From Thermoanaerobacter sp. A7A (GTDB lineage Bacteria > Bacillota > Thermoanaerobacteria > Thermoanaerobacterales > Thermoanaerobacteraceae), in NCBI RefSeq assembly GCF_000445185.1, contig NZ_AVAF01000115.1, forward strand, positions 1 through 53,942: DNA of 53,942 nt, given 5' to 3'. Shown here piece after piece: positions 1 through 53,942 of the stretch. Both the position numbers and the translations under genes were made by a program. The number at the start of each line of letters is the position of its first letter. The first letter of the stretch is position 1. The notes below the pieces were generated by a model. That model was given only the letters and a program-made list of their open reading frames with translations, made no database searches and was not told the origin of the DNA.

Positions 1-110
1 GTAAAAAAATTATAAAAAAAGGTACAAAGCAAAAAACATCTGACACATTAAATCTTGACATTATTGATGAAATTATAAAGGTAAGAGAGATACTAAGAAG
101 TAGAAAATAA
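1..110 (+). CDS. C-terminal end of an unidentified protein (cut by window start)
   Basis: A frame open from the first bases ends at TAA 108-110 and leaves 35 residues, rich in Lys and Ile and ending in Arg-Ser-Arg-Lys. Only 16 bases separate it from the GTG of the cysteine desulfurase, so the two are probably co-transcribed. In many Firmicutes an Rrf2-type regulator precedes such a desulfurase, but this tail carries no diagnostic motif and I do not assign it. Confidence 0.5.
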
Positions 111-126
111 TAGAGAGGCGATTTTT

Positions 127-1281
127 GTGGATAGAATTTATTTAGACAATGCAGCGACTACTCCAGTTGATAAAAGGGTATTAGAGGCGATGTTACCATA
201 TTATAGTGATGTTTTTGGTAATCCATCTTCTCCGTATTCATATGGTCAAGAAGCGAAAAAAGCTATTGAAGAAGCGAGGGAAAAAGTGGCAAAAGCTCTG
301 GGTGCAGATGCAGACGAAATATATTTTACCAGTGGTGGGTCTGAGTCTGATAATTGGGCATTAAAAGGTGTAGCATATGCGTTAAAAGATAAGGGAAATC
401 ACATTATTACAACGGAAATTGAACATCATGCAGTACTTAATACTTGTCGATATCTTGAAAAAGAAGGATTCAAAGTAACATATCTTCCAGTTGACGAATA
501 TGGACTTGTAAAGCCTGAAGATTTAAAAAAGGCAATTACAGATAAAACAATCCTTGTTTCTATAATGTTTGCCAATAATGAGATAGGTACGATAGAGCCA
601 ATTGAGGAGCTTGTTAAAATAGCTCATGAGAAAAATGTATATTTTCATACTGATGCTGTGCAAGCAGTTGGTAATATACCAATAGATGTAAAAAAATTAG
701 ATGTTGATTTGTTATCTCTATCTGCCCATAAAATATATGGACCTAAAGGCGTGGGAGCATTATATATAAAGAAGGGGGTAAAGATTCATTCGCTTATACA
801 AGGTGGAACACAGGAAAGGAATAGAAGAGCGGGCACAGAAAATGTTGCAGGAATAGTAGGACTGGGGGAAGCGATAGAGCTTATCACGAAAAATTTGGAT
901 TCTCATATAAATAAACTTACATTTTTAAGAGATAAACTTATAAATGGAATATTAGAAAAAATACCATATGCGAGGTTAAACGGGCATCCAACAAAAAGGC
1001 TTCCAGGCAATGTTAATGTATCATTTGAATTTGTAGATGGCGAATCCCTTATTTTAAACTTAGATATGGCAGGAATATGTGCTTCAAGTGGTTCAGCATG
1101 CACTTCTGGTTCATTGGAGCCATCTCATGTGCTTCTAGCAATTGGGCTCTCAAAAGAATTAGCTCGAGGGTCTTTGAGACTTACAATAGGCAAAGATAAC
1201 ACAGAAGAAGATATAGATAAGGTTTTAGAAGTACTTCCACAAATTGTTAAAAGATTAAGGTCAATATCACAGATTGTATGA
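127..1281 (+). CDS. iscS: Cysteine desulfurase (NifS/IscS class)
   Basis: PLP enzyme that takes sulfur from L-cysteine as a protein-bound persulfide. All family landmarks are present in 384 residues: N-terminal YLDNAATTP, the TEIEHHAVL segment, HTDAVQ, the PLP lysine Lys202 in [12 protein letters not shown], and the persulfide cysteine Cys325 in [10 protein letters not shown]. The start is GTG 127 after a GAGAGGCG ribosome site. The stop overlaps or nearly touches mnmA, so this copy most likely supplies sulfur for tRNA 2-thiouridine, like YrvO in Bacillus, rather than being a general Fe-S assembly enzyme; that role is inferred from position. Confidence 0.95.
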
Positions 1282-1313
1282 GAGAATCTACAAGGAGGTT
1301 AGAAAATTTTTTT

Positions 1314-2408
1314 ATGAAAAAGAATAACAGAGTAGTTGTAGGAATGAGCGGAGGTGTTGATAGCTCTGTTTCAGCGTATCTTTTAAAAGAGCAGGGATTT
1401 GATGTTATAGGTGTTACGATGCAAATATGGCAGGACAAAGATGAGGAAGCCGTAAGAGTTGAAGGCGGCTGTTGTTCATTAAGTGCTGTTAGTGACGCCA
1501 GAAGAGTAGCGAATAAGATTGGCATTAAATATTATGTAATGAATTTTAAAGATGTTTTTAAAGAAAAAGTAATAGATTACTTTGTAGATGAATATTTAAA
1601 AGGTAGGACTCCTAATCCATGTATTGCTTGCAATAAATATATAAAATTTGAAGAACTTTTGAAAAGAGCCTGGATGATAGATGCGTATTATGTAGCAACA
1701 GGCCATTATGCGATTTGTGAGTACGATGAAGAAAGAGGAAGGTATATATTAAAGAAGTCTGTAGATACTTCCAAAGACCAGACTTATGTACTATATAATC
1801 TTACTCAAACTCAGCTTGAGCATATTTTGTTTCCACTGGGTAAATATAAAAAAGATGAGGTCAGAGAGTTAGCTAAAAATTTAGGCCTGCCTGTTGCATC
1901 AAAGCCAGACAGTCAAGAAATTTGTTTTGTAACTGATAATGATTATGGAAAATTTATTAGAGAAAATGCCAAAGAAGAGATAAAACCAGGAGAATTCCGC
2001 GATACGAGAGGTAGATTTTTAGGTTATCATAAAGGGATTATACATTATACAATAGGACAACGGAAAGGTTTAGGAATTTCTGTTGGCAAACCCCTCTATG
2101 TTGTCGATATTGATGCAGAAAATAATGTGGTAGTATTAGGATACGGTGACGAAGTATTTGGGGATGAACTCATTTCCTATAATAACAACTTTATTTCAAT
2201 TGACAAACTTGAAGGAGAGATGAGAGTAAAAGCAAAGATACGGTATACTGCAAAAGAGCAGGATGCAGTAATACGACCACTTGAAGATGGGAGGGTTTTT
2301 GTGAAATTTGACAATCAGCAAAGGGCTATTACACCAGGACAGTCAGTAGTTTTTTATGATGGAGATATTGTTGTAGGAGGGGGAACAATAGAAAGAAAAG
2401 TTAGATAA
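1314..2408 (+). CDS. mnmA: tRNA-specific 2-thiouridylase MnmA
   Basis: Thiolates U34 of Lys, Glu and Gln tRNAs using ATP and sulfur relayed from the adjacent desulfurase. From the chosen ATG at 1314 the protein has 364 residues: PP-loop SGGVDSS at 12-18, the first catalytic Cys103 in [11 protein letters not shown], the second Cys204 in SQEICFV, and the IGQRKGL segment of the central domain. An upstream in-frame ATG at 1278 overlaps the iscS stop, but the AAGGAGG at 1292-1298 lies inside that extension and points to 1314; the 15-base spacing is somewhat long. Family length is about 365-375. Confidence 0.93.
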
Positions 2409-2480
2409 AATTTCGGAATCTCCTTTTATTTGGAAGAATTTCCTATAAAAATACTGAGAGAATGAAGAGGAGATGAAAAT

Positions 2481-4871
2481 ATGGCCGAAAAAGCTAATTT
2501 AAAAATAACAGGGATGTCTTGTGCAGCTTGTGCAACCAAAATAGAAAAAGGGCTTAAAAGCTTAGATGGAGTTTTAGACGCAAATGTAAATCTTGCGATT
2601 GAAAAAGCAACAGTTATATATGATCCAGATAAAATTAATATATGCGATATGGAGAAAAAAATAGAAGATATAGGATATGGTGTAATAAAAGATAAAGCAG
2701 AGCTTGCACTTATGGGTATGTCCTGCGCATCCTGCGCTGCCAAAATCGAAAAAACCTTAAAAAACCTGCCTGGTGTAAGCAATGCATCAGTTAATTTTGC
2801 GACTGAGACAGCAATTGTCGAATATGATTCAAATGAAATTGATACAGAAAAAATGATTAAAGCGATAAAAGATATAGGATATGATGCAAAAGAAAAGACT
2901 GGAGTAGGTATTGACACAGAAAAAGAGATAAAGGAGAGAGAAATAAATACATTAAGGAAACTTGTAATATATTCAGCGATTTTAACTGTGCCGTTAGTAA
3001 TATCAATGGTTTTTAGAATGTTTAAAATTTCAGGAGGAATACTTGATAATCCGTGGTTACAGGTATTTTTATCTTCACCTGTTCAGTTTATCGTAGGTTT
3101 TAGATATTATAAGGGTGCGTGGAACAATTTAAAAAATATGACGGCAAATATGGATACTTTGGTAGCTATGGGAACATCTGCAGCGTATTTTTATAGTTTG
3201 TACAATGTATTTACCAAACCCTCTCATGAGATACACAATTACTTGTATTTTGAGGCATCAGCAGTTATTATAACGCTTGTAACATTGGGTAAACTGCTTG
3301 AAGCTACAGCCAAGGGGAAAACATCTGAAGCAATAAAAAACCTTATGGGACTACAAGCAAAGACCGCAAGAGTGATAAGGGATGGGCAAGAATTAGATAT
3401 ACCTATTGAAGAAGTCAAAGTTGGGGATATCGTTGTTGTAAGGCCGGGTGAAAAAATACCAGTTGATGGTAAAATAGTTGAGGGTAGTTCCACAATAGAT
3501 GAATCTATGATAACTGGTGAATCTATTCCTGTAGAAAAAGGCGTTGGTGATGAAGTAATTGGTGCTACGATAAATAAAACAGGAACGTTTAAATTTGAAG
3601 CGACAAAAGTGGGTAAAGATACGGTACTATCGCAAATTATTAAAATGGTAGAAGACGCCCAAGGTTCCAAAGCGCCAATTCAACAAATTGCTGATAAAAT
3701 CTCTGGTATTTTTGTACCCACAGTTATGGGTATAGCTGCTACCACCTTTTTAATTTGGTATTTTGGGTATGGAGATTTTAATGGGGGCATAATAAATGCA
3801 GTATCAGTACTTGTAATAGCCTGCCCGTGTGCCCTTGGACTTGCAGTTCCGACCTCTGTGATGGTAGGGACAGGAAAAGGAGCAGAAAATGGTATACTCA
3901 TTAAAGGAGGAGAGCATCTGCAGAGGGCAGGAAAAATCACGACAATAGTGCTTGATAAGACTGGGACGATAACAAAAGGAGAACCGGAAGTTACAGACAT
4001 AGTAGCTCTTGGAGATTTTACCGAAGATGAGATTTTGAAAATTGCGGGAATTGCGGAAAAAAATTCTGAGCATCCATTGGGACAAGCAATTGTCAATAAA
4101 GCAAAAGAAAAATTCAAAATATTGGAAGACTCTGAGAAATTTGAGGCTATACCAGGCTACGGTATATGCATTATGATAAATGAAAAAGAGTTTTATATTG
4201 GCAATAGAAGGCTCATGGACAGACAAAATATTGATATAACGTCAATTGAAGATAAGGTCACAGAACTAGAATCACAAGGTAAAACAGCAATGATATTGGC
4301 ATCTCACGACAAAGTTTATGGCATTATAGCTGTTGCAGATACTGTAAAGAGTGACTCGGCAAAAGCAATTCAAAAGTTACAGGCTATGGGTATTGAAGTA
4401 TACATGATTACGGGAGATAATAAAAGGACTGCTGAGGCAATAGCAAAACAAGTTGGTATAAAAAATGTTCTAGCAGAAGTATTGCCAGAACATAAGGCTT
4501 TAGAGATTATGAAGCTTCAAAAAATGGGAAAAGTAGTTGCAATGGTGGGAGATGGTATTAATGATGCTCCTGCTTTAGCTACTGCGGATGTTGGCATAGC
4601 GATAGGTACAGGTACAGATGTGGCGATAGAAACCTCAGATATAACGCTTTTAAGTGGAAATCTTATGGGTATTGTGACCGCTATAAAATTAAGCAAAGCT
4701 ACCATGAGAAATATATATCAAAATTTATTCTGGGCTTTTTTATACAATACAATCGGCATACCATTTGCTGCGATGGGATTTTTGACTCCAGCTATAGCAG
4801 GAGGGGCAATGGCATTTAGCTCAGTGTCAGTTGTAACAAATGCTTTAAGATTGAGAAGGTTTAGGGCATGA
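2481..4871 (+). CDS. copA: Copper-translocating P1B-type ATPase
   Basis: Inner-membrane copper pump, 796 residues. Two N-terminal HMA domains each carry GMSCxxC (Cys14/Cys17 and Cys82/Cys85), as in Bacillus CopA. Then come the membrane helices, the actuator TGES loop, the metal-transport motif Cys448-Pro449-Cys450, the phosphorylated Asp492 in DKTGT, the HP pair in SEHPLG, and the hinge GDGINDAP. No CsoR or CopZ gene adjoins it. A 72-base gap separates it from mnmA, with GAGGAGATG before the ATG. A strong terminator begins inside its stop codon. A short likely relic of a related gene is near 14.96 kb. Confidence 0.95.
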
Positions 4872-4899
4872 GTTTGGAATTGTCCAAACTCATTTTTTT
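4868..4899 (+). terminator. Rho-independent terminator of copA
   Basis: Perfect 11-bp stem (ATGAGTTTGGA against TCCAAACTCAT) with a 4-base loop, followed by six T. The left arm includes the copA stop codon. The histidine kinase gene on the other strand ends inside the right arm, and there is no T tract in that direction. Confidence 0.9.
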
Positions 4900-6266
4900 A
4901 AGGTAGGAAGCCATACTACAAAAGTCGTTCCTTTGCCTTCACAGCTTTCGACTTGGATTTTTCCGCCGTGGGCGTTTATAATCCACTGGCAGATAGAAAG
5001 CCCTAATCCACTTCCTCCGCTTTTTCTTGTCCTTGCTTTGTCAACTCTATAGAACCTTTCAAAAATATGGGGTAGATGCTCTTCAGGTATTCCTATTCCT
5101 GTATCTTTGATAGAGGTCTTGATAAATTTTCCTGAATTTTCTACACTTATCTCTACTTTTCCACCAGCTGGTGTATATTTGATGGCATTGTCTATTAAGT
5201 TATAAAAAAGTTGAATTATTCTTGTTTGATCTCCCCTAATGTAGGAAGAATCATTTTTTATAATTTTTAATGTTAAGCCATTGTTTTCAACAAGAGGGGC
5301 AAGTTCATTTACAATTCCTTCTATTAATTCGCTGAAATTTAAATTTTCTATAGTCAATTTTTCTGCATTAGAGTCACTTCTGGCAAGGAATAATAAATCG
5401 TGAACAAGTTTTGACATGTGTTTTGCTTCCTCAAGTATTACTTGTAAAGCTTTTTTATATTCTTCCTTTGTGCCTGTGCCATTTAATGCTGATTCTGCTT
5501 GGGTTTGTATTACAGCAATAGGAGTTCTAAGTTCATGGGAGGCGTCATGGGTAAATTGTTTTTGCCTTTTAAAAGAGTTTTCAAGTTTTTCAATCATCAT
5601 GTCAAAGGTTTGGGCAAGATTTCCTATTTCGTCATTAGTGTAAGGTAGGTTAAGTCTTTTAGATAGGTCACCAACACTTATTTCTCTTGCAACTTTAGTC
5701 ATGTGACTAATTGGTTTTAATGCTTTGTTTGAAATAATAATCCCGCCTAAAATTGTAATACCAATTAAAATTGGAATTATAATGGTGAAGATGCCAAACA
5801 GATTTTTCATTGCTATATCCATTAAATTTAACGATTGAGCTATTACAATTATTCCTATTATTTTACTGTCATAATATACAGGAGCAGAATACATCCTAAG
5901 CTTTCCTTCAGGTGATGTAACAGTTTGGTATTTGCCTATGAAATCAGTGTTTGTAGTATATTGGCTAAGAATTTTTGAAGGAATATTGGATTCTATTAGC
6001 TTTAAGTCTGGATAAGAATAAATAGCTCCGTAAAAATCTGTGTTGGCATAAAAAGGTTCGTCGCCAGATTTAATTTTTCCATTTTCTATATCAAGTACTG
6101 ATGATATTTGTTGAACTTGTGTTTTAAGTATTGTATCTTCATTTATAATTATCATTTTTTCCAGACTTAAATAGGTTACGACACTAAATATTGTTATTAC
6201 AATAGTTAATAGCAGCACATACCATAATGTCAATTTTAGTTTTAATGGAAAATAAATTTTTTTCAT
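4890..6266 (-). CDS. Sensor histidine kinase (two-component system)
   Basis: Membrane histidine kinase of 458 residues paired with the response regulator directly upstream; one base separates the two genes. Visible parts: TM1 about 9-33, an extracytoplasmic sensor region of about 120 residues, TM2 about 155-179, a HAMP linker about 180-232, the phospho-acceptor His244 in HDASHELRTP, and ATPase boxes N (LIDNAIKYTP), G1 (DTGIGIP), F (FERFYR) and G2 (SGLGLSI). The layout matches the CiaH/ArlS/BaeS group. The signal is unknown. It converges on copA, but nothing in the sequence shows a copper-sensing role. Confidence 0.93.
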   Translation of the reverse strand: MKKIYFPLKLKLTLWYVLLLTIVITIFSVVTYLSLEKMIIINEDTILKTQVQQISSVLDIENGKIKSGDEPFYANTDFYGAIYSYPDLKLIESNIPSKILSQYTTNTDFIGKYQTVTSPEGKLRMYSAPVYYDSKIIGIIVIAQSLNLMDIAMKNLFGIFTIIIPILIGITILGGIIISNKALKPISHMTKVAREISVGDLSKRLNLPYTNDEIGNLAQTFDMMIEKLENSFKRQKQFTHDASHELRTPIAVIQTQAESALNGTGTKEEYKKALQVILEEAKHMSKLVHDLLFLARSDSNAEKLTIENLNFSELIEGIVNELAPLVENNGLTLKIIKNDSSYIRGDQTRIIQLFYNLIDNAIKYTPAGGKVEISVENSGKFIKTSIKDTGIGIPEEHLPHIFERFYRVDKARTRKSGGSGLGLSICQWIINAHGGKIQVESCEGKGTTFVVWLPTLKK

Positions 6267-6267
6267 T

Positions 6268-6942
6268 TTACTTAGACTCCTTTAAACAATATCCGCTACC
6301 TCTTATCGTATGAATGAGTTTGTTTTCAAAATCATCGTCAATTTTTTTTCTGAGATAGCGTATGTATACGTCGATAATATTGGAAAAGCCATCAAATTCA
6401 TAGTCCCATATATGGTCGGCTATTTGGGTGCGGGTTAAAACTCTCCCTGCATTTCTCATCATATATTCTAAAAGGGCAAATTCTTTGCTTGTGAGAGTTA
6501 TTTCTTTGTCTCCTCTTTTGACTTGGCGTGTCAAAGTATTTAATTCTAAATCGGCAACCTTTAAAATAGGGCTTTTAGTAGGAGCTTCTCTCCTTAAAAG
6601 GGCGCGAATTCTTGCCATTAACTCACACAACTCAAAAGGTTTTGTCATGTAATCGTCAGCTCCTGTATCAAGACCTTTTACTTTGTCTTCTGTAGCATCT
6701 TTCGCTGTAAGCATCAGTACAGGAGTGTTAATACCTTCATTTCTTAAATTCTCTAAAATTTTAATGCCATCCATTCCCGGAAGCATTATGTCTAAAATTA
6801 TTACATCATAGACATTCATTTTGGCATATTCTAACCCTTCTAAACCATCTTGTGCAATATCTACACTATATCCTTCTTCTTTTAAAGCTTTATATAAAGC
6901 ATTTACTAAATTTTCTTCATCATCTACAATGAGAATTCTCAT
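6268..6942 (-). CDS. OmpR/PhoB-family response regulator
   Basis: A 224-residue transcription factor with a receiver domain (acidic pair Asp7/Asp8, phospho-acceptor Asp51 in ILDIMLPGMDG, TKPF lysine near 103) and a C-terminal winged helix of the OmpR type (TSKEFALLEY, then DVYIRYLRKKID and IHTIRGSGYCL). It is the first gene of the operon with its kinase. Its promoter carries a direct repeat resembling a CiaR-type box, which suggests autoregulation. No orthologue name can be fixed from sequence alone. Confidence 0.94.
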   Translation of the reverse strand: MRILIVDDEENLVNALYKALKEEGYSVDIAQDGLEGLEYAKMNVYDVIILDIMLPGMDGIKILENLRNEGINTPVLMLTAKDATEDKVKGLDTGADDYMTKPFELCELMARIRALLRREAPTKSPILKVADLELNTLTRQVKRGDKEITLTSKEFALLEYMMRNAGRVLTRTQIADHIWDYEFDGFSNIIDVYIRYLRKKIDDDFENKLIHTIRGSGYCLKESK

Positions 6943-6973
6943 AAATTTTCCACCCCTTTACAATTCTTAGCTT

Positions 6974-7006
6974 ATTATATCAAAATAGTGTTAAAAATTC
7001 ATTAAA
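6974..7006 (-). promoter_or_regulatory. Response-regulator promoter with TTTAA(T/C)-N5 direct repeat
   Basis: On the minus strand, TATAAT (6979 down to 6974) has no good -35 box. Ten bases upstream of it lie two copies of TTTAAY separated by five bases (7006-7001 and 6995-6990). A one-turn direct repeat about 10 bases from the -10, standing in for the -35, is the arrangement I recall for CiaR-type activation. The inference is positive autoregulation by the adjacent regulator. Confidence 0.5.
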
Positions 7007-7025
7007 ATTTGACTATAGTCGATTG

Positions 7026-7054
7026 TTGACAATAAAAATTTATAAATATACAAT
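7026..7054 (+). promoter_or_regulatory. Vegetative promoter of the HD-GYP gene
   Basis: TTGACA (7026-7031), a 17-base spacer and TACAAT (7049-7054): near-consensus for the housekeeping sigma factor. It leaves a leader of about 60 bases before the ATG at 7123. Confidence 0.75.
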
Positions 7055-7122
7055 ATTCGTAGAATAAGCAAGAAAATTTACGAAAAAGCAAATTTTTTGT
7101 AATTTCAGAGGAGAGGAGAGTT

Positions 7123-8064
7123 ATGGAGAGATTTAAAAGTAAAATTTTCTGTCTTTTAAAAAACAAAAAATTTACAGACATTTTAATTTTTATATTGTTA
7201 CTTATAATGATTGGAATTATATTTTATACTTCCCGAAAGATAAACACTATATATTTTTACGCCTATACGCGACTTTTGTATATTCCTCTTGTAATTTCTG
7301 CTCTAATGTATGATTTGAAACGCAGCTTAATTACTCCTACGCTAATAAGTATAGGAGAGTTTTTAGAAATATATTTAACTGAAAAATCTTATATTTTTCT
7401 AATATCTATTCCACTGTATTATTTTGTATCCATATCTATTAGTTACTTTAAATTACAGGCAGAGAGACTTAGAGATTTAATCAAGGAAACAAATGAAAAT
7501 CTAAAAGATATGAAAAATGCATTGATTTCTGCGTTAGAAGCAAAGGATGTGTATACACAAGGACATTCTCAAAGGGTTTGTAAACTTGTAACACAAATTG
7601 TTTATAAAATGGGAATTGAAGGGAAAAAAGCGGAAGATATAATCACGGCAGCAAAACTTCATGACATAGGGAAAATTGGCATAAGAGATGAGGTGTTAAA
7701 CAAACCAGGAAAACTTACTGATCAAGAATTTGCTGAAATAATGGATCATCCGGTTATGAGTTATGAGATTATAAATAAGATGAAGGTTATGGAAAATATC
7801 GCAAAGATAATACGTCATCATCACGAAAAATATGATGGCAAAGGATATCCTGATGGATTAAAAGGTGAGAAGATACCTTTAGGTTCACGAATAATAGCCG
7901 TGGCTGATGCTTTTGATGCCATGACTTCTAAGAGGCCTTACAGAGATTCATTTACAATGGCTCAAGCTATTGAAGAATTGAAAAAAAATGCGGGAACACA
8001 GTTTGATCCTAAAATTGTTGATGCGTTTATATCTATAATAGAAGATTTAGGTATTGACTATTAA
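7123..8064 (+). CDS. Membrane HD-GYP domain protein (probable cyclic-di-GMP phosphodiesterase)
   Basis: A 313-residue protein whose first 110 residues form about four hydrophobic helices. A short coiled linker follows, then a complete HD-GYP domain: GHSQRV, the metal ligands His180-Asp181 in KLHDIGKIG, HPVMSYEI, RHHHEKYDGKGYP with Gly241-Tyr242-Pro243, and ADAFDAMTSKRPYR. HD-GYP proteins hydrolyse cyclic-di-GMP or related cyclic dinucleotides. All ligand residues look intact, so it should be active. The membrane part may sense a signal. It is divergent from the two-component operon and has its own promoter. Confidence 0.92.
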   Translation: MERFKSKIFCLLKNKKFTDILIFILLLIMIGIIFYTSRKINTIYFYAYTRLLYIPLVISALMYDLKRSLITPTLISIGEFLEIYLTEKSYIFLISIPLYYFVSISISYFKLQAERLRDLIKETNENLKDMKNALISALEAKDVYTQGHSQRVCKLVTQIVYKMGIEGKKAEDIITAAKLHDIGKIGIRDEVLNKPGKLTDQEFAEIMDHPVMSYEIINKMKVMENIAKIIRHHHEKYDGKGYPDGLKGEKIPLGSRIIAVADAFDAMTSKRPYRDSFTMAQAIEELKKNAGTQFDPKIVDAFISIIEDLGIDY

Positions 8065-8135
8065 TTTAACATTAATACATAATCAATTATAATTTTTTAA
8101 TTTGTTTTTAATGAAAATCTAATTTTCCTTTAAGA

Positions 8136-8166
8136 CTTCACCTATATAATATTTCATGAGGTGAAG
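8136..8166 (+). promoter_or_regulatory. Inverted repeat spanning the PAP2 promoter and ribosome site
   Basis: CTTCACCT (8136-8143) and AGGTGAAG (8159-8166) are perfect complements. TATAAT (8145-8150) lies between them, and the right arm is the ribosome binding site of the gene starting at 8171. RNA read through from upstream could fold and hide the ribosome site, while RNA started at the internal -10 would lack the left arm. The symmetry could equally be a repressor operator. Confidence 0.4.
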
Positions 8167-8170
8167 AAAT

Positions 8171-8719
8171 ATGAATTTGACACTTTTTCACATGATAAAT
8201 GGCTTAGCAGGCCATAATATTTTTTTGGACAAGATTATGACTTTTATTGCTGTGTATTCTCCAATTTTGTATGGGATGCTTATGTTGGTTCAGTGGTTTA
8301 TAGGCGGTGATAAGGGTAAAAAGACTTCTATGAACGCCTTTTTTGCAGCTATTATTGCACTAAGTTTAAATTTAATAATTTCTACCGTCTATTTTGAACC
8401 CAGACCTTTTGTGCATCACAAAGTCAATCTTTTGGTAAAACATCCTGCAGATGCTTCTTTTCCGAGTGACCATGCGTCAGGAGGTTCTGCTTTATCTTTT
8501 ACAGAGATTATGTATGACAAAATTATTGGCAGTATAATGATGGTTTTAACTCTATTACTTTTATTTGCAAGAATATATGTGGGAGTACATTATCCACTGG
8601 ATATCATAGCTGGCTTTATAATAGGATTTATAAGCAGTAAAATTTTAAGAGGACTTGAAGGAATACTTAGTCCTGTTGAAGGGTATATTATAAAAATATG
8701 GCATGAAATATTTGCATAA
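8171..8719 (+). CDS. PAP2-family membrane phosphatase (undecaprenyl-diphosphatase-like)
   Basis: A 182-residue polytopic protein with the three acid-phosphatase motifs: an Arg-Pro element in FEPRPF, PSDHASGG, and ARIYVGVHYPLD. Proteins of this size and pattern (BcrC/YbjG group) recycle undecaprenyl pyrophosphate, or act on other lipid phosphates, at the outer face of the membrane. The start ATG follows AGGTGAAG. It stands alone between an HD-GYP gene and a terminator hairpin. The substrate cannot be settled from sequence. Confidence 0.85.
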   Translation: MNLTLFHMINGLAGHNIFLDKIMTFIAVYSPILYGMLMLVQWFIGGDKGKKTSMNAFFAAIIALSLNLIISTVYFEPRPFVHHKVNLLVKHPADASFPSDHASGGSALSFTEIMYDKIIGSIMMVLTLLLLFARIYVGVHYPLDIIAGFIIGFISSKILRGLEGILSPVEGYIIKIWHEIFA

Positions 8720-8720
8720 A

Positions 8721-8738
8721 CACAGGAAAAGTCCTGTG
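8721..8738 (+). repeat. Left copy of the duplicated terminator hairpin flanking element 1
   Basis: A self-complementary stretch of 18 bases: CACAGGA, an AAAG loop and TCCTGTG. It differs by one loop base from 9004-9021. No T tract follows; element 1 begins at the next base. It lies two bases after the PAP2 stop codon and looks like the target-site copy of that gene's terminator. Confidence 0.75.
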
Positions 8739-9003
8739 CAGACTGTAGGCAAACTTTCGTAAAGGAGATATTTTGCATAAGGAGTGACTTGTTACAAAGC
8801 GGTAACAAAACTTAACAAGACCGAGGGTGGAGGCAGGGCCGAAGCCATGGATGGCGGAGGCGGGCACCTTAAGGCATGGATGCCGATTGTGCCCGGTACC
8901 CTGCCGGAACCTGAAGGTCGAGTTTAGTTTTGTCGCTTTGGAACATCGGAGCAACGATGCAAAATATCTCCTTTGAATATTTTTTAACTTTGTCAACAAA
9001 CTG
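8739..9003 (+). mobile_element. Element 1: 265-bp non-coding palindromic element with terminal inverted repeats
   Basis: The left end CAGACTGTAGGCAAA and the complement of the right end, CAGTTTGTTGACAAA, are imperfect inverted repeats. Inside, AAAGGAGATATTTTGCA (8761-8777) pairs perfectly with 8958-8974. A further long arm (about 8790-8822 with 8916-8944) closes a GC-rich core with two small hairpins, GCCAT-GGA-TGGC and GGCAT-GGA-TGCC. It has no plausible gene. It is flanked by 18-bp direct repeats and shares its ends with elements at 13922 and 53843. It behaves like a MITE or a mobile structured RNA; no transposase for it is in the window. Confidence 0.75.
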
Positions 9004-9027
9004 CACAGGAGAAGTCCTGTGTTTTTT
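9004..9027 (+). terminator. Terminator hairpin (right duplicate) with T tract
   Basis: CACAGGA, a GAAG loop and TCCTGTG (9004-9021), then six T. This is the copy that kept the T tract. Before insertion of element 1 it would have been the PAP2 terminator. Confidence 0.8.
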
Positions 9028-9068
9028 ATGCTATAATAATAACAACAACTTATGAGGAGGGCGGGAAT

Positions 9069-9494
9069 GTGAAAGCAATAAATGGTGGAATAGATGAAAA
9101 ACTTTTTGAAGAACTTTTAAAAATAAATAGGAATACTAATTTTCATCAATTAATAGGGGTGCATGTAGCAGAATTAGGGAAGGGTTATGCTGTTACAAAA
9201 ATAGAAATTGAAGAAAAACACTTAAATCCTCTTGGCATTGCTCATGGAGGCGTGCTTTTTTCTTTGATGGATATTACAATGGGTATGGCAGCTCGCACAG
9301 TTGGAAAGCAAGTGGTGACTCTTGAAATGAATATAAATTATGTTTCACCTGCAAATTTGGTTGACAAAGTAAAGGCGATTGGAAAAATAGTACATGCTGG
9401 CAATAAAACTACTGTTGCAGTTTGTGAGGCTTACACAGAAGAGGGGAGACTTTTGGCTGTGGCAAGAGAAACTTTTTTCAATGTACTGGATTAA
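9069..9494 (+). CDS. PaaI-type hotdog-fold thioesterase
   Basis: A 141-residue acyl-CoA thioesterase-like protein. The hotdog signature is clear: HLNPLGIAHGGVLFSLMD, where the HGG segment begins the central helix, then VTLEMNINYVSPA, the sheet that forms the dimer. Members hydrolyse aryl- or acyl-CoA; the substrate here is unknown. The start is GTG 9069 after GAGGAGGGCGGG. TATAAT at 9032-9037 is a likely -10, placing the promoter next to the end of element 1, so the insertion may have altered its upstream promoter region. Confidence 0.87.
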   Translation: MKAINGGIDEKLFEELLKINRNTNFHQLIGVHVAELGKGYAVTKIEIEEKHLNPLGIAHGGVLFSLMDITMGMAARTVGKQVVTLEMNINYVSPANLVDKVKAIGKIVHAGNKTTVAVCEAYTEEGRLLAVARETFFNVLD

Positions 9495-9547
9495 GTATTT
9501 TTGTGGTATAATTTTGGCAAAAGAGTTGATTAGAGGGGGAATTTTTT

Positions 9548-10294
9548 ATGAATTTTGATAGCTTTTTGTATAACACAAGGCCATTTTTAAATTACCTTTT
9601 TGACTTTTATAGCAACCTTGAAGAAAAAAGTTTAAGCAGTGTAATATACAATGCTGATGGAAAGGATAAGGTTTCAGTTTTGGTTGTAGATATGCTAAAT
9701 GGTTTTTGTAAAAGCGGTCCATTGGCTAGTCCAAGAGTTGCAGGGATAATAGAACCCATAAAAAATTTATTAAAGGCCTGCTACAGAATGGGTATAAAAA
9801 ATGTGTTCTTTTTAAATGACGCTCATCCTTCAGATGCAGTTGAATTTGAAGAATTTCCACCTCACTGTGTAAAAGACACTTTTGAAAGTGAAATTGTTAA
9901 CGAATTAAAAGAAGTAGTTGAAGGAGAACCTGTGATTGTAGAGAAAAATTCGTTGAATGTGTTTTTTGGAGGGGAATTAGAAGGCGGGAATGAGTTTTTA
10001 AAGAAAGTTGTTGAAATGATAAAGGAAGGAAAATCTACTTTTATCGTTGTAGGAGATTGTACTGATTTATGCGTTTACCAGACGGCTATGTCTATAAAAA
10101 TGATTGCAAATGCCAATAATCTTAAAGTAAATGTAATTGTACCGGAAAATTGCGTTGAAACCTATGATACATCTGTAAAAACTGCCGAGTCCCTCAAGAT
10201 AATGCCTCATGATGGCAATTTGATACATACCATGTTTTTGTATCACATGAAATTAAACGGTATAGAAGTTGTAAAAGAGCTGTTGGAGGAGTAA
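9548..10294 (+). CDS. Isochorismatase-family cysteine hydrolase
   Basis: A 248-residue member of the isochorismatase/nicotinamidase fold. The catalytic triad is visible: Asp48 in VVDMLNGF, Lys133 in VEKNSLNVFF, and Cys175 in DCTDLCVYQ. The NDAHPSDAVEF stretch matches the metal-site region of nicotinamidases (D-x-H), so a nicotinamidase-like amidase is the best guess, though the N-terminal 40 residues are an extension of unknown role. It has a GAGGGGGA ribosome site and its own -10 (TATAAT 9507-9512). Confidence 0.82.
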   Translation: MNFDSFLYNTRPFLNYLFDFYSNLEEKSLSSVIYNADGKDKVSVLVVDMLNGFCKSGPLASPRVAGIIEPIKNLLKACYRMGIKNVFFLNDAHPSDAVEFEEFPPHCVKDTFESEIVNELKEVVEGEPVIVEKNSLNVFFGGELEGGNEFLKKVVEMIKEGKSTFIVVGDCTDLCVYQTAMSIKMIANANNLKVNVIVPENCVETYDTSVKTAESLKIMPHDGNLIHTMFLYHMKLNGIEVVKELLEE

Positions 10295-10306
10295 TAAAAT
10301 TCCATA

Positions 10307-10334
10307 TTGACTTTAGGAAATTTTAGTATATAAT
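10307..10334 (+). promoter_or_regulatory. Promoter of the phasin-like/ubiB/tetR/patatin operon
   Basis: TTGACT (10307-10312), a 16-base spacer and TATAAT (10329-10334). The palindrome at 10354-10363 lies just past the predicted transcription start. Confidence 0.7.
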
Positions 10335-10353
10335 ATTAGTAGAGATATTAGGA

Positions 10354-10363
10354 CGGATGTCCG
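10354..10363 (+). promoter_or_regulatory. Palindrome CGGATGTCCG, candidate operator
   Basis: A perfect 4-2-4 inverted repeat, GC-rich in AT-rich surroundings, about 20 bases after the -10. A TetR-family gene lies in the same operon and could act here by blocking elongation or initiation. No direct evidence links them. Confidence 0.35.
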
Positions 10364-10389
10364 AATTAATTTTGAAAGGGGTTATAAAT

Positions 10390-10716
10390 ATGACAAGTTT
10401 GCTTGAAAAATCTATCAATTTTGGCTTAGGATTATTTGCATTATCGCGAGAGAAAATAGAAAAAATAGTAGAAGAGCTTGTAGATAGAGGAGAAGTTGCA
10501 AGAGAAGATGCACAAAAAATGGTAAAAGACTTAGTAAAAAAAGGTGAAGAACAGAAGGAAGAATTGAGAAAAATGATTAAAGACGCAGTTGCTGAAACGT
10601 TAGATTACATGAACATCGCCAAAAAGGAGGACATTGTTAGTAAAGAAGATATAAGAAATATTGTTCGTGAGGAAGTCAGAAAAGTGCTGGAGGAAATGCA
10701 AAACACAAAGAAATAA
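10390..10716 (+). CDS. Phasin-like coiled-coil protein
   Basis: 108 residues from the ATG at 10390, chosen because GAAAGGGG sits just before it; an in-frame ATG at 10357 overlaps the palindrome and has no ribosome site. An N-terminal amphipathic stretch is followed by almost continuous charged helix (KIEKIVEELVDRGEV, KKGEEQKEELRKMI). It resembles the PHA-granule-associated (phasin) family that often precedes ubiB in Firmicutes. A likely role is membrane or granule association together with the UbiB kinase; this is inferred from neighbourhood. Confidence 0.75.
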   Translation: MTSLLEKSINFGLGLFALSREKIEKIVEELVDRGEVAREDAQKMVKDLVKKGEEQKEELRKMIKDAVAETLDYMNIAKKEDIVSKEDIRNIVREEVRKVLEEMQNTKK

Positions 10717-10750
10717 GTAACTATAAAATTTTGATGACAGGTGTGAAATA

Positions 10751-12427
10751 ATGCAACATTTAAGAAGATACAGAGAAATAGTTTTTGTATTCATCAAATA
10801 CGGGTTTGGTGCTATAATTGACAATATTGGAATTTTAAAACATATAAATGTAAGAAGAAAAATCTTGAAGCAAACAAATGATGAAAATATTGCGAAACTT
10901 TCCCGGGGAGAAAGGTTAAGACTTGCTCTTGAAGAATTAGGACCTACTTTTATAAAGATGGGGCAGATTTTAAGCACAAGGTCTGATATTTTGCCAAAAG
11001 ATATAATAAAGGAATTGGAAAAATTACAGGACAAAGCTCCTGCTTTTTCTTTTGATGAGGTGAAATCAGTTATACAAAATGAATTTGGCGAAAGTTTGGA
11101 GGAAACCTATGCTGAATTTGAGCCTACTCCTCTAGCGGCGGCTTCTATAGCACAAGTTCACAAGGCTTTGTTGTGGTCAGGCAAAACTGTTGTTGTCAAG
11201 GTTCAAAGGCCAGGGATAGAAAAAATCATAGCCCAAGATATGAGGATATTAGAAGATATTTCCAAATTTGTTGATAATCATACAAAGTATGGGAAAATAT
11301 ATAATTTTACAAAAATGGTAGAAGACTTCAAAAAGAGATTGGGAGAGGAATTAGATTTTAGAATAGAGGGGGAAAACGCAGAAAAGTTCAAAAAGAATTT
11401 TTTAAAAGACAAAAAAGTCAAAATTCCTTCTATAATCTGGACCCATACGACAAGACGTGTATTGACGATGGAATACATTGATGGCATTCCGTTAAATGAT
11501 TTTAATGCAATTGAGGAGGCTGGATTAGACCGCGGTGCAATTGCAAGAAACCTTGCAAAATCTGTATTGAATCAGATTTTAAGGGATGGTTTTTTCCATG
11601 GAGACCCTCATCCGGGAAATATTATGGTGCTAGAGGATGGGACAATAGCATTTTTAGATTTTGGAATGGTAGGTAGCTTAAGCCCAGAAAGGAAAAGACA
11701 GTTTTCTAAAATGTTGTTGGGGATTGTTTACAAAAATAGCAGGATGATTATTGAAAGCGTTATAGATTTAAATGCGATGACTTTAAATGTTAATATGAAA
11801 AAGCTAGAAAAAGATATAAATAATTTGCGAGATAGATATGTTGAAATACCGCTAGAAAAGCTCAAAGTTGGAGAAGTCCTCAATGGGATATTTGACCTTG
11901 TATTTTCGTATAATATTGTAATTCCCAATGAATTTAATATGCTGGCTAAAAGCCTTATAACGTTAGAGGGGATAGTAGAAAAGTTAGATCCCAAAATTAG
12001 CGTTTTAGAAGTGGCAAAACCAATTGCAAAGCAGTTGATACCTAAAATGTTTTCTACTCAACATATGAAAGAAGAGATAATAAATGCCACAATGGATTAT
12101 AGCAGATTGATAAAAGAGTTGCCATCATTTTTATTGAATTTTTTAAGGAAAACAGAAGAAGAAAATTATGCTATAGAATTGAAAATAAGAGACCTTGAAA
12201 ATTTAGAGAAACGGGTTGATAAGGTATTTAATCGACTTTCCACCAGTATTATACTTTTGGCTTTAAGTATTGTCATTGCAGGGATTTTAATAGGGTCAGG
12301 AATGAGTGCTAATGCTGGTGCAGAAATGTATAAGCTTAATGGGATAATTTTAAAGATTGGTTTAGCGATAGCTTTTGTCATAGTTTTAGGTTTAGCAATT
12401 TCTATTTTCCGATCTGGGCGGCTTTAA
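10751..12427 (+). CDS. UbiB/ABC1-family atypical kinase
   Basis: 558 residues of the ADCK/UbiB family. Signature parts: GPTFIKMGQILSTRSD (KxGQ motif), AAASIAQVHKA (Ala-rich loop replacing the P-loop), the FRIEGENAEKF ExD-type segment, FFHGDPHPGN (catalytic loop) and AFLDFGMVG (DFG). The C-terminus has two hydrophobic helices (about 490-555), as in bacterial members anchored in the membrane. These ATPases support isoprenoid-lipid metabolism. A Firmicute without ubiquinone would use it for another lipid. The symbol ubiB is used loosely in the literature and is not given here. Confidence 0.9.
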   Translation: MQHLRRYREIVFVFIKYGFGAIIDNIGILKHINVRRKILKQTNDENIAKLSRGERLRLALEELGPTFIKMGQILSTRSDILPKDIIKELEKLQDKAPAFSFDEVKSVIQNEFGESLEETYAEFEPTPLAAASIAQVHKALLWSGKTVVVKVQRPGIEKIIAQDMRILEDISKFVDNHTKYGKIYNFTKMVEDFKKRLGEELDFRIEGENAEKFKKNFLKDKKVKIPSIIWTHTTRRVLTMEYIDGIPLNDFNAIEEAGLDRGAIARNLAKSVLNQILRDGFFHGDPHPGNIMVLEDGTIAFLDFGMVGSLSPERKRQFSKMLLGIVYKNSRMIIESVIDLNAMTLNVNMKKLEKDINNLRDRYVEIPLEKLKVGEVLNGIFDLVFSYNIVIPNEFNMLAKSLITLEGIVEKLDPKISVLEVAKPIAKQLIPKMFSTQHMKEEIINATMDYSRLIKELPSFLLNFLRKTEEENYAIELKIRDLENLEKRVDKVFNRLSTSIILLALSIVIAGILIGSGMSANAGAEMYKLNGIILKIGLAIAFVIVLGLAISIFRSGRL

Positions 12428-12456
12428 TAAATAAACTTCAAAAGGGGAAATCCAAG

Positions 12457-13026
12457 ATGGAAGGAAGAAACCAATCGCAAAGAATATTAAATGCTGCATA
12501 TAAGTGTATTTCAACTAAAGGATATGCTAATGTTTCCTTAAGAGACATTGCAGAGGAAGCTGGTGTTGTGTTAAGCCAATTGCATTATTATTTTGGCAGT
12601 AAGGAAGGGCTTTTTACAGAGGTAATAAAGATGATGATAGATAAATATTTAAAAGAAATAAATGAAGCTTTGAGTATGGGAGAAACTGCAAAAGATAAGA
12701 TGCTATCCTTAGTGAATTTTTTTAAAGACCTTTTAAAAAATAATCCAGGACTTTTTAAACTGTTGTACGATTTTACAGGTTTAGCTATGTGGTCCTCTTC
12801 TTTTAACAGTTTATTAAAAGATTTATTTAATGACTTATCTAAAATGATTGAGGAAAAAATTTTAAGTAACAGTGCTTTAGGAGAGAATTTTAGAAATTAT
12901 TCTCCACGAGCAGTAGCGAGGATGATACTTGGTGCAATGTTTGGTACGGGAATTCAAGTGATTTTAGATTCTAATGAAAATGAAATTTTGGATGCGTTAA
13001 ATGCCATACAAATTATTTTTGAATAG
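12457..13026 (+). CDS. TetR-family transcriptional regulator
   Basis: 189 residues with the typical N-terminal three-helix DNA-binding domain: ILNAAYKCISTKGYANVSLRDIAEE is split by the turn, then the recognition helix region LSQLHYYFGSKEGLF. The C-terminal ligand domain is helical and not diagnostic. It sits 30 bases after ubiB and 16 before the patatin gene, so it is part of the same operon. Many TetR proteins in such positions sense acyl-CoA or membrane-active compounds. A candidate operator lies at the operon promoter. Confidence 0.9.
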   Translation: MEGRNQSQRILNAAYKCISTKGYANVSLRDIAEEAGVVLSQLHYYFGSKEGLFTEVIKMMIDKYLKEINEALSMGETAKDKMLSLVNFFKDLLKNNPGLFKLLYDFTGLAMWSSSFNSLLKDLFNDLSKMIEEKILSNSALGENFRNYSPRAVARMILGAMFGTGIQVILDSNENEILDALNAIQIIFE

Positions 13027-13041
13027 AAATGGTGATGAAAA

Positions 13042-13914
13042 ATGAGACCCAAAATAGGACTTATACTAGGTGGTGGAGCAGCAAGAGGATATGCGCACTT
13101 AGGTATACTAAAAAGATTTGAAGAAGAAAATATTCCTATTGATTTTATAATAGGCATAAGTATGGGAGCGATAATAGGAGCAATCTATGCTTCAGGACAT
13201 AATGTAGACAAACTTATAAGTGATGCAAAAAAGATTAATATGTTAAAATTTATAAGTTTATTGGATTTTAAAGCCTCACGAACCGGCTTAGTAAAGGGTG
13301 AAAAAATAGAGAAATACTTGCGGGGTTATGTGAAAGAAAGTTTTGAGGAACTTAATATTCCTCTATATATTGTGGCTACTGATATTCAAACAGGAAAAGA
13401 AATAGTATTTTCAGAGGGAGACTTGATAAAAGCTATAAGGGCAAGCATTTCTATCCCCGTCTTTTTTGAACCCGTGGAGTACAATGGAACCAAGTTAGTT
13501 GATGGGTCAATTGTTGATTCTGAGGCAATAGAATTAGCAGCTAAATTGGGTGCAGATATAATTATAGAATGTGATGTGAGCTCTAGCATAGATATGGGAG
13601 TTTTTGAAAAAACCTTTTATTCTTTAGCTAATAGTGATAGGTTGCTGCCTCTAAAAAAATATTTCAATTTAAAAAGAACATTGCCCGAAATCATATCTAT
13701 TACAGCTACAACTATGAAGTTATTAAAAGACAGCTCTAACAAAAATTCTGAAAAAACAGAGAGGGGTAAAAGAGTCTATACAATAAAACCTAATGTTAAT
13801 AATATTCGCTGGTATAGGTTTGACCAGGCGGGAAAATGCATAAATATGGGATTTGAAGCTGCCGATTCTATTGTTTGGAAAATAAAGAAAGAAATTAACA
13901 TACAAAATGAATAA
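13042..13914 (+). CDS. Patatin-like phospholipase (RssA/YchK type)
   Basis: 290 residues. The Ser-Asp dyad and oxyanion loop are present: GGGAARGYAHLG at 10-21, the nucleophile Ser40 in GISMGA, and Asp154 in VDGSIVDSE. Bacterial single-domain members act as lysophospholipases or acyl hydrolases in the cytoplasm or at the membrane. Placement after UbiB and TetR supports a membrane-lipid role. The stop codon forms the first three bases of the 10-bp direct repeat made by element 2. Confidence 0.9.
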   Translation: MRPKIGLILGGGAARGYAHLGILKRFEEENIPIDFIIGISMGAIIGAIYASGHNVDKLISDAKKINMLKFISLLDFKASRTGLVKGEKIEKYLRGYVKESFEELNIPLYIVATDIQTGKEIVFSEGDLIKAIRASISIPVFFEPVEYNGTKLVDGSIVDSEAIELAAKLGADIIIECDVSSSIDMGVFEKTFYSLANSDRLLPLKKYFNLKRTLPEIISITATTMKLLKDSSNKNSEKTERGKRVYTIKPNVNNIRWYRFDQAGKCINMGFEAADSIVWKIKKEINIQNE

Positions 13915-13921
13915 TTTATGT
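13912..13921 (+). repeat. 10-bp direct repeat, left flank of element 2
   Basis: TAATTTATGT occurs here and again at 14092-14101, exactly bordering element 2. It is best read as a target-site duplication. The first three bases are the stop codon of the patatin gene. Confidence 0.7.
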
Positions 13922-14091
13922 CAGACTGTAGACAAAGTCATTTTTAAAAAGTCTCCGCTTTTATGCGCAAGGTGTAGTGTGTCTCATCTGCCCAAAATGA
14001 GCCTTAGACACGACTTAGATACGTGAGCCTGCACCCTAGCATAAAAGCAGGAGACTTTAAATTACATACAAAAAGGTTTGTTAACAATCTG
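13922..14091 (+). mobile_element. Element 2: 170-bp non-coding palindromic element with the same ends as element 1
   Basis: The left end CAGACTGTAGACAAAG is almost the same as the left end of element 1. The complement of the right end, CAGATTGTTAACAAAC, resembles that element's right end. The interior differs: 13948-13966 pairs with 14039-14058 (19 bp, one bulge), enclosing smaller helices such as CTCAT/ATGAG and GTGTCT/AGACAC. It is flanked by the 10-bp repeat TAATTTATGT. Without it, the stop codons of the two convergent genes would be only 7 bases apart. It codes for nothing recognisable. Confidence 0.72.
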
Positions 14092-14101
14092 TAATTTATG
14101 T
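14092..14101 (+). repeat. 10-bp direct repeat, right flank of element 2
   Basis: Second copy of TAATTTATGT, ending at the base before the stop codon of the minus-strand gene at 14102. Confidence 0.7.
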
Positions 14102-14557
14102 TTATTCTTCTAGAGAATTTTTTTCATGAATATCAAGGTAAATTTCGATAATAGTATTTATTACAATAAAGTTAACCTTTAGGATTATTTTTTTATTTTC
14201 AATTGTTAAGACTCTGCCATCAAAAATGTTTTTTATTAATATGGGGTCTATTTTTTCTACCTCTTTTCCGTATAAGCCATATAGTTTTTCTTTTACGTAT
14301 TTTTCTATTTCAATAGCCAATTTATTGTCAGCATTATTTATGTGCACAATTATCTCTGTGACTACTCTTTGAGGCTTGTTTTTTAGGGATTCATTAAGTT
14401 TTGACACCTTTTCACTTAATTCAATGTTATTCATTCTATAAGCTTCTTTTTCAAAAATTAGTTTTTCAATTTTAATACCATTTACTGCATTTATAATAGA
14501 ACTTCCAGTAATAAAGCCAAGAATAAAGATGCCAATATAAATATGAAACTTTCTCAC
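14102..14557 (-). CDS. ytrI: YtrI-like sporulation membrane protein
   Basis: 151 residues: one N-terminal transmembrane segment (about 5-25), then a predicted helical and charged extracytoplasmic part. Sequence alone is weak, but it overlaps the upstream ytrH gene by four bases and has the size and topology of Bacillus YtrI, whose gene is paired with ytrH and read by the mother-cell factor sigma-E. The assignment therefore rests mainly on context. Its stop codon abuts the right flank of element 2. Confidence 0.6.
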   Translation of the reverse strand: MRKFHIYIGIFILGFITGSSIINAVNGIKIEKLIFEKEAYRMNNIELSEKVSKLNESLKNKPQRVVTEIIVHINNADNKLAIEIEKYVKEKLYGLYGKEVEKIDPILIKNIFDGRVLTIENKKIILKVNFIVINTIIEIYLDIHEKNSLEE

Positions 14558-14889
14558 TTCAAATCACCAACAATAAAAGAAATAATTTTAAACCCTGCAT
14601 AAGATCCTAAAAAGGCTCCTAGAATTATTAAGCCTTGTTTTATAAGTTGTGTAAATTCACCCTTTAAACCTATTTCAAAGCCTCTTATAGCGGAGAAAGA
14701 TCCTCCAAGTCCTATTAATATTGCCCATAAGCGTATGTCTTTTAATATCATGTTTATGACTTTAATAGGAGAATCTGAAGTAAAAATAGAAGATAGAGCG
14801 CCAATAAGCGTCCCGCCGATGACAACTCCCATTGAAGTGAAAAAAGGGATGGAAAATACTTTTATAGCTTTAAAAATCATATTGAACAC
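14554..14889 (-). CDS. ytrH: Sporulation membrane protein YtrH
   Basis: 111 residues with about three hydrophobic helices and the family pattern: FTSMGVVIGGTLIGALSSIF near the N-terminus, then LWAILIGLGGSFSAIRGFE and LKGEFTQLIKQGL, ending in a last membrane helix. The length equals that of Bacillus YtrH, a spore-envelope protein made in the mother cell. The start ATG has GAGGTG upstream. In Bacillus ytrHI also lies in the dnaE/ytoI neighbourhood, which occurs about 16 kb away here. Confidence 0.8.
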   Translation of the reverse strand: MFNMIFKAIKVFSIPFFTSMGVVIGGTLIGALSSIFTSDSPIKVINMILKDIRLWAILIGLGGSFSAIRGFEIGLKGEFTQLIKQGLIILGAFLGSYAGFKIISFIVGDLK

Positions 14890-14963
14890 CTCATATAATT
14901 ATATGCTCTAAGTTTTAGCAAAAAGCATAGAAAAACGGATATTTTTTTTGCTAAAGGGAGAAA

Positions 14964-15070
14964 TGCTGAATAAATATAAGGAAAAATTCAAAATATTAGA
15001 AGATATAAGGAAATTTCAAGCTATAACCGATTTCTTCCCTTGTGGTATAATAAAAATTGAAATGGAAATC
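14964..15070 (+). pseudogene. Possible remnant of a copA-type P-ATPase gene
   Basis: Translation of this stretch contains KEKFKILED followed by KFQAI. The copA gene of this window has KEKFKILED followed by KFEAI at the same spacing (near 4.1 kb). About 15 of 19 residues agree in one frame, and roughly 76% of bases over 54 positions. No other ATPase motif survives. The match is short and AT-rich, so chance cannot be excluded; the in-frame protein agreement is the main support. Confidence 0.4.
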
Positions 15071-15103
15071 AAAATTTTAAGATTATTTAATGCACAAATC
15101 AAA

Positions 15104-15231
15104 AGCTGCTTATACTGGAATAAATTTAATTACAGGAGGTGTGTTGGACACGCCAGAGAAGGAACAGATGGCAGTCTGTGACTCTGCAGCCCACTAATTC
15201 ATTGGCGATGCAGTTCATAGTGTAAGCAGCT
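15104..15231 (+). ncRNA. Candidate structured leader RNA closed by a 13-bp helix
   Basis: AGCTGCTTATACT (15104-15116) pairs along its full length, with one G-U, with AGTGTAAGCAGCT (15219-15231). Inside are hairpin GGTGTG/CACGCC (15138-15154), a two-part hairpin with CAGAG/CTCTG outside ACAGA/TCTGT (15154-15186) separated by a purine-rich internal loop, and a weaker CAGCC/GGC-TG arm. This is a multi-branched fold. The ribosome site and GTG of the 56-aa protein follow within 19 bases. It does not match any riboswitch class I can recall, and may be a cis-regulator. Confidence 0.5.
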
Positions 15232-15249
15232 AATTAAGAGGTGATTGCT

Positions 15250-15420
15250 GTGGAATGCCCAAATTGCAAAAGTACGAATGTGGGCAAAATAGGGAATAAC
15301 CTGTATTTTTGCAGGGATTGCAATTGCGAGATAAAGATAAAAAAGTGCACAGCTGTTGTGAGCATGTATGATTCGGAAGGTTGCATAAGCAAGAGATTTA
15401 AAGTTTGTTACAATGCATAA
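15250..15420 (+). CDS. Small cysteine-rich zinc-ribbon protein (56 aa)
   Basis: A short gene: GTG at 15250, AAGAGGTG ribosome site, TAA 15418-15420, terminator right after. The protein begins VECPNCKSTNVGKIGNN and has CPNC at 3-6 and CRDCNC at 21-26, a treble-clef or zinc-ribbon pair, then further Cys at 33, 45 and 53. The C-terminal part (VVSMYDSEGCISKRFKV) is not recognised. It resembles the ribbon of some transposases and RNA-binding proteins, but nothing else of a transposase is present. Function unknown; the structured leader suggests regulated expression. Confidence 0.7.
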   Translation: MECPNCKSTNVGKIGNNLYFCRDCNCEIKIKKCTAVVSMYDSEGCISKRFKVCYNA

Positions 15421-15421
15421 A

Positions 15422-15445
15422 GGAGGGGTTATCCCCTCTATTTAT
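15422..15445 (+). terminator. Terminator after the small cysteine-rich gene
   Basis: GGAGGGG, a TTAT loop and CCCCTCT form the stem, followed by a T-rich stretch broken by A. It separates this small unit from murB. Confidence 0.65.
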
Positions 15446-15566
15446 TTTGTGAAAAAAAAGTGATATTATAAAATTGCATATAAAGTTTCATTTTGGAATG
15501 AAAACAATATATTATTGATAGACTATAGATGGAGTAGTTAAACTTTAAATTTTGAGGAGTGGTAGA

Positions 15567-16472
15567 GTGATTGAGATAGTTGACAAATTGAAAGATATCT
15601 TAAGAGAAGGGAAATTGTATTTAAACGAGCCCATGAAAAGACACACTTCTTTTAAAATAGGTGGACCTGCAGATGTGTTAGTTGTACCAAATAATCGTAA
15701 AGAATTATTGGAAGTCATATTTTTGTTGAAAGGAGAAAACATTCCTTTTTTTATACTAGGAAATGGTACTAATTTATTGGTAAGTGAAAAGGGCATTAGA
15801 GGAGTTGTAATAAAATTATCCTCTTTAAGGAATGTAATGGTAGAAGGTAATAGCATAATTGCTGAAGCGGGAGCCCCTCTTTCCTATATTGCCAATGTGG
15901 CACTTGTACATGAACTTGCGGGATTTGAATTTGCTAGCGGGATTCCTGGCACTTTAGGTGGAGCAATAGTGATGAACGCAGGAGCTTATGGGCCTGAAAT
16001 GAAGGACGTGGTAGAAAAAGTAGAGGTTTTAGATGAAAAAGGCAATATATTGATTTTATCAAACGAAGAAATGAATTTTTCCTATAGACACAGCATTATT
16101 CAGGAAAAGGATTGGATTGTTTTAAGAGCATGGCTTAGTTTAACAAAGGGGAAATACGAAGAAATAAAAAGCAAAATGGAGGAACTAAATGCAAAAAGAA
16201 AGGAAAAACAGCCTTTAGAGTATCCCAGTGCCGGAAGTACTTTTAAAAGGCCACCTGGATATTATGCTGGAAAATTGATTGAGGAGGCAGGACTTAAAGG
16301 TTATTCAATTGGAGGGGCTAAAGTTTCTGAAAAGCATTCGGGATTTATTATAAATACTGGCAATGCAACTTTCTACGATGTTTTAAATTTGATTGAACAT
16401 ATACAAAAAGTAGTAAAAGAAAAGTTTGGAGTGGAACTTGTACCAGAAATAAAAATAGTAGGAGAGAAATAG
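15567..16472 (+). CDS. murB: UDP-N-acetylenolpyruvoylglucosamine reductase MurB
   Basis: FAD enzyme reducing the enolpyruvyl group to make UDP-MurNAc for peptidoglycan. 301 residues from GTG 15567, which has GAGGAGT eight bases before it; the in-frame TTG at 15552 overlaps that site and is rejected. Landmarks: RHTSFKIGGPAD, the FAD-binding LGNGTNLLVS, GIPGTLGGAIVMNAGAYG, FSYRHSI, and the catalytic AGSTFKRPPGYYAGKLIEEAGL. It heads the set murB-PHP-rapZ-yvcK; the next gene begins at the base after its stop. Confidence 0.95.
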   Translation: MIEIVDKLKDILREGKLYLNEPMKRHTSFKIGGPADVLVVPNNRKELLEVIFLLKGENIPFFILGNGTNLLVSEKGIRGVVIKLSSLRNVMVEGNSIIAEAGAPLSYIANVALVHELAGFEFASGIPGTLGGAIVMNAGAYGPEMKDVVEKVEVLDEKGNILILSNEEMNFSYRHSIIQEKDWIVLRAWLSLTKGKYEEIKSKMEELNAKRKEKQPLEYPSAGSTFKRPPGYYAGKLIEEAGLKGYSIGGAKVSEKHSGFIINTGNATFYDVLNLIEHIQKVVKEKFGVELVPEIKIVGEK

Positions 16473-17215
16473 GTGATTAGACAAATGAGAATTTTTGCTG
16501 ATTATCACACCCATACGGTATACAGCCATGGGAAAGGCACAATAGAAGATAATGTAAAAAGGGCAATAGAAATTGGACTTGAGGTAATTGCGATTACTGA
16601 CCATGGACCAGCTCATGTATTTTATGGTTTAAGAAAAAGGGATTTTAAAAAAATGAGGGAGGAAATAGATAAGATTAATGAAAATATCCTCAAATTAAAG
16701 TGCTGATGGGAGTAGAAGCTAATTTAATCAGCTTAGAAGGAGATATTGATGTTCCTGATGAACTTATGAAATATTTAGATATTTTGCTTATGGGATATCA
16801 TGAAGGAGTTATGCCTAAAGACTTTAGAAGTACTTTACAGCTTTTTGGTAAGAACATGGCAAGTAAATATTTTATTTCCTTGCGGGAAGAGATGAGAGAA
16901 AAAAATACTCAAGCGATGATTAATGCTATAAAAAAGTACAAAATTGACATAATAACACACCCCGGAGCAAAAGTAGACATTGATACACAAAAGCTTGCAA
17001 AAGCAGCAAAAGAGAGAGGGACATCTCTTGAAATTAATTCAAGTCACGGTTATATGACAGTTGAATATGTAAAGATAGCTAAAAAAGAGGGATGCAAATT
17101 TGTAATAAACAGCGATGCCCATACACCTTTTAGAGTTGGAGACTTTGAAAGAGGAATAGAAATTGCAAAAGAGGCGGGACTAACAGAAGAAGATATAATA
17201 AACGCAAAGAGGTGA
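16473..17215 (+). pseudogene. PHP-domain phosphoesterase (YcdX/HisK-like), frameshifted
   Basis: Two overlapping frames together make one PHP protein of about 247 residues. The first (16473-16706) has the metal motif DYHTHTVYSHGKG and ITDHGPAH. The second, from about 16700, has GVEANLIS, GYHEG, IITHPGAK and VINSDAHTPF. Adding one A to the A-run at 16681-16684 restores reading as N-E-K-Y-P-Q-I-K-V-L-M-G-V-E. As given, both halves lack a full active site. It is either a real one-base deletion or a sequencing error. Neighbours murB and rapZ are tightly linked (next start within a few bases). Confidence 0.85.
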
Positions 17216-17220
17216 TATTT

Positions 17221-18075
17221 ATGAGGTTTGTCATAATAACAGGGCTTTCTGGCGCTGGAAAAACACAGGCATTAAAAGCGATGGAGGATATGGGCTTTTT
17301 TTGTATAGATAATTTTCCACCTGCTCTTCTTCCAAAACTTGCTGACCTTTTTTATCACTCAAAAAATGTTGATAAGGTAGCCCTTGGTATGGATTTAAGA
17401 GGTGGCCAGTTTTTTGAGGACATCTATTCTAGCCTTGAGTTTTTGAAAAAAAACAACTACGATTACGAAATAGTTTTTTTGGAAGCTTCTGACGAGGTTT
17501 TGATAAAGAGGTTTAAAGAAACCAGAAGAAAACATCCTCTCTCTGAGGAAGGTAGAATAGTTGATGGAATAAATGAGGAAAGAAAGAGACTTGCAGAAAT
17601 AAGGAAAATTGCCAATAGCATAATAGATACTTCTAATTTAACTTCTTCCCAGTTAAAAGAGGAATTGTCTAATATCTTTTTAAAAGGGAAAAAGTTTAAA
17701 GGAATCATAATAGATATTATGTCTTTTGGATATAAATATGGAATACCTCTTGATGCTGACCTTGTATTTGATGTGAGGTTTTTGCCTAATCCTTTTTATA
17801 TTGAAGAGTTAAGACCTTTAACAGGAAATGATGATAAGGTAAAAGAGTACGTGATGAAGTGGGAGGAAGCAAAGGAGTTTTTAAAAAAATTAGGGGACAT
17901 GATTAAATTTTTAATCCCGTATTATATAAGAGAAGGTAAATCTCAACTTGTTATAGCTATTGGATGCACAGGAGGAAAGCATAGGTCTGTTACTATTGCA
18001 AATGCCCTTTATGAGTTTCTAAAAAAAGAAGATTATTCTGTTATTTTGCACCATAGAGATATAGGAGAGGAGTAA
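17221..18075 (+). CDS. rapZ: RNase adapter / nucleotide-binding protein RapZ (YvcJ)
   Basis: 284 residues. Start ATG 17221, chosen for GAGGTG six bases upstream; an overlapping GTG at 17212 is less likely. N-terminal Walker A GLSGAGKT at 8-15, the Walker-B-like region GMDLRGG, and the conserved C-terminal CTGGKHRSVTIAN patch. In Bacillus YvcJ binds and hydrolyses ATP/GTP; in E. coli RapZ guides RNase E to GlmZ and binds glucosamine-6-phosphate. Placement between murB and yvcK supports a link to cell-wall precursor supply. Confidence 0.93.
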   Translation: MRFVIITGLSGAGKTQALKAMEDMGFFCIDNFPPALLPKLADLFYHSKNVDKVALGMDLRGGQFFEDIYSSLEFLKKNNYDYEIVFLEASDEVLIKRFKETRRKHPLSEEGRIVDGINEERKRLAEIRKIANSIIDTSNLTSSQLKEELSNIFLKGKKFKGIIIDIMSFGYKYGIPLDADLVFDVRFLPNPFYIEELRPLTGNDDKVKEYVMKWEEAKEFLKKLGDMIKFLIPYYIREGKSQLVIAIGCTGGKHRSVTIANALYEFLKKEDYSVILHHRDIGEE

Positions 18076-18076
18076 T

Positions 18077-19051
18077 ATGATTATGAAAAATAATTCTAAA
18101 GGAGGACCTCGTATTGTTGCTATTGGTGGAGGTACAGGGCTTTCTACTATGTTGAGGGGGTTAAAATTTTATACAACTAATATTACTGCGGTAGTTACAG
18201 TAGCAGATGATGGCGGTGGCTCGGGAATCCTAAGACAGGATTTAGGGATACTGCCGCCTGGAGATATACGAAATTGTATACTGGCTTTAGCAAATACAGA
18301 GCCTACAATGGAACAACTTTTGCAGTACAGGTTTACTGAGGGAATGTTAAAAGGACAAAATTTTGGGAATTTGTTTTTGGCAGCCATGATAGGTATTTCT
18401 AAAAATTTTGAAGAAGCTGTAAAAAAGATGAGTGATGTGCTTGCTGTATCTGGAAAAGTTATTCCTGTAACTCTTAATGATGTAAGGCTTGTAGCAGAGC
18501 TGGAAAACGGGACTATTATTAAAGGGGAATCGCAAATTCCTGTTGTACAACAAAAAGAAAACAGCAAGATAAAGAGGATATATATTGAACCTTCTCATGC
18601 AGCGCCTTTTGAAGAAGTGTTAGTGGATATATTAAATGCTGATGCCATTATATTGGGTCCTGGAAGTTTATATACAAGTGTAATACCTAATCTTTTGGTA
18701 GATGGAATGTGTGATGCTATTGAAACCTCCAAAGCGGTTAAAATTTATGTATGTAATATCATGACACAGCCAGGAGAGACTTTGGGTTATACTGCTTGTG
18801 ACCATGTGAAGGCTCTTTTTGAACATGGGCTTAAATCTATAGATTACATTATTGTCAACAATGGCGAAATTCCTCATGATTATATGGAGCGCTATATAAA
18901 AGACATGTCACAACCTGTTGAATACGATAAAAATCAGTTAGAAAGAATGGGAATTAAAGTAGTAGAAGAAAATTTAGTAGCTTTAAAAAAGGAATTTATA
19001 AGGCATAATGAGCAAAAGCTTGCAGAAGTGATTATAAGCCTATTAGTATAA
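18077..19051 (+). CDS. yvcK: Gluconeogenesis factor YvcK (MgfK, CofD-like fold)
   Basis: 324 residues with the family N-terminus (VAIGGGTGLSTMLRGLK), VADDGGGSG, LPPGDIRNC, ALANTEP and GPGSLYTSVIPNLLV. YvcK binds UDP-GlcNAc and controls carbon flow into the wall and cell shape on gluconeogenic carbon sources. It starts one base after rapZ. In Bacillus the next genes are whiA and crh; here about 10 kb of starch genes come first, and whiA-ptsH appear at 29.2 kb. Confidence 0.94.
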   Translation: MIMKNNSKGGPRIVAIGGGTGLSTMLRGLKFYTTNITAVVTVADDGGGSGILRQDLGILPPGDIRNCILALANTEPTMEQLLQYRFTEGMLKGQNFGNLFLAAMIGISKNFEEAVKKMSDVLAVSGKVIPVTLNDVRLVAELENGTIIKGESQIPVVQQKENSKIKRIYIEPSHAAPFEEVLVDILNADAIILGPGSLYTSVIPNLLVDGMCDAIETSKAVKIYVCNIMTQPGETLGYTACDHVKALFEHGLKSIDYIIVNNGEIPHDYMERYIKDMSQPVEYDKNQLERMGIKVVEENLVALKKEFIRHNEQKLAEVIISLLV

Positions 19052-19088
19052 ATGCAAAATTTTAGTCTATGTTGTACAAAAAAATATA

Positions 19089-19117
19089 TTGACATTTGTT
19101 GAAATAAGATATACAAT
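19089..19117 (+). promoter_or_regulatory. Promoter of the amylase-malEFG operon
   Basis: TTGACA (19089-19094), 17 bases, TACAAT (19112-19117). Several operator-like palindromes lie downstream, between this promoter and the amylase start. Confidence 0.8.
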
Positions 19118-19143
19118 ATTATTAAAAGCAAGTAAAAGCAAGC

Positions 19144-19155
19144 GCAAGCGATTGC
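19144..19155 (+). promoter_or_regulatory. LacI/CcpA-type operator, site 1
   Basis: GCAAGCGATTGC, a near-palindrome around a central CG, matches the GCAANCGNTTGC form of LacI/GalR-family operators and, with its flank, 13 of 14 positions of a catabolite-response element as I recall it. It lies about 30 bases past the -10, a roadblock position. Confidence 0.6.
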
Positions 19156-19169
19156 AAGACTGTTGCAAT
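19151..19169 (+). promoter_or_regulatory. Inverted repeat ATTGCAA-N5-TTGCAAT
   Basis: Perfect 7-bp arms around GACTG, overlapping the end of site 1. It could be a second regulator's operator or an alternative dimer register for the same one. Confidence 0.4.
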
Positions 19170-19196
19170 TGGGCGCTTTTAAAAAATACATTTCAA

Positions 19197-19208
19197 GAAA
19201 GCGATTGC
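19197..19208 (+). promoter_or_regulatory. LacI/CcpA-type operator, site 2
   Basis: GAAAGCGATTGC repeats the AAGCGATTGC core of site 1, 53 bases (about five helical turns) further on, suitable for looping or cooperative binding. Confidence 0.55.
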
Positions 19209-19245
19209 TGTAATATATTAGCAATTACTTGTAAGGGGGAAAGTG

Positions 19246-20826
19246 ATGAGAAAAAATGTAAAGCTATTTGCGGCGATAATTTTAGTTTTATCCTTATTGC
19301 TGACCAGTTGTGGTGTTAAAGATGCCAGTTCTAATAATGTTCCTGAGTCGGATGTAATATATCAGGTTATGATAGATAGGTTTTACAATGGTGATAAGTC
19401 CAACGATGACCCTAAAGTAAGTAAAGGTATGTTTGATCCAACCTATACCAATTGGAGAATGTATTGGGGCGGAGATTTAAAGGGACTGACAGAAAAAATT
19501 CCTTATATAAAAGGGATGGGAGTAACAGCTATTTGGATTTCTCCTGTTGTAGATAACATCAACAAACCGGCAATATATAATGGCGAAATAAATGCACCTT
19601 ATCATGGATATTGGGCGAGGGACTTTAAAAGAGTAGAAGAACATTTTGGTACATGGGAGGACTTTGACAATTTTGTAAAGACTGCTCATGCTAATGGGAT
19701 AAAAGTTATACTAGATTTTGCTCCCAATCATACGAGTCCTGCAGATGAAAATAATCCTGACTTTGCTGAAAACGGTGCACTTTATGACGATGGGAAATTA
19801 TTGGGAACTTATAGCAATGATGTCAATAAATTTTTTCATCATAATGGTGGGATTACCAACTGGAACAATTTAGAAGATTTGCAGGATAAAAATTTGTTTG
19901 ACCTTGCGGACCTTGATCAAAGTAATCCTATTGTTGACAAGTATTTAAAGGATTCTATCAAGTTATGGTTTAGTCATGGAATTGATGGGGTAAGGCTAGA
20001 TGCAGTAAAGCATATGCCTATGGAATGGGTAAAAAGTTTTGCTGATGCCATATACGGCGTTAAAAAAGATGCTATTCTTTTTGGCGAGTGGATGTTAAAC
20101 GGTCCCACTGACCCTTTGTACGGTTATAATATTCAATTTGCTAATACAAGTGGTTTTTCTGTATTGGATTTTATGCTTAACAGTGCAATAAAAGATGTTT
20201 TTGAAAAAGGTTATGGCTTTGACAGATTGAATGATACTATTGAAGAGACAAATAAAGATTATGATAATCCTTATAAGTTGATTACTTTTGTGGACAATCA
20301 CGATATGCCGAGGTTTTTATCAGTCAATAATGATAAGGACAAATTGCATGAAGCTATTGCTTTTATAATGACATCACGAGGAATACCTGCAATATATTAT
20401 GGCACAGAGCAGTATCTACACAATGACACAAATGGGGGAAATGACCCTTACAATAGGCCAATGATGGAAAAGTTTAATGAGGATACTAAGGCTTATGTTT
20501 TAATTAGAGAACTGTCAAATTTGCGTAAGATTACACCGGCATTACAGTATGGTAAGACAATAGCAAGATATGTTAGTGATGATGTTTATATCTATGAGAG
20601 GCAATATGGCAAAGATATAGTTGTAGTTGCAATAAATAAAGGAGAAAAGACTACTGTACAGAATATAAAAACTTCTCTTCAAAAAGGCAAATACAACGAT
20701 TATTTAAAGGGTTTATTGAAAGGAGTTATTTTAAAAGTTGAAAAAGGTAAGGATGAAAACAACATTTTAAGATTAACTTTACCTAAAGACAGTGTCAGTA
20801 TATGGACTAATGTAAAAGTGAAATAA
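19246..20826 (+). CDS. Lipoprotein alpha-amylase, GH13, CGTase-like catalytic core
   Basis: 526 residues from ATG 19246 (GGGGGA upstream). A lipoprotein signal peptide ends at LLLTSC with Cys22, so it is anchored on the outer face. GH13 motifs: DFAPNHTS, GVRLDAVKH (nucleophile Asp252), FGEW (acid/base Glu281), FVDNHD (Asp353). The stretches AIWISP and YHGYWARDFK are those of cyclodextrin glucanotransferases and maltogenic amylases. The length allows domains A, B and C only, with no D domain or CBM20. It probably releases maltodextrins for the MalEFG transporter encoded next. Product range cannot be read from sequence. Confidence 0.9.
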   Translation: MRKNVKLFAAIILVLSLLLTSCGVKDASSNNVPESDVIYQVMIDRFYNGDKSNDDPKVSKGMFDPTYTNWRMYWGGDLKGLTEKIPYIKGMGVTAIWISPVVDNINKPAIYNGEINAPYHGYWARDFKRVEEHFGTWEDFDNFVKTAHANGIKVILDFAPNHTSPADENNPDFAENGALYDDGKLLGTYSNDVNKFFHHNGGITNWNNLEDLQDKNLFDLADLDQSNPIVDKYLKDSIKLWFSHGIDGVRLDAVKHMPMEWVKSFADAIYGVKKDAILFGEWMLNGPTDPLYGYNIQFANTSGFSVLDFMLNSAIKDVFEKGYGFDRLNDTIEETNKDYDNPYKLITFVDNHDMPRFLSVNNDKDKLHEAIAFIMTSRGIPAIYYGTEQYLHNDTNGGNDPYNRPMMEKFNEDTKAYVLIRELSNLRKITPALQYGKTIARYVSDDVYIYERQYGKDIVVVAINKGEKTTVQNIKTSLQKGKYNDYLKGLLKGVILKVEKGKDENNILRLTLPKDSVSIWTNVKVK

Positions 20827-20827
20827 G

Positions 20828-20848
20828 ATTTTGGGATTTTCCCAAAAT
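20828..20848 (+). promoter_or_regulatory. Hairpin between amylase and malE
   Basis: ATTTTGGGA and TCCCAAAAT pair perfectly over 9 bp around a TTT loop. No T tract follows, so it is more likely an mRNA-stabilising or processing hairpin than a terminator; it would protect the 3' end of the amylase message or mark the 5' end of malE mRNA. Confidence 0.45.
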
Positions 20849-20881
20849 TATAATAAAATTAAAATTAAGAGGAGGATTTGT

Positions 20882-22123
20882 ATGAAGAAGTACACAAAAA
20901 TAATTGCTTTGCTGACTGTGATGGTATTCGTTTTGTCAGCTGCTTTAACAGGTTGTGGTGGCAGCAAGACAAGCGAAAATACTTCATCAGGTCAGACAGA
21001 ACAAAAGAAAGAGCCTGTAGAACTTGTAGTATGGTCACACTTAACAGATCCTGAAATAGCAAAGGTTCAAGAGATTGCAAATAAGTGGGCAGAGCAAACT
21101 GGCAACAAAGTAAAAGTTTTGGCAGACCAGAGTGACTTCCAAGCTTTCTCAACAGCTGCTCAAAGTGGTAAGGGCCCAGACATCATGTTTGGTTTACCAC
21201 ACGATAACTTGGGTACTTTCCAAAAGGCAGGACTTTTAGCTGAAGTTCCAGAGGGAGTTATAAACAAAGATGATTATGTTCCAATGAGCATAAACGCAGT
21301 GTCTTATGATGGAAAGATGTATGCTATTCCAATTTCTATGGAAACTTATGCGCTTTTCTATAACACAGAGAAAGTTAAAACGCCTCCAGCAACACTTGAT
21401 GATTTAATTAAGCTGGGCAAAGAAGTAGGATTCCAATACGATGTAAATAACTTCTATTTTAGCTTTGCCTTTATATCTGCTTATGGCGGTTATGTGTTCA
21501 AGGATACAGGCGGTGGACTTGATCCAAACGATATAGGATTGAATAACGATGGTGCAAAGAAAGGCTTAGAACTTATAAAAGACTTTGTGACAAAGTATAA
21601 ATTCATGCCTGCAGATATAAATGGAGATATGGCAAAAGGTAACTTCCAAAGTGGAAAGACTGGTTTGTATATAAGTGGTCCATGGGATGTGGATGGCTTC
21701 AAGAAAGCTAATGTTCCATTCAAAGTTGCTCCACTACCACAGGTTGATGGTAAACCAATGCCTTCCTTTGCAGGTGTGCAAGCTGCTTTTGTAAGTGCAA
21801 ATTCAAAACACCAACAAGAAGCATGGGATTTAATGAAGTATCTTGCTGAAAATACAGGATTGCCATTATTTGAAACAGGTAACAGGATACCAGCTCTTAA
21901 ATCCCTCTTAGACAATCCAGAAGTTAAGAATAATGAGATTTTGAATGCATTTGCTGAGCAAGCTACACATGCTATTCCAATGCCTAATATACCGCAAATG
22001 GCAGCAGTCTGGACTCCTGCAGGCAATGCATTACAGCTTATTACATCTGGAAAAGTTCCGGTTGACAAAGCTGCTGATGATATGGTAAATCAAATCAAGC
22101 AAGGCATTGCAACACAGCAATAA
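20882..22123 (+). CDS. malE: Maltose/maltodextrin-binding lipoprotein MalE
   Basis: Solute-binding protein of an ABC importer, 413 residues from ATG 20882 (AGGAGG ten bases upstream; the open frame runs further up but has no ribosome site). Lipobox AALTGC with Cys25. The mature part has the family features ELVVWSHLTDPE, PDIMFGLPHDNLG, GLLAEVP, AIPISMETYALFYN and NFQSGKTGLYISGPWDV. These fit maltodextrin-binding proteins. Expressed with malF and malG, but a terminator-like hairpin after it should leave it in excess over the permeases. Confidence 0.93.
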   Translation: MKKYTKIIALLTVMVFVLSAALTGCGGSKTSENTSSGQTEQKKEPVELVVWSHLTDPEIAKVQEIANKWAEQTGNKVKVLADQSDFQAFSTAAQSGKGPDIMFGLPHDNLGTFQKAGLLAEVPEGVINKDDYVPMSINAVSYDGKMYAIPISMETYALFYNTEKVKTPPATLDDLIKLGKEVGFQYDVNNFYFSFAFISAYGGYVFKDTGGGLDPNDIGLNNDGAKKGLELIKDFVTKYKFMPADINGDMAKGNFQSGKTGLYISGPWDVDGFKKANVPFKVAPLPQVDGKPMPSFAGVQAAFVSANSKHQQEAWDLMKYLAENTGLPLFETGNRIPALKSLLDNPEVKNNEILNAFAEQATHAIPMPNIPQMAAVWTPAGNALQLITSGKVPVDKAADDMVNQIKQGIATQQ

Positions 22124-22125
22124 CA

Positions 22126-22151
22126 AAAAGGGGCTTTTAGCCCCTTTTTTT
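22126..22151 (+). terminator. Leaky terminator between malE and malF
   Basis: AAAAGGGGCT and AGCCCCTTTT pair around a TTT loop, ending in a run of T. It lies 3 bases after malE and 19 before malF. Partial termination here is the usual way to make more binding protein than permease. Confidence 0.8.
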
Positions 22152-22169
22152 AGAGAAGGAGGTTGCTAG

Positions 22170-23090
22170 ATGAAAACAAACAAAACTATGCGGGATAAAT
22201 TAAGACCTTATGCTTATTTGTCTCCTGCTATACTATCTATGACTGTATTAAGTTTTGCACCTATTTTGTATACTATTTATATTGCTTTTACAAACTTTAA
22301 TTTATATCATTTTAAAAATTATCAATTTGTAGGATTTAAAAATTTTGTTGATATACTTGCCGGCCCTTTCAAAGTAGTTTTTGCTCCTGTATTTGTGTGG
22401 ACAGTTATTTTTGCTCTTTCAGCTACATTATTGAGTTATATTATCGGTCTTCTTTTAGCAGTTATTTTGAATAACAAAAATATGTGGGAAACAAATTTAT
22501 ATAGAGCAATATTGATTATTCCATGGGGACTTCCTGGCACAATTGCCGCACTTACCTGGACAGGACTTTTAAATCAGCAGTATGGGGGTATAAATCTGAT
22601 ACTGCAAAAGTTGCACCTTCCCATGATACCATGGCTTCTTGATCCTTTTTGGGCAAGAGTTGCGATTATAATGGTCAGTGTGTGGATGGGTTATCCTTTT
22701 ATGATGAACGCCTCATTAGGAGCTTTGCAGGCTATTCCACCTGAACTTTATGAAGTTGCAGATATTGATGGTGCTACATGGTTTCAAAAGTTTAGGATGA
22801 TAACAGTACCAATGTTGACATCTTCTACTTTGCCACTTATTATTTCATCTTTTGCTTATAATTTCAACAATTTTGGCGCAGCGTTTTTAATTACAGGAGG
22901 AGGGCCTCCAAGGACAGATACTTCTTTTGCAGGTCATACTGATTTGCTTGTAAGTTCAGCTTATAAAATGACAATGCAGTTTAATAGGTATGACTTGGCG
23001 GCAGCTTTGTCTATAATTATATTTTTGATAATTGGCACATTGAGCCTTATCAATATGAAGATGACTCGTGCTTTCGAGGAGGTGGATTAA
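22170..23090 (+). CDS. malF: Maltodextrin ABC transporter permease MalF
   Basis: 306 residues, about six membrane helices, starting in LRPYAYLSPAILSMTVLSF. The EAA loop that docks the ATPase is ELYEVADIDGATWFQKF. The size is that of the short Firmicute MalF, lacking the large periplasmic loop of E. coli. It has AGAAGGAGG before ATG and pairs with malG one base after its stop. Confidence 0.92.
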   Translation: MKTNKTMRDKLRPYAYLSPAILSMTVLSFAPILYTIYIAFTNFNLYHFKNYQFVGFKNFVDILAGPFKVVFAPVFVWTVIFALSATLLSYIIGLLLAVILNNKNMWETNLYRAILIIPWGLPGTIAALTWTGLLNQQYGGINLILQKLHLPMIPWLLDPFWARVAIIMVSVWMGYPFMMNASLGALQAIPPELYEVADIDGATWFQKFRMITVPMLTSSTLPLIISSFAYNFNNFGAAFLITGGGPPRTDTSFAGHTDLLVSSAYKMTMQFNRYDLAAALSIIIFLIIGTLSLINMKMTRAFEEVD

Positions 23091-23091
23091 G

Positions 23092-23985
23092 GTGGAATAT
23101 GCAAGTGTTAAAATTGGTGACAAAAAAACGACTAAAAAGATTTATTATAGGGAAAAATTAAAACCTCATGAAAAAGTATCTCTATGGATTAGCCGACTTA
23201 TTATATGGGCTGTAATTGCAATAATGATGTTTCCTGTAGCTTGGGTAGTAGGAGCGTCTATGGCGCCTGGAGATGCCTTTTTCTCCGGTTCAATTTTTCC
23301 ACAACATATGACATTTCAAAATTATAAGGATGTGCTTGTTAAGACTAATTTTTTACTTTGGGTAAAAAATAGTATGATTTTAAGCGTTGGTGTAGCAACT
23401 ATTCAATTATTTTTGACTGCTACATCAGCTTATGCTTTCAGTAGAATGAAGTTTGCTGGAAGAAAAAATGGCTTAAAGACTCTCTTAATACTTCAGATGT
23501 TTCCTACGTTTATGGCATTACCTGCTATATTTGGTATAATGGCAAAATTAAACCTTCTGGATAATCTCTATGCCCTTATGCTGGTCATGGCAGGTAGCAG
23601 CGCTTTTAGTATATGGCTTTTAAAAGGCTATATTGATAGTCTTCCAAAAGAGTTGGACGAAGCTGCTTTAGTTGATGGAGCTACTCATTGGCAAATTTTC
23701 ACGAAAATAATTCTTCCTTTGGCGACTCCCATGCTTGTAGTTATATTCTTATTTAGCTTTATGGGAGTATACAGTGAATTTATTTTGTCCAGTGCGGTAC
23801 TAAAGTCACCTGAAAATTACACAATAGCGTTAGGGCTTCAAAGGTTTATTCAAAACCAATTTTCGGCCCACTGGACTCAATTTGCGGCAGCCTCTGTTAT
23901 GGCATCTTTGCCTCTTGTAATACTCTTTATGGTATTGCAGAGGTATTTGCAAGCTGGTCTTGCAGCAGGTGCAGTAAAAGGATAA
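23092..23985 (+). CDS. malG: Maltodextrin ABC transporter permease MalG
   Basis: 297 residues from GTG 23092, chosen for GAGGAGG about ten bases upstream and one-base spacing from malF; the open frame extends back to 23068 inside malF. Six helices; EAA loop ELDEAALVDGATHWQIF. The N-terminus is a charged tail of about 35 residues before the first helix. No ATPase gene (malK/msmX) follows, so the importer must borrow one from elsewhere. Confidence 0.92.
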   Translation: MEYASVKIGDKKTTKKIYYREKLKPHEKVSLWISRLIIWAVIAIMMFPVAWVVGASMAPGDAFFSGSIFPQHMTFQNYKDVLVKTNFLLWVKNSMILSVGVATIQLFLTATSAYAFSRMKFAGRKNGLKTLLILQMFPTFMALPAIFGIMAKLNLLDNLYALMLVMAGSSAFSIWLLKGYIDSLPKELDEAALVDGATHWQIFTKIILPLATPMLVVIFLFSFMGVYSEFILSSAVLKSPENYTIALGLQRFIQNQFSAHWTQFAAASVMASLPLVILFMVLQRYLQAGLAAGAVKG

Positions 23986-24014
23986 AAAATTGTTACACAT
24001 GGAACAATTTGTAA

Positions 24015-24045
24015 ATGCCGGATTATTTCCGGTATTTTTATTTTT
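24015..24045 (+). terminator. Terminator of the amylase-malEFG operon
   Basis: ATGCCGGA and TCCGGTAT pair (one G-U) around TTATT, followed by TTTTATTTTTG. A weaker hairpin AAATTGTT/AACAATTT lies just upstream (from 23988). Confidence 0.8.
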
Positions 24046-24108
24046 GTATATAAATAAAAACTTATGGCAAAAATAAATATGTATTTGCTTTTAAAGGAGG
24101 TGTCAAAA

Positions 24109-25098
24109 ATGAGTAAGACTGTAGGAATACCCAAAGGACTTTTATATTACGATTTTTATCCAATGTGGAAGACTTTTTTTGAAGGTGTGGGATCAAAAGT
24201 AGTGGTTTCTCAGGATACAAATAAAAAAATTCTTGATGAAGGAGTAAAAAACTGTGTTGAAGATGCTTGTCTTCCTGTTAAAACTTATGTAGGACATGTG
24301 ATAAATTTAAAAGAAAAAGATGTTGATTATATATTTATTCCGAGGATTGTAAGTGTAGAAAGAAAAAAATACCTTTGTTCAAAGTTTTTAGGACTGCCAG
24401 ATTTTATAAAAAGCTTAATTGGTGATTTACCACCTATTATAGATGTTGAGATTAATTATTATAAAAATAACGATGAATTTACTCAAAATGAATTTATAAA
24501 AGTTGGTAGGATGTTTGGGAAGACTAAAGACCAATCTTTAAAAGCCTATTTTGAGGCTACCCACCAACAAAAAAAGTTCGAGAGTTTGTTGAAAGAAGGT
24601 CTTACCAATTTAGAAGCTTTAAAAGTTTGGGAAGGAAAGAATTTGGTAAAAGAAGAAAGTAATTATGACCTTAAAATAGCCGTCATTGCTCATCCTTATG
24701 ATATTATGGATGAATACATAAGTATGGGGATTATTGAGAAGCTAAAAAACATGGGAGCACAAGTTTATACCATGGAAATGCTACAGAAAGATCTAATATT
24801 AGAAGGAGCATCAATGCTTTCAAAAGAAATGTTTTGGAACTATGAAAGAGATATTTTGGGAGCGGGATTGTATTTTTTAAAACAAAAGAATGTAGATGGG
24901 GTAATTATGGTTTCTGCTTTTGGATGTGGACCTAATTCTATGACAGAAGAACTGTTGGAGAGGCTGTACAAAAAAGCGAAGGAGGTACCCTTTATGTTGA
25001 TTACAATTGATGAACATTCTGGAGAGGCTGGCATTATGACGAGGTTGGAGGCCTTTACAGACCTTTTAAGATTTAATAAAAAGGCGGTGATGGTATGA
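24109..25098 (+). CDS. COG3580-type protein (DUF2229, acyl-CoA dehydratase activase-related)
   Basis: 329 residues from ATG 24109, which follows AAAGGAGGTG; the longer frame from 24064 is rejected. The N-terminus GIPKGLLYYDFYPMWKTFF and the Cys motifs CVEDACLPVK, KYLCSKFLG and SAFGCGPNSM belong to the family related to the catalytic subunits of 2-hydroxyacyl-CoA dehydratases and their activases. The conserved cysteines could hold an iron-sulfur cluster. It overlaps the next gene by four bases (ATGA) and surely works with it. Substrate unknown; no dehydratase genes are nearby. Confidence 0.82.
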   Translation: MSKTVGIPKGLLYYDFYPMWKTFFEGVGSKVVVSQDTNKKILDEGVKNCVEDACLPVKTYVGHVINLKEKDVDYIFIPRIVSVERKKYLCSKFLGLPDFIKSLIGDLPPIIDVEINYYKNNDEFTQNEFIKVGRMFGKTKDQSLKAYFEATHQQKKFESLLKEGLTNLEALKVWEGKNLVKEESNYDLKIAVIAHPYDIMDEYISMGIIEKLKNMGAQVYTMEMLQKDLILEGASMLSKEMFWNYERDILGAGLYFLKQKNVDGVIMVSAFGCGPNSMTEELLERLYKKAKEVPFMLITIDEHSGEAGIMTRLEAFTDLLRFNKKAVMV

Positions 25099-26171
25099 AA
25101 ATTACTTATCCTCACATGGGTTCTTTAAATATGATTTTAAAGACGATGTTTGAAGGAATCGGGGTAGAAGTGATAGACCCACCACCTTCTACTAATAAAA
25201 CTTTGACCTTAGGAGTTAGAAATTCTCATGAATTTGCATGTTTACCCTTTAAAATCAATGTCGGAAATTTTATTGAGGCTCTTGATAAGGGAGCAGATAC
25301 GATTATAATGTTAGGTGGAATTGGGCCCTGCAGATTTGGGTATTACGGTCAGGTGCAGAGAGAGATATTAAAAGATTTGGGCTATGACTTTAAAATGATA
25401 ATTGTTGATCCACCCCATGGCAGGTTGATAGACTTTTTAAAAGAATTAGCTTCATATTTTCCTAATGTAGATGGAAAAATAGCTTTAAAATCTTTTGTAT
25501 TTGCAGTGAAAAAAATGATAGCGGCTGATAAATTAGAAAAGTTTTTATTAAAATACAGAGCCCATGAAGATAACCCAGGTGTAACTACAAAAATATACGA
25601 AGAATACATGAAAAAGCTAGAAAAAGCTCAAAATGGTAAAGAAGTGGACAAAATAGTATCAGAGGCCATGAAAAAAATAAAGGAAAATGCAAATGTACGG
25701 AGGAAAATACAGCTTAAAGTAGCACTAGTGGGAGAAATTTATATGCTCCTAGAACCCTTTACTAATATGGATATCAGCAAATCTTTAAATGAATTGGGGG
25801 TAGAAGTTACAAAAACAGAATATCTTTCAGATTATTTAATTAACAGTGCTTTTAAATTGCCTCAAAGAATGGAGTTTAAGAAAAACGCAAGAGGATATTT
25901 AGAAAGAGATATAGGAGGACATGGGCTCAACACTGTTGCAAATACCGTAAAATATGCTAAACTAAATTATGATGGCGTGATTCACATACTTCCATTTACC
26001 TGCACCCCTGAAATAGTAGCTCAAGGAATAATTGCAAAAATTAGCCGAGATTACAATATTCCAGTGATGTCTTTAGTATATGATGAAAACACTGGACAAG
26101 CAGGTTACCAAACCCGTTTGGAAGCTTTTGTGGATCTTTTGTATAGAAAAAGGATGGAGGTAGTTTGCTGA
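25095..26171 (+). CDS. COG3581-type protein, partner of the preceding gene
   Basis: 358 residues. It begins ITYPHMGSLNMILKTMFEG and has the Cys motifs HEFACLPFKINVGN, GGIGPCRFGYYGQ and PFTCTPEIVAQG, matching the pattern of its neighbour and of the HgdB-like fold. In other Clostridia the COG3580 and COG3581 parts occur together, sometimes fused to an ASKHA ATPase; here the ATPase part is absent. A radical or low-potential electron-transfer role is possible by analogy only. Confidence 0.8.
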   Translation: MKITYPHMGSLNMILKTMFEGIGVEVIDPPPSTNKTLTLGVRNSHEFACLPFKINVGNFIEALDKGADTIIMLGGIGPCRFGYYGQVQREILKDLGYDFKMIIVDPPHGRLIDFLKELASYFPNVDGKIALKSFVFAVKKMIAADKLEKFLLKYRAHEDNPGVTTKIYEEYMKKLEKAQNGKEVDKIVSEAMKKIKENANVRRKIQLKVALVGEIYMLLEPFTNMDISKSLNELGVEVTKTEYLSDYLINSAFKLPQRMEFKKNARGYLERDIGGHGLNTVANTVKYAKLNYDGVIHILPFTCTPEIVAQGIIAKISRDYNIPVMSLVYDENTGQAGYQTRLEAFVDLLYRKRMEVVC

Positions 26172-26270
26172 AATCATCCTTTTAATTTTTATTTTTCCGA
26201 AAATAATGAAGGAAAAATGTATTTTGTGTGGAATATATAATAAGTGGATGGTTAGTAAGGGGTGATAGGT

Positions 26271-27071
26271 ATGAAGGAATTGGGAGAATTTTTAAAAAGT
26301 GAAAGAATTAAAATGGGATTGACTCTTGAAGAAATTCAAGAAATAACTAAAATACGGATACGCTATTTGAAAGCTATTGAAGATGGAGATTTTAGCGTAA
26401 TGCCTGCACTTGTATATGCTAAGGGCTTTGTAAAAAGTTACGCTGAGGCCTTAGGGTTAGATGGCAATGAGTTGGTAAAAAAGTATGAGTATTTGTTTCA
26501 GGAGAAAGAGGAGGAAGCCATACCTAATATAGAGACCACATCTTACAAAAAAGAGAGAAGAGATTTTTCACAATTTTTTTTGACTTTAAAAAAAGCAGTA
26601 ATTGTTGTTTTAATAATAGGTATTATAGGATACGGTTTTTACTATTTTCTAATTCAAGTTAAAAAAGGACTTGCACCAATTCCACAACAAAATCAAAGTG
26701 AAGCTTCAACAATTTCGGAAGACAAAACAAATCTTCCACAGGAAAGCAATGTTTCTCAACCTATAGTAAAGACGTCGATTGAAAAAGTAGCAGAGACTTC
26801 TAAAAAAATAGAATATAAAGTTGTTCCCTTTGGAGAAAGTTATAAAGTAGAAATAAGCGTACCTGGCGAAAAATGTTGGTTTAGTGTAAAAGTAGATGGA
26901 AATGTCGTTTATGAAGGCCTTATGACAAAGGATATGTCTAAAATTTTTGATGTAAAAGATAGTATTACTATATTGATGGGATATCCGCCAGCTGTTAAAA
27001 TAACTGTAGACGGTGAGGAGCTACCAACAGTACATACACCATCACCGGTTACTATAAATATTCATCCATAG
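26271..27071 (+). CDS. RodZ-like helix-turn-helix membrane protein
   Basis: 266 residues from ATG 26271 (AAGGGGTG upstream). N-terminal HTH_25 domain (GEFLKSERIKMGLTLEEI, then TKIRIRYLKAIEDGDF and VYAKGFVKSYAEAL), a charged linker, one membrane helix at about 105-130, a polar Gln/Ser-rich spacer, and a C-terminal beta domain of the DUF4115 type (CWFSVKVDGNVVYEG). RodZ links MreB to the wall-synthesis machinery. It lies just ahead of the cyclomaltodextrinase, 14 bases apart, though their jobs look unrelated. Confidence 0.85.
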   Translation: MKELGEFLKSERIKMGLTLEEIQEITKIRIRYLKAIEDGDFSVMPALVYAKGFVKSYAEALGLDGNELVKKYEYLFQEKEEEAIPNIETTSYKKERRDFSQFFLTLKKAVIVVLIIGIIGYGFYYFLIQVKKGLAPIPQQNQSEASTISEDKTNLPQESNVSQPIVKTSIEKVAETSKKIEYKVVPFGESYKVEISVPGEKCWFSVKVDGNVVYEGLMTKDMSKIFDVKDSITILMGYPPAVKITVDGEELPTVHTPSPVTINIHP

Positions 27072-27085
27072 AAAGGAGAAAAAAG

Positions 27086-28810
27086 ATGATAAAAGAAGCT
27101 ATATTCCATAAAAGCGATGTGCCTTACGCATATCCACTGAATGAAAATCAATTAAAGATAGTACTAAGGACTGCTGTATTTGATGTAGATAGGGTGTATG
27201 TTTTATACAAAGACAGATACGATTGGCTGGGAAAATTCAAAATAAAACCAATGGTATTAACTCATACCAACGAGTTATTTGATTATTATGAGACTACTTT
27301 AGAGCTTAATAAAAAATTTGTGTATTTTTTCTATTTGGTATCTGATGGGGGCGAGAAGTTATATTATACAGAAGCAGGATTTTACAAAAAAAGGCCAGAA
27401 AATCATTTTTGGGGATTTTTCCATTACCCGTATATAGGAGAAAAGGATGTCTTTTTTGCTCCAGAGTGGACAAGCGATTGCATAGTGTATCAGATATTTA
27501 CTGAAAGGTTTAATAATGGTGACAAATCAAATGACCCTGAAAGTGTAAAGCCTTGGGGTGAAAAACCTACTGCAGATTCTTTCTTTGGAGGAGATTTGCA
27601 AGGAATAATAGATAAAATAGATTATTTAAAGGATTTGGGTATAAATGCTATTTATTTAACCCCCATATTTTTATCGCCTTCTACTCACAAATATGATACC
27701 ACTGATTATTATACAATTGACCCCCACTTTGGTGATACGCAAAAAGCGAGAGAACTTGTGCAAAAATGTCATGACAATGGCATAAAAGTTATATTTGATG
27801 CCGTTTTTAATCACTGTGGATATGATTTTTTTGCATTTCAGGATGTTATTAAAAATGGTAAAAAATCAAAATACTGGAATTGGTTTAATATATACGAATG
27901 GCCACTTAAAACTCATCCAAAACCATCATATGAAGCTTTTGCAGATACTGTATGGAGAATGCCAAAACTTATGACAAAAAATCCAGAAGTACAGAAGTAT
28001 TTATTGGAAGTAGCGGAATATTGGATTAAAGAAGTGGACATAGACGGCTGGAGGCTGGATGTTGCTAATGAGATAGACCACCATTTTTGGAGAAAGTTTA
28101 GAGAAGTTGTAAAGGCAGCTAAACCGGAGGCCATAATTGTAGGAGAGGTTTGGCATGATGCTTCTCCTTGGCTTAGAGGGGATCAGTTTGACAGTGTAAT
28201 GAACTATCCTTTTAGAAATGCGGTTGTAGACTTTTTTGCAGAAAGGAAAATAAGTGCTTCTCGCTTTAATACAATGATTACAGAGCAACTTATGAGGCAT
28301 ATGGATAGTGTAAATAGGGTTATGTTTAATTTAATAGGAAGTCATGATACTGAAAGGTTTTTGACTTTAGCTAATGGCATGGTTGCGAGAATGAAGTTAG
28401 CGTTGGTGTTTCAATTTACCTTTGTTGGAATTCCATATGTTTATTATGGAGACGAGGTAGGAATGGTAGGGGGTTATGACCCTGATTGCAGAAGATGCAT
28501 GATATGGGAGGAGGAAAAGCAAAATAAAAGTATTTTTAATTTCTATAAAAAGCTGATTTCTATAAGGAGAGAAAATGAGGAGCTCAAATACGGAAGTTTC
28601 TGTACTTTATACGCTATAGGAAGGGTATTTGCTTTTAAGAGGGAATACAAAGGTAAATCAATAATTGTTGTACTAAATAACAGTAGCAAGCAGGAAGTGA
28701 TATTTTTGAATGAAGTAGAAGGAAAAGAAGATATTTTAAAGATGAAGGAATTAAAAAGAAGTGGAAATCTCCTTTACTTGCAACCTAACTCTGCCTATAT
28801 TTTAAAGTAA
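27086..28810 (+). CDS. Cyclomaltodextrinase / neopullulanase (GH13_20)
   Basis: Cytoplasmic enzyme (no signal peptide), 574 residues, that opens cyclodextrins and cleaves maltodextrins. An N-terminal CBM34-type domain (about 1-115) is followed by the barrel: DAVFNHCG, GWRLDVANEID (nucleophile Asp325), VGEVWHDA (acid/base Glu354), LIGSHDTER (Asp421). From memory, both the length and these three positions equal those of the characterised Thermoanaerobacter ethanolicus 39E enzyme. It likely handles sugars imported by MalEFG. It has an AAAGGAG ribosome site, and a strong terminator follows. Confidence 0.95.
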   Translation: MIKEAIFHKSDVPYAYPLNENQLKIVLRTAVFDVDRVYVLYKDRYDWLGKFKIKPMVLTHTNELFDYYETTLELNKKFVYFFYLVSDGGEKLYYTEAGFYKKRPENHFWGFFHYPYIGEKDVFFAPEWTSDCIVYQIFTERFNNGDKSNDPESVKPWGEKPTADSFFGGDLQGIIDKIDYLKDLGINAIYLTPIFLSPSTHKYDTTDYYTIDPHFGDTQKARELVQKCHDNGIKVIFDAVFNHCGYDFFAFQDVIKNGKKSKYWNWFNIYEWPLKTHPKPSYEAFADTVWRMPKLMTKNPEVQKYLLEVAEYWIKEVDIDGWRLDVANEIDHHFWRKFREVVKAAKPEAIIVGEVWHDASPWLRGDQFDSVMNYPFRNAVVDFFAERKISASRFNTMITEQLMRHMDSVNRVMFNLIGSHDTERFLTLANGMVARMKLALVFQFTFVGIPYVYYGDEVGMVGGYDPDCRRCMIWEEEKQNKSIFNFYKKLISIRRENEELKYGSFCTLYAIGRVFAFKREYKGKSIIVVLNNSSKQEVIFLNEVEGKEDILKMKELKRSGNLLYLQPNSAYILK

Positions 28811-28849
28811 CCAATCTGAGTTTAAGTGAATAATATGAAGATAGAAAAA

Positions 28850-28882
28850 TATAGGGGAATTAAAATTCCCCTATATTTTTTA
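28850..28882 (+). terminator. Terminator of cyclomaltodextrinase
   Basis: TATAGGGGAATT and AATTCCCCTATA are complementary over 12 positions (outer ten form the likely stem), followed by seven T. Confidence 0.88.
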
Positions 28883-28902
28883 AAAAAAACAGGGGTGATG
28901 GT

Positions 28903-29136
28903 ATGAAAGATACATCCCGCTATGGCAGAGATTATCAATATTATAAGGATTATGAGAGATTATATGGAAGTTACGACATTACAAAGCTTATCACATTAAA
29001 AAAATTAGTTGAAGCAAGTGAATATGAAGAGTGGAAAGATTACAAAGAGTTCAAGGAATGGTGTAATTCTGAAGAAAGACATAATTGGAAAAATTCACCT
29101 AAATATATTGAATGGGAAAAGAAAAAATTATTGTAG
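28903..29136 (+). CDS. Small Tyr/Trp/Lys/Glu-rich protein, unknown
   Basis: 77 residues with GGGGTGATG before its ATG and its own terminators on both sides, which supports a real gene. The composition is striking: the segment RYGRDYQYYKDYERLYGSYD, then EYEEWKDYKEFKEW and KYIEWEKKK, i.e. aromatic residues every three or four positions in a charged helix-like pattern. No signal peptide or membrane segment and no family recognised. The spacing suggests an amphipathic helix with an aromatic face, perhaps for carbohydrate, membrane or spore-coat contact; that is only a guess. Confidence 0.7.
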   Translation: MKDTSRYGRDYQYYKDYERLYGSYDITKLITLKKLVEASEYEEWKDYKEFKEWCNSEERHNWKNSPKYIEWEKKKLL

Positions 29137-29151
29137 TTTGCTATAAAACTA

Positions 29152-29195
29152 TAAACCCCTTTTTGTTCATTTGTTTTTTAAAGGGGTTTTTTTTT
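29152..29195 (+). terminator. Terminator after the 77-aa protein gene
   Basis: AAACCCCTTT and AAAGGGGTTT pair around a loop of about 15 T-rich bases, followed by a long run of T ending at 29195. Confidence 0.82.
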
Positions 29196-29241
29196 GAAAT
29201 AATGTAGTATAATAAAGATAAGCCTATTGAGGTGATGCTTT

Positions 29242-30198
29242 ATGTCATTTTCTTCAGATACAAAAGACGAATTGGCAAGGATTTATCCTGAAGAGGAAGA
29301 AAGTAAAATAGCAGAGTTAGCTGCTTTGATTAGGACGATAGGCAGCATTTCAATGTATGGCAATGGAAAAATTTCTTTGACCTTTACTACAGAAAATGCT
29401 TCTGTGGCGAGATTAGTTTTTAAGTTAATAAAAGATTTATTTGGAATAATTCCTGAGACAATGGTAAGAAGAGGTAGATATCTAAAAAAAACCTTAAGCT
29501 ACCTTATCTTTGTACCTGATACAAAAATTGCAGAAGAAATTTTAGGTAAAGTTAAGATATTGAATTATGAGAAAGGTCATATAAAATTAAATTATGGGAT
29601 AGACCAAAAGATTTTAAAAAACAGTAAAGCAAAAAAGGCTTATTTGAGAGGAGCTTTTTTGGGGGGTGGTTCAATAAGCGATCCTGAAAAAGCTTATCAT
29701 ATGGAGTTTATTACTCATAATTTAGAACACGGGAAAGATTTAAGTAAATTGATAAATTCTTTTGACTTAAATTCAAAGGTTATTGCAAGAAAAAATAATT
29801 ATGTAGTATACTTAAAAGAAGGAGAGCAAATTGTTGATGTTTTAAATATAATAGGAGCCCACAGTGCTCTTTTGAACTTGGAAAATATACGAGTATACAA
29901 AGAAATGAGAAACAATGTAAATAGAATTGTAAATTGTGAAACTGCAAATTTGACCAAAACTATTAATGCATCTTTAAGGCAAATAGGGAGTATAAATTAT
30001 ATTAAAGAAACAGTAGGACTTGATTATTTGCCGCCTAATTTGAAAGAGGTGGCGGAACTCAGGATTAATTATCCTGATCTGAGCTTAAAAGAATTAGGAC
30101 AAATGCTAGTTCCTCCTGTCGGTAAGTCAGGAGTGAATCATAGACTTAGGAAGATTGAAGAAATTTCAAAGAAATTGAAAGAGAGGAGAGTTCAATAA
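29242..30198 (+). CDS. whiA: Sporulation/cell-division regulator WhiA
   Basis: 318 residues with the family start [16 protein letters not shown], a LAGLIDADG-derived domain ([21 protein letters not shown]) and a C-terminal helix-turn-helix of the sigma-region-4 type ([26 protein letters not shown]). WhiA binds DNA and influences division and sporulation. Its stop and the ptsH start share one base, so the whiA-ptsH pair is kept as in Bacillus (whiA-crh), but rapZ-yvcK is about 10 kb upstream. Confidence 0.95.
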
Positions 30199-30464
30199 TG
30201 AAAGAGGTTACGATTGAAATTAAAAATAAGACGGGGCTTCATGCAAGACCTGCAGCATTATTTGTACAAACTGCTAGCAAATTTTCCTCACAAATATGGG
30301 TAGAGAAAGATAACAAAAAAGTAAATGCCAAAAGTATAATGGGAATTATGTCTCTTGGAGTATCGCAAGGCAATATTGTCAAATTGAGTGCCGAAGGTGA
30401 CGACGAAGAGGCAGCTATAAAAGCATTGGTGGACCTTATTGAATCAAAATTCGGTGAGGAGTAA
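30198..30464 (+). CDS. ptsH: Phosphocarrier protein HPr
   Basis: 88 residues. It has both regulatory sites: His15 in TGLHARPAA, the PTS phosphorylation site, and Ser46 in [12 protein letters not shown], the HPr-kinase site. In Bacillus the gene at this place is crh, which lacks His15; this copy therefore looks like a true HPr able both to carry phosphate and, as HPr(Ser-P), to serve CcpA. Translation is coupled to whiA by a one-base overlap. No enzyme I gene is nearby. Confidence 0.93.
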
Positions 30465-30498
30465 ACAAAAAAGGTTTCTTTTTAGAAACCTTTTTTGT
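30465..30498 (+). terminator. Terminator of whiA-ptsH
   Basis: A 15-bp perfect stem (ACAAAAAAGGTTTCT with AGAAACCTTTTTTGT) around a TTTT loop. The A and T ends make it symmetric and able to stop transcription from either side. Confidence 0.88.
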
Positions 30499-30514
30499 AT
30501 AAAGGATGATAGTT

Positions 30515-31822
30515 ATGAAAAAAAATGAAATTGTATTGGAATATATAAAAAATTTACCTGAAGGCACAAAAATTTCAGTAAGAGGTCTTGCACAGACTTT
30601 ACATATAAGTGAAGGTACTGCTTACAAAGCCATAAAGGATGCAGAAAATTTAATGCTTGTAACTACGATTCCAAGAGTAGGAACTATAAGAAGAAAACAA
30701 AAAGATCCATTTTTTGACCGTCTTACTTATGAGGTTATTACAGATGTAGTGGAAGGGACAGTATTAGGTGGTCATGGTGGAATGGGGATGGAACTTCACA
30801 AATTTTTAATTGGAGCCATGACCATTGATGAAATGGTGAAGTACATATCACCAGGAGACCTTGTAATTTTGGGAAATAGGGAAGATGCACAGGAAGCGGC
30901 TTTGAAAGCAGGGGCAGCAGTGATGATTACAGGAGGTTTTGATACATTACCTCATATAAAAGAACTGGCGGATAAGCTTTCATTGCCGCTTATATCTACT
31001 TCTTATGATACTTTTACTGTAGCGACTCTTATAAACAAGGCGATCAATGAAAGTATGACACGAAAAAAGATTTTGTACGTCAGCGATGTAATGACATATA
31101 ATCCAATCTATATGACGCCTCAACAAACAGTAAAAGATTGGAAAAAATTATATACAGAGACTAAACATACCAGATATCCCGTTGTTGATTCTAAAGGGAT
31201 GTTAGTCGGTATGGTAACTTCAAGAGATGTTGCCACTGCATCGGATGATGATAAAATTGGGAGTATTATGACTCCTAACCCTGTATTTGTAACGGATACT
31301 ACTACGCTCTCTTATGCAGCCCATCTGATGATATGGTGGAATGTAGAGATACTACCTGTGACTCGTGGCAGAGAATTGATAGGACTCATAAGCAGGGAAG
31401 ATGTAATTAAGGCCCTACATTATACGACAAAACAGCCCCAGATTAGTGAAGCTATTCAAGATACAATTTTTAAAGATTTTGATATGGAAAAAATAGAAAA
31501 TGGAGTAAAATTTAAAGGTAAGATCCCTTCGATGATGATTAACCAATTTGGTACAGTAAGTAGCAGTGCTTTGATGATGTTAATGTGTGAATCTGGTATT
31601 TTTGCTATAACGCAGAATAAAAGATATGATGCGGTTTTAGATAATTTCTCAGTTTATTTTATTAAACCTATGCGTACAGAAGAATTAATAGAGGTTTTCG
31701 CAAAAATAATAGAAGTTAGTAATAATTTTAGTAAGTTGGAAATTCAAATCATTCATGAAAAAGAAGAAATTGCAAAGGCATTGATGTCTGTCAGACTTTC
31801 TAAAAGAATAAAGATGGTTTAG
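30515..31822 (+). CDS. ytoI: YtoI-like regulator: winged helix, DRTGG, two CBS, hotdog domain
   Basis: 435 residues from ATG 30515 (AAAGGATG upstream; in-frame ATG 30506 overlaps that site). Order of parts: N-terminal winged helix (GTKISVRGLAQTLHISEGTAYKAI divided by the turn), a DRTGG domain (about 70-180, GDLVILGNREDAQEAAL), two CBS domains (about 190-310, with HTRYPVVDSKGMLVGMVTSRD) and a C-terminal hotdog fold. Size and architecture equal Bacillus YtoI, encoded near dnaE there as here. CBS domains usually sense adenine nucleotides. Target genes unknown. Confidence 0.88.
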   Translation: MKKNEIVLEYIKNLPEGTKISVRGLAQTLHISEGTAYKAIKDAENLMLVTTIPRVGTIRRKQKDPFFDRLTYEVITDVVEGTVLGGHGGMGMELHKFLIGAMTIDEMVKYISPGDLVILGNREDAQEAALKAGAAVMITGGFDTLPHIKELADKLSLPLISTSYDTFTVATLINKAINESMTRKKILYVSDVMTYNPIYMTPQQTVKDWKKLYTETKHTRYPVVDSKGMLVGMVTSRDVATASDDDKIGSIMTPNPVFVTDTTTLSYAAHLMIWWNVEILPVTRGRELIGLISREDVIKALHYTTKQPQISEAIQDTIFKDFDMEKIENGVKFKGKIPSMMINQFGTVSSSALMMLMCESGIFAITQNKRYDAVLDNFSVYFIKPMRTEELIEVFAKIIEVSNNFSKLEIQIIHEKEEIAKALMSVRLSKRIKMV

Positions 31823-31833
31823 GTGATTATATC

Positions 31834-34800
31834 ATGTTTGTCCATTTGCACGTTCATTCTGAATACAGTTTACTTGACGGTTCTTGCAGAATTAAAGATT
31901 TAATTGCCAAAACTAAAGAGTTAAACATGAAAGCCATAGCTATTACAGACCATGGAGTGATGTATGGCGTAATAGATTTTTATAAAGAAGCAGTAGCACA
32001 AGGAATAAAACCTATTATAGGCTGTGAAATTTATGTAGCCCCTCGAAGCATGCAAGATAGAGAATATGGGATTGATAATGAAAATTATCACTTGGTGTTA
32101 CTGGCAAAAGACATGACAGGGTATAAAAATTTAATGAAGATAGTGACTGTGGCTTCAATTGAGGGCTTTTATTATAAACCGCGAGTTGACAGAGAGTTTT
32201 TAAAAGAGCACAGTGAGGGGCTAATCGCTTTAAGTGCTTGCCTTGCAGGAGAAGTTCCTTCTTATATCTTAAGAGGTGAGTATGAAAAAGCGAAAGAGGC
32301 AGCACTTTTTTACGACTCTATTTTTGGACGAGGGAATTTTTATTTAGAACTGCAGGACCATGGAATTTTAGAACAGCAAAAGGTAAATAAAGAGCTTATA
32401 AGACTATCCAAAGAGACAGGAATACCTTTAGTTGCTACTAATGATGTACACTATCTTGAAAAAAAAGACGCAAAAGCTCATGAAGTGCTTTTGTGCATTC
32501 AAACAGGGAAGACAATTGATGATGAAGATCGCATGTCTTTTCCAACTGATGAATTTTATTTAAAATCTCCAGAAGAGATGGAGAATCTTTTTTCTTGTTG
32601 TAAAGAGGCCATTGAAAATACTGAGAAGATTACAGACATGTGCAATGTAGAATTTGAGTTTAATAAGACGAAATTGCCCAAATACGATTTGCCAGAAGGC
32701 GTTGATTCCTATGAATATTTGAGAAATTTATGTTATGAAGGATTGTACAAGAGGTACAAAAATCCAAGCAAAGAAGTGATTGAAAGATTAGATTACGAAC
32801 TTTCTGTGATAAAGCAAATGGGATATGTGGATTATTTCCTCATAGTGTGGGACTTTATAAAGTTTGCAAAAGACAACGGGATTATGACGGGACCAGGAAG
32901 AGGTTCTGCGGCAGGTAGTTTGGTAGCCTATACGTTGGGAATAACCAACATAGATCCTATAAAATATAACCTTCTTTTTGAGAGGTTTTTAAACCCTGAG
33001 AGGGTCAGCATGCCTGATATTGATTCAGACTTTTGTTATGAGAGAAGACAAGAAGTAATTGATTACGTTGTAAAAAAATATGGTAAGGACAATGTGGCTC
33101 AAATTATAACTTTTGGTACAATGGCGGCGAGAGCGGTTATAAGGGATGTAGGAAGGGCTTTAAATTATCCCTATGCAGAGGTAGATGTAATTGCAAAAAT
33201 GATTCCTTTTGAATTAGGAATGACTATTGATAAAGCTTTATCTTTAAACCCTGAACTTAAAGCGCGATATGAGAATGAAGAAAAAGTAAAACAGCTTATT
33301 GATATTTCCAGGTCTTTAGAAGGCCTTCCTAGACATGCCTCTACTCATGCTGCGGGAGTAGTAATATCAAAAGAACCCCTTGTCAACTACGTGCCACTGC
33401 AAAAAAACGAAGATTCCATAGTGACCCAATTTCCGATGACCACCCTTGAAGAGTTAGGGCTTTTGAAGATGGACTTTTTGGGACTTAGAACTTTGACGGT
33501 TATAAGGGATACTATTGAAATGGTAGAAAAGAACAGGGGTGTGACTATAGATTTTGATTCTATGGAATATGATGACCCTAAAGTTTATGAACTTATATCA
33601 AAAGGGGAAACCGAGGGCGTTTTCCAATTAGAGTCTTCTGGCATGAAACAGTTTATGGCAGAATTAAAGCCTAAAAACCTTGAGGACATAATAGCAGGAA
33701 TTTCTCTCTATCGCCCCGGACCTATGGACCAAATTCCAAGATATCTTGCAAATAGAAATCATCCAGAGAGTATAGTCTATGATCATCCTCTTTTAAAGCC
33801 AATTTTAGACGTAACTTATGGTTGCATGGTGTATCAAGAGCAAGTTATGCAAATCGTGAGAGATGTCGCTGGTTACTCTTTGGGCAGGTCTGACTTGGTA
33901 AGACGAGCTATGGCTAAAAAGAAAATGGATGTAATGGAACAAGAAAGAAAGAATTTTATTTATGGGATAGTTGATGAAGAGGGAAATGTGATAGTTCCAG
34001 GGGCTTTAAGAAATGGATTAGATGAGGCAACTGCTAATAAGCTTTTTGACGAGATGTTAGATTTTGCAAACTATGCTTTTAATAAGTCTCATGCCGCGGC
34101 TTATGCTGTTATAGCTTATCAGACTGCATATTTGAAAAGGTATTATCCTGTAGAATTTATGGCTGCACTTTTAAACAGTTTTGTGGATAACTTAGATAAA
34201 ATTGCTTTTTATGTCCAAATATGCAAAAAAATGGGAATAAAAGTGTTACCACCTGATATAAACGAGAGTGATTCCTATTTTACAGTGGTAGAAGATAAAA
34301 TAAGGTTTGGTCTTAGCGCAGTAAAAAATGTTGGCTTAAATATGACAATGGAAATCGTAAGTGAAAGAGAAAGAAATGGGAAATTTAAATCTGTAGTCGA
34401 CTTTTTTGAGAGGATGCAGGACAGTCAATTAAATAAAAAAGCAGTGGAAAGCTTAATTAAAGCAGGAGCTTTTAGTTCTTTTGGTGTACGCCGTTCTCAA
34501 CTTTTGTCAGTATATGACAAATTAATGGAAAATATAAAGAGAAATAGAAATAATAATTTAAATGGGCAGATTTCTTTATTTGGCGAAGTAGAACAAAGTC
34601 ATGGTGTGGAATTTGAATTTCCTGATTTAGAAGAATTTTCCAAAAGCAGATTGTTGTCTATGGAAAAAGAAACTTTAGGTCTTTATATAAGTGGGCATCC
34701 TTTAGAAGAATATGTGGATGATATTCCTAAAATTACTAATGCCACTACTTTGGATTTTAAAGTTAGCGAAGAGGAAATGTTTCAACCTAAATTGCAAGAT

Positions 34801-35271
34801 AACCAAGAAGTGGTGATAGCGGGAGTCATAGCTACAAAGAAAATTAAATTTACAAAAAGTAATAATATGATGGCTTTTGTCACAATTGAGGACTTGTATG
34901 GAACTGTAGAAGTAATAGTATTTCCAACTGTATATGAAAAGTATTCCAGTATAATAAAAGAAGACAGCCCGGTTGTAGTGAGGGGAAAGGTTAGTTTAAA
35001 GGAAGAGGAAGAGCCTAAAATTTTATGTGATGAAATTAAGCCGTTGTCTCAAGCGATAGTGAAAAAACTTTATCTTAATTTGCAGGATTCTACAAAGATT
35101 GAGATTGTTAAGCAAATATTACGTAAAAATCCTGGTAATATGCCGGTAGTTCTAAAGCTTAATAGTAAAAAATTATTGGTTGCTAATAGAGACTTATGGG
35201 TAGATGGAAGTAGGGAATTAATTAAACAATTGTATGCTGTTTTAGGAGAGGAAAATGTCAAAGTAGTTTGA
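31834..35271 (+). CDS. dnaE: DNA polymerase III alpha subunit DnaE
   Basis: 1145 residues. N-terminal PHP domain (HLHVHSEYSLLDGSC, ITDHGVMYG), the polymerase core with GPGRGSAAGSLVAY and the catalytic aspartates in PDIDSDFC (Asp395, Asp397), a tandem helix-hairpin-helix region, and a C-terminal OB fold (ATKKIKFTKSNNMMAFVTIE). The product is a replicative C-family polymerase; Firmicutes also have PolC, so DnaE extends primers on the lagging strand. Start ATG 31834 is 11 bases after ytoI. Confidence 0.95.
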   Translation: MFVHLHVHSEYSLLDGSCRIKDLIAKTKELNMKAIAITDHGVMYGVIDFYKEAVAQGIKPIIGCEIYVAPRSMQDREYGIDNENYHLVLLAKDMTGYKNLMKIVTVASIEGFYYKPRVDREFLKEHSEGLIALSACLAGEVPSYILRGEYEKAKEAALFYDSIFGRGNFYLELQDHGILEQQKVNKELIRLSKETGIPLVATNDVHYLEKKDAKAHEVLLCIQTGKTIDDEDRMSFPTDEFYLKSPEEMENLFSCCKEAIENTEKITDMCNVEFEFNKTKLPKYDLPEGVDSYEYLRNLCYEGLYKRYKNPSKEVIERLDYELSVIKQMGYVDYFLIVWDFIKFAKDNGIMTGPGRGSAAGSLVAYTLGITNIDPIKYNLLFERFLNPERVSMPDIDSDFCYERRQEVIDYVVKKYGKDNVAQIITFGTMAARAVIRDVGRALNYPYAEVDVIAKMIPFELGMTIDKALSLNPELKARYENEEKVKQLIDISRSLEGLPRHASTHAAGVVISKEPLVNYVPLQKNEDSIVTQFPMTTLEELGLLKMDFLGLRTLTVIRDTIEMVEKNRGVTIDFDSMEYDDPKVYELISKGETEGVFQLESSGMKQFMAELKPKNLEDIIAGISLYRPGPMDQIPRYLANRNHPESIVYDHPLLKPILDVTYGCMVYQEQVMQIVRDVAGYSLGRSDLVRRAMAKKKMDVMEQERKNFIYGIVDEEGNVIVPGALRNGLDEATANKLFDEMLDFANYAFNKSHAAAYAVIAYQTAYLKRYYPVEFMAALLNSFVDNLDKIAFYVQICKKMGIKVLPPDINESDSYFTVVEDKIRFGLSAVKNVGLNMTMEIVSERERNGKFKSVVDFFERMQDSQLNKKAVESLIKAGAFSSFGVRRSQLLSVYDKLMENIKRNRNNNLNGQISLFGEVEQSHGVEFEFPDLEEFSKSRLLSMEKETLGLYISGHPLEEYVDDIPKITNATTLDFKVSEEEMFQPKLQDNQEVVIAGVIATKKIKFTKSNNMMAFVTIEDLYGTVEVIVFPTVYEKYSSIIKEDSPVVVRGKVSLKEEEEPKILCDEIKPLSQAIVKKLYLNLQDSTKIEIVKQILRKNPGNMPVVLKLNSKKLLVANRDLWVDGSRELIKQLYAVLGEENVKVV

Positions 35272-35354
35272 AATAGGCATTTGCAAATTTTTGAGTTGAT
35301 AACTGCAAAAAAATAGATTAAAATATAATTTAGAAATACTAAGGAGGCCGTTTT

Positions 35355-35552
35355 ATGTGGACGGTAATATACATGGCACAAAATATGGAGACAGCAGAAA
35401 AGGTCAAAGACGTTTTAACAAAAGAAGGTTTTTTGGTAAAATTGCGTCCACTTAATAAAAAAATAGACAAAAAAGGTTCTTATTGTGAGGTTTTAGTTCC
35501 AAAAGCAGAAGCTCAAGATGCGCAAAGCATTATTATTGAGTATGGCTTATAA
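35355..35552 (+). CDS. Small DUF2007-like protein
   Basis: 65 residues, start ATG after AAGGAGG. The pattern TVIYMAQNMETAEKVKDVL, then a Lys-rich turn and CEVLVPKAEAQDAQSIIIEY, fits the DUF2007 ferredoxin-like fold (beta-alpha-beta repeat) of putative signal-transducing proteins. Such proteins are sometimes labelled glutamate decarboxylase in databases; no such activity is plausible at this size. It sits between dnaE and pfkA in Clostridia. Function unknown. Confidence 0.72.
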   Translation: MWTVIYMAQNMETAEKVKDVLTKEGFLVKLRPLNKKIDKKGSYCEVLVPKAEAQDAQSIIIEYGL

Positions 35553-35628
35553 TTTTTTGCCCGAAAGGGCTGCTTTAACGAAAATGGGACAAGTAAAGTC
35601 CATGTGGGATAAAATGAGGAGGTAGACT

Positions 35629-36594
35629 ATGAAGACGATTGGTATACTTACAAGTGGTGGAGATGCACCAGGGATGAACGCAGCTATAAGGGCTGTGGTA
35701 AGGACAGGAATTTATTATGGGCTTAAAGTAAAAGGTATTATGAGGGGATATGCAGGCTTAGTAGAGGATGAAGTTATTGATTTAAATCTTTCTTCAGTAG
35801 GAGATATATTGCAAAAAGGCGGTACTATTTTGAGAACTGCTAGATGTGAAGAATTTAAGAAAAAAGAGGTGCGCAAAAAAGCTTACGAAACCCTTCAAAA
35901 ACATGGAATAGAAGGTCTCGTTGTAATTGGAGGAGATGGCTCTTTTAGAGGAGCACAGCTTTTGAGTGAAGAATGGAATGTAAATACAATTGGAATTCCA
36001 GGTACAATTGACAATGACATACCTTGTACAGATTATACAATAGGTTTTGATACAGCTTGTAATACTGTTATTGATGCAATAAATAAAATAAGGGATACTG
36101 CTACTTCCCATGAGAGAGCAAATATAATAGAAGTGATGGGAAGAAATGCGGGTTACATTGCTTTGTATGCTGGTCTAGCTGGTGGAGCGGAGATGATTAT
36201 ACTTCCTGAAGTGGAATGGAGCATCGATGAACTTTGCGATAAAATTACTTACGGGATAAAGAGAGGAAAGCTTCATCATATAATTGTCCTTGCAGAAGGA
36301 GTTATGAGCGCTCCAGAACTAGCGAAAATGATTAAAGAAAGGCTACCAAAATTGGACTTAAGGTATACTATTTTGGGGCACATTCAAAGAGGTGGAGCTC
36401 CTACAGTGATGGATAGGGTATTGGCAAGCCAAATGGGAGCAAGAGCAGTGGAGTTGCTTTTAGAAAATAAAACCAAGAGGATAATAAGTATACGAAACAA
36501 TCAAATTGTAGACGATGATATAGATGAAGCCCTTTCCATGAAAAAGGAGTTTAACAGAAAACTTTATGAGCTCAGCAAGATATTGTCTATATAA
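35629..36594 (+). CDS. pfkA: ATP-dependent 6-phosphofructokinase
   Basis: Commits fructose-6-phosphate to glycolysis. 321 residues, the usual size of the bacterial allosteric enzyme. Motifs: [16 protein letters not shown] (ATP loop), GGDGSFRGA with Gly-Asp at the ATP site (ATP rather than PPi type), the catalytic [16 protein letters not shown], and HIQRGG. AATGAGGAGG precedes the ATG. It lies 22 bases before pyk, forming the typical glycolytic pair. Confidence 0.96.
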
Positions 36595-36616
36595 ATAAAT
36601 TTTAGGGAGTGAAGGT

Positions 36617-38368
36617 ATGCGCAGAACAAAAATAGTGTGTACAATAGGACCTGCCAGCGAAGACTATAATATACTGAGAAAATTAATTGAGAAAGGTATG
36701 AACGTTGCTCGATTGAATTTTTCTCATGGAGATTTTGAAGAGCATGGGGCAAGAATTGACAATATTAAAAAGATAAGAGAAGAATTAGGGTTACCTGTTG
36801 CTATTTTGTTGGATACTAAAGGTCCAGAGATAAGGACAGGAAAGTTTAAAAATGGCGGAGTGGAATTAAAAGAAGGACAAACTTTTGTCATTACGACAAG
36901 AGATGTATTAGGAGACGAAACTATATGCAGTGTATCCTATAAAGGGTTGCCTCAAGATGTGGAAAGAGGTAGCCGCATACTAATTGACGATGGGTTAATT
37001 TCTCTAAAGGTTACTGATGTTAAAGGAGAAGATATAGTTTGTATTGTAGAAAATTCTGGTCCTGTAAAAGACCATAAAGGAGTAAATGTTCCAGGAGTAA
37101 AACTCAATCTTCCTGCTTTGACTCAAAAAGACGTAGATGATATAGAGTTTGGAATTCAAAAGGGCATTGATATGATTGCCGCTTCTTTTGTTAGAAAAGC
37201 AGCTGATGTTTTGGCAATAAGAAAACTTTTAGAAGAAAATAAGGCAGAGCATATTTTAATTATTGCCAAAATAGAAAATCGCGAAGGAGTAGAAAATATA
37301 GACGAAATTATAAAGGTTTCAGATGGAATAATGGTAGCAAGAGGAGATTTAGGGGTTGAGATTCCTCTTGAAGAAATACCAATCGTTCAAAAAATGATTA
37401 TACAAAAATGTAATAAAGCAGGGAAACCGGTAATTACTGCAACTCAAATGTTAGACTCTATGATGAGAAATCCAAGGCCTACAAGAGCAGAAGTTACAGA
37501 TGTAGCAAATGCTATTCTAGATGGTACAGATGCTATAATGCTATCAGGGGAGACAGCTCAGGGTAAATATCCTGTAGAAGCTTTTGAAACAATGGCAAAG
37601 ATTGCAGAAAAGACAGAGGCTTATGTAGGATATAGAGATATCATTGATAGAAATATTGATACAAATGTTTCTATTACAAATGCTATAAGCCATGCAACTT
37701 GTACTACTGCAAGAGATATAGGAGCAGCTGCTATAATAACTTGTACTAAATCTGGTTATACGGCGAGAATGGTATCAAGGTACAGGCCTCAAGCTCCGAT
37801 TATTGCTACTACTCCAAGCGAAAGTGTTGCAAGGAAACTCTCTATAGTCTGGGGAGCATATCCTTTAGTTACAGAAGAGGTTTCTACTACAGATGAAATG
37901 ATAGATGTTGCAATACAAAGTGCTTTAAATGCGGGACTTATAAGAAATGGCGATATCGTAGTAATTTCTGCAGGAATTCCTGTAGCTATGACAGGTACCA
38001 CCAACATGTTGAAGGTACATATAGTAGGAGATGTTTTGTTGAGAGGAATAGGTATAGGTTCTAAGGCTACTACAGGTGTTGTATGTGTTATTAATGATAT
38101 CAGCAAAGATAAAGATAAATTTAGAGAAGGCGATATAATAGTAACTGCAAAGACAGAAAGAGATTTTATGCCTCTTATAGAGAAAGCTTCTGCTATAATT
38201 ACAGAAGAAGGAGGGCTTACTTCTCACGCAGCTATTGTGGGATTAAACTTAGGAATTCCTGTAGTTGTAGGTTGTGAAGGAGCGACTTCTAAATTAAAAG
38301 ATGGCATGACTGTAACGGTTGACACAGTTAGAGGATTTGTGTATAAAGGAATTGTAAATATTAAATAA
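36617..38368 (+). CDS. pyk: Pyruvate kinase with C-terminal PEP-utiliser domain
   Basis: 583 residues against about 470 for the minimal enzyme. The N-terminal kinase has RTKIVCTIGPAS, LDTKGPEIRTG, AKIENREGVENI and VARGDLGVEIP, with MTGTTNMLKVH further on. The last 110 residues are a mobile PEP-utilising domain with TEEGGLTSHAAIVG, as in Bacillus and Geobacillus pyruvate kinases; its His normally carries phosphate in related enzymes but its job here is unclear. Last gene of the pfkA-pyk unit. Confidence 0.96.
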   Translation: MRRTKIVCTIGPASEDYNILRKLIEKGMNVARLNFSHGDFEEHGARIDNIKKIREELGLPVAILLDTKGPEIRTGKFKNGGVELKEGQTFVITTRDVLGDETICSVSYKGLPQDVERGSRILIDDGLISLKVTDVKGEDIVCIVENSGPVKDHKGVNVPGVKLNLPALTQKDVDDIEFGIQKGIDMIAASFVRKAADVLAIRKLLEENKAEHILIIAKIENREGVENIDEIIKVSDGIMVARGDLGVEIPLEEIPIVQKMIIQKCNKAGKPVITATQMLDSMMRNPRPTRAEVTDVANAILDGTDAIMLSGETAQGKYPVEAFETMAKIAEKTEAYVGYRDIIDRNIDTNVSITNAISHATCTTARDIGAAAIITCTKSGYTARMVSRYRPQAPIIATTPSESVARKLSIVWGAYPLVTEEVSTTDEMIDVAIQSALNAGLIRNGDIVVISAGIPVAMTGTTNMLKVHIVGDVLLRGIGIGSKATTGVVCVINDISKDKDKFREGDIIVTAKTERDFMPLIEKASAIITEEGGLTSHAAIVGLNLGIPVVVGCEGATSKLKDGMTVTVDTVRGFVYKGIVNIK

Positions 38369-38370
38369 AT

Positions 38371-38402
38371 AAGACAAGATTTTCTCTTGTCTTTGTTTTT
38401 TT
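38371..38402 (+). terminator. Terminator of pfkA-pyk
   Basis: AAGACAAGA and TCTTGTCTT pair over 9 bp around TTTTC, then TGTTTTTTT. Confidence 0.88.
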
Positions 38403-38419
38403 AAGGAGTGATTTAAATT

Positions 38420-38836
38420 ATGCATGTATGGGATGCCGAGGTAAGGGTTCGATACGGAGAAACGGACAAAATGGGTATAGTTTACTATTCCAATTATTTT
38501 AATTGGTTTGAAATTGGCAGGACGGAGTTTTTTCGCTCTTTGGGGATGTCCTACAGAAGCTTAGAAGAAAAAAATGTAATGCTACCTGTAATTGACGCTC
38601 AGTGTAGATATTTTTCTTCTGCTTTGTACGATGACCTCATAATAATACGAACACGATTAGAATTTGTGAAAGGAACTCGTCTTAAATTTTTATATGATAT
38701 AATACGCAAAGAGGATAACAAACTTTTAGCACAAGGTTATACAGAGCATCCCTTTACAAATCTTGAAAAAAAGCCTATCAATTTAAAAAAAGTAATGCCA
38801 GAAGTTTATGAAATGCTTGCAAAATGCTGTGATTAA
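38420..38836 (+). CDS. YbgC-type acyl-CoA thioesterase
   Basis: 138 residues of the 4-hydroxybenzoyl-CoA thioesterase group. It has the signature VRYGETDKMGIVYYSNYFNWFEIGR in two parts: the catalytic Asp in ETDKMG and the YSNYF helix start. Two other hotdog domains are encoded in this window (9069 and the YtoI C-terminus), but this one is a different subfamily. It starts 51 bases after pyk, beyond a terminator, so it may have separate transcription. The substrate is unknown; short-chain acyl-CoA is likely. Confidence 0.88.
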   Translation: MHVWDAEVRVRYGETDKMGIVYYSNYFNWFEIGRTEFFRSLGMSYRSLEEKNVMLPVIDAQCRYFSSALYDDLIIIRTRLEFVKGTRLKFLYDIIRKEDNKLLAQGYTEHPFTNLEKKPINLKKVMPEVYEMLAKCCD

Positions 38837-38908
38837 AATTTATAAAAAATGGTATAAAATACTATTAAAATGAGTTATAATAAATAATAGGGTAACCGAT
38901 TTTTTCTC

Positions 38909-38940
38909 AATACACTTTCTAAGTGTATTTTTTCTTTTTT
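38909..38940 (+). terminator. Terminator after the YbgC-type gene
   Basis: AATACACTT and AAGTGTATT pair over 9 bp around TCT; the tail is TTTTTTCTTTTTT. Confidence 0.85.
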
Positions 38941-38947
38941 ATTCATA

Positions 38948-38959
38948 ACAAACGTTTGC
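38948..38959 (+). promoter_or_regulatory. LacI/CcpA-type operator of the glucoamylase gene
   Basis: ACAAACGTTTGC contains the perfect 10-bp palindrome CAAACGTTTG. It overlaps the -35 box of the promoter below and shares the CAANCGNTTG core with the amylase operator at 19144. Confidence 0.6.
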
Positions 38960-38984
38960 ACAAATTTATGATTTGAGATAAAAT
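38956..38984 (+). promoter_or_regulatory. Promoter of the glucoamylase gene
   Basis: TTGCAC (38956-38961), 17 bases, TAAAAT (38979-38984). The transcription start would be about 20 bases before the ATG at 39012. Confidence 0.65.
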
Positions 38985-39011
38985 AGAGATATAAGACGGA
39001 GGTGTTATTAG

Positions 39012-41126
39012 ATGAATAGAAAAATTGTAGCGATATTATTTTTAATAATTTTTTCAATAACTATTTTTTCAGGATGTTCTTCTGATGTTTCTTATGTAAA
39101 AATTCAGCACTTAACTGCTAATGAAGCACCACAGGCACCTGGCAAAGAGGACACTTGGGCATCTGCTCAAAAACAAGGCATTGGAACTGCAAATAATGAT
39201 GTTTCAAAGGTATGGTTTACTTTGACTCATGGTGCAATATCAGAAGTTTACTATCCCACGATTGATATGGCTAATAGCAAATTTTTAAAATTTTTAGTAA
39301 CTGACGGAAAAAGTTTTGTTTCTGATGAGACAAAGGATACAGTGAGCAAAGTGGAGAAACTCAACACTAGGTCTTTAGCATTTAAACTAATAAATACTGA
39401 CAAACAAGGAAGATATAAGATTACAAAAGAGATATTCACTGATCCTAGAAGGAATTCTGTTATTATGAAGACAACATTTGAAGCATTGAAAGGGAATGTA
39501 AAAGATTATAAACTTTATCTTGCTTATGACCCTCATATTGCTAATCAAGGTAAATACAATGAGGGGTATGTTATAAAGGCAAATGATAAGGAAATTCTTA
39601 TAGTACATAGAGAAAAAATATATTCAGCTTTGACAACTGATGTAAAATGGAAAGGGTATTCTATAGGATATAATCAGGTGAATGACCCGATATCAGATTT
39701 AGAAAAAAACAAAACTATGACACAACATTTTGATAAGGCAAGAGGGAATATTATTGAAGGAATAGAGATAGATTTAAGCGATAAGACAGAGTTTAAAACA
39801 GTGCTTTCTTTTGGAGAAAGTGAAGAGGAGGCAGCAAAAACTGCTTTGAGTACATTAAAGGACAATTATGATAAAATGCTTGGCATATACATTGCTGAGT
39901 GGAATAAATACTGTGATGGGCTTAAAGATTTTAAAGGAAAAGCTAATGAGTTATACTACACGAGTATGATGATTTTAAAAGCCAGTGAAGATAAGACTAA
40001 TAAAGGTGCCTACATTGCTTCTCTTTCAATTCCATGGGGTGAAGGTCAAGGAGATGAAAATAAAGGGGGATACCACTTAGTTTGGGCAAGGGACTTATAT
40101 CACATTGCGAATGCTTTTATTGCAGCTGGAGACAAAGATTCTGCTAATAGAGCCTTAGACTTTTTAACTATGGTAGTAGAGAAAAATGGGTTTATTCCAC
40201 AAAATACCTGGATAAATGGGGGGCCTTATTGGAATGGCATTCAAATGGATGAGCAAGCAGACCCTATAATACTGGCATATCAGCTAAAGCGGTATGATTT
40301 GTATGAAAAATTGGTAAAACCTCTTGCGGACTTTATTACAAAAATTGGCCCCAAAACAGGGCAAGAAAGATGGGAAGAAGCAGGGGGATATTCACCTGCA
40401 ACAATGGCAGCTGAAGTTGCGGGACTTGTATGTGCTGCGGACATAGCAAAACAAAATAAAGATATGGAAAGTGCCCAAAAATATTTGGATAAGGCTGATA
40501 AATGGCAAAAGTTAATTGATGAGCTGACTTATACAACAAAAGGACCGTATGGAAATGGACAGTATTACATAAGAATAGCAGGACTACCGGATCCAAATGC
40601 AGACTTTTTAATAAGCATCGCTAACGGTGGTGGAGTCTATGACCAAAAGGAAATTATAGACCCAAGTTTTCTTGAATTGGTGCGGTTGGGAGTAAAACCT
40701 GCCAATGACCCTAAGATATTAACCACTATTTATGTAGTAGACAACCTCATAAAAGTTAATACTCCAAAAGGTCCTTGTTGGTATAGGTATAATCATGATG
40801 GCTATGGAGAGCCTTCTAAAACAGAACTATATCATGGCACAGGTAAAGGAAGATTATGGCCTCTTCTTACTGGTGAAAGAGGTATGTATGAAATAGCGGC
40901 AGGTAAAAGTGCTGATGAATACCTTAAGGCAATGGAGAATTTTGCAAATCAAGGCTATGTGTTGTCTGAGCAAGTTTGGGAAGATACAGGACTTCCTACA
41001 GATTCTGCATCGCCTCTTAACTGGGCCCATGCAGAGTATGTAGTATTGTTCGTTTCAAATATAGAGCATAAAGTTGTAGATATGCCTCAAACAGTTTATG
41101 ATAGATATGTGTTAGGGAAAAAATAG
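39012..41126 (+). CDS. Lipoprotein glucoamylase (GH15)
   Basis: Surface exo-enzyme releasing glucose from starch ends. 704 residues; lipoprotein signal ends at TIFSGC with Cys22. An N-terminal beta-sandwich of about 270 residues (bacterial glucoamylase N domain, with WFTLTHGAISEVYYPTID) is followed by the (alpha/alpha)6 barrel. Active-site parts: HLVWARDLYH, RWEEAGGYSPAT (acid Glu) and SPLNWAHAEYV (base Glu). It resembles the glucoamylases of Thermoanaerobacterium and Caldanaerobacter. It stands alone with its own operator and promoter. Confidence 0.93.
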   Translation: MNRKIVAILFLIIFSITIFSGCSSDVSYVKIQHLTANEAPQAPGKEDTWASAQKQGIGTANNDVSKVWFTLTHGAISEVYYPTIDMANSKFLKFLVTDGKSFVSDETKDTVSKVEKLNTRSLAFKLINTDKQGRYKITKEIFTDPRRNSVIMKTTFEALKGNVKDYKLYLAYDPHIANQGKYNEGYVIKANDKEILIVHREKIYSALTTDVKWKGYSIGYNQVNDPISDLEKNKTMTQHFDKARGNIIEGIEIDLSDKTEFKTVLSFGESEEEAAKTALSTLKDNYDKMLGIYIAEWNKYCDGLKDFKGKANELYYTSMMILKASEDKTNKGAYIASLSIPWGEGQGDENKGGYHLVWARDLYHIANAFIAAGDKDSANRALDFLTMVVEKNGFIPQNTWINGGPYWNGIQMDEQADPIILAYQLKRYDLYEKLVKPLADFITKIGPKTGQERWEEAGGYSPATMAAEVAGLVCAADIAKQNKDMESAQKYLDKADKWQKLIDELTYTTKGPYGNGQYYIRIAGLPDPNADFLISIANGGGVYDQKEIIDPSFLELVRLGVKPANDPKILTTIYVVDNLIKVNTPKGPCWYRYNHDGYGEPSKTELYHGTGKGRLWPLLTGERGMYEIAAGKSADEYLKAMENFANQGYVLSEQVWEDTGLPTDSASPLNWAHAEYVVLFVSNIEHKVVDMPQTVYDRYVLGKK

Positions 41127-41197
41127 CGGGGATGTATTATCCTCTATATTTTTTTGCTATATAAAGGTATAATAATTGTGAAGGAGGCGTTTTTGAA

Positions 41198-42565
41198 TTG
41201 CACGACATAAAAGTAGGGGAAAAATACGAGGTATATATTGACAATATGGCCCATGAAGGCCAAGGAGTTGGAAGAATTGAAGGAGTGGCTGTCTTTGTAG
41301 AAGGAGCATTGACAGGAGAGAGGGTCGTTGCACAAATAGATAAAATTTCCCAAAATTACGTTATAGGTCATGTAGTAGAAATATTAGAAAAGTCTCGCGA
41401 TAGAGTAGAACCTTTATGTCCTTATGCAGATAAGTGCGGTGGCTGTTCTTTACAGCATTTAAGCTACGAAGGGCAGTTAAAATATAAAACACAAAAAGTC
41501 AAAGACAATTTAGAGAGAATAGGCAAAGTGTATACAAAAGTCCACGATACCATAAGGATGGAAAAGCCTCAGCGGTATAGAAATAAAGCACAATTTCCAG
41601 TTGGAATGGTTGAAGGGAAAGCTGCTGTTACAGGTTTTTACGCTCCTCGTTCTCATGACATTGTGCCTGTGGAAAGTTGTATGATACAGCATGAGATTAG
41701 TGATGAGATTGCTAGGATTGTAAGGAATTGGATTAGAAAATACAACATATCTGTATATGACGAAAAAACAGGAAAAGGTCTGATAAGGCATATTGCCACA
41801 AGAGTTGCTTTTAAAACTGGGGAAGTTATGGCTGTTATTGTGATTAATGGAAAGGACATACCATATAAAAAACAACTGATTGATGCTTTAAAAGAAGAGA
41901 TAAGGGGGCTTAAAAGTATAGTAATAAATATTAATACCAAAAAAACTAATGTGATTATGGGGGAGGAAAATATAACTATTTACGGAAGCGATAACATTAT
42001 TGACTATATAAAAGACATAAAATTTGAAATATCCCCTTTGTCATTTTTTCAGGTAAATCCTGTTCAAACAGAAGTCTTATACGGAAAAGCCCTTGAATAT
42101 GCTGATTTAAAAGGTGAGGAGACTGTAATAGATGTGTATTGTGGTATAGGGACTATATCTTTGTTTGCAGCACAAAAGGCAGCCTTTGTCTATGGTATTG
42201 AGGCTGTCCACCAAGCAGTGGAAGACGCAAAGAGAAATGCTTACATAAATGGCATTAAAAACGTGGAATTTATTTCAGGGGATGCGGAAAAAGTAATGCC
42301 TGAGTTGGCTGATAAAGGAGTCAAAGCAGATGTAGTTATAATGGATCCTCCAAGAAAGGGCTGTGATACATCTGTTTTAGAAGCAGTTATAAAAATGAAT
42401 CCGAAAAAAATTGTATACGTCTCTTGTAATCCTTCTACATTAGCACGAGATTTAAGATATCTTGAAGACAATGGATACAAAACGATAGAAGTTCAGCCTG
42501 TTGATATGTTCCCTTATACGTATCATGTGGAAAGTGTGGCATTGGTGTTGCCTTCAATTTTTTAA
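41198..42565 (+). CDS. RNA 5-methyluridine methyltransferase (RlmCD/RumA type)
   Basis: 455 residues. N-terminal TRAM domain (VGEKYEVYIDNMAHEGQGVG), a 4Fe-4S motif (CPYADKCGGCSLQHL), the SAM-binding VIDVYCGIGTISLFAA, the base-binding MDPPRKGC, and the catalytic cysteine in YVSCNPSTLARDL. It methylates uridine in 23S rRNA; in Bacillus one enzyme (RlmCD) does both U747 and U1939. Start TTG 41198 is chosen because AAGGAGG lies ten bases upstream. TATAAT at 41168-41173 may be its -10. Confidence 0.92.
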   Translation: MHDIKVGEKYEVYIDNMAHEGQGVGRIEGVAVFVEGALTGERVVAQIDKISQNYVIGHVVEILEKSRDRVEPLCPYADKCGGCSLQHLSYEGQLKYKTQKVKDNLERIGKVYTKVHDTIRMEKPQRYRNKAQFPVGMVEGKAAVTGFYAPRSHDIVPVESCMIQHEISDEIARIVRNWIRKYNISVYDEKTGKGLIRHIATRVAFKTGEVMAVIVINGKDIPYKKQLIDALKEEIRGLKSIVININTKKTNVIMGEENITIYGSDNIIDYIKDIKFEISPLSFFQVNPVQTEVLYGKALEYADLKGEETVIDVYCGIGTISLFAAQKAAFVYGIEAVHQAVEDAKRNAYINGIKNVEFISGDAEKVMPELADKGVKADVVIMDPPRKGCDTSVLEAVIKMNPKKIVYVSCNPSTLARDLRYLEDNGYKTIEVQPVDMFPYTYHVESVALVLPSIF

Positions 42566-42570
42566 AGATA

Positions 42571-42614
42571 TATCAAATTAAAGGAGGGTATTAAACCCTC
42601 ACATTAATTTGATA
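42571..42614. repeat. Two-tier hairpin in the convergent gap after the methyltransferase
   Basis: An outer stem TATCAAATTAA/TTAATTTGATA encloses an inner stem GAGGGT/ACCCTC. A few A rather than T follow on the plus strand, so termination is possible but not shown. It separates convergent genes. Confidence 0.5.
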
Positions 42615-42677
42615 AAAAATTATTACATCATTAACTGATTTAAAATTTAAAACTAAGATATTACATAAAGAAAATTT

Positions 42678-42872
42678 TTATTTTTTTGTTGAACATGTAT
42701 TAATGCCAAATAAGGCATATAATGGGCAGAAACCAAAAGCAGCTGTTAATATTGGTACAAGTCCTATTAATCCCAAAAATCTTAGGTTACTATGAACTAA
42801 AAACAACAGACTCAACAAAGCTATTCCTATTATATATCTGATTATTTTATCAATTTTTCCAATATTTTTCAT
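42678..42872 (-). CDS. DUF2892 membrane protein
   Basis: 64 residues with two hydrophobic helices (about 12-28 and 32-52) and the family end GFCPLYALFGINTCSTKK with its two Cys. DUF2892 domains often accompany rhodaneses and sulfur or redox stress genes. AGGAGG lies 8 bases before the ATG. The promoter has a Crp/Fnr-type site, and the regulator encoded just upstream is the likely activator. Confidence 0.82.
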   Translation of the reverse strand: MKNIGKIDKIIRYIIGIALLSLLFLVHSNLRFLGLIGLVPILTAAFGFCPLYALFGINTCSTKK

Positions 42873-42913
42873 TTTTATAACCTCCTCGATTTATTTTTCC
42901 TATCTTGATATCT

Positions 42914-42954
42914 ATTATACAAGACTATAAAATTTAATTCAGTGACAAAGTCAC
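42914..42954 (-). promoter_or_regulatory. Class II-type promoter with Crp/Fnr-like site upstream of the DUF2892 gene
   Basis: On the minus strand TATAAT (42919-42914) lacks a good -35. GTGAC-N3-GTCAC (42954-42942) has its centre at 42948, 34 bases from the last base of the -10, i.e. near -41, the classic position for a Crp/Fnr activator touching polymerase. The palindrome includes the stop codon of the regulator gene. Confidence 0.55.
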
Positions 42955-43637
42955 ATTTCTGCAATTCTTTTTAATTTTTCTTCATTTTTTATGATAATTT
43001 TTCCTCGTAAAAGTGTAACAATATTTTCTTTTTCGAAGTCTTTAAGTATTCTACTGATTACTTCTCTTGCGGTACCCAATTCTGCGGCGATTTTTTCATG
43101 GGTAATTTCCAAGCTTCCTTTTTGCCCATTTTCAGCTGATTTTTTTAATATAAATTTAGCCAATCTTAAGTTTACATTTTTAAATACAATTTCATCAATT
43201 AACAATATAACTTCTTGAAACCTTGTAGATACAGTATTAAAAATGAATTGTTGGAATGATGGCTCTGTAAAAAATAAATCATTATAAAATGAAACTGGAA
43301 TAAGACCAACTAAAACTTCTTGTTCAGCTTCAGCAGTTGCAGGATAAGGTGTATTACTCATAATAGACGCTACATTTAAGACACAGGTTTCGCCATCGTA
43401 AAGTCTGTAGAGAGTTATTTCCTTTCCTTCAGGAGAAAGTTTATATACTCTTACTACTCCATTTATAACAAAAACTATGTCGGTACAGTAATCTCCTTCT
43501 TCTAAAAGTTTTTCTCCATTTTTCAACTTGATAATTTTGATGATTCTCATAAAATTGTCTAACTTATTTTTATCCTTTAGGTTTTTAATAAAAGGGAATT
43601 TATTTTTGATTTCATGGATTAAGCCATCGTCAATCAT
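42951..43637 (-). CDS. Crp/Fnr-family transcriptional regulator
   Basis: 228 residues. N-terminal cyclic-nucleotide-binding fold (KNGEKLLEEGDYCTDIVFVINGVVRVYK), a long dimer helix, and a C-terminal winged helix with ITHEKIAAELGTAREVISRILKDF divided by the turn. It lacks the N-terminal Cys cluster of Fnr. Two cysteines (DYCTD and GETCVL) could be redox sensors, and Arg/Ser residues of cAMP binding are not evident. Similar regulators in anaerobes respond to oxygen or to metabolites. Likely target: the DUF2892 gene next door. Confidence 0.9.
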   Translation of the reverse strand: MIDDGLIHEIKNKFPFIKNLKDKNKLDNFMRIIKIIKLKNGEKLLEEGDYCTDIVFVINGVVRVYKLSPEGKEITLYRLYDGETCVLNVASIMSNTPYPATAEAEQEVLVGLIPVSFYNDLFFTEPSFQQFIFNTVSTRFQEVILLIDEIVFKNVNLRLAKFILKKSAENGQKGSLEITHEKIAAELGTAREVISRILKDFEKENIVTLLRGKIIIKNEEKLKRIAEM

Positions 43638-43678
43638 TTTCTTACCTCCCAGTTAATTTTATAATGCTTAAATAGTGA

Positions 43679-43724
43679 TAAAAAGGTGCAGTAAAGCGTA
43701 TTAAAAATCTTTTACTGCACCTTT
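43679..43724 (-). terminator. Terminator of the MATE gene
   Basis: GGTGCAGTAAA and TTTACTGCACC pair, extended by flanking bases, around a loop that holds the MATE stop codon; read on the minus strand the stem ends in TTTTT. It insulates the MATE gene from the downstream regulator. Confidence 0.8.
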
Positions 43725-45053
43725 CAATTTATTTATTTCTTTTCTAAAGTATAAATACATTGTAGTTCCTTCAAAAGCCCATTGGATAGCTGTTACAAAC
43801 CATACATATACAACTCCTAATTTTAAGATGTAAATGACTACGTACATAAGAGGAAGTCTTATAAACCAGCTGGATATTGTAGAGATAATAAAGGGAGTCT
43901 TTGTATTTCCACTTCCTTTAAGGCCTCCTCCATAAACCATACCAACTGCCATAAAAGGCTGTTCAATGGAGGCTACCATAAGGCAAAGGATGCCGACAGC
44001 TATTACGTCAGCATCTTTTATAAAAGCTCTTATAAAGAGATGGGGTATTGTCAGAAATAGTATAGACATTGTACCCATAATTGCTACAGCAAATAATGCC
44101 GAAATATTTGTATACCTTTTTGCACTGTCATATTTTTTAGCTCCTACCATTTGACCTGCCATTGTGGTTGCAGCGACTGCAAAACCCCATCCTGGCATAA
44201 AAGATATAGATTCAATCGTAGTTGCAATTTGATTTGCTGCAAAAGCTACTGTCCCAAGGTGCATTATCATGAATATTGAAATAAGTCGACTTATGTCAAA
44301 GGCAGCTTCTTGAAGAGAAGCAGGGAAGGCAAGTTTCAGTATATCTACAATTATTTGCCTGTCAAAGTCCACTATATCACGAAGCTCGATATTTAATATT
44401 TTTTGGTTGAAGTAATATAACATTATAAATATAAAGCCAGTAATTTGTGCTATAGTAGTAGCAATTGCAGACCCTTTTGCACCTAAAGCAGGCAATCCGA
44501 ATTTTCCAAATATCAAAATCCAGTCCAATAAAATATTAATAAATATGACTATACTTGCTCCTATCATAGGCGTTTTTGTATTTCCTTGAGCTCTTAAAAT
44601 TGCGTTTAATATATTCATAAGCATATTAAAGAAAATACCTATTGATGCAATTTTTATAAATATCCTTCCTAAGACAAGCACATTACCAGTAGCGCCAGCT
44701 ATTATTAAAAAATTTCCTGCAAAGGTAAAAAGTATTAAAGAAATGAAAATAGCAAAAATAAATCCTAAAAAAATTCCTTGAGATGCGTATTTTTTAGCAA
44801 CTTCAAAATCTTTCGCTCCAATACTACGGGCGACATAAGAAGTTACTCCTATGGAGATTCCCATTGCTATAAAAATATTAGAGAAGGTATATATAATTTC
44901 TGATGCAAGGCCTACAGCGCTGACACTGTCTTTACCGCCAAATTGTCCCACCATCATCGTATCTACTACCCACACTACCATGTATAGTAGCATTTCTCCA
45001 ACTGCAGGTAGTGCTAAATTAAGTATTTCTTTTATTTCTTTTTTAGTTGCCAT
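43701..45053 (-). CDS. MATE-family multidrug/sodium antiporter
   Basis: 450 residues with about twelve membrane helices in two similar halves, typical of the NorM/DinF exporters. Recognised pieces: LPAVGEMLLYMVVWVVDTMM at the first helix, IGASIVIFINILLDW at the middle, GWGFAVAATTMAGQMVGA and GMVYGGGLKGSGNTKTP in the second half. It probably exports cationic compounds using a sodium or proton gradient. AGGAGG precedes ATG; TATAAT about 120 bases upstream (near 45175) is a possible -10. Substrate unknown. Confidence 0.92.
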   Translation of the reverse strand: MATKKEIKEILNLALPAVGEMLLYMVVWVVDTMMVGQFGGKDSVSAVGLASEIIYTFSNIFIAMGISIGVTSYVARSIGAKDFEVAKKYASQGIFLGFIFAIFISLILFTFAGNFLIIAGATGNVLVLGRIFIKIASIGIFFNMLMNILNAILRAQGNTKTPMIGASIVIFINILLDWILIFGKFGLPALGAKGSAIATTIAQITGFIFIMLYYFNQKILNIELRDIVDFDRQIIVDILKLAFPASLQEAAFDISRLISIFMIMHLGTVAFAANQIATTIESISFMPGWGFAVAATTMAGQMVGAKKYDSAKRYTNISALFAVAIMGTMSILFLTIPHLFIRAFIKDADVIAVGILCLMVASIEQPFMAVGMVYGGGLKGSGNTKTPFIISTISSWFIRLPLMYVVIYILKLGVVYVWFVTAIQWAFEGTTMYLYFRKEINKLKGAVKDF

Positions 45054-45057
45054 ATAA

Positions 45058-45335
45058 TACCTCCTGTTTGTTGAGGAATTGGCGGAGTTTATACAACCAT
45101 TATTTTATATTAATTCCTTTTTAAATTTATCTATTGTATTCTTCAAAAATTCCACTTTTTAATTGCTAATAGTATTATAGCACAAAAGGGAAAATTTACA
45201 GTAACGAAGACTTATACTTAAGGATAAGGAGACAGGGGCCTGGCTGAAAAATAAGAAAATGAAAAAAATATTGTAACAGGGACTTGTTTAACAATATGAT
45301 ATAATATATATATAATTTACGATAGGAGGTAGTAA
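45058..45335. other. Gene-free stretch upstream of the MATE and transposase-remnant genes
   Basis: AT-rich. It carries the MATE promoter region on the minus strand. Near 45225-45245 is GGAGACAGGGGCCTGG, the kind of GC-rich motif often found beside RAYT-type transposases. A small interrupted hairpin (ATTGTAACA/TGTTTAACAAT) is at 45273-45298. No gene seen. Confidence 0.4.
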
Positions 45336-45486
45336 ATGCCAAGGAAAGCACGAGAAAAGAGCAAAACGGGAATTTACCACATCATGCTAAGAGGAATTAA
45401 TCACGAAACCATATTTCAAAGTGACGGTGATTATGTTAAAATTTATCAACATAATACAGGAGTTAAGGAATAATGTTGAAATAATA
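45336..45486 (+). pseudogene. Truncated REP-associated (Y1/IS200-like) transposase
   Basis: AGGAGG then ATG 45336 begin MPRKAREKSKTGIYHIMLRG, the classic N-terminus of RAYT (TnpA-REP) transposases. Reading continues as DYVK; then an extra A in the run 45438-45441 shifts the frame. Correcting it gives FINIIQELRNNVEII, the expected next part, and similarity stops there. The HUH motif and the catalytic Tyr are lost, so it is inactive. The uncorrected frame stops at 45473 after 45 residues. Confidence 0.75.
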
Positions 45487-45503
45487 TGGTGGAGGTGGGT
45501 TAA

Positions 45504-46078
45504 TTGACAACAATTTATTTTATTCGTCATGCAGAATCAGACTATACAGAGCACAATGATGAGTTAAGACCTCTTACAGGATAAAGGCTTAATCGATAGA
45601 CAACTTGTCACAGCTTATTTGATGGATAAAGATATTAAAATTATTTTATCAAGTCCATATAAACGAGCAGTTGGATACTTTGGTAGATTTTGCTAATAAA
45701 GTTAACCTACCAGTAATTACTGTTCCGGATTTTAGAGAATGCAAGGTTGATAGTGAATGGATTGATGATTTTGATTCTTTTGCGAGACAGCAATGGCAAG
45801 ATTTTAATTTTAAATTATCAGATGGGGAAAGTTTATCAGAGGTACAGCAACGAGGTATTGCAGCACTGAAAAAAGTTTTAGAGAATTATAAAAACCAAAA
45901 TATTGCAATAGGGACTCATGGTACTATATTGAGTACTATTATCAATTTTTATGATAAATCATTTGGATATAATGAATTTAATGAAATCAAACATGTTATG
46001 CCGTGGATTGTAAAGTTTGAGTTTGATGGCGACAAATGTATAGAGATCGAAAAAATTAATATTTTTAAGTATAAATAA
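45504..46078 (+). pseudogene. Histidine phosphatase (phosphoglycerate mutase-like), two frameshifts
   Basis: TTG 45504 follows GGAGGTGG. It reads MTTIYFIRHAESDYTEHNDE, with the RHAE phosphohistidine motif, then hits a stop at 45582. Removing one G of the GG at 45579-45580 restores KGLIDRQLVTAYLMDKDI and SSPYKRA; removing one G of the GG at 45673-45674 restores DTLVDFANKV through to the end, including IAIGTHGTILSTI with the second catalytic His. The repaired protein would be about 190 residues. As given it is broken twice, by decay or by sequence error. Confidence 0.8.
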
Positions 46079-46131
46079 ACATACTGTGGTTTACTTTATG
46101 TATCAGAAATTAATATGGGAGGTATAATTCC

Positions 46132-46617
46132 ATGATGAATAAATTTTTACAGCAATTCATACTTTTGTTTTTGGTAATGTTTATTTTTTGCGGATGTGGC
46201 AATATTAGCAGTTATCAAAAAGAAATATACAATGACAATGCTAAAATAATAAATGAAGGAGATAGTTATACATTTTTAAATAGGGTAGGAGATATAAAAG
46301 ATAACAACTTAAAAATAGTATACAGTGGTTTTTATGGAATGGAGACTATTTGGGAAGTAGAATCTGAGGGGAATGGGACAGTAACGATTAAATTTGATTC
46401 AAAAGTAGATAAAGGCAAATTCAAATTGGTATTTATTACACCTGAAAATAAAGTAATAAATGTTTTTGAACAAAGCGGAAAAGGTGAAAAAACTATACAA
46501 ACTGAAAAAGGTAAAAGCAGGATAAAAATTGTAGGTAATAATGCAAAAGGACAGATTGAAATAAATATTAAGACTTCCGGGTATGCTATGCTAAAGAAAA
46601 TTCAAAACATTTTTTAA
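46132..46617 (+). CDS. Predicted lipoprotein of unknown function
   Basis: 161 residues with a lipoprotein signal (hydrophobic 10-20, lipobox MFIFCGC, probable lipidated Cys near 23). GGGAGG precedes the double ATG. The mature part is beta-rich (GNGTVTIKFDSKVDKGKFKL, VFEQSGKGEKTI), which looks like a small jelly-roll or Ig-like domain ending in a short hydrophobic stretch. I do not recognise the family. It has no clear functional link with its neighbours. Confidence 0.65.
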   Translation: MMNKFLQQFILLFLVMFIFCGCGNISSYQKEIYNDNAKIINEGDSYTFLNRVGDIKDNNLKIVYSGFYGMETIWEVESEGNGTVTIKFDSKVDKGKFKLVFITPENKVINVFEQSGKGEKTIQTEKGKSRIKIVGNNAKGQIEINIKTSGYAMLKKIQNIF

Positions 46618-46679
46618 AATACAAACTATGATTTGTCAACATATCATATCATGCTAAAATAATATTGAGGTGACTTATA

Positions 46680-47597
46680 TTGGAGCATTTTATTATAGTA
46701 GAAAAGATTTTGTTGAACATTGGAATTATTTTATTGGGATATTTATTTAAAAGATTAAAAATCATACCAGATAACGCTGGAGATGTACTAAGTAAAATAG
46801 TTTTATATATTACACTACCTGCTACAATATTAATAGTTTTTTCTGAGCATACTATTAATTTGCATTTATTAATTTTGCCTATTATAAGTATTCTTTTAGG
46901 TTTACTTACTTTTTTATTAGGTTATTTTATTGTAAAAAAAGTTAAATTGGATGATGAAGATAAATGGACTTTATTAGTTTCTATATGTGGGTATAATATT
47001 GGTTTATTTGCTTTGCCTTTTATACAGCAGGTGTATGGAAGTAAAGGAGTAATGACTATTTCAATGTTTGATATAGGCAATTCTTTTATTGTTTTTGGAC
47101 TTGCTTATGCTGTAGCATTTTTAGGCTCTGATAAGGAGAATTTTAATTTAAAAGAAGTAATAAGAAAAATAATTTTTTTCTTTCCACTTGATATATATTT
47201 ATTGTCTCTCTTGATGAATTTTTTAAATATTAAGTTAGAACGAATTGTTAAAGATTTTATTTATCAGCTCTCTATACCTAACAGTTTTCTTGCTTTATTT
47301 ACAATAGGTTACTTTTTAGATTTTAACTTAAATAAAGATGAGTTAAAAGCTTTGGGCATAGGTATGTTTGTAAAATTTTTGCCTGGTATCATTTTATTTT
47401 TATTATTGGCATTTTTATTTGATACAAGCCAATTGATTGTAAAAATTATTGCAATTGGTTCTATACTCCCAACTCCAATGGTGGCTGTAGTATATTCCAA
47501 TGAAAGGGGATTAAATTCTAAACTGGCTTCTGTTTTTATAACGATGTCAATAGTTATTGGAGTTATATTAATGAGTATTGTTATGCTAAAATGGTAA
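46680..47597 (+). CDS. AEC-family (auxin efflux carrier-like) transporter
   Basis: 305 residues, about ten membrane helices in two five-helix halves. Typical pieces: LLNIGIILLGYLFKRL at the N-terminus, ISKI-like VLSKIVLYITLPATI with its conserved Pro, the central CGYNIGLFALPF and GSILPTPMVAVVYSNERG. AEC proteins export or import organic anions such as malate or auxin-like acids. Start TTG 46680 after GAGGTG. TTGTCA-N16-TAAAAT lies upstream (about 46632-46660). Confidence 0.85.
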   Translation: MEHFIIVEKILLNIGIILLGYLFKRLKIIPDNAGDVLSKIVLYITLPATILIVFSEHTINLHLLILPIISILLGLLTFLLGYFIVKKVKLDDEDKWTLLVSICGYNIGLFALPFIQQVYGSKGVMTISMFDIGNSFIVFGLAYAVAFLGSDKENFNLKEVIRKIIFFFPLDIYLLSLLMNFLNIKLERIVKDFIYQLSIPNSFLALFTIGYFLDFNLNKDELKALGIGMFVKFLPGIILFLLLAFLFDTSQLIVKIIAIGSILPTPMVAVVYSNERGLNSKLASVFITMSIVIGVILMSIVMLKW

Positions 47598-47610
47598 AAT
47601 TAATTAAATA

Positions 47611-47703
47611 TCATTTATTTATTTTTTTAATGTAAAGTCTTTTAGGCTTTTCTAGAAAACTTCTGCAACTTTTTCTATTTTTAAGTTTGTCTAGTGCATC
47701 CAT
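47611..47703 (-). pseudogene. N-terminal remnant of a nitroreductase gene
   Basis: On the minus strand, ATG 47703 has AAAGGAGGGC at a good distance and reads MDALDKLKNRKSCRSFLEKP before stopping after 30 codons. It matches the start of nitroreductases; the intact one in this window begins MKALEALKKRRSIRKYIDKP. Promoter-like TATAAT is still visible upstream. The rest of the gene is gone, so this is a truncated relic. Confidence 0.6.
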
Positions 47704-47872
47704 TGAAAGCCCTCCTTTTCATTTGATTTGCTAATGTTATTATAACATAGATATTGACATAATTAAGCCAATGAAACCTTTAATGAAAAACTTTTATTTA
47801 CCTCTTCACTTTATCAGTTCAATTTGATAAAATATGTACTATACATAAAAAAGGTATAAAGGGGGATGCATT

Positions 47873-49435
47873 GTGAAGAGTATACGGATATACGACACAA
47901 CATTAAGAGATGGGGTTCAAGGACAAGGTATATCTTTTACTGTGGAAGACAAATTAAAGATAGTTAAAGTTCTTGATGAGTTTGGTGTAACATATATTGA
48001 GGCAGGTAATCCTGGGTCTAATCCTAAAGATATTGAATTTTTTGAAAGAGTTAAAAATATTAAGTTAAAAAATGCTAAATTAATCGCTTTTGGCAGCACA
48101 AGAAGAGCGAATACAACTACCGAAGAGGATGCTAATGTGATTTCCCTTTTAAATGCTGACACAGAGGTAGTAACTATTTTTGGCAAGTCATGGGACTTTC
48201 AAGTTACAGAAATTTTGAAAACTACTTTAGAAGAAAACTTAAAAATGATTTATGATACAGTAAAGTTTTTTAAAGACAAAGGTAAGTCAGTTATATTTGA
48301 TGCAGAGCATTTTTTTGATGGTTACAAACAAAATCCAGAGTATGCTTTAAAGACATTAGAAGTAGCATTAGAGGCGGGCGCAGACAGTATATGCTTGTGT
48401 GATACAAAAGGCGGAGCTTTTCCTATGGAGGTTTATGAAATAACAAAAACTGTTGTGGATAAATTTAATACAGAAGTAGGAATACACTGTCATAATGATA
48501 ACGGAATGGCTGTCGCAGATTCTATAATGGCAGTACAAGCAGGGGCAATACAAGTACAAGGTACAATAAACGGTTATGGTGAAAGATGTGGCAATGCGAA
48601 TTTATGTACCTTGATACCGAATTTGCAATTACTTATGGGATATAAATGTGTGCCTGATGAAAATCTAAAACAATTGACTCATTTAGCCAGATTTGTAAGT
48701 GAAATTGCAAATGTCACTCACGATGAAAGGGCGCCTTATGTGGGGAAAAATGCTTTTTCCCACAAAGCGGGGATGCATGCTGATGCTGTAAATAAAAATA
48801 CTTATTCTTATGAACTGATTGACCCTTCTTTAGTGGGAAATAGTAGGACCTTTTTGATTTCTGAAGTTGCAGGCAGAGGAACAGTGCTAAATGCCATAAA
48901 TGAAATAGATCCAACTATTACAAAGGATTCTCCTGAAACAAAGTTAATTTTAGATAAATTAAAAGAAATGGAGTATTTAGGGTATCAATATGAAAATGCA
49001 GGAGGTTCTTTAGAACTTTTGATAAGAAAGGTTCTTGGAAAATATAAACCAGCATTTAATTTAAAAGAGTTCAAAGTTATTGTAAATGAGCCTTCTGTAA
49101 ATAGTGTTAATTCTTCAGCACTTATAAAAGTGGAAGTCGATAGTATAGAGGAGATAGCTGCAGCTGAGGGAGATGGGCCAGTACATGCTCTTGATAATGC
49201 TGTAAGAAGAGTACTGGAGAGATTTTACCCACAGATAAAAGAAATGAGGTTGACAGATTATAAAGTGAGGGTTTTGGATTCTAATTCTGCAACTGCTGCT
49301 AAAGTTAGAGTTATAATAGAGTCGACAGACGGAAAAGATTCATGGAGCACAATTGGGGTTTCTACAGATATTATTGAGGCCAGTTGGAGAGCCCTTGTTG
49401 ATTCAATAGAGTACAAACTTAACAAAGAAAGTTAA
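47873..49435 (+). CDS. cimA: (R)-citramalate synthase
   Basis: Condenses pyruvate and acetyl-CoA to citramalate, the first step of the threonine-independent isoleucine route. 520 residues. Catalytic TIM barrel: DTTLRDGVQGQGISF, AGNPGSNPKD, GSTRRANTT, DAEHFFDGYK, HCHNDNGMAVA, and GTINGYGERCGNANL. The C-terminal LeuA-type regulatory domain is about 400-520. GSTRR and FFDGYK separate it from 2-isopropylmalate synthase. Start GTG 47873 after AAGGGGGATG. No other branched-chain genes adjoin. Confidence 0.92.
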   Translation: MKSIRIYDTTLRDGVQGQGISFTVEDKLKIVKVLDEFGVTYIEAGNPGSNPKDIEFFERVKNIKLKNAKLIAFGSTRRANTTTEEDANVISLLNADTEVVTIFGKSWDFQVTEILKTTLEENLKMIYDTVKFFKDKGKSVIFDAEHFFDGYKQNPEYALKTLEVALEAGADSICLCDTKGGAFPMEVYEITKTVVDKFNTEVGIHCHNDNGMAVADSIMAVQAGAIQVQGTINGYGERCGNANLCTLIPNLQLLMGYKCVPDENLKQLTHLARFVSEIANVTHDERAPYVGKNAFSHKAGMHADAVNKNTYSYELIDPSLVGNSRTFLISEVAGRGTVLNAINEIDPTITKDSPETKLILDKLKEMEYLGYQYENAGGSLELLIRKVLGKYKPAFNLKEFKVIVNEPSVNSVNSSALIKVEVDSIEEIAAAEGDGPVHALDNAVRRVLERFYPQIKEMRLTDYKVRVLDSNSATAAKVRVIIESTDGKDSWSTIGVSTDIIEASWRALVDSIEYKLNKES

Positions 49436-49445
49436 TTCAAAAGCG

Positions 49446-49510
49446 GAGAAATTGACATGAATTGTCATTGATGTTAAAGTAAAAATGAACATGTCAATTT
49501 CTCTTTTTTT
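49446..49510 (+). terminator. Terminator of cimA
   Basis: 14-bp perfect stem (GAGAAATTGACATG with CATGTCAATTTCTC) around a 30-base loop, followed by seven T. Confidence 0.85.
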
Positions 49511-49526
49511 GAAAGGAGAAATTTGA

Positions 49527-50465
49527 ATGATAATAAGTGCGAGCAGGAGAACGGATATTCCGGCTTTTTACAGCGATTGGTTTTTTAAAAGAATTGAGGA
49601 AGGCTATGTTTTGGTGAGGAATCCTTTTAATTTTCATCAAGTCAGTAAAGTTTCTTTAAAGAAAGATGCAGTAGATGGCATTGTGTTTTGGACAAAAAAT
49701 CCAGAAAAAATGATACCAAAATTGCATTTAATAGAGGACTATACATATTATTTTCAATTTACTTTAAATCCTTATGATAAAAAAATAGAAAAAAATGTGC
49801 CGAAAAAGTCTCATGCAATTGAAGTTTTTAAAAGGTTAGCCAAAGAAATAGGGAAAAAGCGTGTTATTTTAAGATATGACCCTATTATTTTAACTCAAGG
49901 GTTTGATATAGATTACCATGTGAAAAATTTTGAAGAGATACTGTCTAAACTTTACGGCTACACTTCAAAATGTATCATTAGTTTTGTGACCTTTTATCCT
50001 AAAGTGCGTAAGAATTTAGAAAAGATAGGTGCTTATGAGATAAATAAAGAACAGAAGTTAGAAATTGCACATAGATTTTATGAAATAGCGAAAGAGCACT
50101 CAATTAAACTTGAGATTTGTGCTGAAGAATTGGATTTATCTTCCTATGGTGTAGAGCATGCAAGATGTATAGACCCGGATTTAATAGCGGAACTTTCGGG
50201 GAAAAAGCTTAATGTAGGAAAAGATAAAAATCAGAGGAAGCTTTGTGGTTGCGCTGAAAGCGTCGATGTTGGTGCTTATGATACTTGTTTGCATGGTTGT
50301 ATTTATTGCTATGCAAACAGCAATATAAGTTCTATAAAAGAAAATGTAAAGCAATATAATGTGAATTCTCCATTGTTGTGTAGCAAATTGGCAAAAGATG
50401 ATGTAATAAAAAAAAGGGAAATTAAATCTTGCGCTATTAGCCAAACTTCAATTTTTGATAAATGA
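49527..50465 (+). CDS. DUF1848 protein (putative Fe-S / radical-SAM-like)
   Basis: 312 residues. The N-terminus IISASRRTDIPAFYSDWF and VDGIVFWTKNPEKM, plus ILRYDPI, are marks of DUF1848. The C-terminus has KLCGCAESVDVGAYDTC and then CLHGCIYCYAN, a CxxxCxxCY-like cluster motif similar to that of radical SAM enzymes but near the end rather than the start of the protein. The barrel-like core and late Cys cluster are typical of this uncharacterised family. No genome context clue: it stands alone with its own ribosome site GAAAGGAG. Confidence 0.82.
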   Translation: MIISASRRTDIPAFYSDWFFKRIEEGYVLVRNPFNFHQVSKVSLKKDAVDGIVFWTKNPEKMIPKLHLIEDYTYYFQFTLNPYDKKIEKNVPKKSHAIEVFKRLAKEIGKKRVILRYDPIILTQGFDIDYHVKNFEEILSKLYGYTSKCIISFVTFYPKVRKNLEKIGAYEINKEQKLEIAHRFYEIAKEHSIKLEICAEELDLSSYGVEHARCIDPDLIAELSGKKLNVGKDKNQRKLCGCAESVDVGAYDTCLHGCIYCYANSNISSIKENVKQYNVNSPLLCSKLAKDDVIKKREIKSCAISQTSIFDK

Positions 50466-50514
50466 AAAATATGTGTATGTGAAAAACTTTTTTGTTTTAG
50501 TGGTTGTATTATTA

Positions 50515-50546
50515 AAGGGATAGTTTTTGACCATCCCTTATTTTTG
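50515..50546 (+). terminator. Terminator of the DUF1848 gene
   Basis: AAGGGAT and ATCCCTT pair around an 11-base loop, followed by ATTTTTG. The minus-strand pepT gene ends inside this region. Confidence 0.7.
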
Positions 50547-51764
50547 TGCATAAAGCTCAATTATTTTTATTATAACTTCGACTGCTTTTTCCATTGCATA
50601 TGTCGGTATAAATTCATATTTACCGTGAAAATTATGCCCTCCTGTGAATAAATTAGGTGTTGGAAGCCCCATATAGCTTAATCTTGCTCCATCAGTGCCT
50701 CCTCTTATAGGCACTATTTTAGGTTCCACTCCTACTAATTTCATTGCTTCTAATGCTGTATCGACTATGTGCATATGCTTTTCAATTATTTCTCTCATAT
50801 TGTAATACTGGTCTTTAAGTTCAAGCTCTAGTGTGCCTTCACCATATTTTTTATTTAATGTTTCTACAATGCTTTTTAGGTATTCTTTTTTATCTAAAAA
50901 AGTTTGCTTATTAAAATCTCTGATAATATAATACATTTTAGTTTGTTCTACATTGCCTTCAAAATTGTTCAAATGATAAAAACCTTCATATCCTTCAGTA
51001 TGGGCAGGAATTTCATGTTCAGGTAACATATTTTGGAGTTCTATTCCAATCAAAATGGAGTTTTTCATCTTGCCTTTTGCTGTTCCAGTATGCACATTTC
51101 TGCCATTAATTTTGATTTTAGCACTGGCAGCATTGAAATTTTCGTATTCTATTTCTCCAATTCCACCGCCATCTACAGTATAAGCAAAATCACAATTAAA
51201 TTTTTTTACATCAAATTTGTCTACACCCCTACCAATTTCTTCATCAGGTGTGAAGGCTACTTTTATATTGCCATGCTTTATTTCAGGATGATTTATTAAA
51301 TATTCCATAGCTGTTATTATTTCTGCAATTCCTGCTTTATCATCAGCTCCCAAAAGAGTTGTTCCGTCTGTGGTGATTAAAGTTTTTCCTATGTAATTTT
51401 TAAGCTCTGGAAATTCAGTAGGAGATAATACTATGTTTTTTTCTTTGTTTAAGATTATATCTTTGCCATCATAATTTTCTATTATCTGAGGCTTTACGTC
51501 TTTGCCGCACATGTCAGGACTTGTGTCCATATGAGCTATAAATCCTATTGTAGGAAGTTCTTTGTCAGTATTTGAAGGAAGTAAAGCCGTAACATAACCG
51601 TTTTCATCTACATTCACCTCTTTAAGGCCTATTTCTTCAAGCTCATTTGCTAATTCTTTTGCAAATATTACTTGTCCCTCAGTGCTGGGATAAGTTGTTG
51701 AGTTTTCATCCGATGTTGTATGATATTTTACATATTTTAAAAATCTCTCCACTACTTTTGACAT
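50538..51764 (-). CDS. pepT: Tripeptide aminopeptidase PepT
   Basis: M20 metallopeptidase releasing the N-terminal residue of tripeptides, 408 residues from the ATG at 51764 (GAAAGAGGG upstream; the longer frame starts at 51782 next to the nitroreductase stop). Zinc-site landmarks: [42 protein letters not shown] and, near the C-terminus, the His in [12 protein letters not shown]. It is the second gene after the nitroreductase, 18 bases apart, probably co-transcribed. Confidence 0.94.
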
Positions 51765-51782
51765 ATTATAACCCTCTTTCAT

Positions 51783-52280
51783 TTAAAATTTTTCCCAATG
51801 TAAAACTTCAGATAAAGCTTTTTTATATTTTGGTTGTGGCTCTTCTGCGGGATATCCTAATGATATAATAGAAATCATTCTTAAGTTGTCAGGAATGTTG
51901 AGGTATTCGTTTATTTCTTTTTCATAGGTTCTGTTATACCCAGCTACCCAACAGGAACCTATGCCGTAGGCAGTAGCTGCGAGTAATATATTTTCTGTTG
52001 CTGCTGAACCATCTTCCAGGTGATGTCTGTTATTTTTATCGCAGTAGACGATGATACAAGCTCCTGCATCTTTAATAAATTTCCCATATGTAGCTTTTTC
52101 TGCTATGAATTTAAGTCTTTCTTTGTCTGTTATAACGACGAAATGCCAAGGCTGTGCGTTATTTCCACTGGGAGCAAGCCTTGCGCAGTCTATTATGTCT
52201 TCTAATATTTCTTTTGGAATAGGTTTATCTATGTATTTCCTTATACTTCTTCTCTTTTTTAAAGCCTCTAATGCCTTCAT
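51783..52280 (-). CDS. Nitroreductase-family flavoprotein
   Basis: 165 residues, short for the family. FMN contacts are visible: KRRSIRKY near the N-terminus, LAPSGNNAQPWHFVV, and YGIGSCWVAGY. The protein is the dimeric FMN type that reduces nitro compounds, quinones or flavins with NAD(P)H; the native substrate is unknown. AGAGGAGG lies before the ATG. It leads the pepT unit. A relic of a related gene occurs at 47611-47703. Confidence 0.88.
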   Translation of the reverse strand: MKALEALKKRRSIRKYIDKPIPKEILEDIIDCARLAPSGNNAQPWHFVVITDKERLKFIAEKATYGKFIKDAGACIIVYCDKNNRHHLEDGSAATENILLAATAYGIGSCWVAGYNRTYEKEINEYLNIPDNLRMISIISLGYPAEEPQPKYKKALSEVLHWEKF

Positions 52281-52399
52281 AACTTTTGCACCTCCTCTTT
52301 ATATTATATCCCATAAAGTAAAAATTCCAAAAAGATTGACAAAAATTTATTACTGTATAAAAATAAAGCTAAGTAAACTTATACATACTTTTGAAAAAC

Positions 52400-52428
52400 T
52401 TGAATAAGATAGATTTATGATATAAAAT
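52400..52428 (+). promoter_or_regulatory. Probable promoter of pgi
   Basis: TTGAAT (52400-52405), 17 bases, TAAAAT (52423-52428), giving a short leader to ATG 52462. A further TTGACA at 52337 has T/A-rich sequence 14-16 bases downstream and may be a second start. Confidence 0.5.
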
Positions 52429-52461
52429 ATGAGTATGTAAATAAGGAATGGAGGTTTACAT

Positions 52462-53817
52462 ATGAAGAAATTGATAGGTTTTGATTATTCAAAAGCTCTA
52501 CAATTTGTAAGTCAAAAAGAAATTGAATATATGGAAAAGCATGCAAAGTTATCTCTTGATATGGTGCTTAATAAAAATGCTCAAGGGAATGACTTTTTAG
52601 GATGGGTAAGTCTTCCCAAAGATTATGATAAAGCAGAGTTTGAACGCATTAAAAAAGCAGCACAGAAGATTCAATCAGATTCTGATGTGCTTGTAGTTAT
52701 AGGTATAGGTGGGTCTTATTTAGGGGCAAGAGCGGCAATTGAAATGCTTTCTCATTCCTTCTATAATTTATTGCCAAAAGGTAAGAGGAATACGCCGGAG
52801 ATTTATTTTGCTGGAAACAGCATAAGCTCTACGTATTTAAGCGATTTACTTGAACTTATAGAAGGCAAAGATGTTTCTATAAATGTAATATCTAAATCTG
52901 GCACTACCACAGAGCCTGCGATAGCTTTTAGGGTTTTTAGAGATTTCCTTGAGAAAAAATACGGAAAAGAAGGGGCTAAATCAAGAATATACGTTACAAC
53001 AGATAGAGAAAAAGGAGCGCTTAAAAAACTGGCCGATGAAGAAGGATATGAAACATTTGTAATTCCTGATGATGTTGGAGGAAGATACTCAGTTTTGACA
53101 GCAGTAGGCCTTTTGCCAATAGCAGTGGCAGGCATTAGTATAGACGAGATGATGCAGGGTGCTTACGATGCTTCCATGGTTTATACCAAAAATGACCTTA
53201 ATGAAAATATAAGCATGCAGTATGCAATTTTGAGAAATATTTTGTACAGAAAAGGCAAAGCTATAGAAATACTTGTAAATTATGAGCCAAAGCTTCACTA
53301 TTTTTCTGAATGGTGGAAACAGCTTTTTGGAGAAAGTGAAGGTAAAGACAATAAGGGAATTTATCCTGCTTCAGTAGATTTTACGACAGATTTACACTCA
53401 ATGGGGCAGTTTATACAAGAGGGAAGCAGAAATATTTTTGAAACAGTTTTAAATGTTGAAAAACCTGTTAAAGATATAGTTATAAATGAAGACAAGGGCA
53501 ATATAGATGGGCTTAACTTTTTAGCAGGAAAAACTATAGATTTTGTCAATAAAAAGGCTTTTGAAGGTACATTATTGGCTCATACAGATGGGAATGTTCC
53601 TAACCTTGTAGTAAATATCCCTGAAATATCAGCTTACTATTTTGGCAATCTGGTCTACTTCTTTGAAATGGCTTGTGGCATAAGTGGATATATAAATGGG
53701 GTCAATCCATTTGACCAGCCAGGAGTAGAGGCTTACAAGAAAAATATGTTTGCACTTTTAGGAAAACCAGGATATGAAAAAGAAAAAGAATTGTTAGAAA
53801 AAAGATTAAGAGGATAA
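52462..53817 (+). CDS. pgi: Glucose-6-phosphate isomerase
   Basis: Interconverts glucose-6- and fructose-6-phosphate. 451 residues, the usual short Firmicute form. Motifs: [31 protein letters not shown] (phosphate loop), [14 protein letters not shown] with the substrate Arg, [12 protein letters not shown] with catalytic Glu/His, and the C-terminal Lys region [22 protein letters not shown] precedes ATG. It joins the starch genes to glycolysis. Confidence 0.96.
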
Positions 53818-53823
53818 ACTAAA

Positions 53824-53842
53824 AGCCGGGGTTTTCCCGGCT
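53824..53842 (+). terminator. Terminator hairpin of pgi, lacking its T tract
   Basis: AGCCGGG, GTTTT loop, CCCGGCT. The sequence goes straight into element 3 instead of a T tract, the same arrangement as the left flank of element 1. Confidence 0.75.
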
Positions 53843-53942
53843 CAGTTTGTTGACAAAGTAAAAAAATATTCAAAGGAGATATTTGCAGTCGTCGTTCCGA
53901 TATTCCAAAGCGACAAAACTAAAGCTCGACCTTCAGGCTCCG
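53843..53942 (-). mobile_element. Element 3: partial copy of the element-1 type, inverted, cut by the window end
   Basis: Begins CAGTTTGTTGACAAAG and follows the complement of the right end of element 1 for the full 100 visible bases with about ten differences, including the AAAGGAGATATTT arm, TTCCAAAGCGACAAAACT and CTCGACCTTCAGG. It is in the opposite orientation to element 1. About 165 more bases and the far end should lie outside the window. Confidence 0.8.

Follow-up and report, generated by a model that had tools for sequence, protein, structure and literature searches.

The window, that is, the whole 53,942-bp stretch of DNA analysed here, is the complete contig C115 of the draft genome of Thermoanaerobacter sp. 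A7A (G000, 178 contigs). Near its right end lies a putative glucose-6-phosphate isomerase gene, named pgi in the initial annotation, whose DNA is 79-96% identical to that of nine congeneric genomes and whose stop codon, TAA, was read directly from the sequence at 53815-53817. Downstream of pgi, the hairpin AGCCGGGGTTTTCCCGGCT passes directly into CAGTTTGTTGACAAAG... without a T tract on the plus strand, T-richness being confined to its far (minus-strand) side. The initial annotation had described this junction as a terminator hairpin devoid of a T tract that runs into an inverted copy of an element present elsewhere in the window (element 1), and this description was confirmed, as 53843-53942 proved to be the reverse complement of 8905-9003 (92% identity, E 3.6e-33). 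Within the same genome, the pgi-side stretch gave 34 matches and the element-1 region 42, most of the latter with the same sharp limits, numbers that place the repeat far beyond chance. Since the window is a whole contig, the contig break lies inside the element: 100 bp of the 265-bp unit are present at pgi, the remaining ~165 bp fall, unseen, in the assembly gap, and the next 250 bases are absent from C115. The features are listed in Table 1.

Table 1. Coordinates of the pgi end of the window and of element 1.
Feature	Position	Strand	Basis
pgi (putative glucose-6-phosphate isomerase)	52462..53817	+	open frame in the sequence
Terminator hairpin of pgi, AGCCGGGGTTTTCCCGGCT (gene-proximal copy of the doubled target)	53824..53842	.	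sequence; single-copy homologue in the G005 empty site
Inverted 265-bp IS1182-type MITE, first 100 bp as far as the contig end	53843..53942	-	repeat and similarity matches
Left copy of duplicated terminator hairpin CACAGGAAAAGTCCTGTG, element 1	8721..8738	.	single hairpin in the G006 and G008 empty sites
Complete 265-bp MITE (CAGACTGTAGGC...GTCAACAAACTG)	8739..9003	+	own-genome and congener matches; RNA fold z -12
Right copy of duplicated hairpin CACAGGAGAAGTCCTGTG, then T tract TTTTTT	9004..9021	.	copy comparison; empty sites

Element 1 consists of CACAGGAAAAGTCCTGTG, the 265-bp unit and CACAGGAGAAGTCCTGTGTTTTTT. The unit runs from CAGACTG to CAAACTG, where conservation stops and flanks that differ from copy to copy begin; its terminal repeats read CAGACTGTRG.CAAAC and CAGTTTGTTGACAAAG, and in complete copies the CAGACTG/CAGTCTG end adjoins the second hairpin. 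Being short, non-coding and multi-copy, with inverted ends that match those of an autonomous IS (see below), it is a MITE. Of the nine congeneric genomes searched, eight gave 18-34 matches, about 20 being typical, and one (G002) 11 weak ones, and outside the genus single weak matches only were found. A variant of 331-333 bp was also observed (L124-L126), and L124, the one copy read throughout, has an additional long internal hairpin (CCCGGCACTCAAGTAAG...CTTACTTGAGTGCCGGG). Comparison of the element-1 site among relatives revealed that two genomes (G006 and G008) have a single hairpin followed by TTTTTT and are thus empty, and that a third (G003) carries the same insertion as the window. Three others (G004, G005 and G002; window 8721-9021 compared with L237-L240) have different or opposite-orientation elements at this terminator, marking its hairpin as a recurrent target.

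At pgi, the initial annotation had predicted that the bases beyond the contig end would hold the rest of the element (about 165 bp, ending close to CAGTCTG-like bases) and then a second copy of the hairpin followed by a T tract; the predicted length agrees with a 265-bp unit. Contig C116 opens with AGGGTTTTCCCGGCTTAACTTGTGAC (longer read, AGGGTTTTCCCGGCTTAACTTGTGACAAGAG), in which a second copy of the 19-base hairpin lacks its first 4 bases, lost in the gap, and matches at 14 of the 15 that remain. An exact search of the genome for a second AGCCGGGNNNNNCCCGGCT found the window copy alone, the first 4 hairpin bases being absent from C116. The gene order in relatives is pgi, the terminator and then the convergent gene carried by C116, which by its sequence looks like a glycogen/alpha-glucan phosphorylase gene. 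In G005 (the MAG Thermoanaerobacter sp. Bu09), pgi is followed by one hairpin, AGCCGGGTTTTTCCCGGCT, and then directly by the C116 sequence without an element (94.7% identity over 1200 bp downstream, 95.9% on the pgi side); this is the empty site, pgi and the C116 sequence being contiguous there. The prediction of a second hairpin held, while that of a T tract failed: the hairpin on C116 is followed by TTAAC / TTAACTTGTGAC..., i.e., by TT only and then by a probable remnant of an older element, and the empty site in G005 likewise has no tract. Over the 90 bases beyond the hairpin, similarity to the MITE reaches a local score of 34, shuffled sequences giving at most 22, and this ~90-bp stretch (TTTTGCAAGGGATTGCGACTCGTGACAAAACAGCAACTAAACTTA, positions 16-105 of C116, L060), which G005 has too, is probably a decayed older insertion at the same pgi terminator, judging by its sequence. 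Seven more contig junctions are broken in the same manner (C44/45, 80/81, 81/82, 83/84, 108/109, 147/148 and 175/176), both sides of each carrying hairpin sequence of the same terminator.

What the initial annotation stopped short of was the identity of the element as an IS1182-derived MITE and the rule that it duplicates its target hairpin. This rule was evaluated in 78 complete MITE copies, those of G005 being left out as probable gap-filling chimeras. A hairpin with a stem of 6 or more, offset 0-2 from the right end of the element, was found at 66 of the 78 copies, a strong flanking direct repeat at 60, and both at 57, in comparison to 28/3000 mismatched pairs of left and right flanks and 129/4000 random 46-mers in the controls. 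The end of the repeat coincided with the end of the hairpin within 1 bp in 54 of these 57 copies, and the 21 copies that lacked one or both features were older, diverged or truncated, apart from a few left unexplained. As some copies are orthologous between genomes and the counts are not all independent, 54 distinct sites is the safer number; at 46 of these a T- or A-rich tract lies beside the hairpin (11.7% of random windows have one), making the target an intrinsic terminator, with a hairpin and a T tract on at least one strand. One-sided tracts were split 11 versus 15, without an orientation preference. As to the omitted copies of G005 (L187-L204), many are near-identical and carry the same foreign flank (AAAAGAGAGTATTTCGTATACTCTCT) beside local hairpins, which looks like gap-filling chimerism in the public assembly.

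Could the repeats be the product of an ordinary fixed-stagger transposition that merely favours the neighbourhood of hairpins? Any DDE element makes direct repeats, and the median here is 24 bp; yet the repeats range from 17 to 37 bp, their length is that of the hairpin (Pearson r 0.91, rising to 0.99 in the 34 perfect repeats) and the ends of the two coincide, which makes a fixed stagger very unlikely. That the hairpins belong to the element and travel with it between sites would account for nearly every copy being hairpin-flanked. However, the hairpin sequence varies from site to site, with left matching right, and equals the native terminator in the empty sites, and the conserved sequence of the element stops exactly at CAG/CTG; these findings refute carried hairpins, a reading to which we assign next to no probability.

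A search for the end pattern yielded pairs 1560-1566 bp apart in two congeneric genomes (G008 and G006; 1566 bp in the copies of G006), and these units carry one transposase of 505 amino acids that belongs to the IS1182 family (NF033551, 489.6 bits versus a cut-off of 270; Pfam PF13751 and PF05598). This is an autonomous IS, with terminal inverted repeats (CAGACTGTTGACAAA... and CAGTTTGTTGACAAA...) around a single long transposase open reading frame, and whole-hairpin repeats of 20-32 bp flank 9 of its 10 copies. The remaining copy (L122, G006:C1:399533-401098) has a 6-bp repeat, CTTCAC, and no hairpin. The MITE and the IS have only their outermost ~16 bp at each end in common, and these are nearly identical. 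Given these ends and the same target rule, the MITE is most likely mobilised in trans by the IS1182 transposase. The genome of strain A7A itself contains fragments of the IS, and several of these lie where a contig ends.

Group IIC introns also insert beside terminators, and the RNA folded from the MITE unit plus its hairpins greatly exceeds shuffled sequences in stability (z -12), as long imperfect inverted repeats would lead one to expect; these two points favour an intron or another structured RNA element. The window gave no Rfam match at the gathering score, domain V intron RNA included, and terminal inverted repeats, target duplications and an IS1182 IS with the same ends all speak against such a reading, which is scarcely credible here.

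Two further observations concern the IS. Between the transposase gene and the nearby 5' end of the element, the IS has a hairpin of its own followed by a T run (GGGAACCC...GGGTTCCTTGTTTTTTT; L114-L123), which probably limits read-through from the host gene. Because of this internal hairpin, we dropped the idea that the 'attenuators' described upstream of ISBma2 transposases (PMC2965389) are duplicated target hairpins. The four near-full IS1182 copies of Thermoanaerobacter wiegelii Rt8.B1 (L242-L245) gave no flanking repeat, since in each of them the same sequence, TCGAGTAGGAGCTGAATAATTATTTTATTCAGCG..., interrupts one terminal repeat ~7 bp away from the IS terminus, which looks as though the IS end were itself the target of a further mobile element.

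Beyond the genus, Bacillota IS1182 elements with CAG..TGT.GACAAA-like ends duplicate hairpins as well; examples are L312 (AGGACTTTTTAGTCCT) from a different family of the same order, L251 (AGAAATAGTTTGAGACTATTTCT) from a MAG of the Erysipelotrichaceae and L255 (AGCATCCTAGCGGATGCTT) from Paenibacillus, with further cases in G041, G057, G073, G104, G172, G234, G264 and G319. In a transposase tree, from which L255, L316 and L329 were omitted as misread or very long rows, 14 transposases of such CAG-end elements formed one side of a branch (support 100/99). A hairpin repeat was found in 12 of the 14; one of the other two is cut by a contig end (L324), and the other (L320) has different hairpins on its two sides, which suggests that copies at two terminators have recombined. 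Outside the genus, the rule is kept in every CAG-end element of the clade with cleanly comparable flanks, L320 excepted. A further element that duplicates its hairpin (L333) fell in a different part of the tree. Another clade (support 99/97) was formed by eleven elements with GGGGCTGT-like ends; the flank scan, which missed the ends of a few, detected a hairpin repeat in none of them. The GGGGCTGT-end elements examined (L293-L308, L313, L321, L325, L327 and L328) lack hairpin repeats, and several have an A-rich left flank and a T-rich right flank, a sequence pattern consistent with IS1272-like stem-loop replacement.

Such replacement, in which the target hairpin is deleted and not duplicated, has been published for the IS1182 family. 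IS1272 and TnSha1 of Staphylococcus, members of the IS1182 family, target stem-loops in both orientations, many of them terminators and without a primary-sequence consensus (PMC4923244, PMC5678879), and in family, targets and orientation they resemble the Thermoanaerobacter element. IS1272, however, is reported to remove the terminator stem-loop and to generate no TSD (PMC4923244, PMC5678879), whereas the Thermoanaerobacter element duplicates it. Although the GGGGCTGT-end members of the phylum, free of hairpin repeats, lend replacement some support, hairpin repeats flank most copies studied here, and at two loci a single hairpin in the empty site became two after insertion. This refutes replacement for the MITE, and as an account of our data we consider it highly improbable.

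Taken together, we regard it as very probable that the IS1182-derived MITE and its IS insert into terminator hairpins and duplicate the whole hairpin, the copy at pgi being one such insertion. Both stand at intrinsic-terminator hairpins in either orientation, with the whole hairpin doubled. In the mechanism that we propose, the MITE would be moved in trans by the transposase of the 1560-1566-bp IS1182-family IS, and the doubling would arise from strand transfer at the 5' foot of the hairpin on each strand. In an extruded cruciform, geometry would bring both feet together at the four-way junction regardless of how long the stem is, so one enzyme could make repeats of 17 to 37 bp. The gene-proximal hairpin would lose the T tract and the distal copy would keep whatever came after the original hairpin; transcription would thus be expected to cross the element and end at the distal hairpin, and where the far hairpin keeps its T tract the host gene would still have a terminator. 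At pgi, the insertion probably entered a terminator that already held a decayed older element.

The transposase may instead meet the hairpin in single-stranded DNA, or while the site is being transcribed or replicated, with the same products. Terminators are transcribed and could form hairpins on exposed single strands, and genome data cannot separate these intermediates; the two orientations with respect to the T tract are about equally frequent (11 and 15), which argues against it, and we consider this route a real possibility, though the less likely one. Returning to the cruciform, it is about an even call whether a clade of IS1182 transposases reads DNA shape by cutting the two 5' feet of a terminator cruciform, such that the hairpin sets the duplication length and the duplicating and replacing modes are alternative strand choices at the same junction; the duplicating mode would be that of the CAG-end elements, and the replacing mode that of IS1272-like and perhaps of GGGGCTGT-end elements.

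That IS1182 members target terminators or hairpins is already published. Besides IS1272, every insertion site except one of ISCbo5/ISBma2, an IS1182 element of Clostridium botulinum group III and C. novyi, formed a hairpin at the end of a gene, which was taken for a transcription stop signal (PMC3098183); these gene-end targets are like ours, and hairpin duplication, length tracking and a MITE are unstated in the available text of that report (PMC3098183). Duplication of the stem-loop was drawn by Wan et al. in 2017 as a hypothetical pathway b (their Fig 13), beside the removal reported for IS1272, and whole-hairpin duplication here is the outcome of that pathway (PMC5678879). In the same genus, an IS1182-like element of Thermoanaerobacter kivui has been implicated in the megatransposon TnCO-1; it belongs to the same family as ours, and this 2025 paper, whose available text gives no target rule, remarks on how little information exists about these elements (PMC12056078). 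Bacterial MITEs of the MITEAba12 type are likewise short and gene-less, with IS-matching inverted ends and target duplications, but unlike them the MITE described here targets a terminator hairpin and its duplication is the hairpin itself (PMC6382973). Within the open-access literature, which defines the scope of this claim and lies apart from ISfinder and subscription papers, we found no whole-hairpin duplication rule and no description of this MITE.

Most transposases fix the length of the target duplication; here, the secondary structure of the target appears to set it. The many natural insertions and empty sites supply data by which a proposed branch of the IS1182 insertion model becomes testable. 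A hairpin-duplicating element explains at least eight contig breaks in the assembly, and it is relevant to the IS1182 element that has been linked to the CO-adaptation megatransposon of T. kivui. It would also show how an element multiplies in a compact genome without the loss of terminators.
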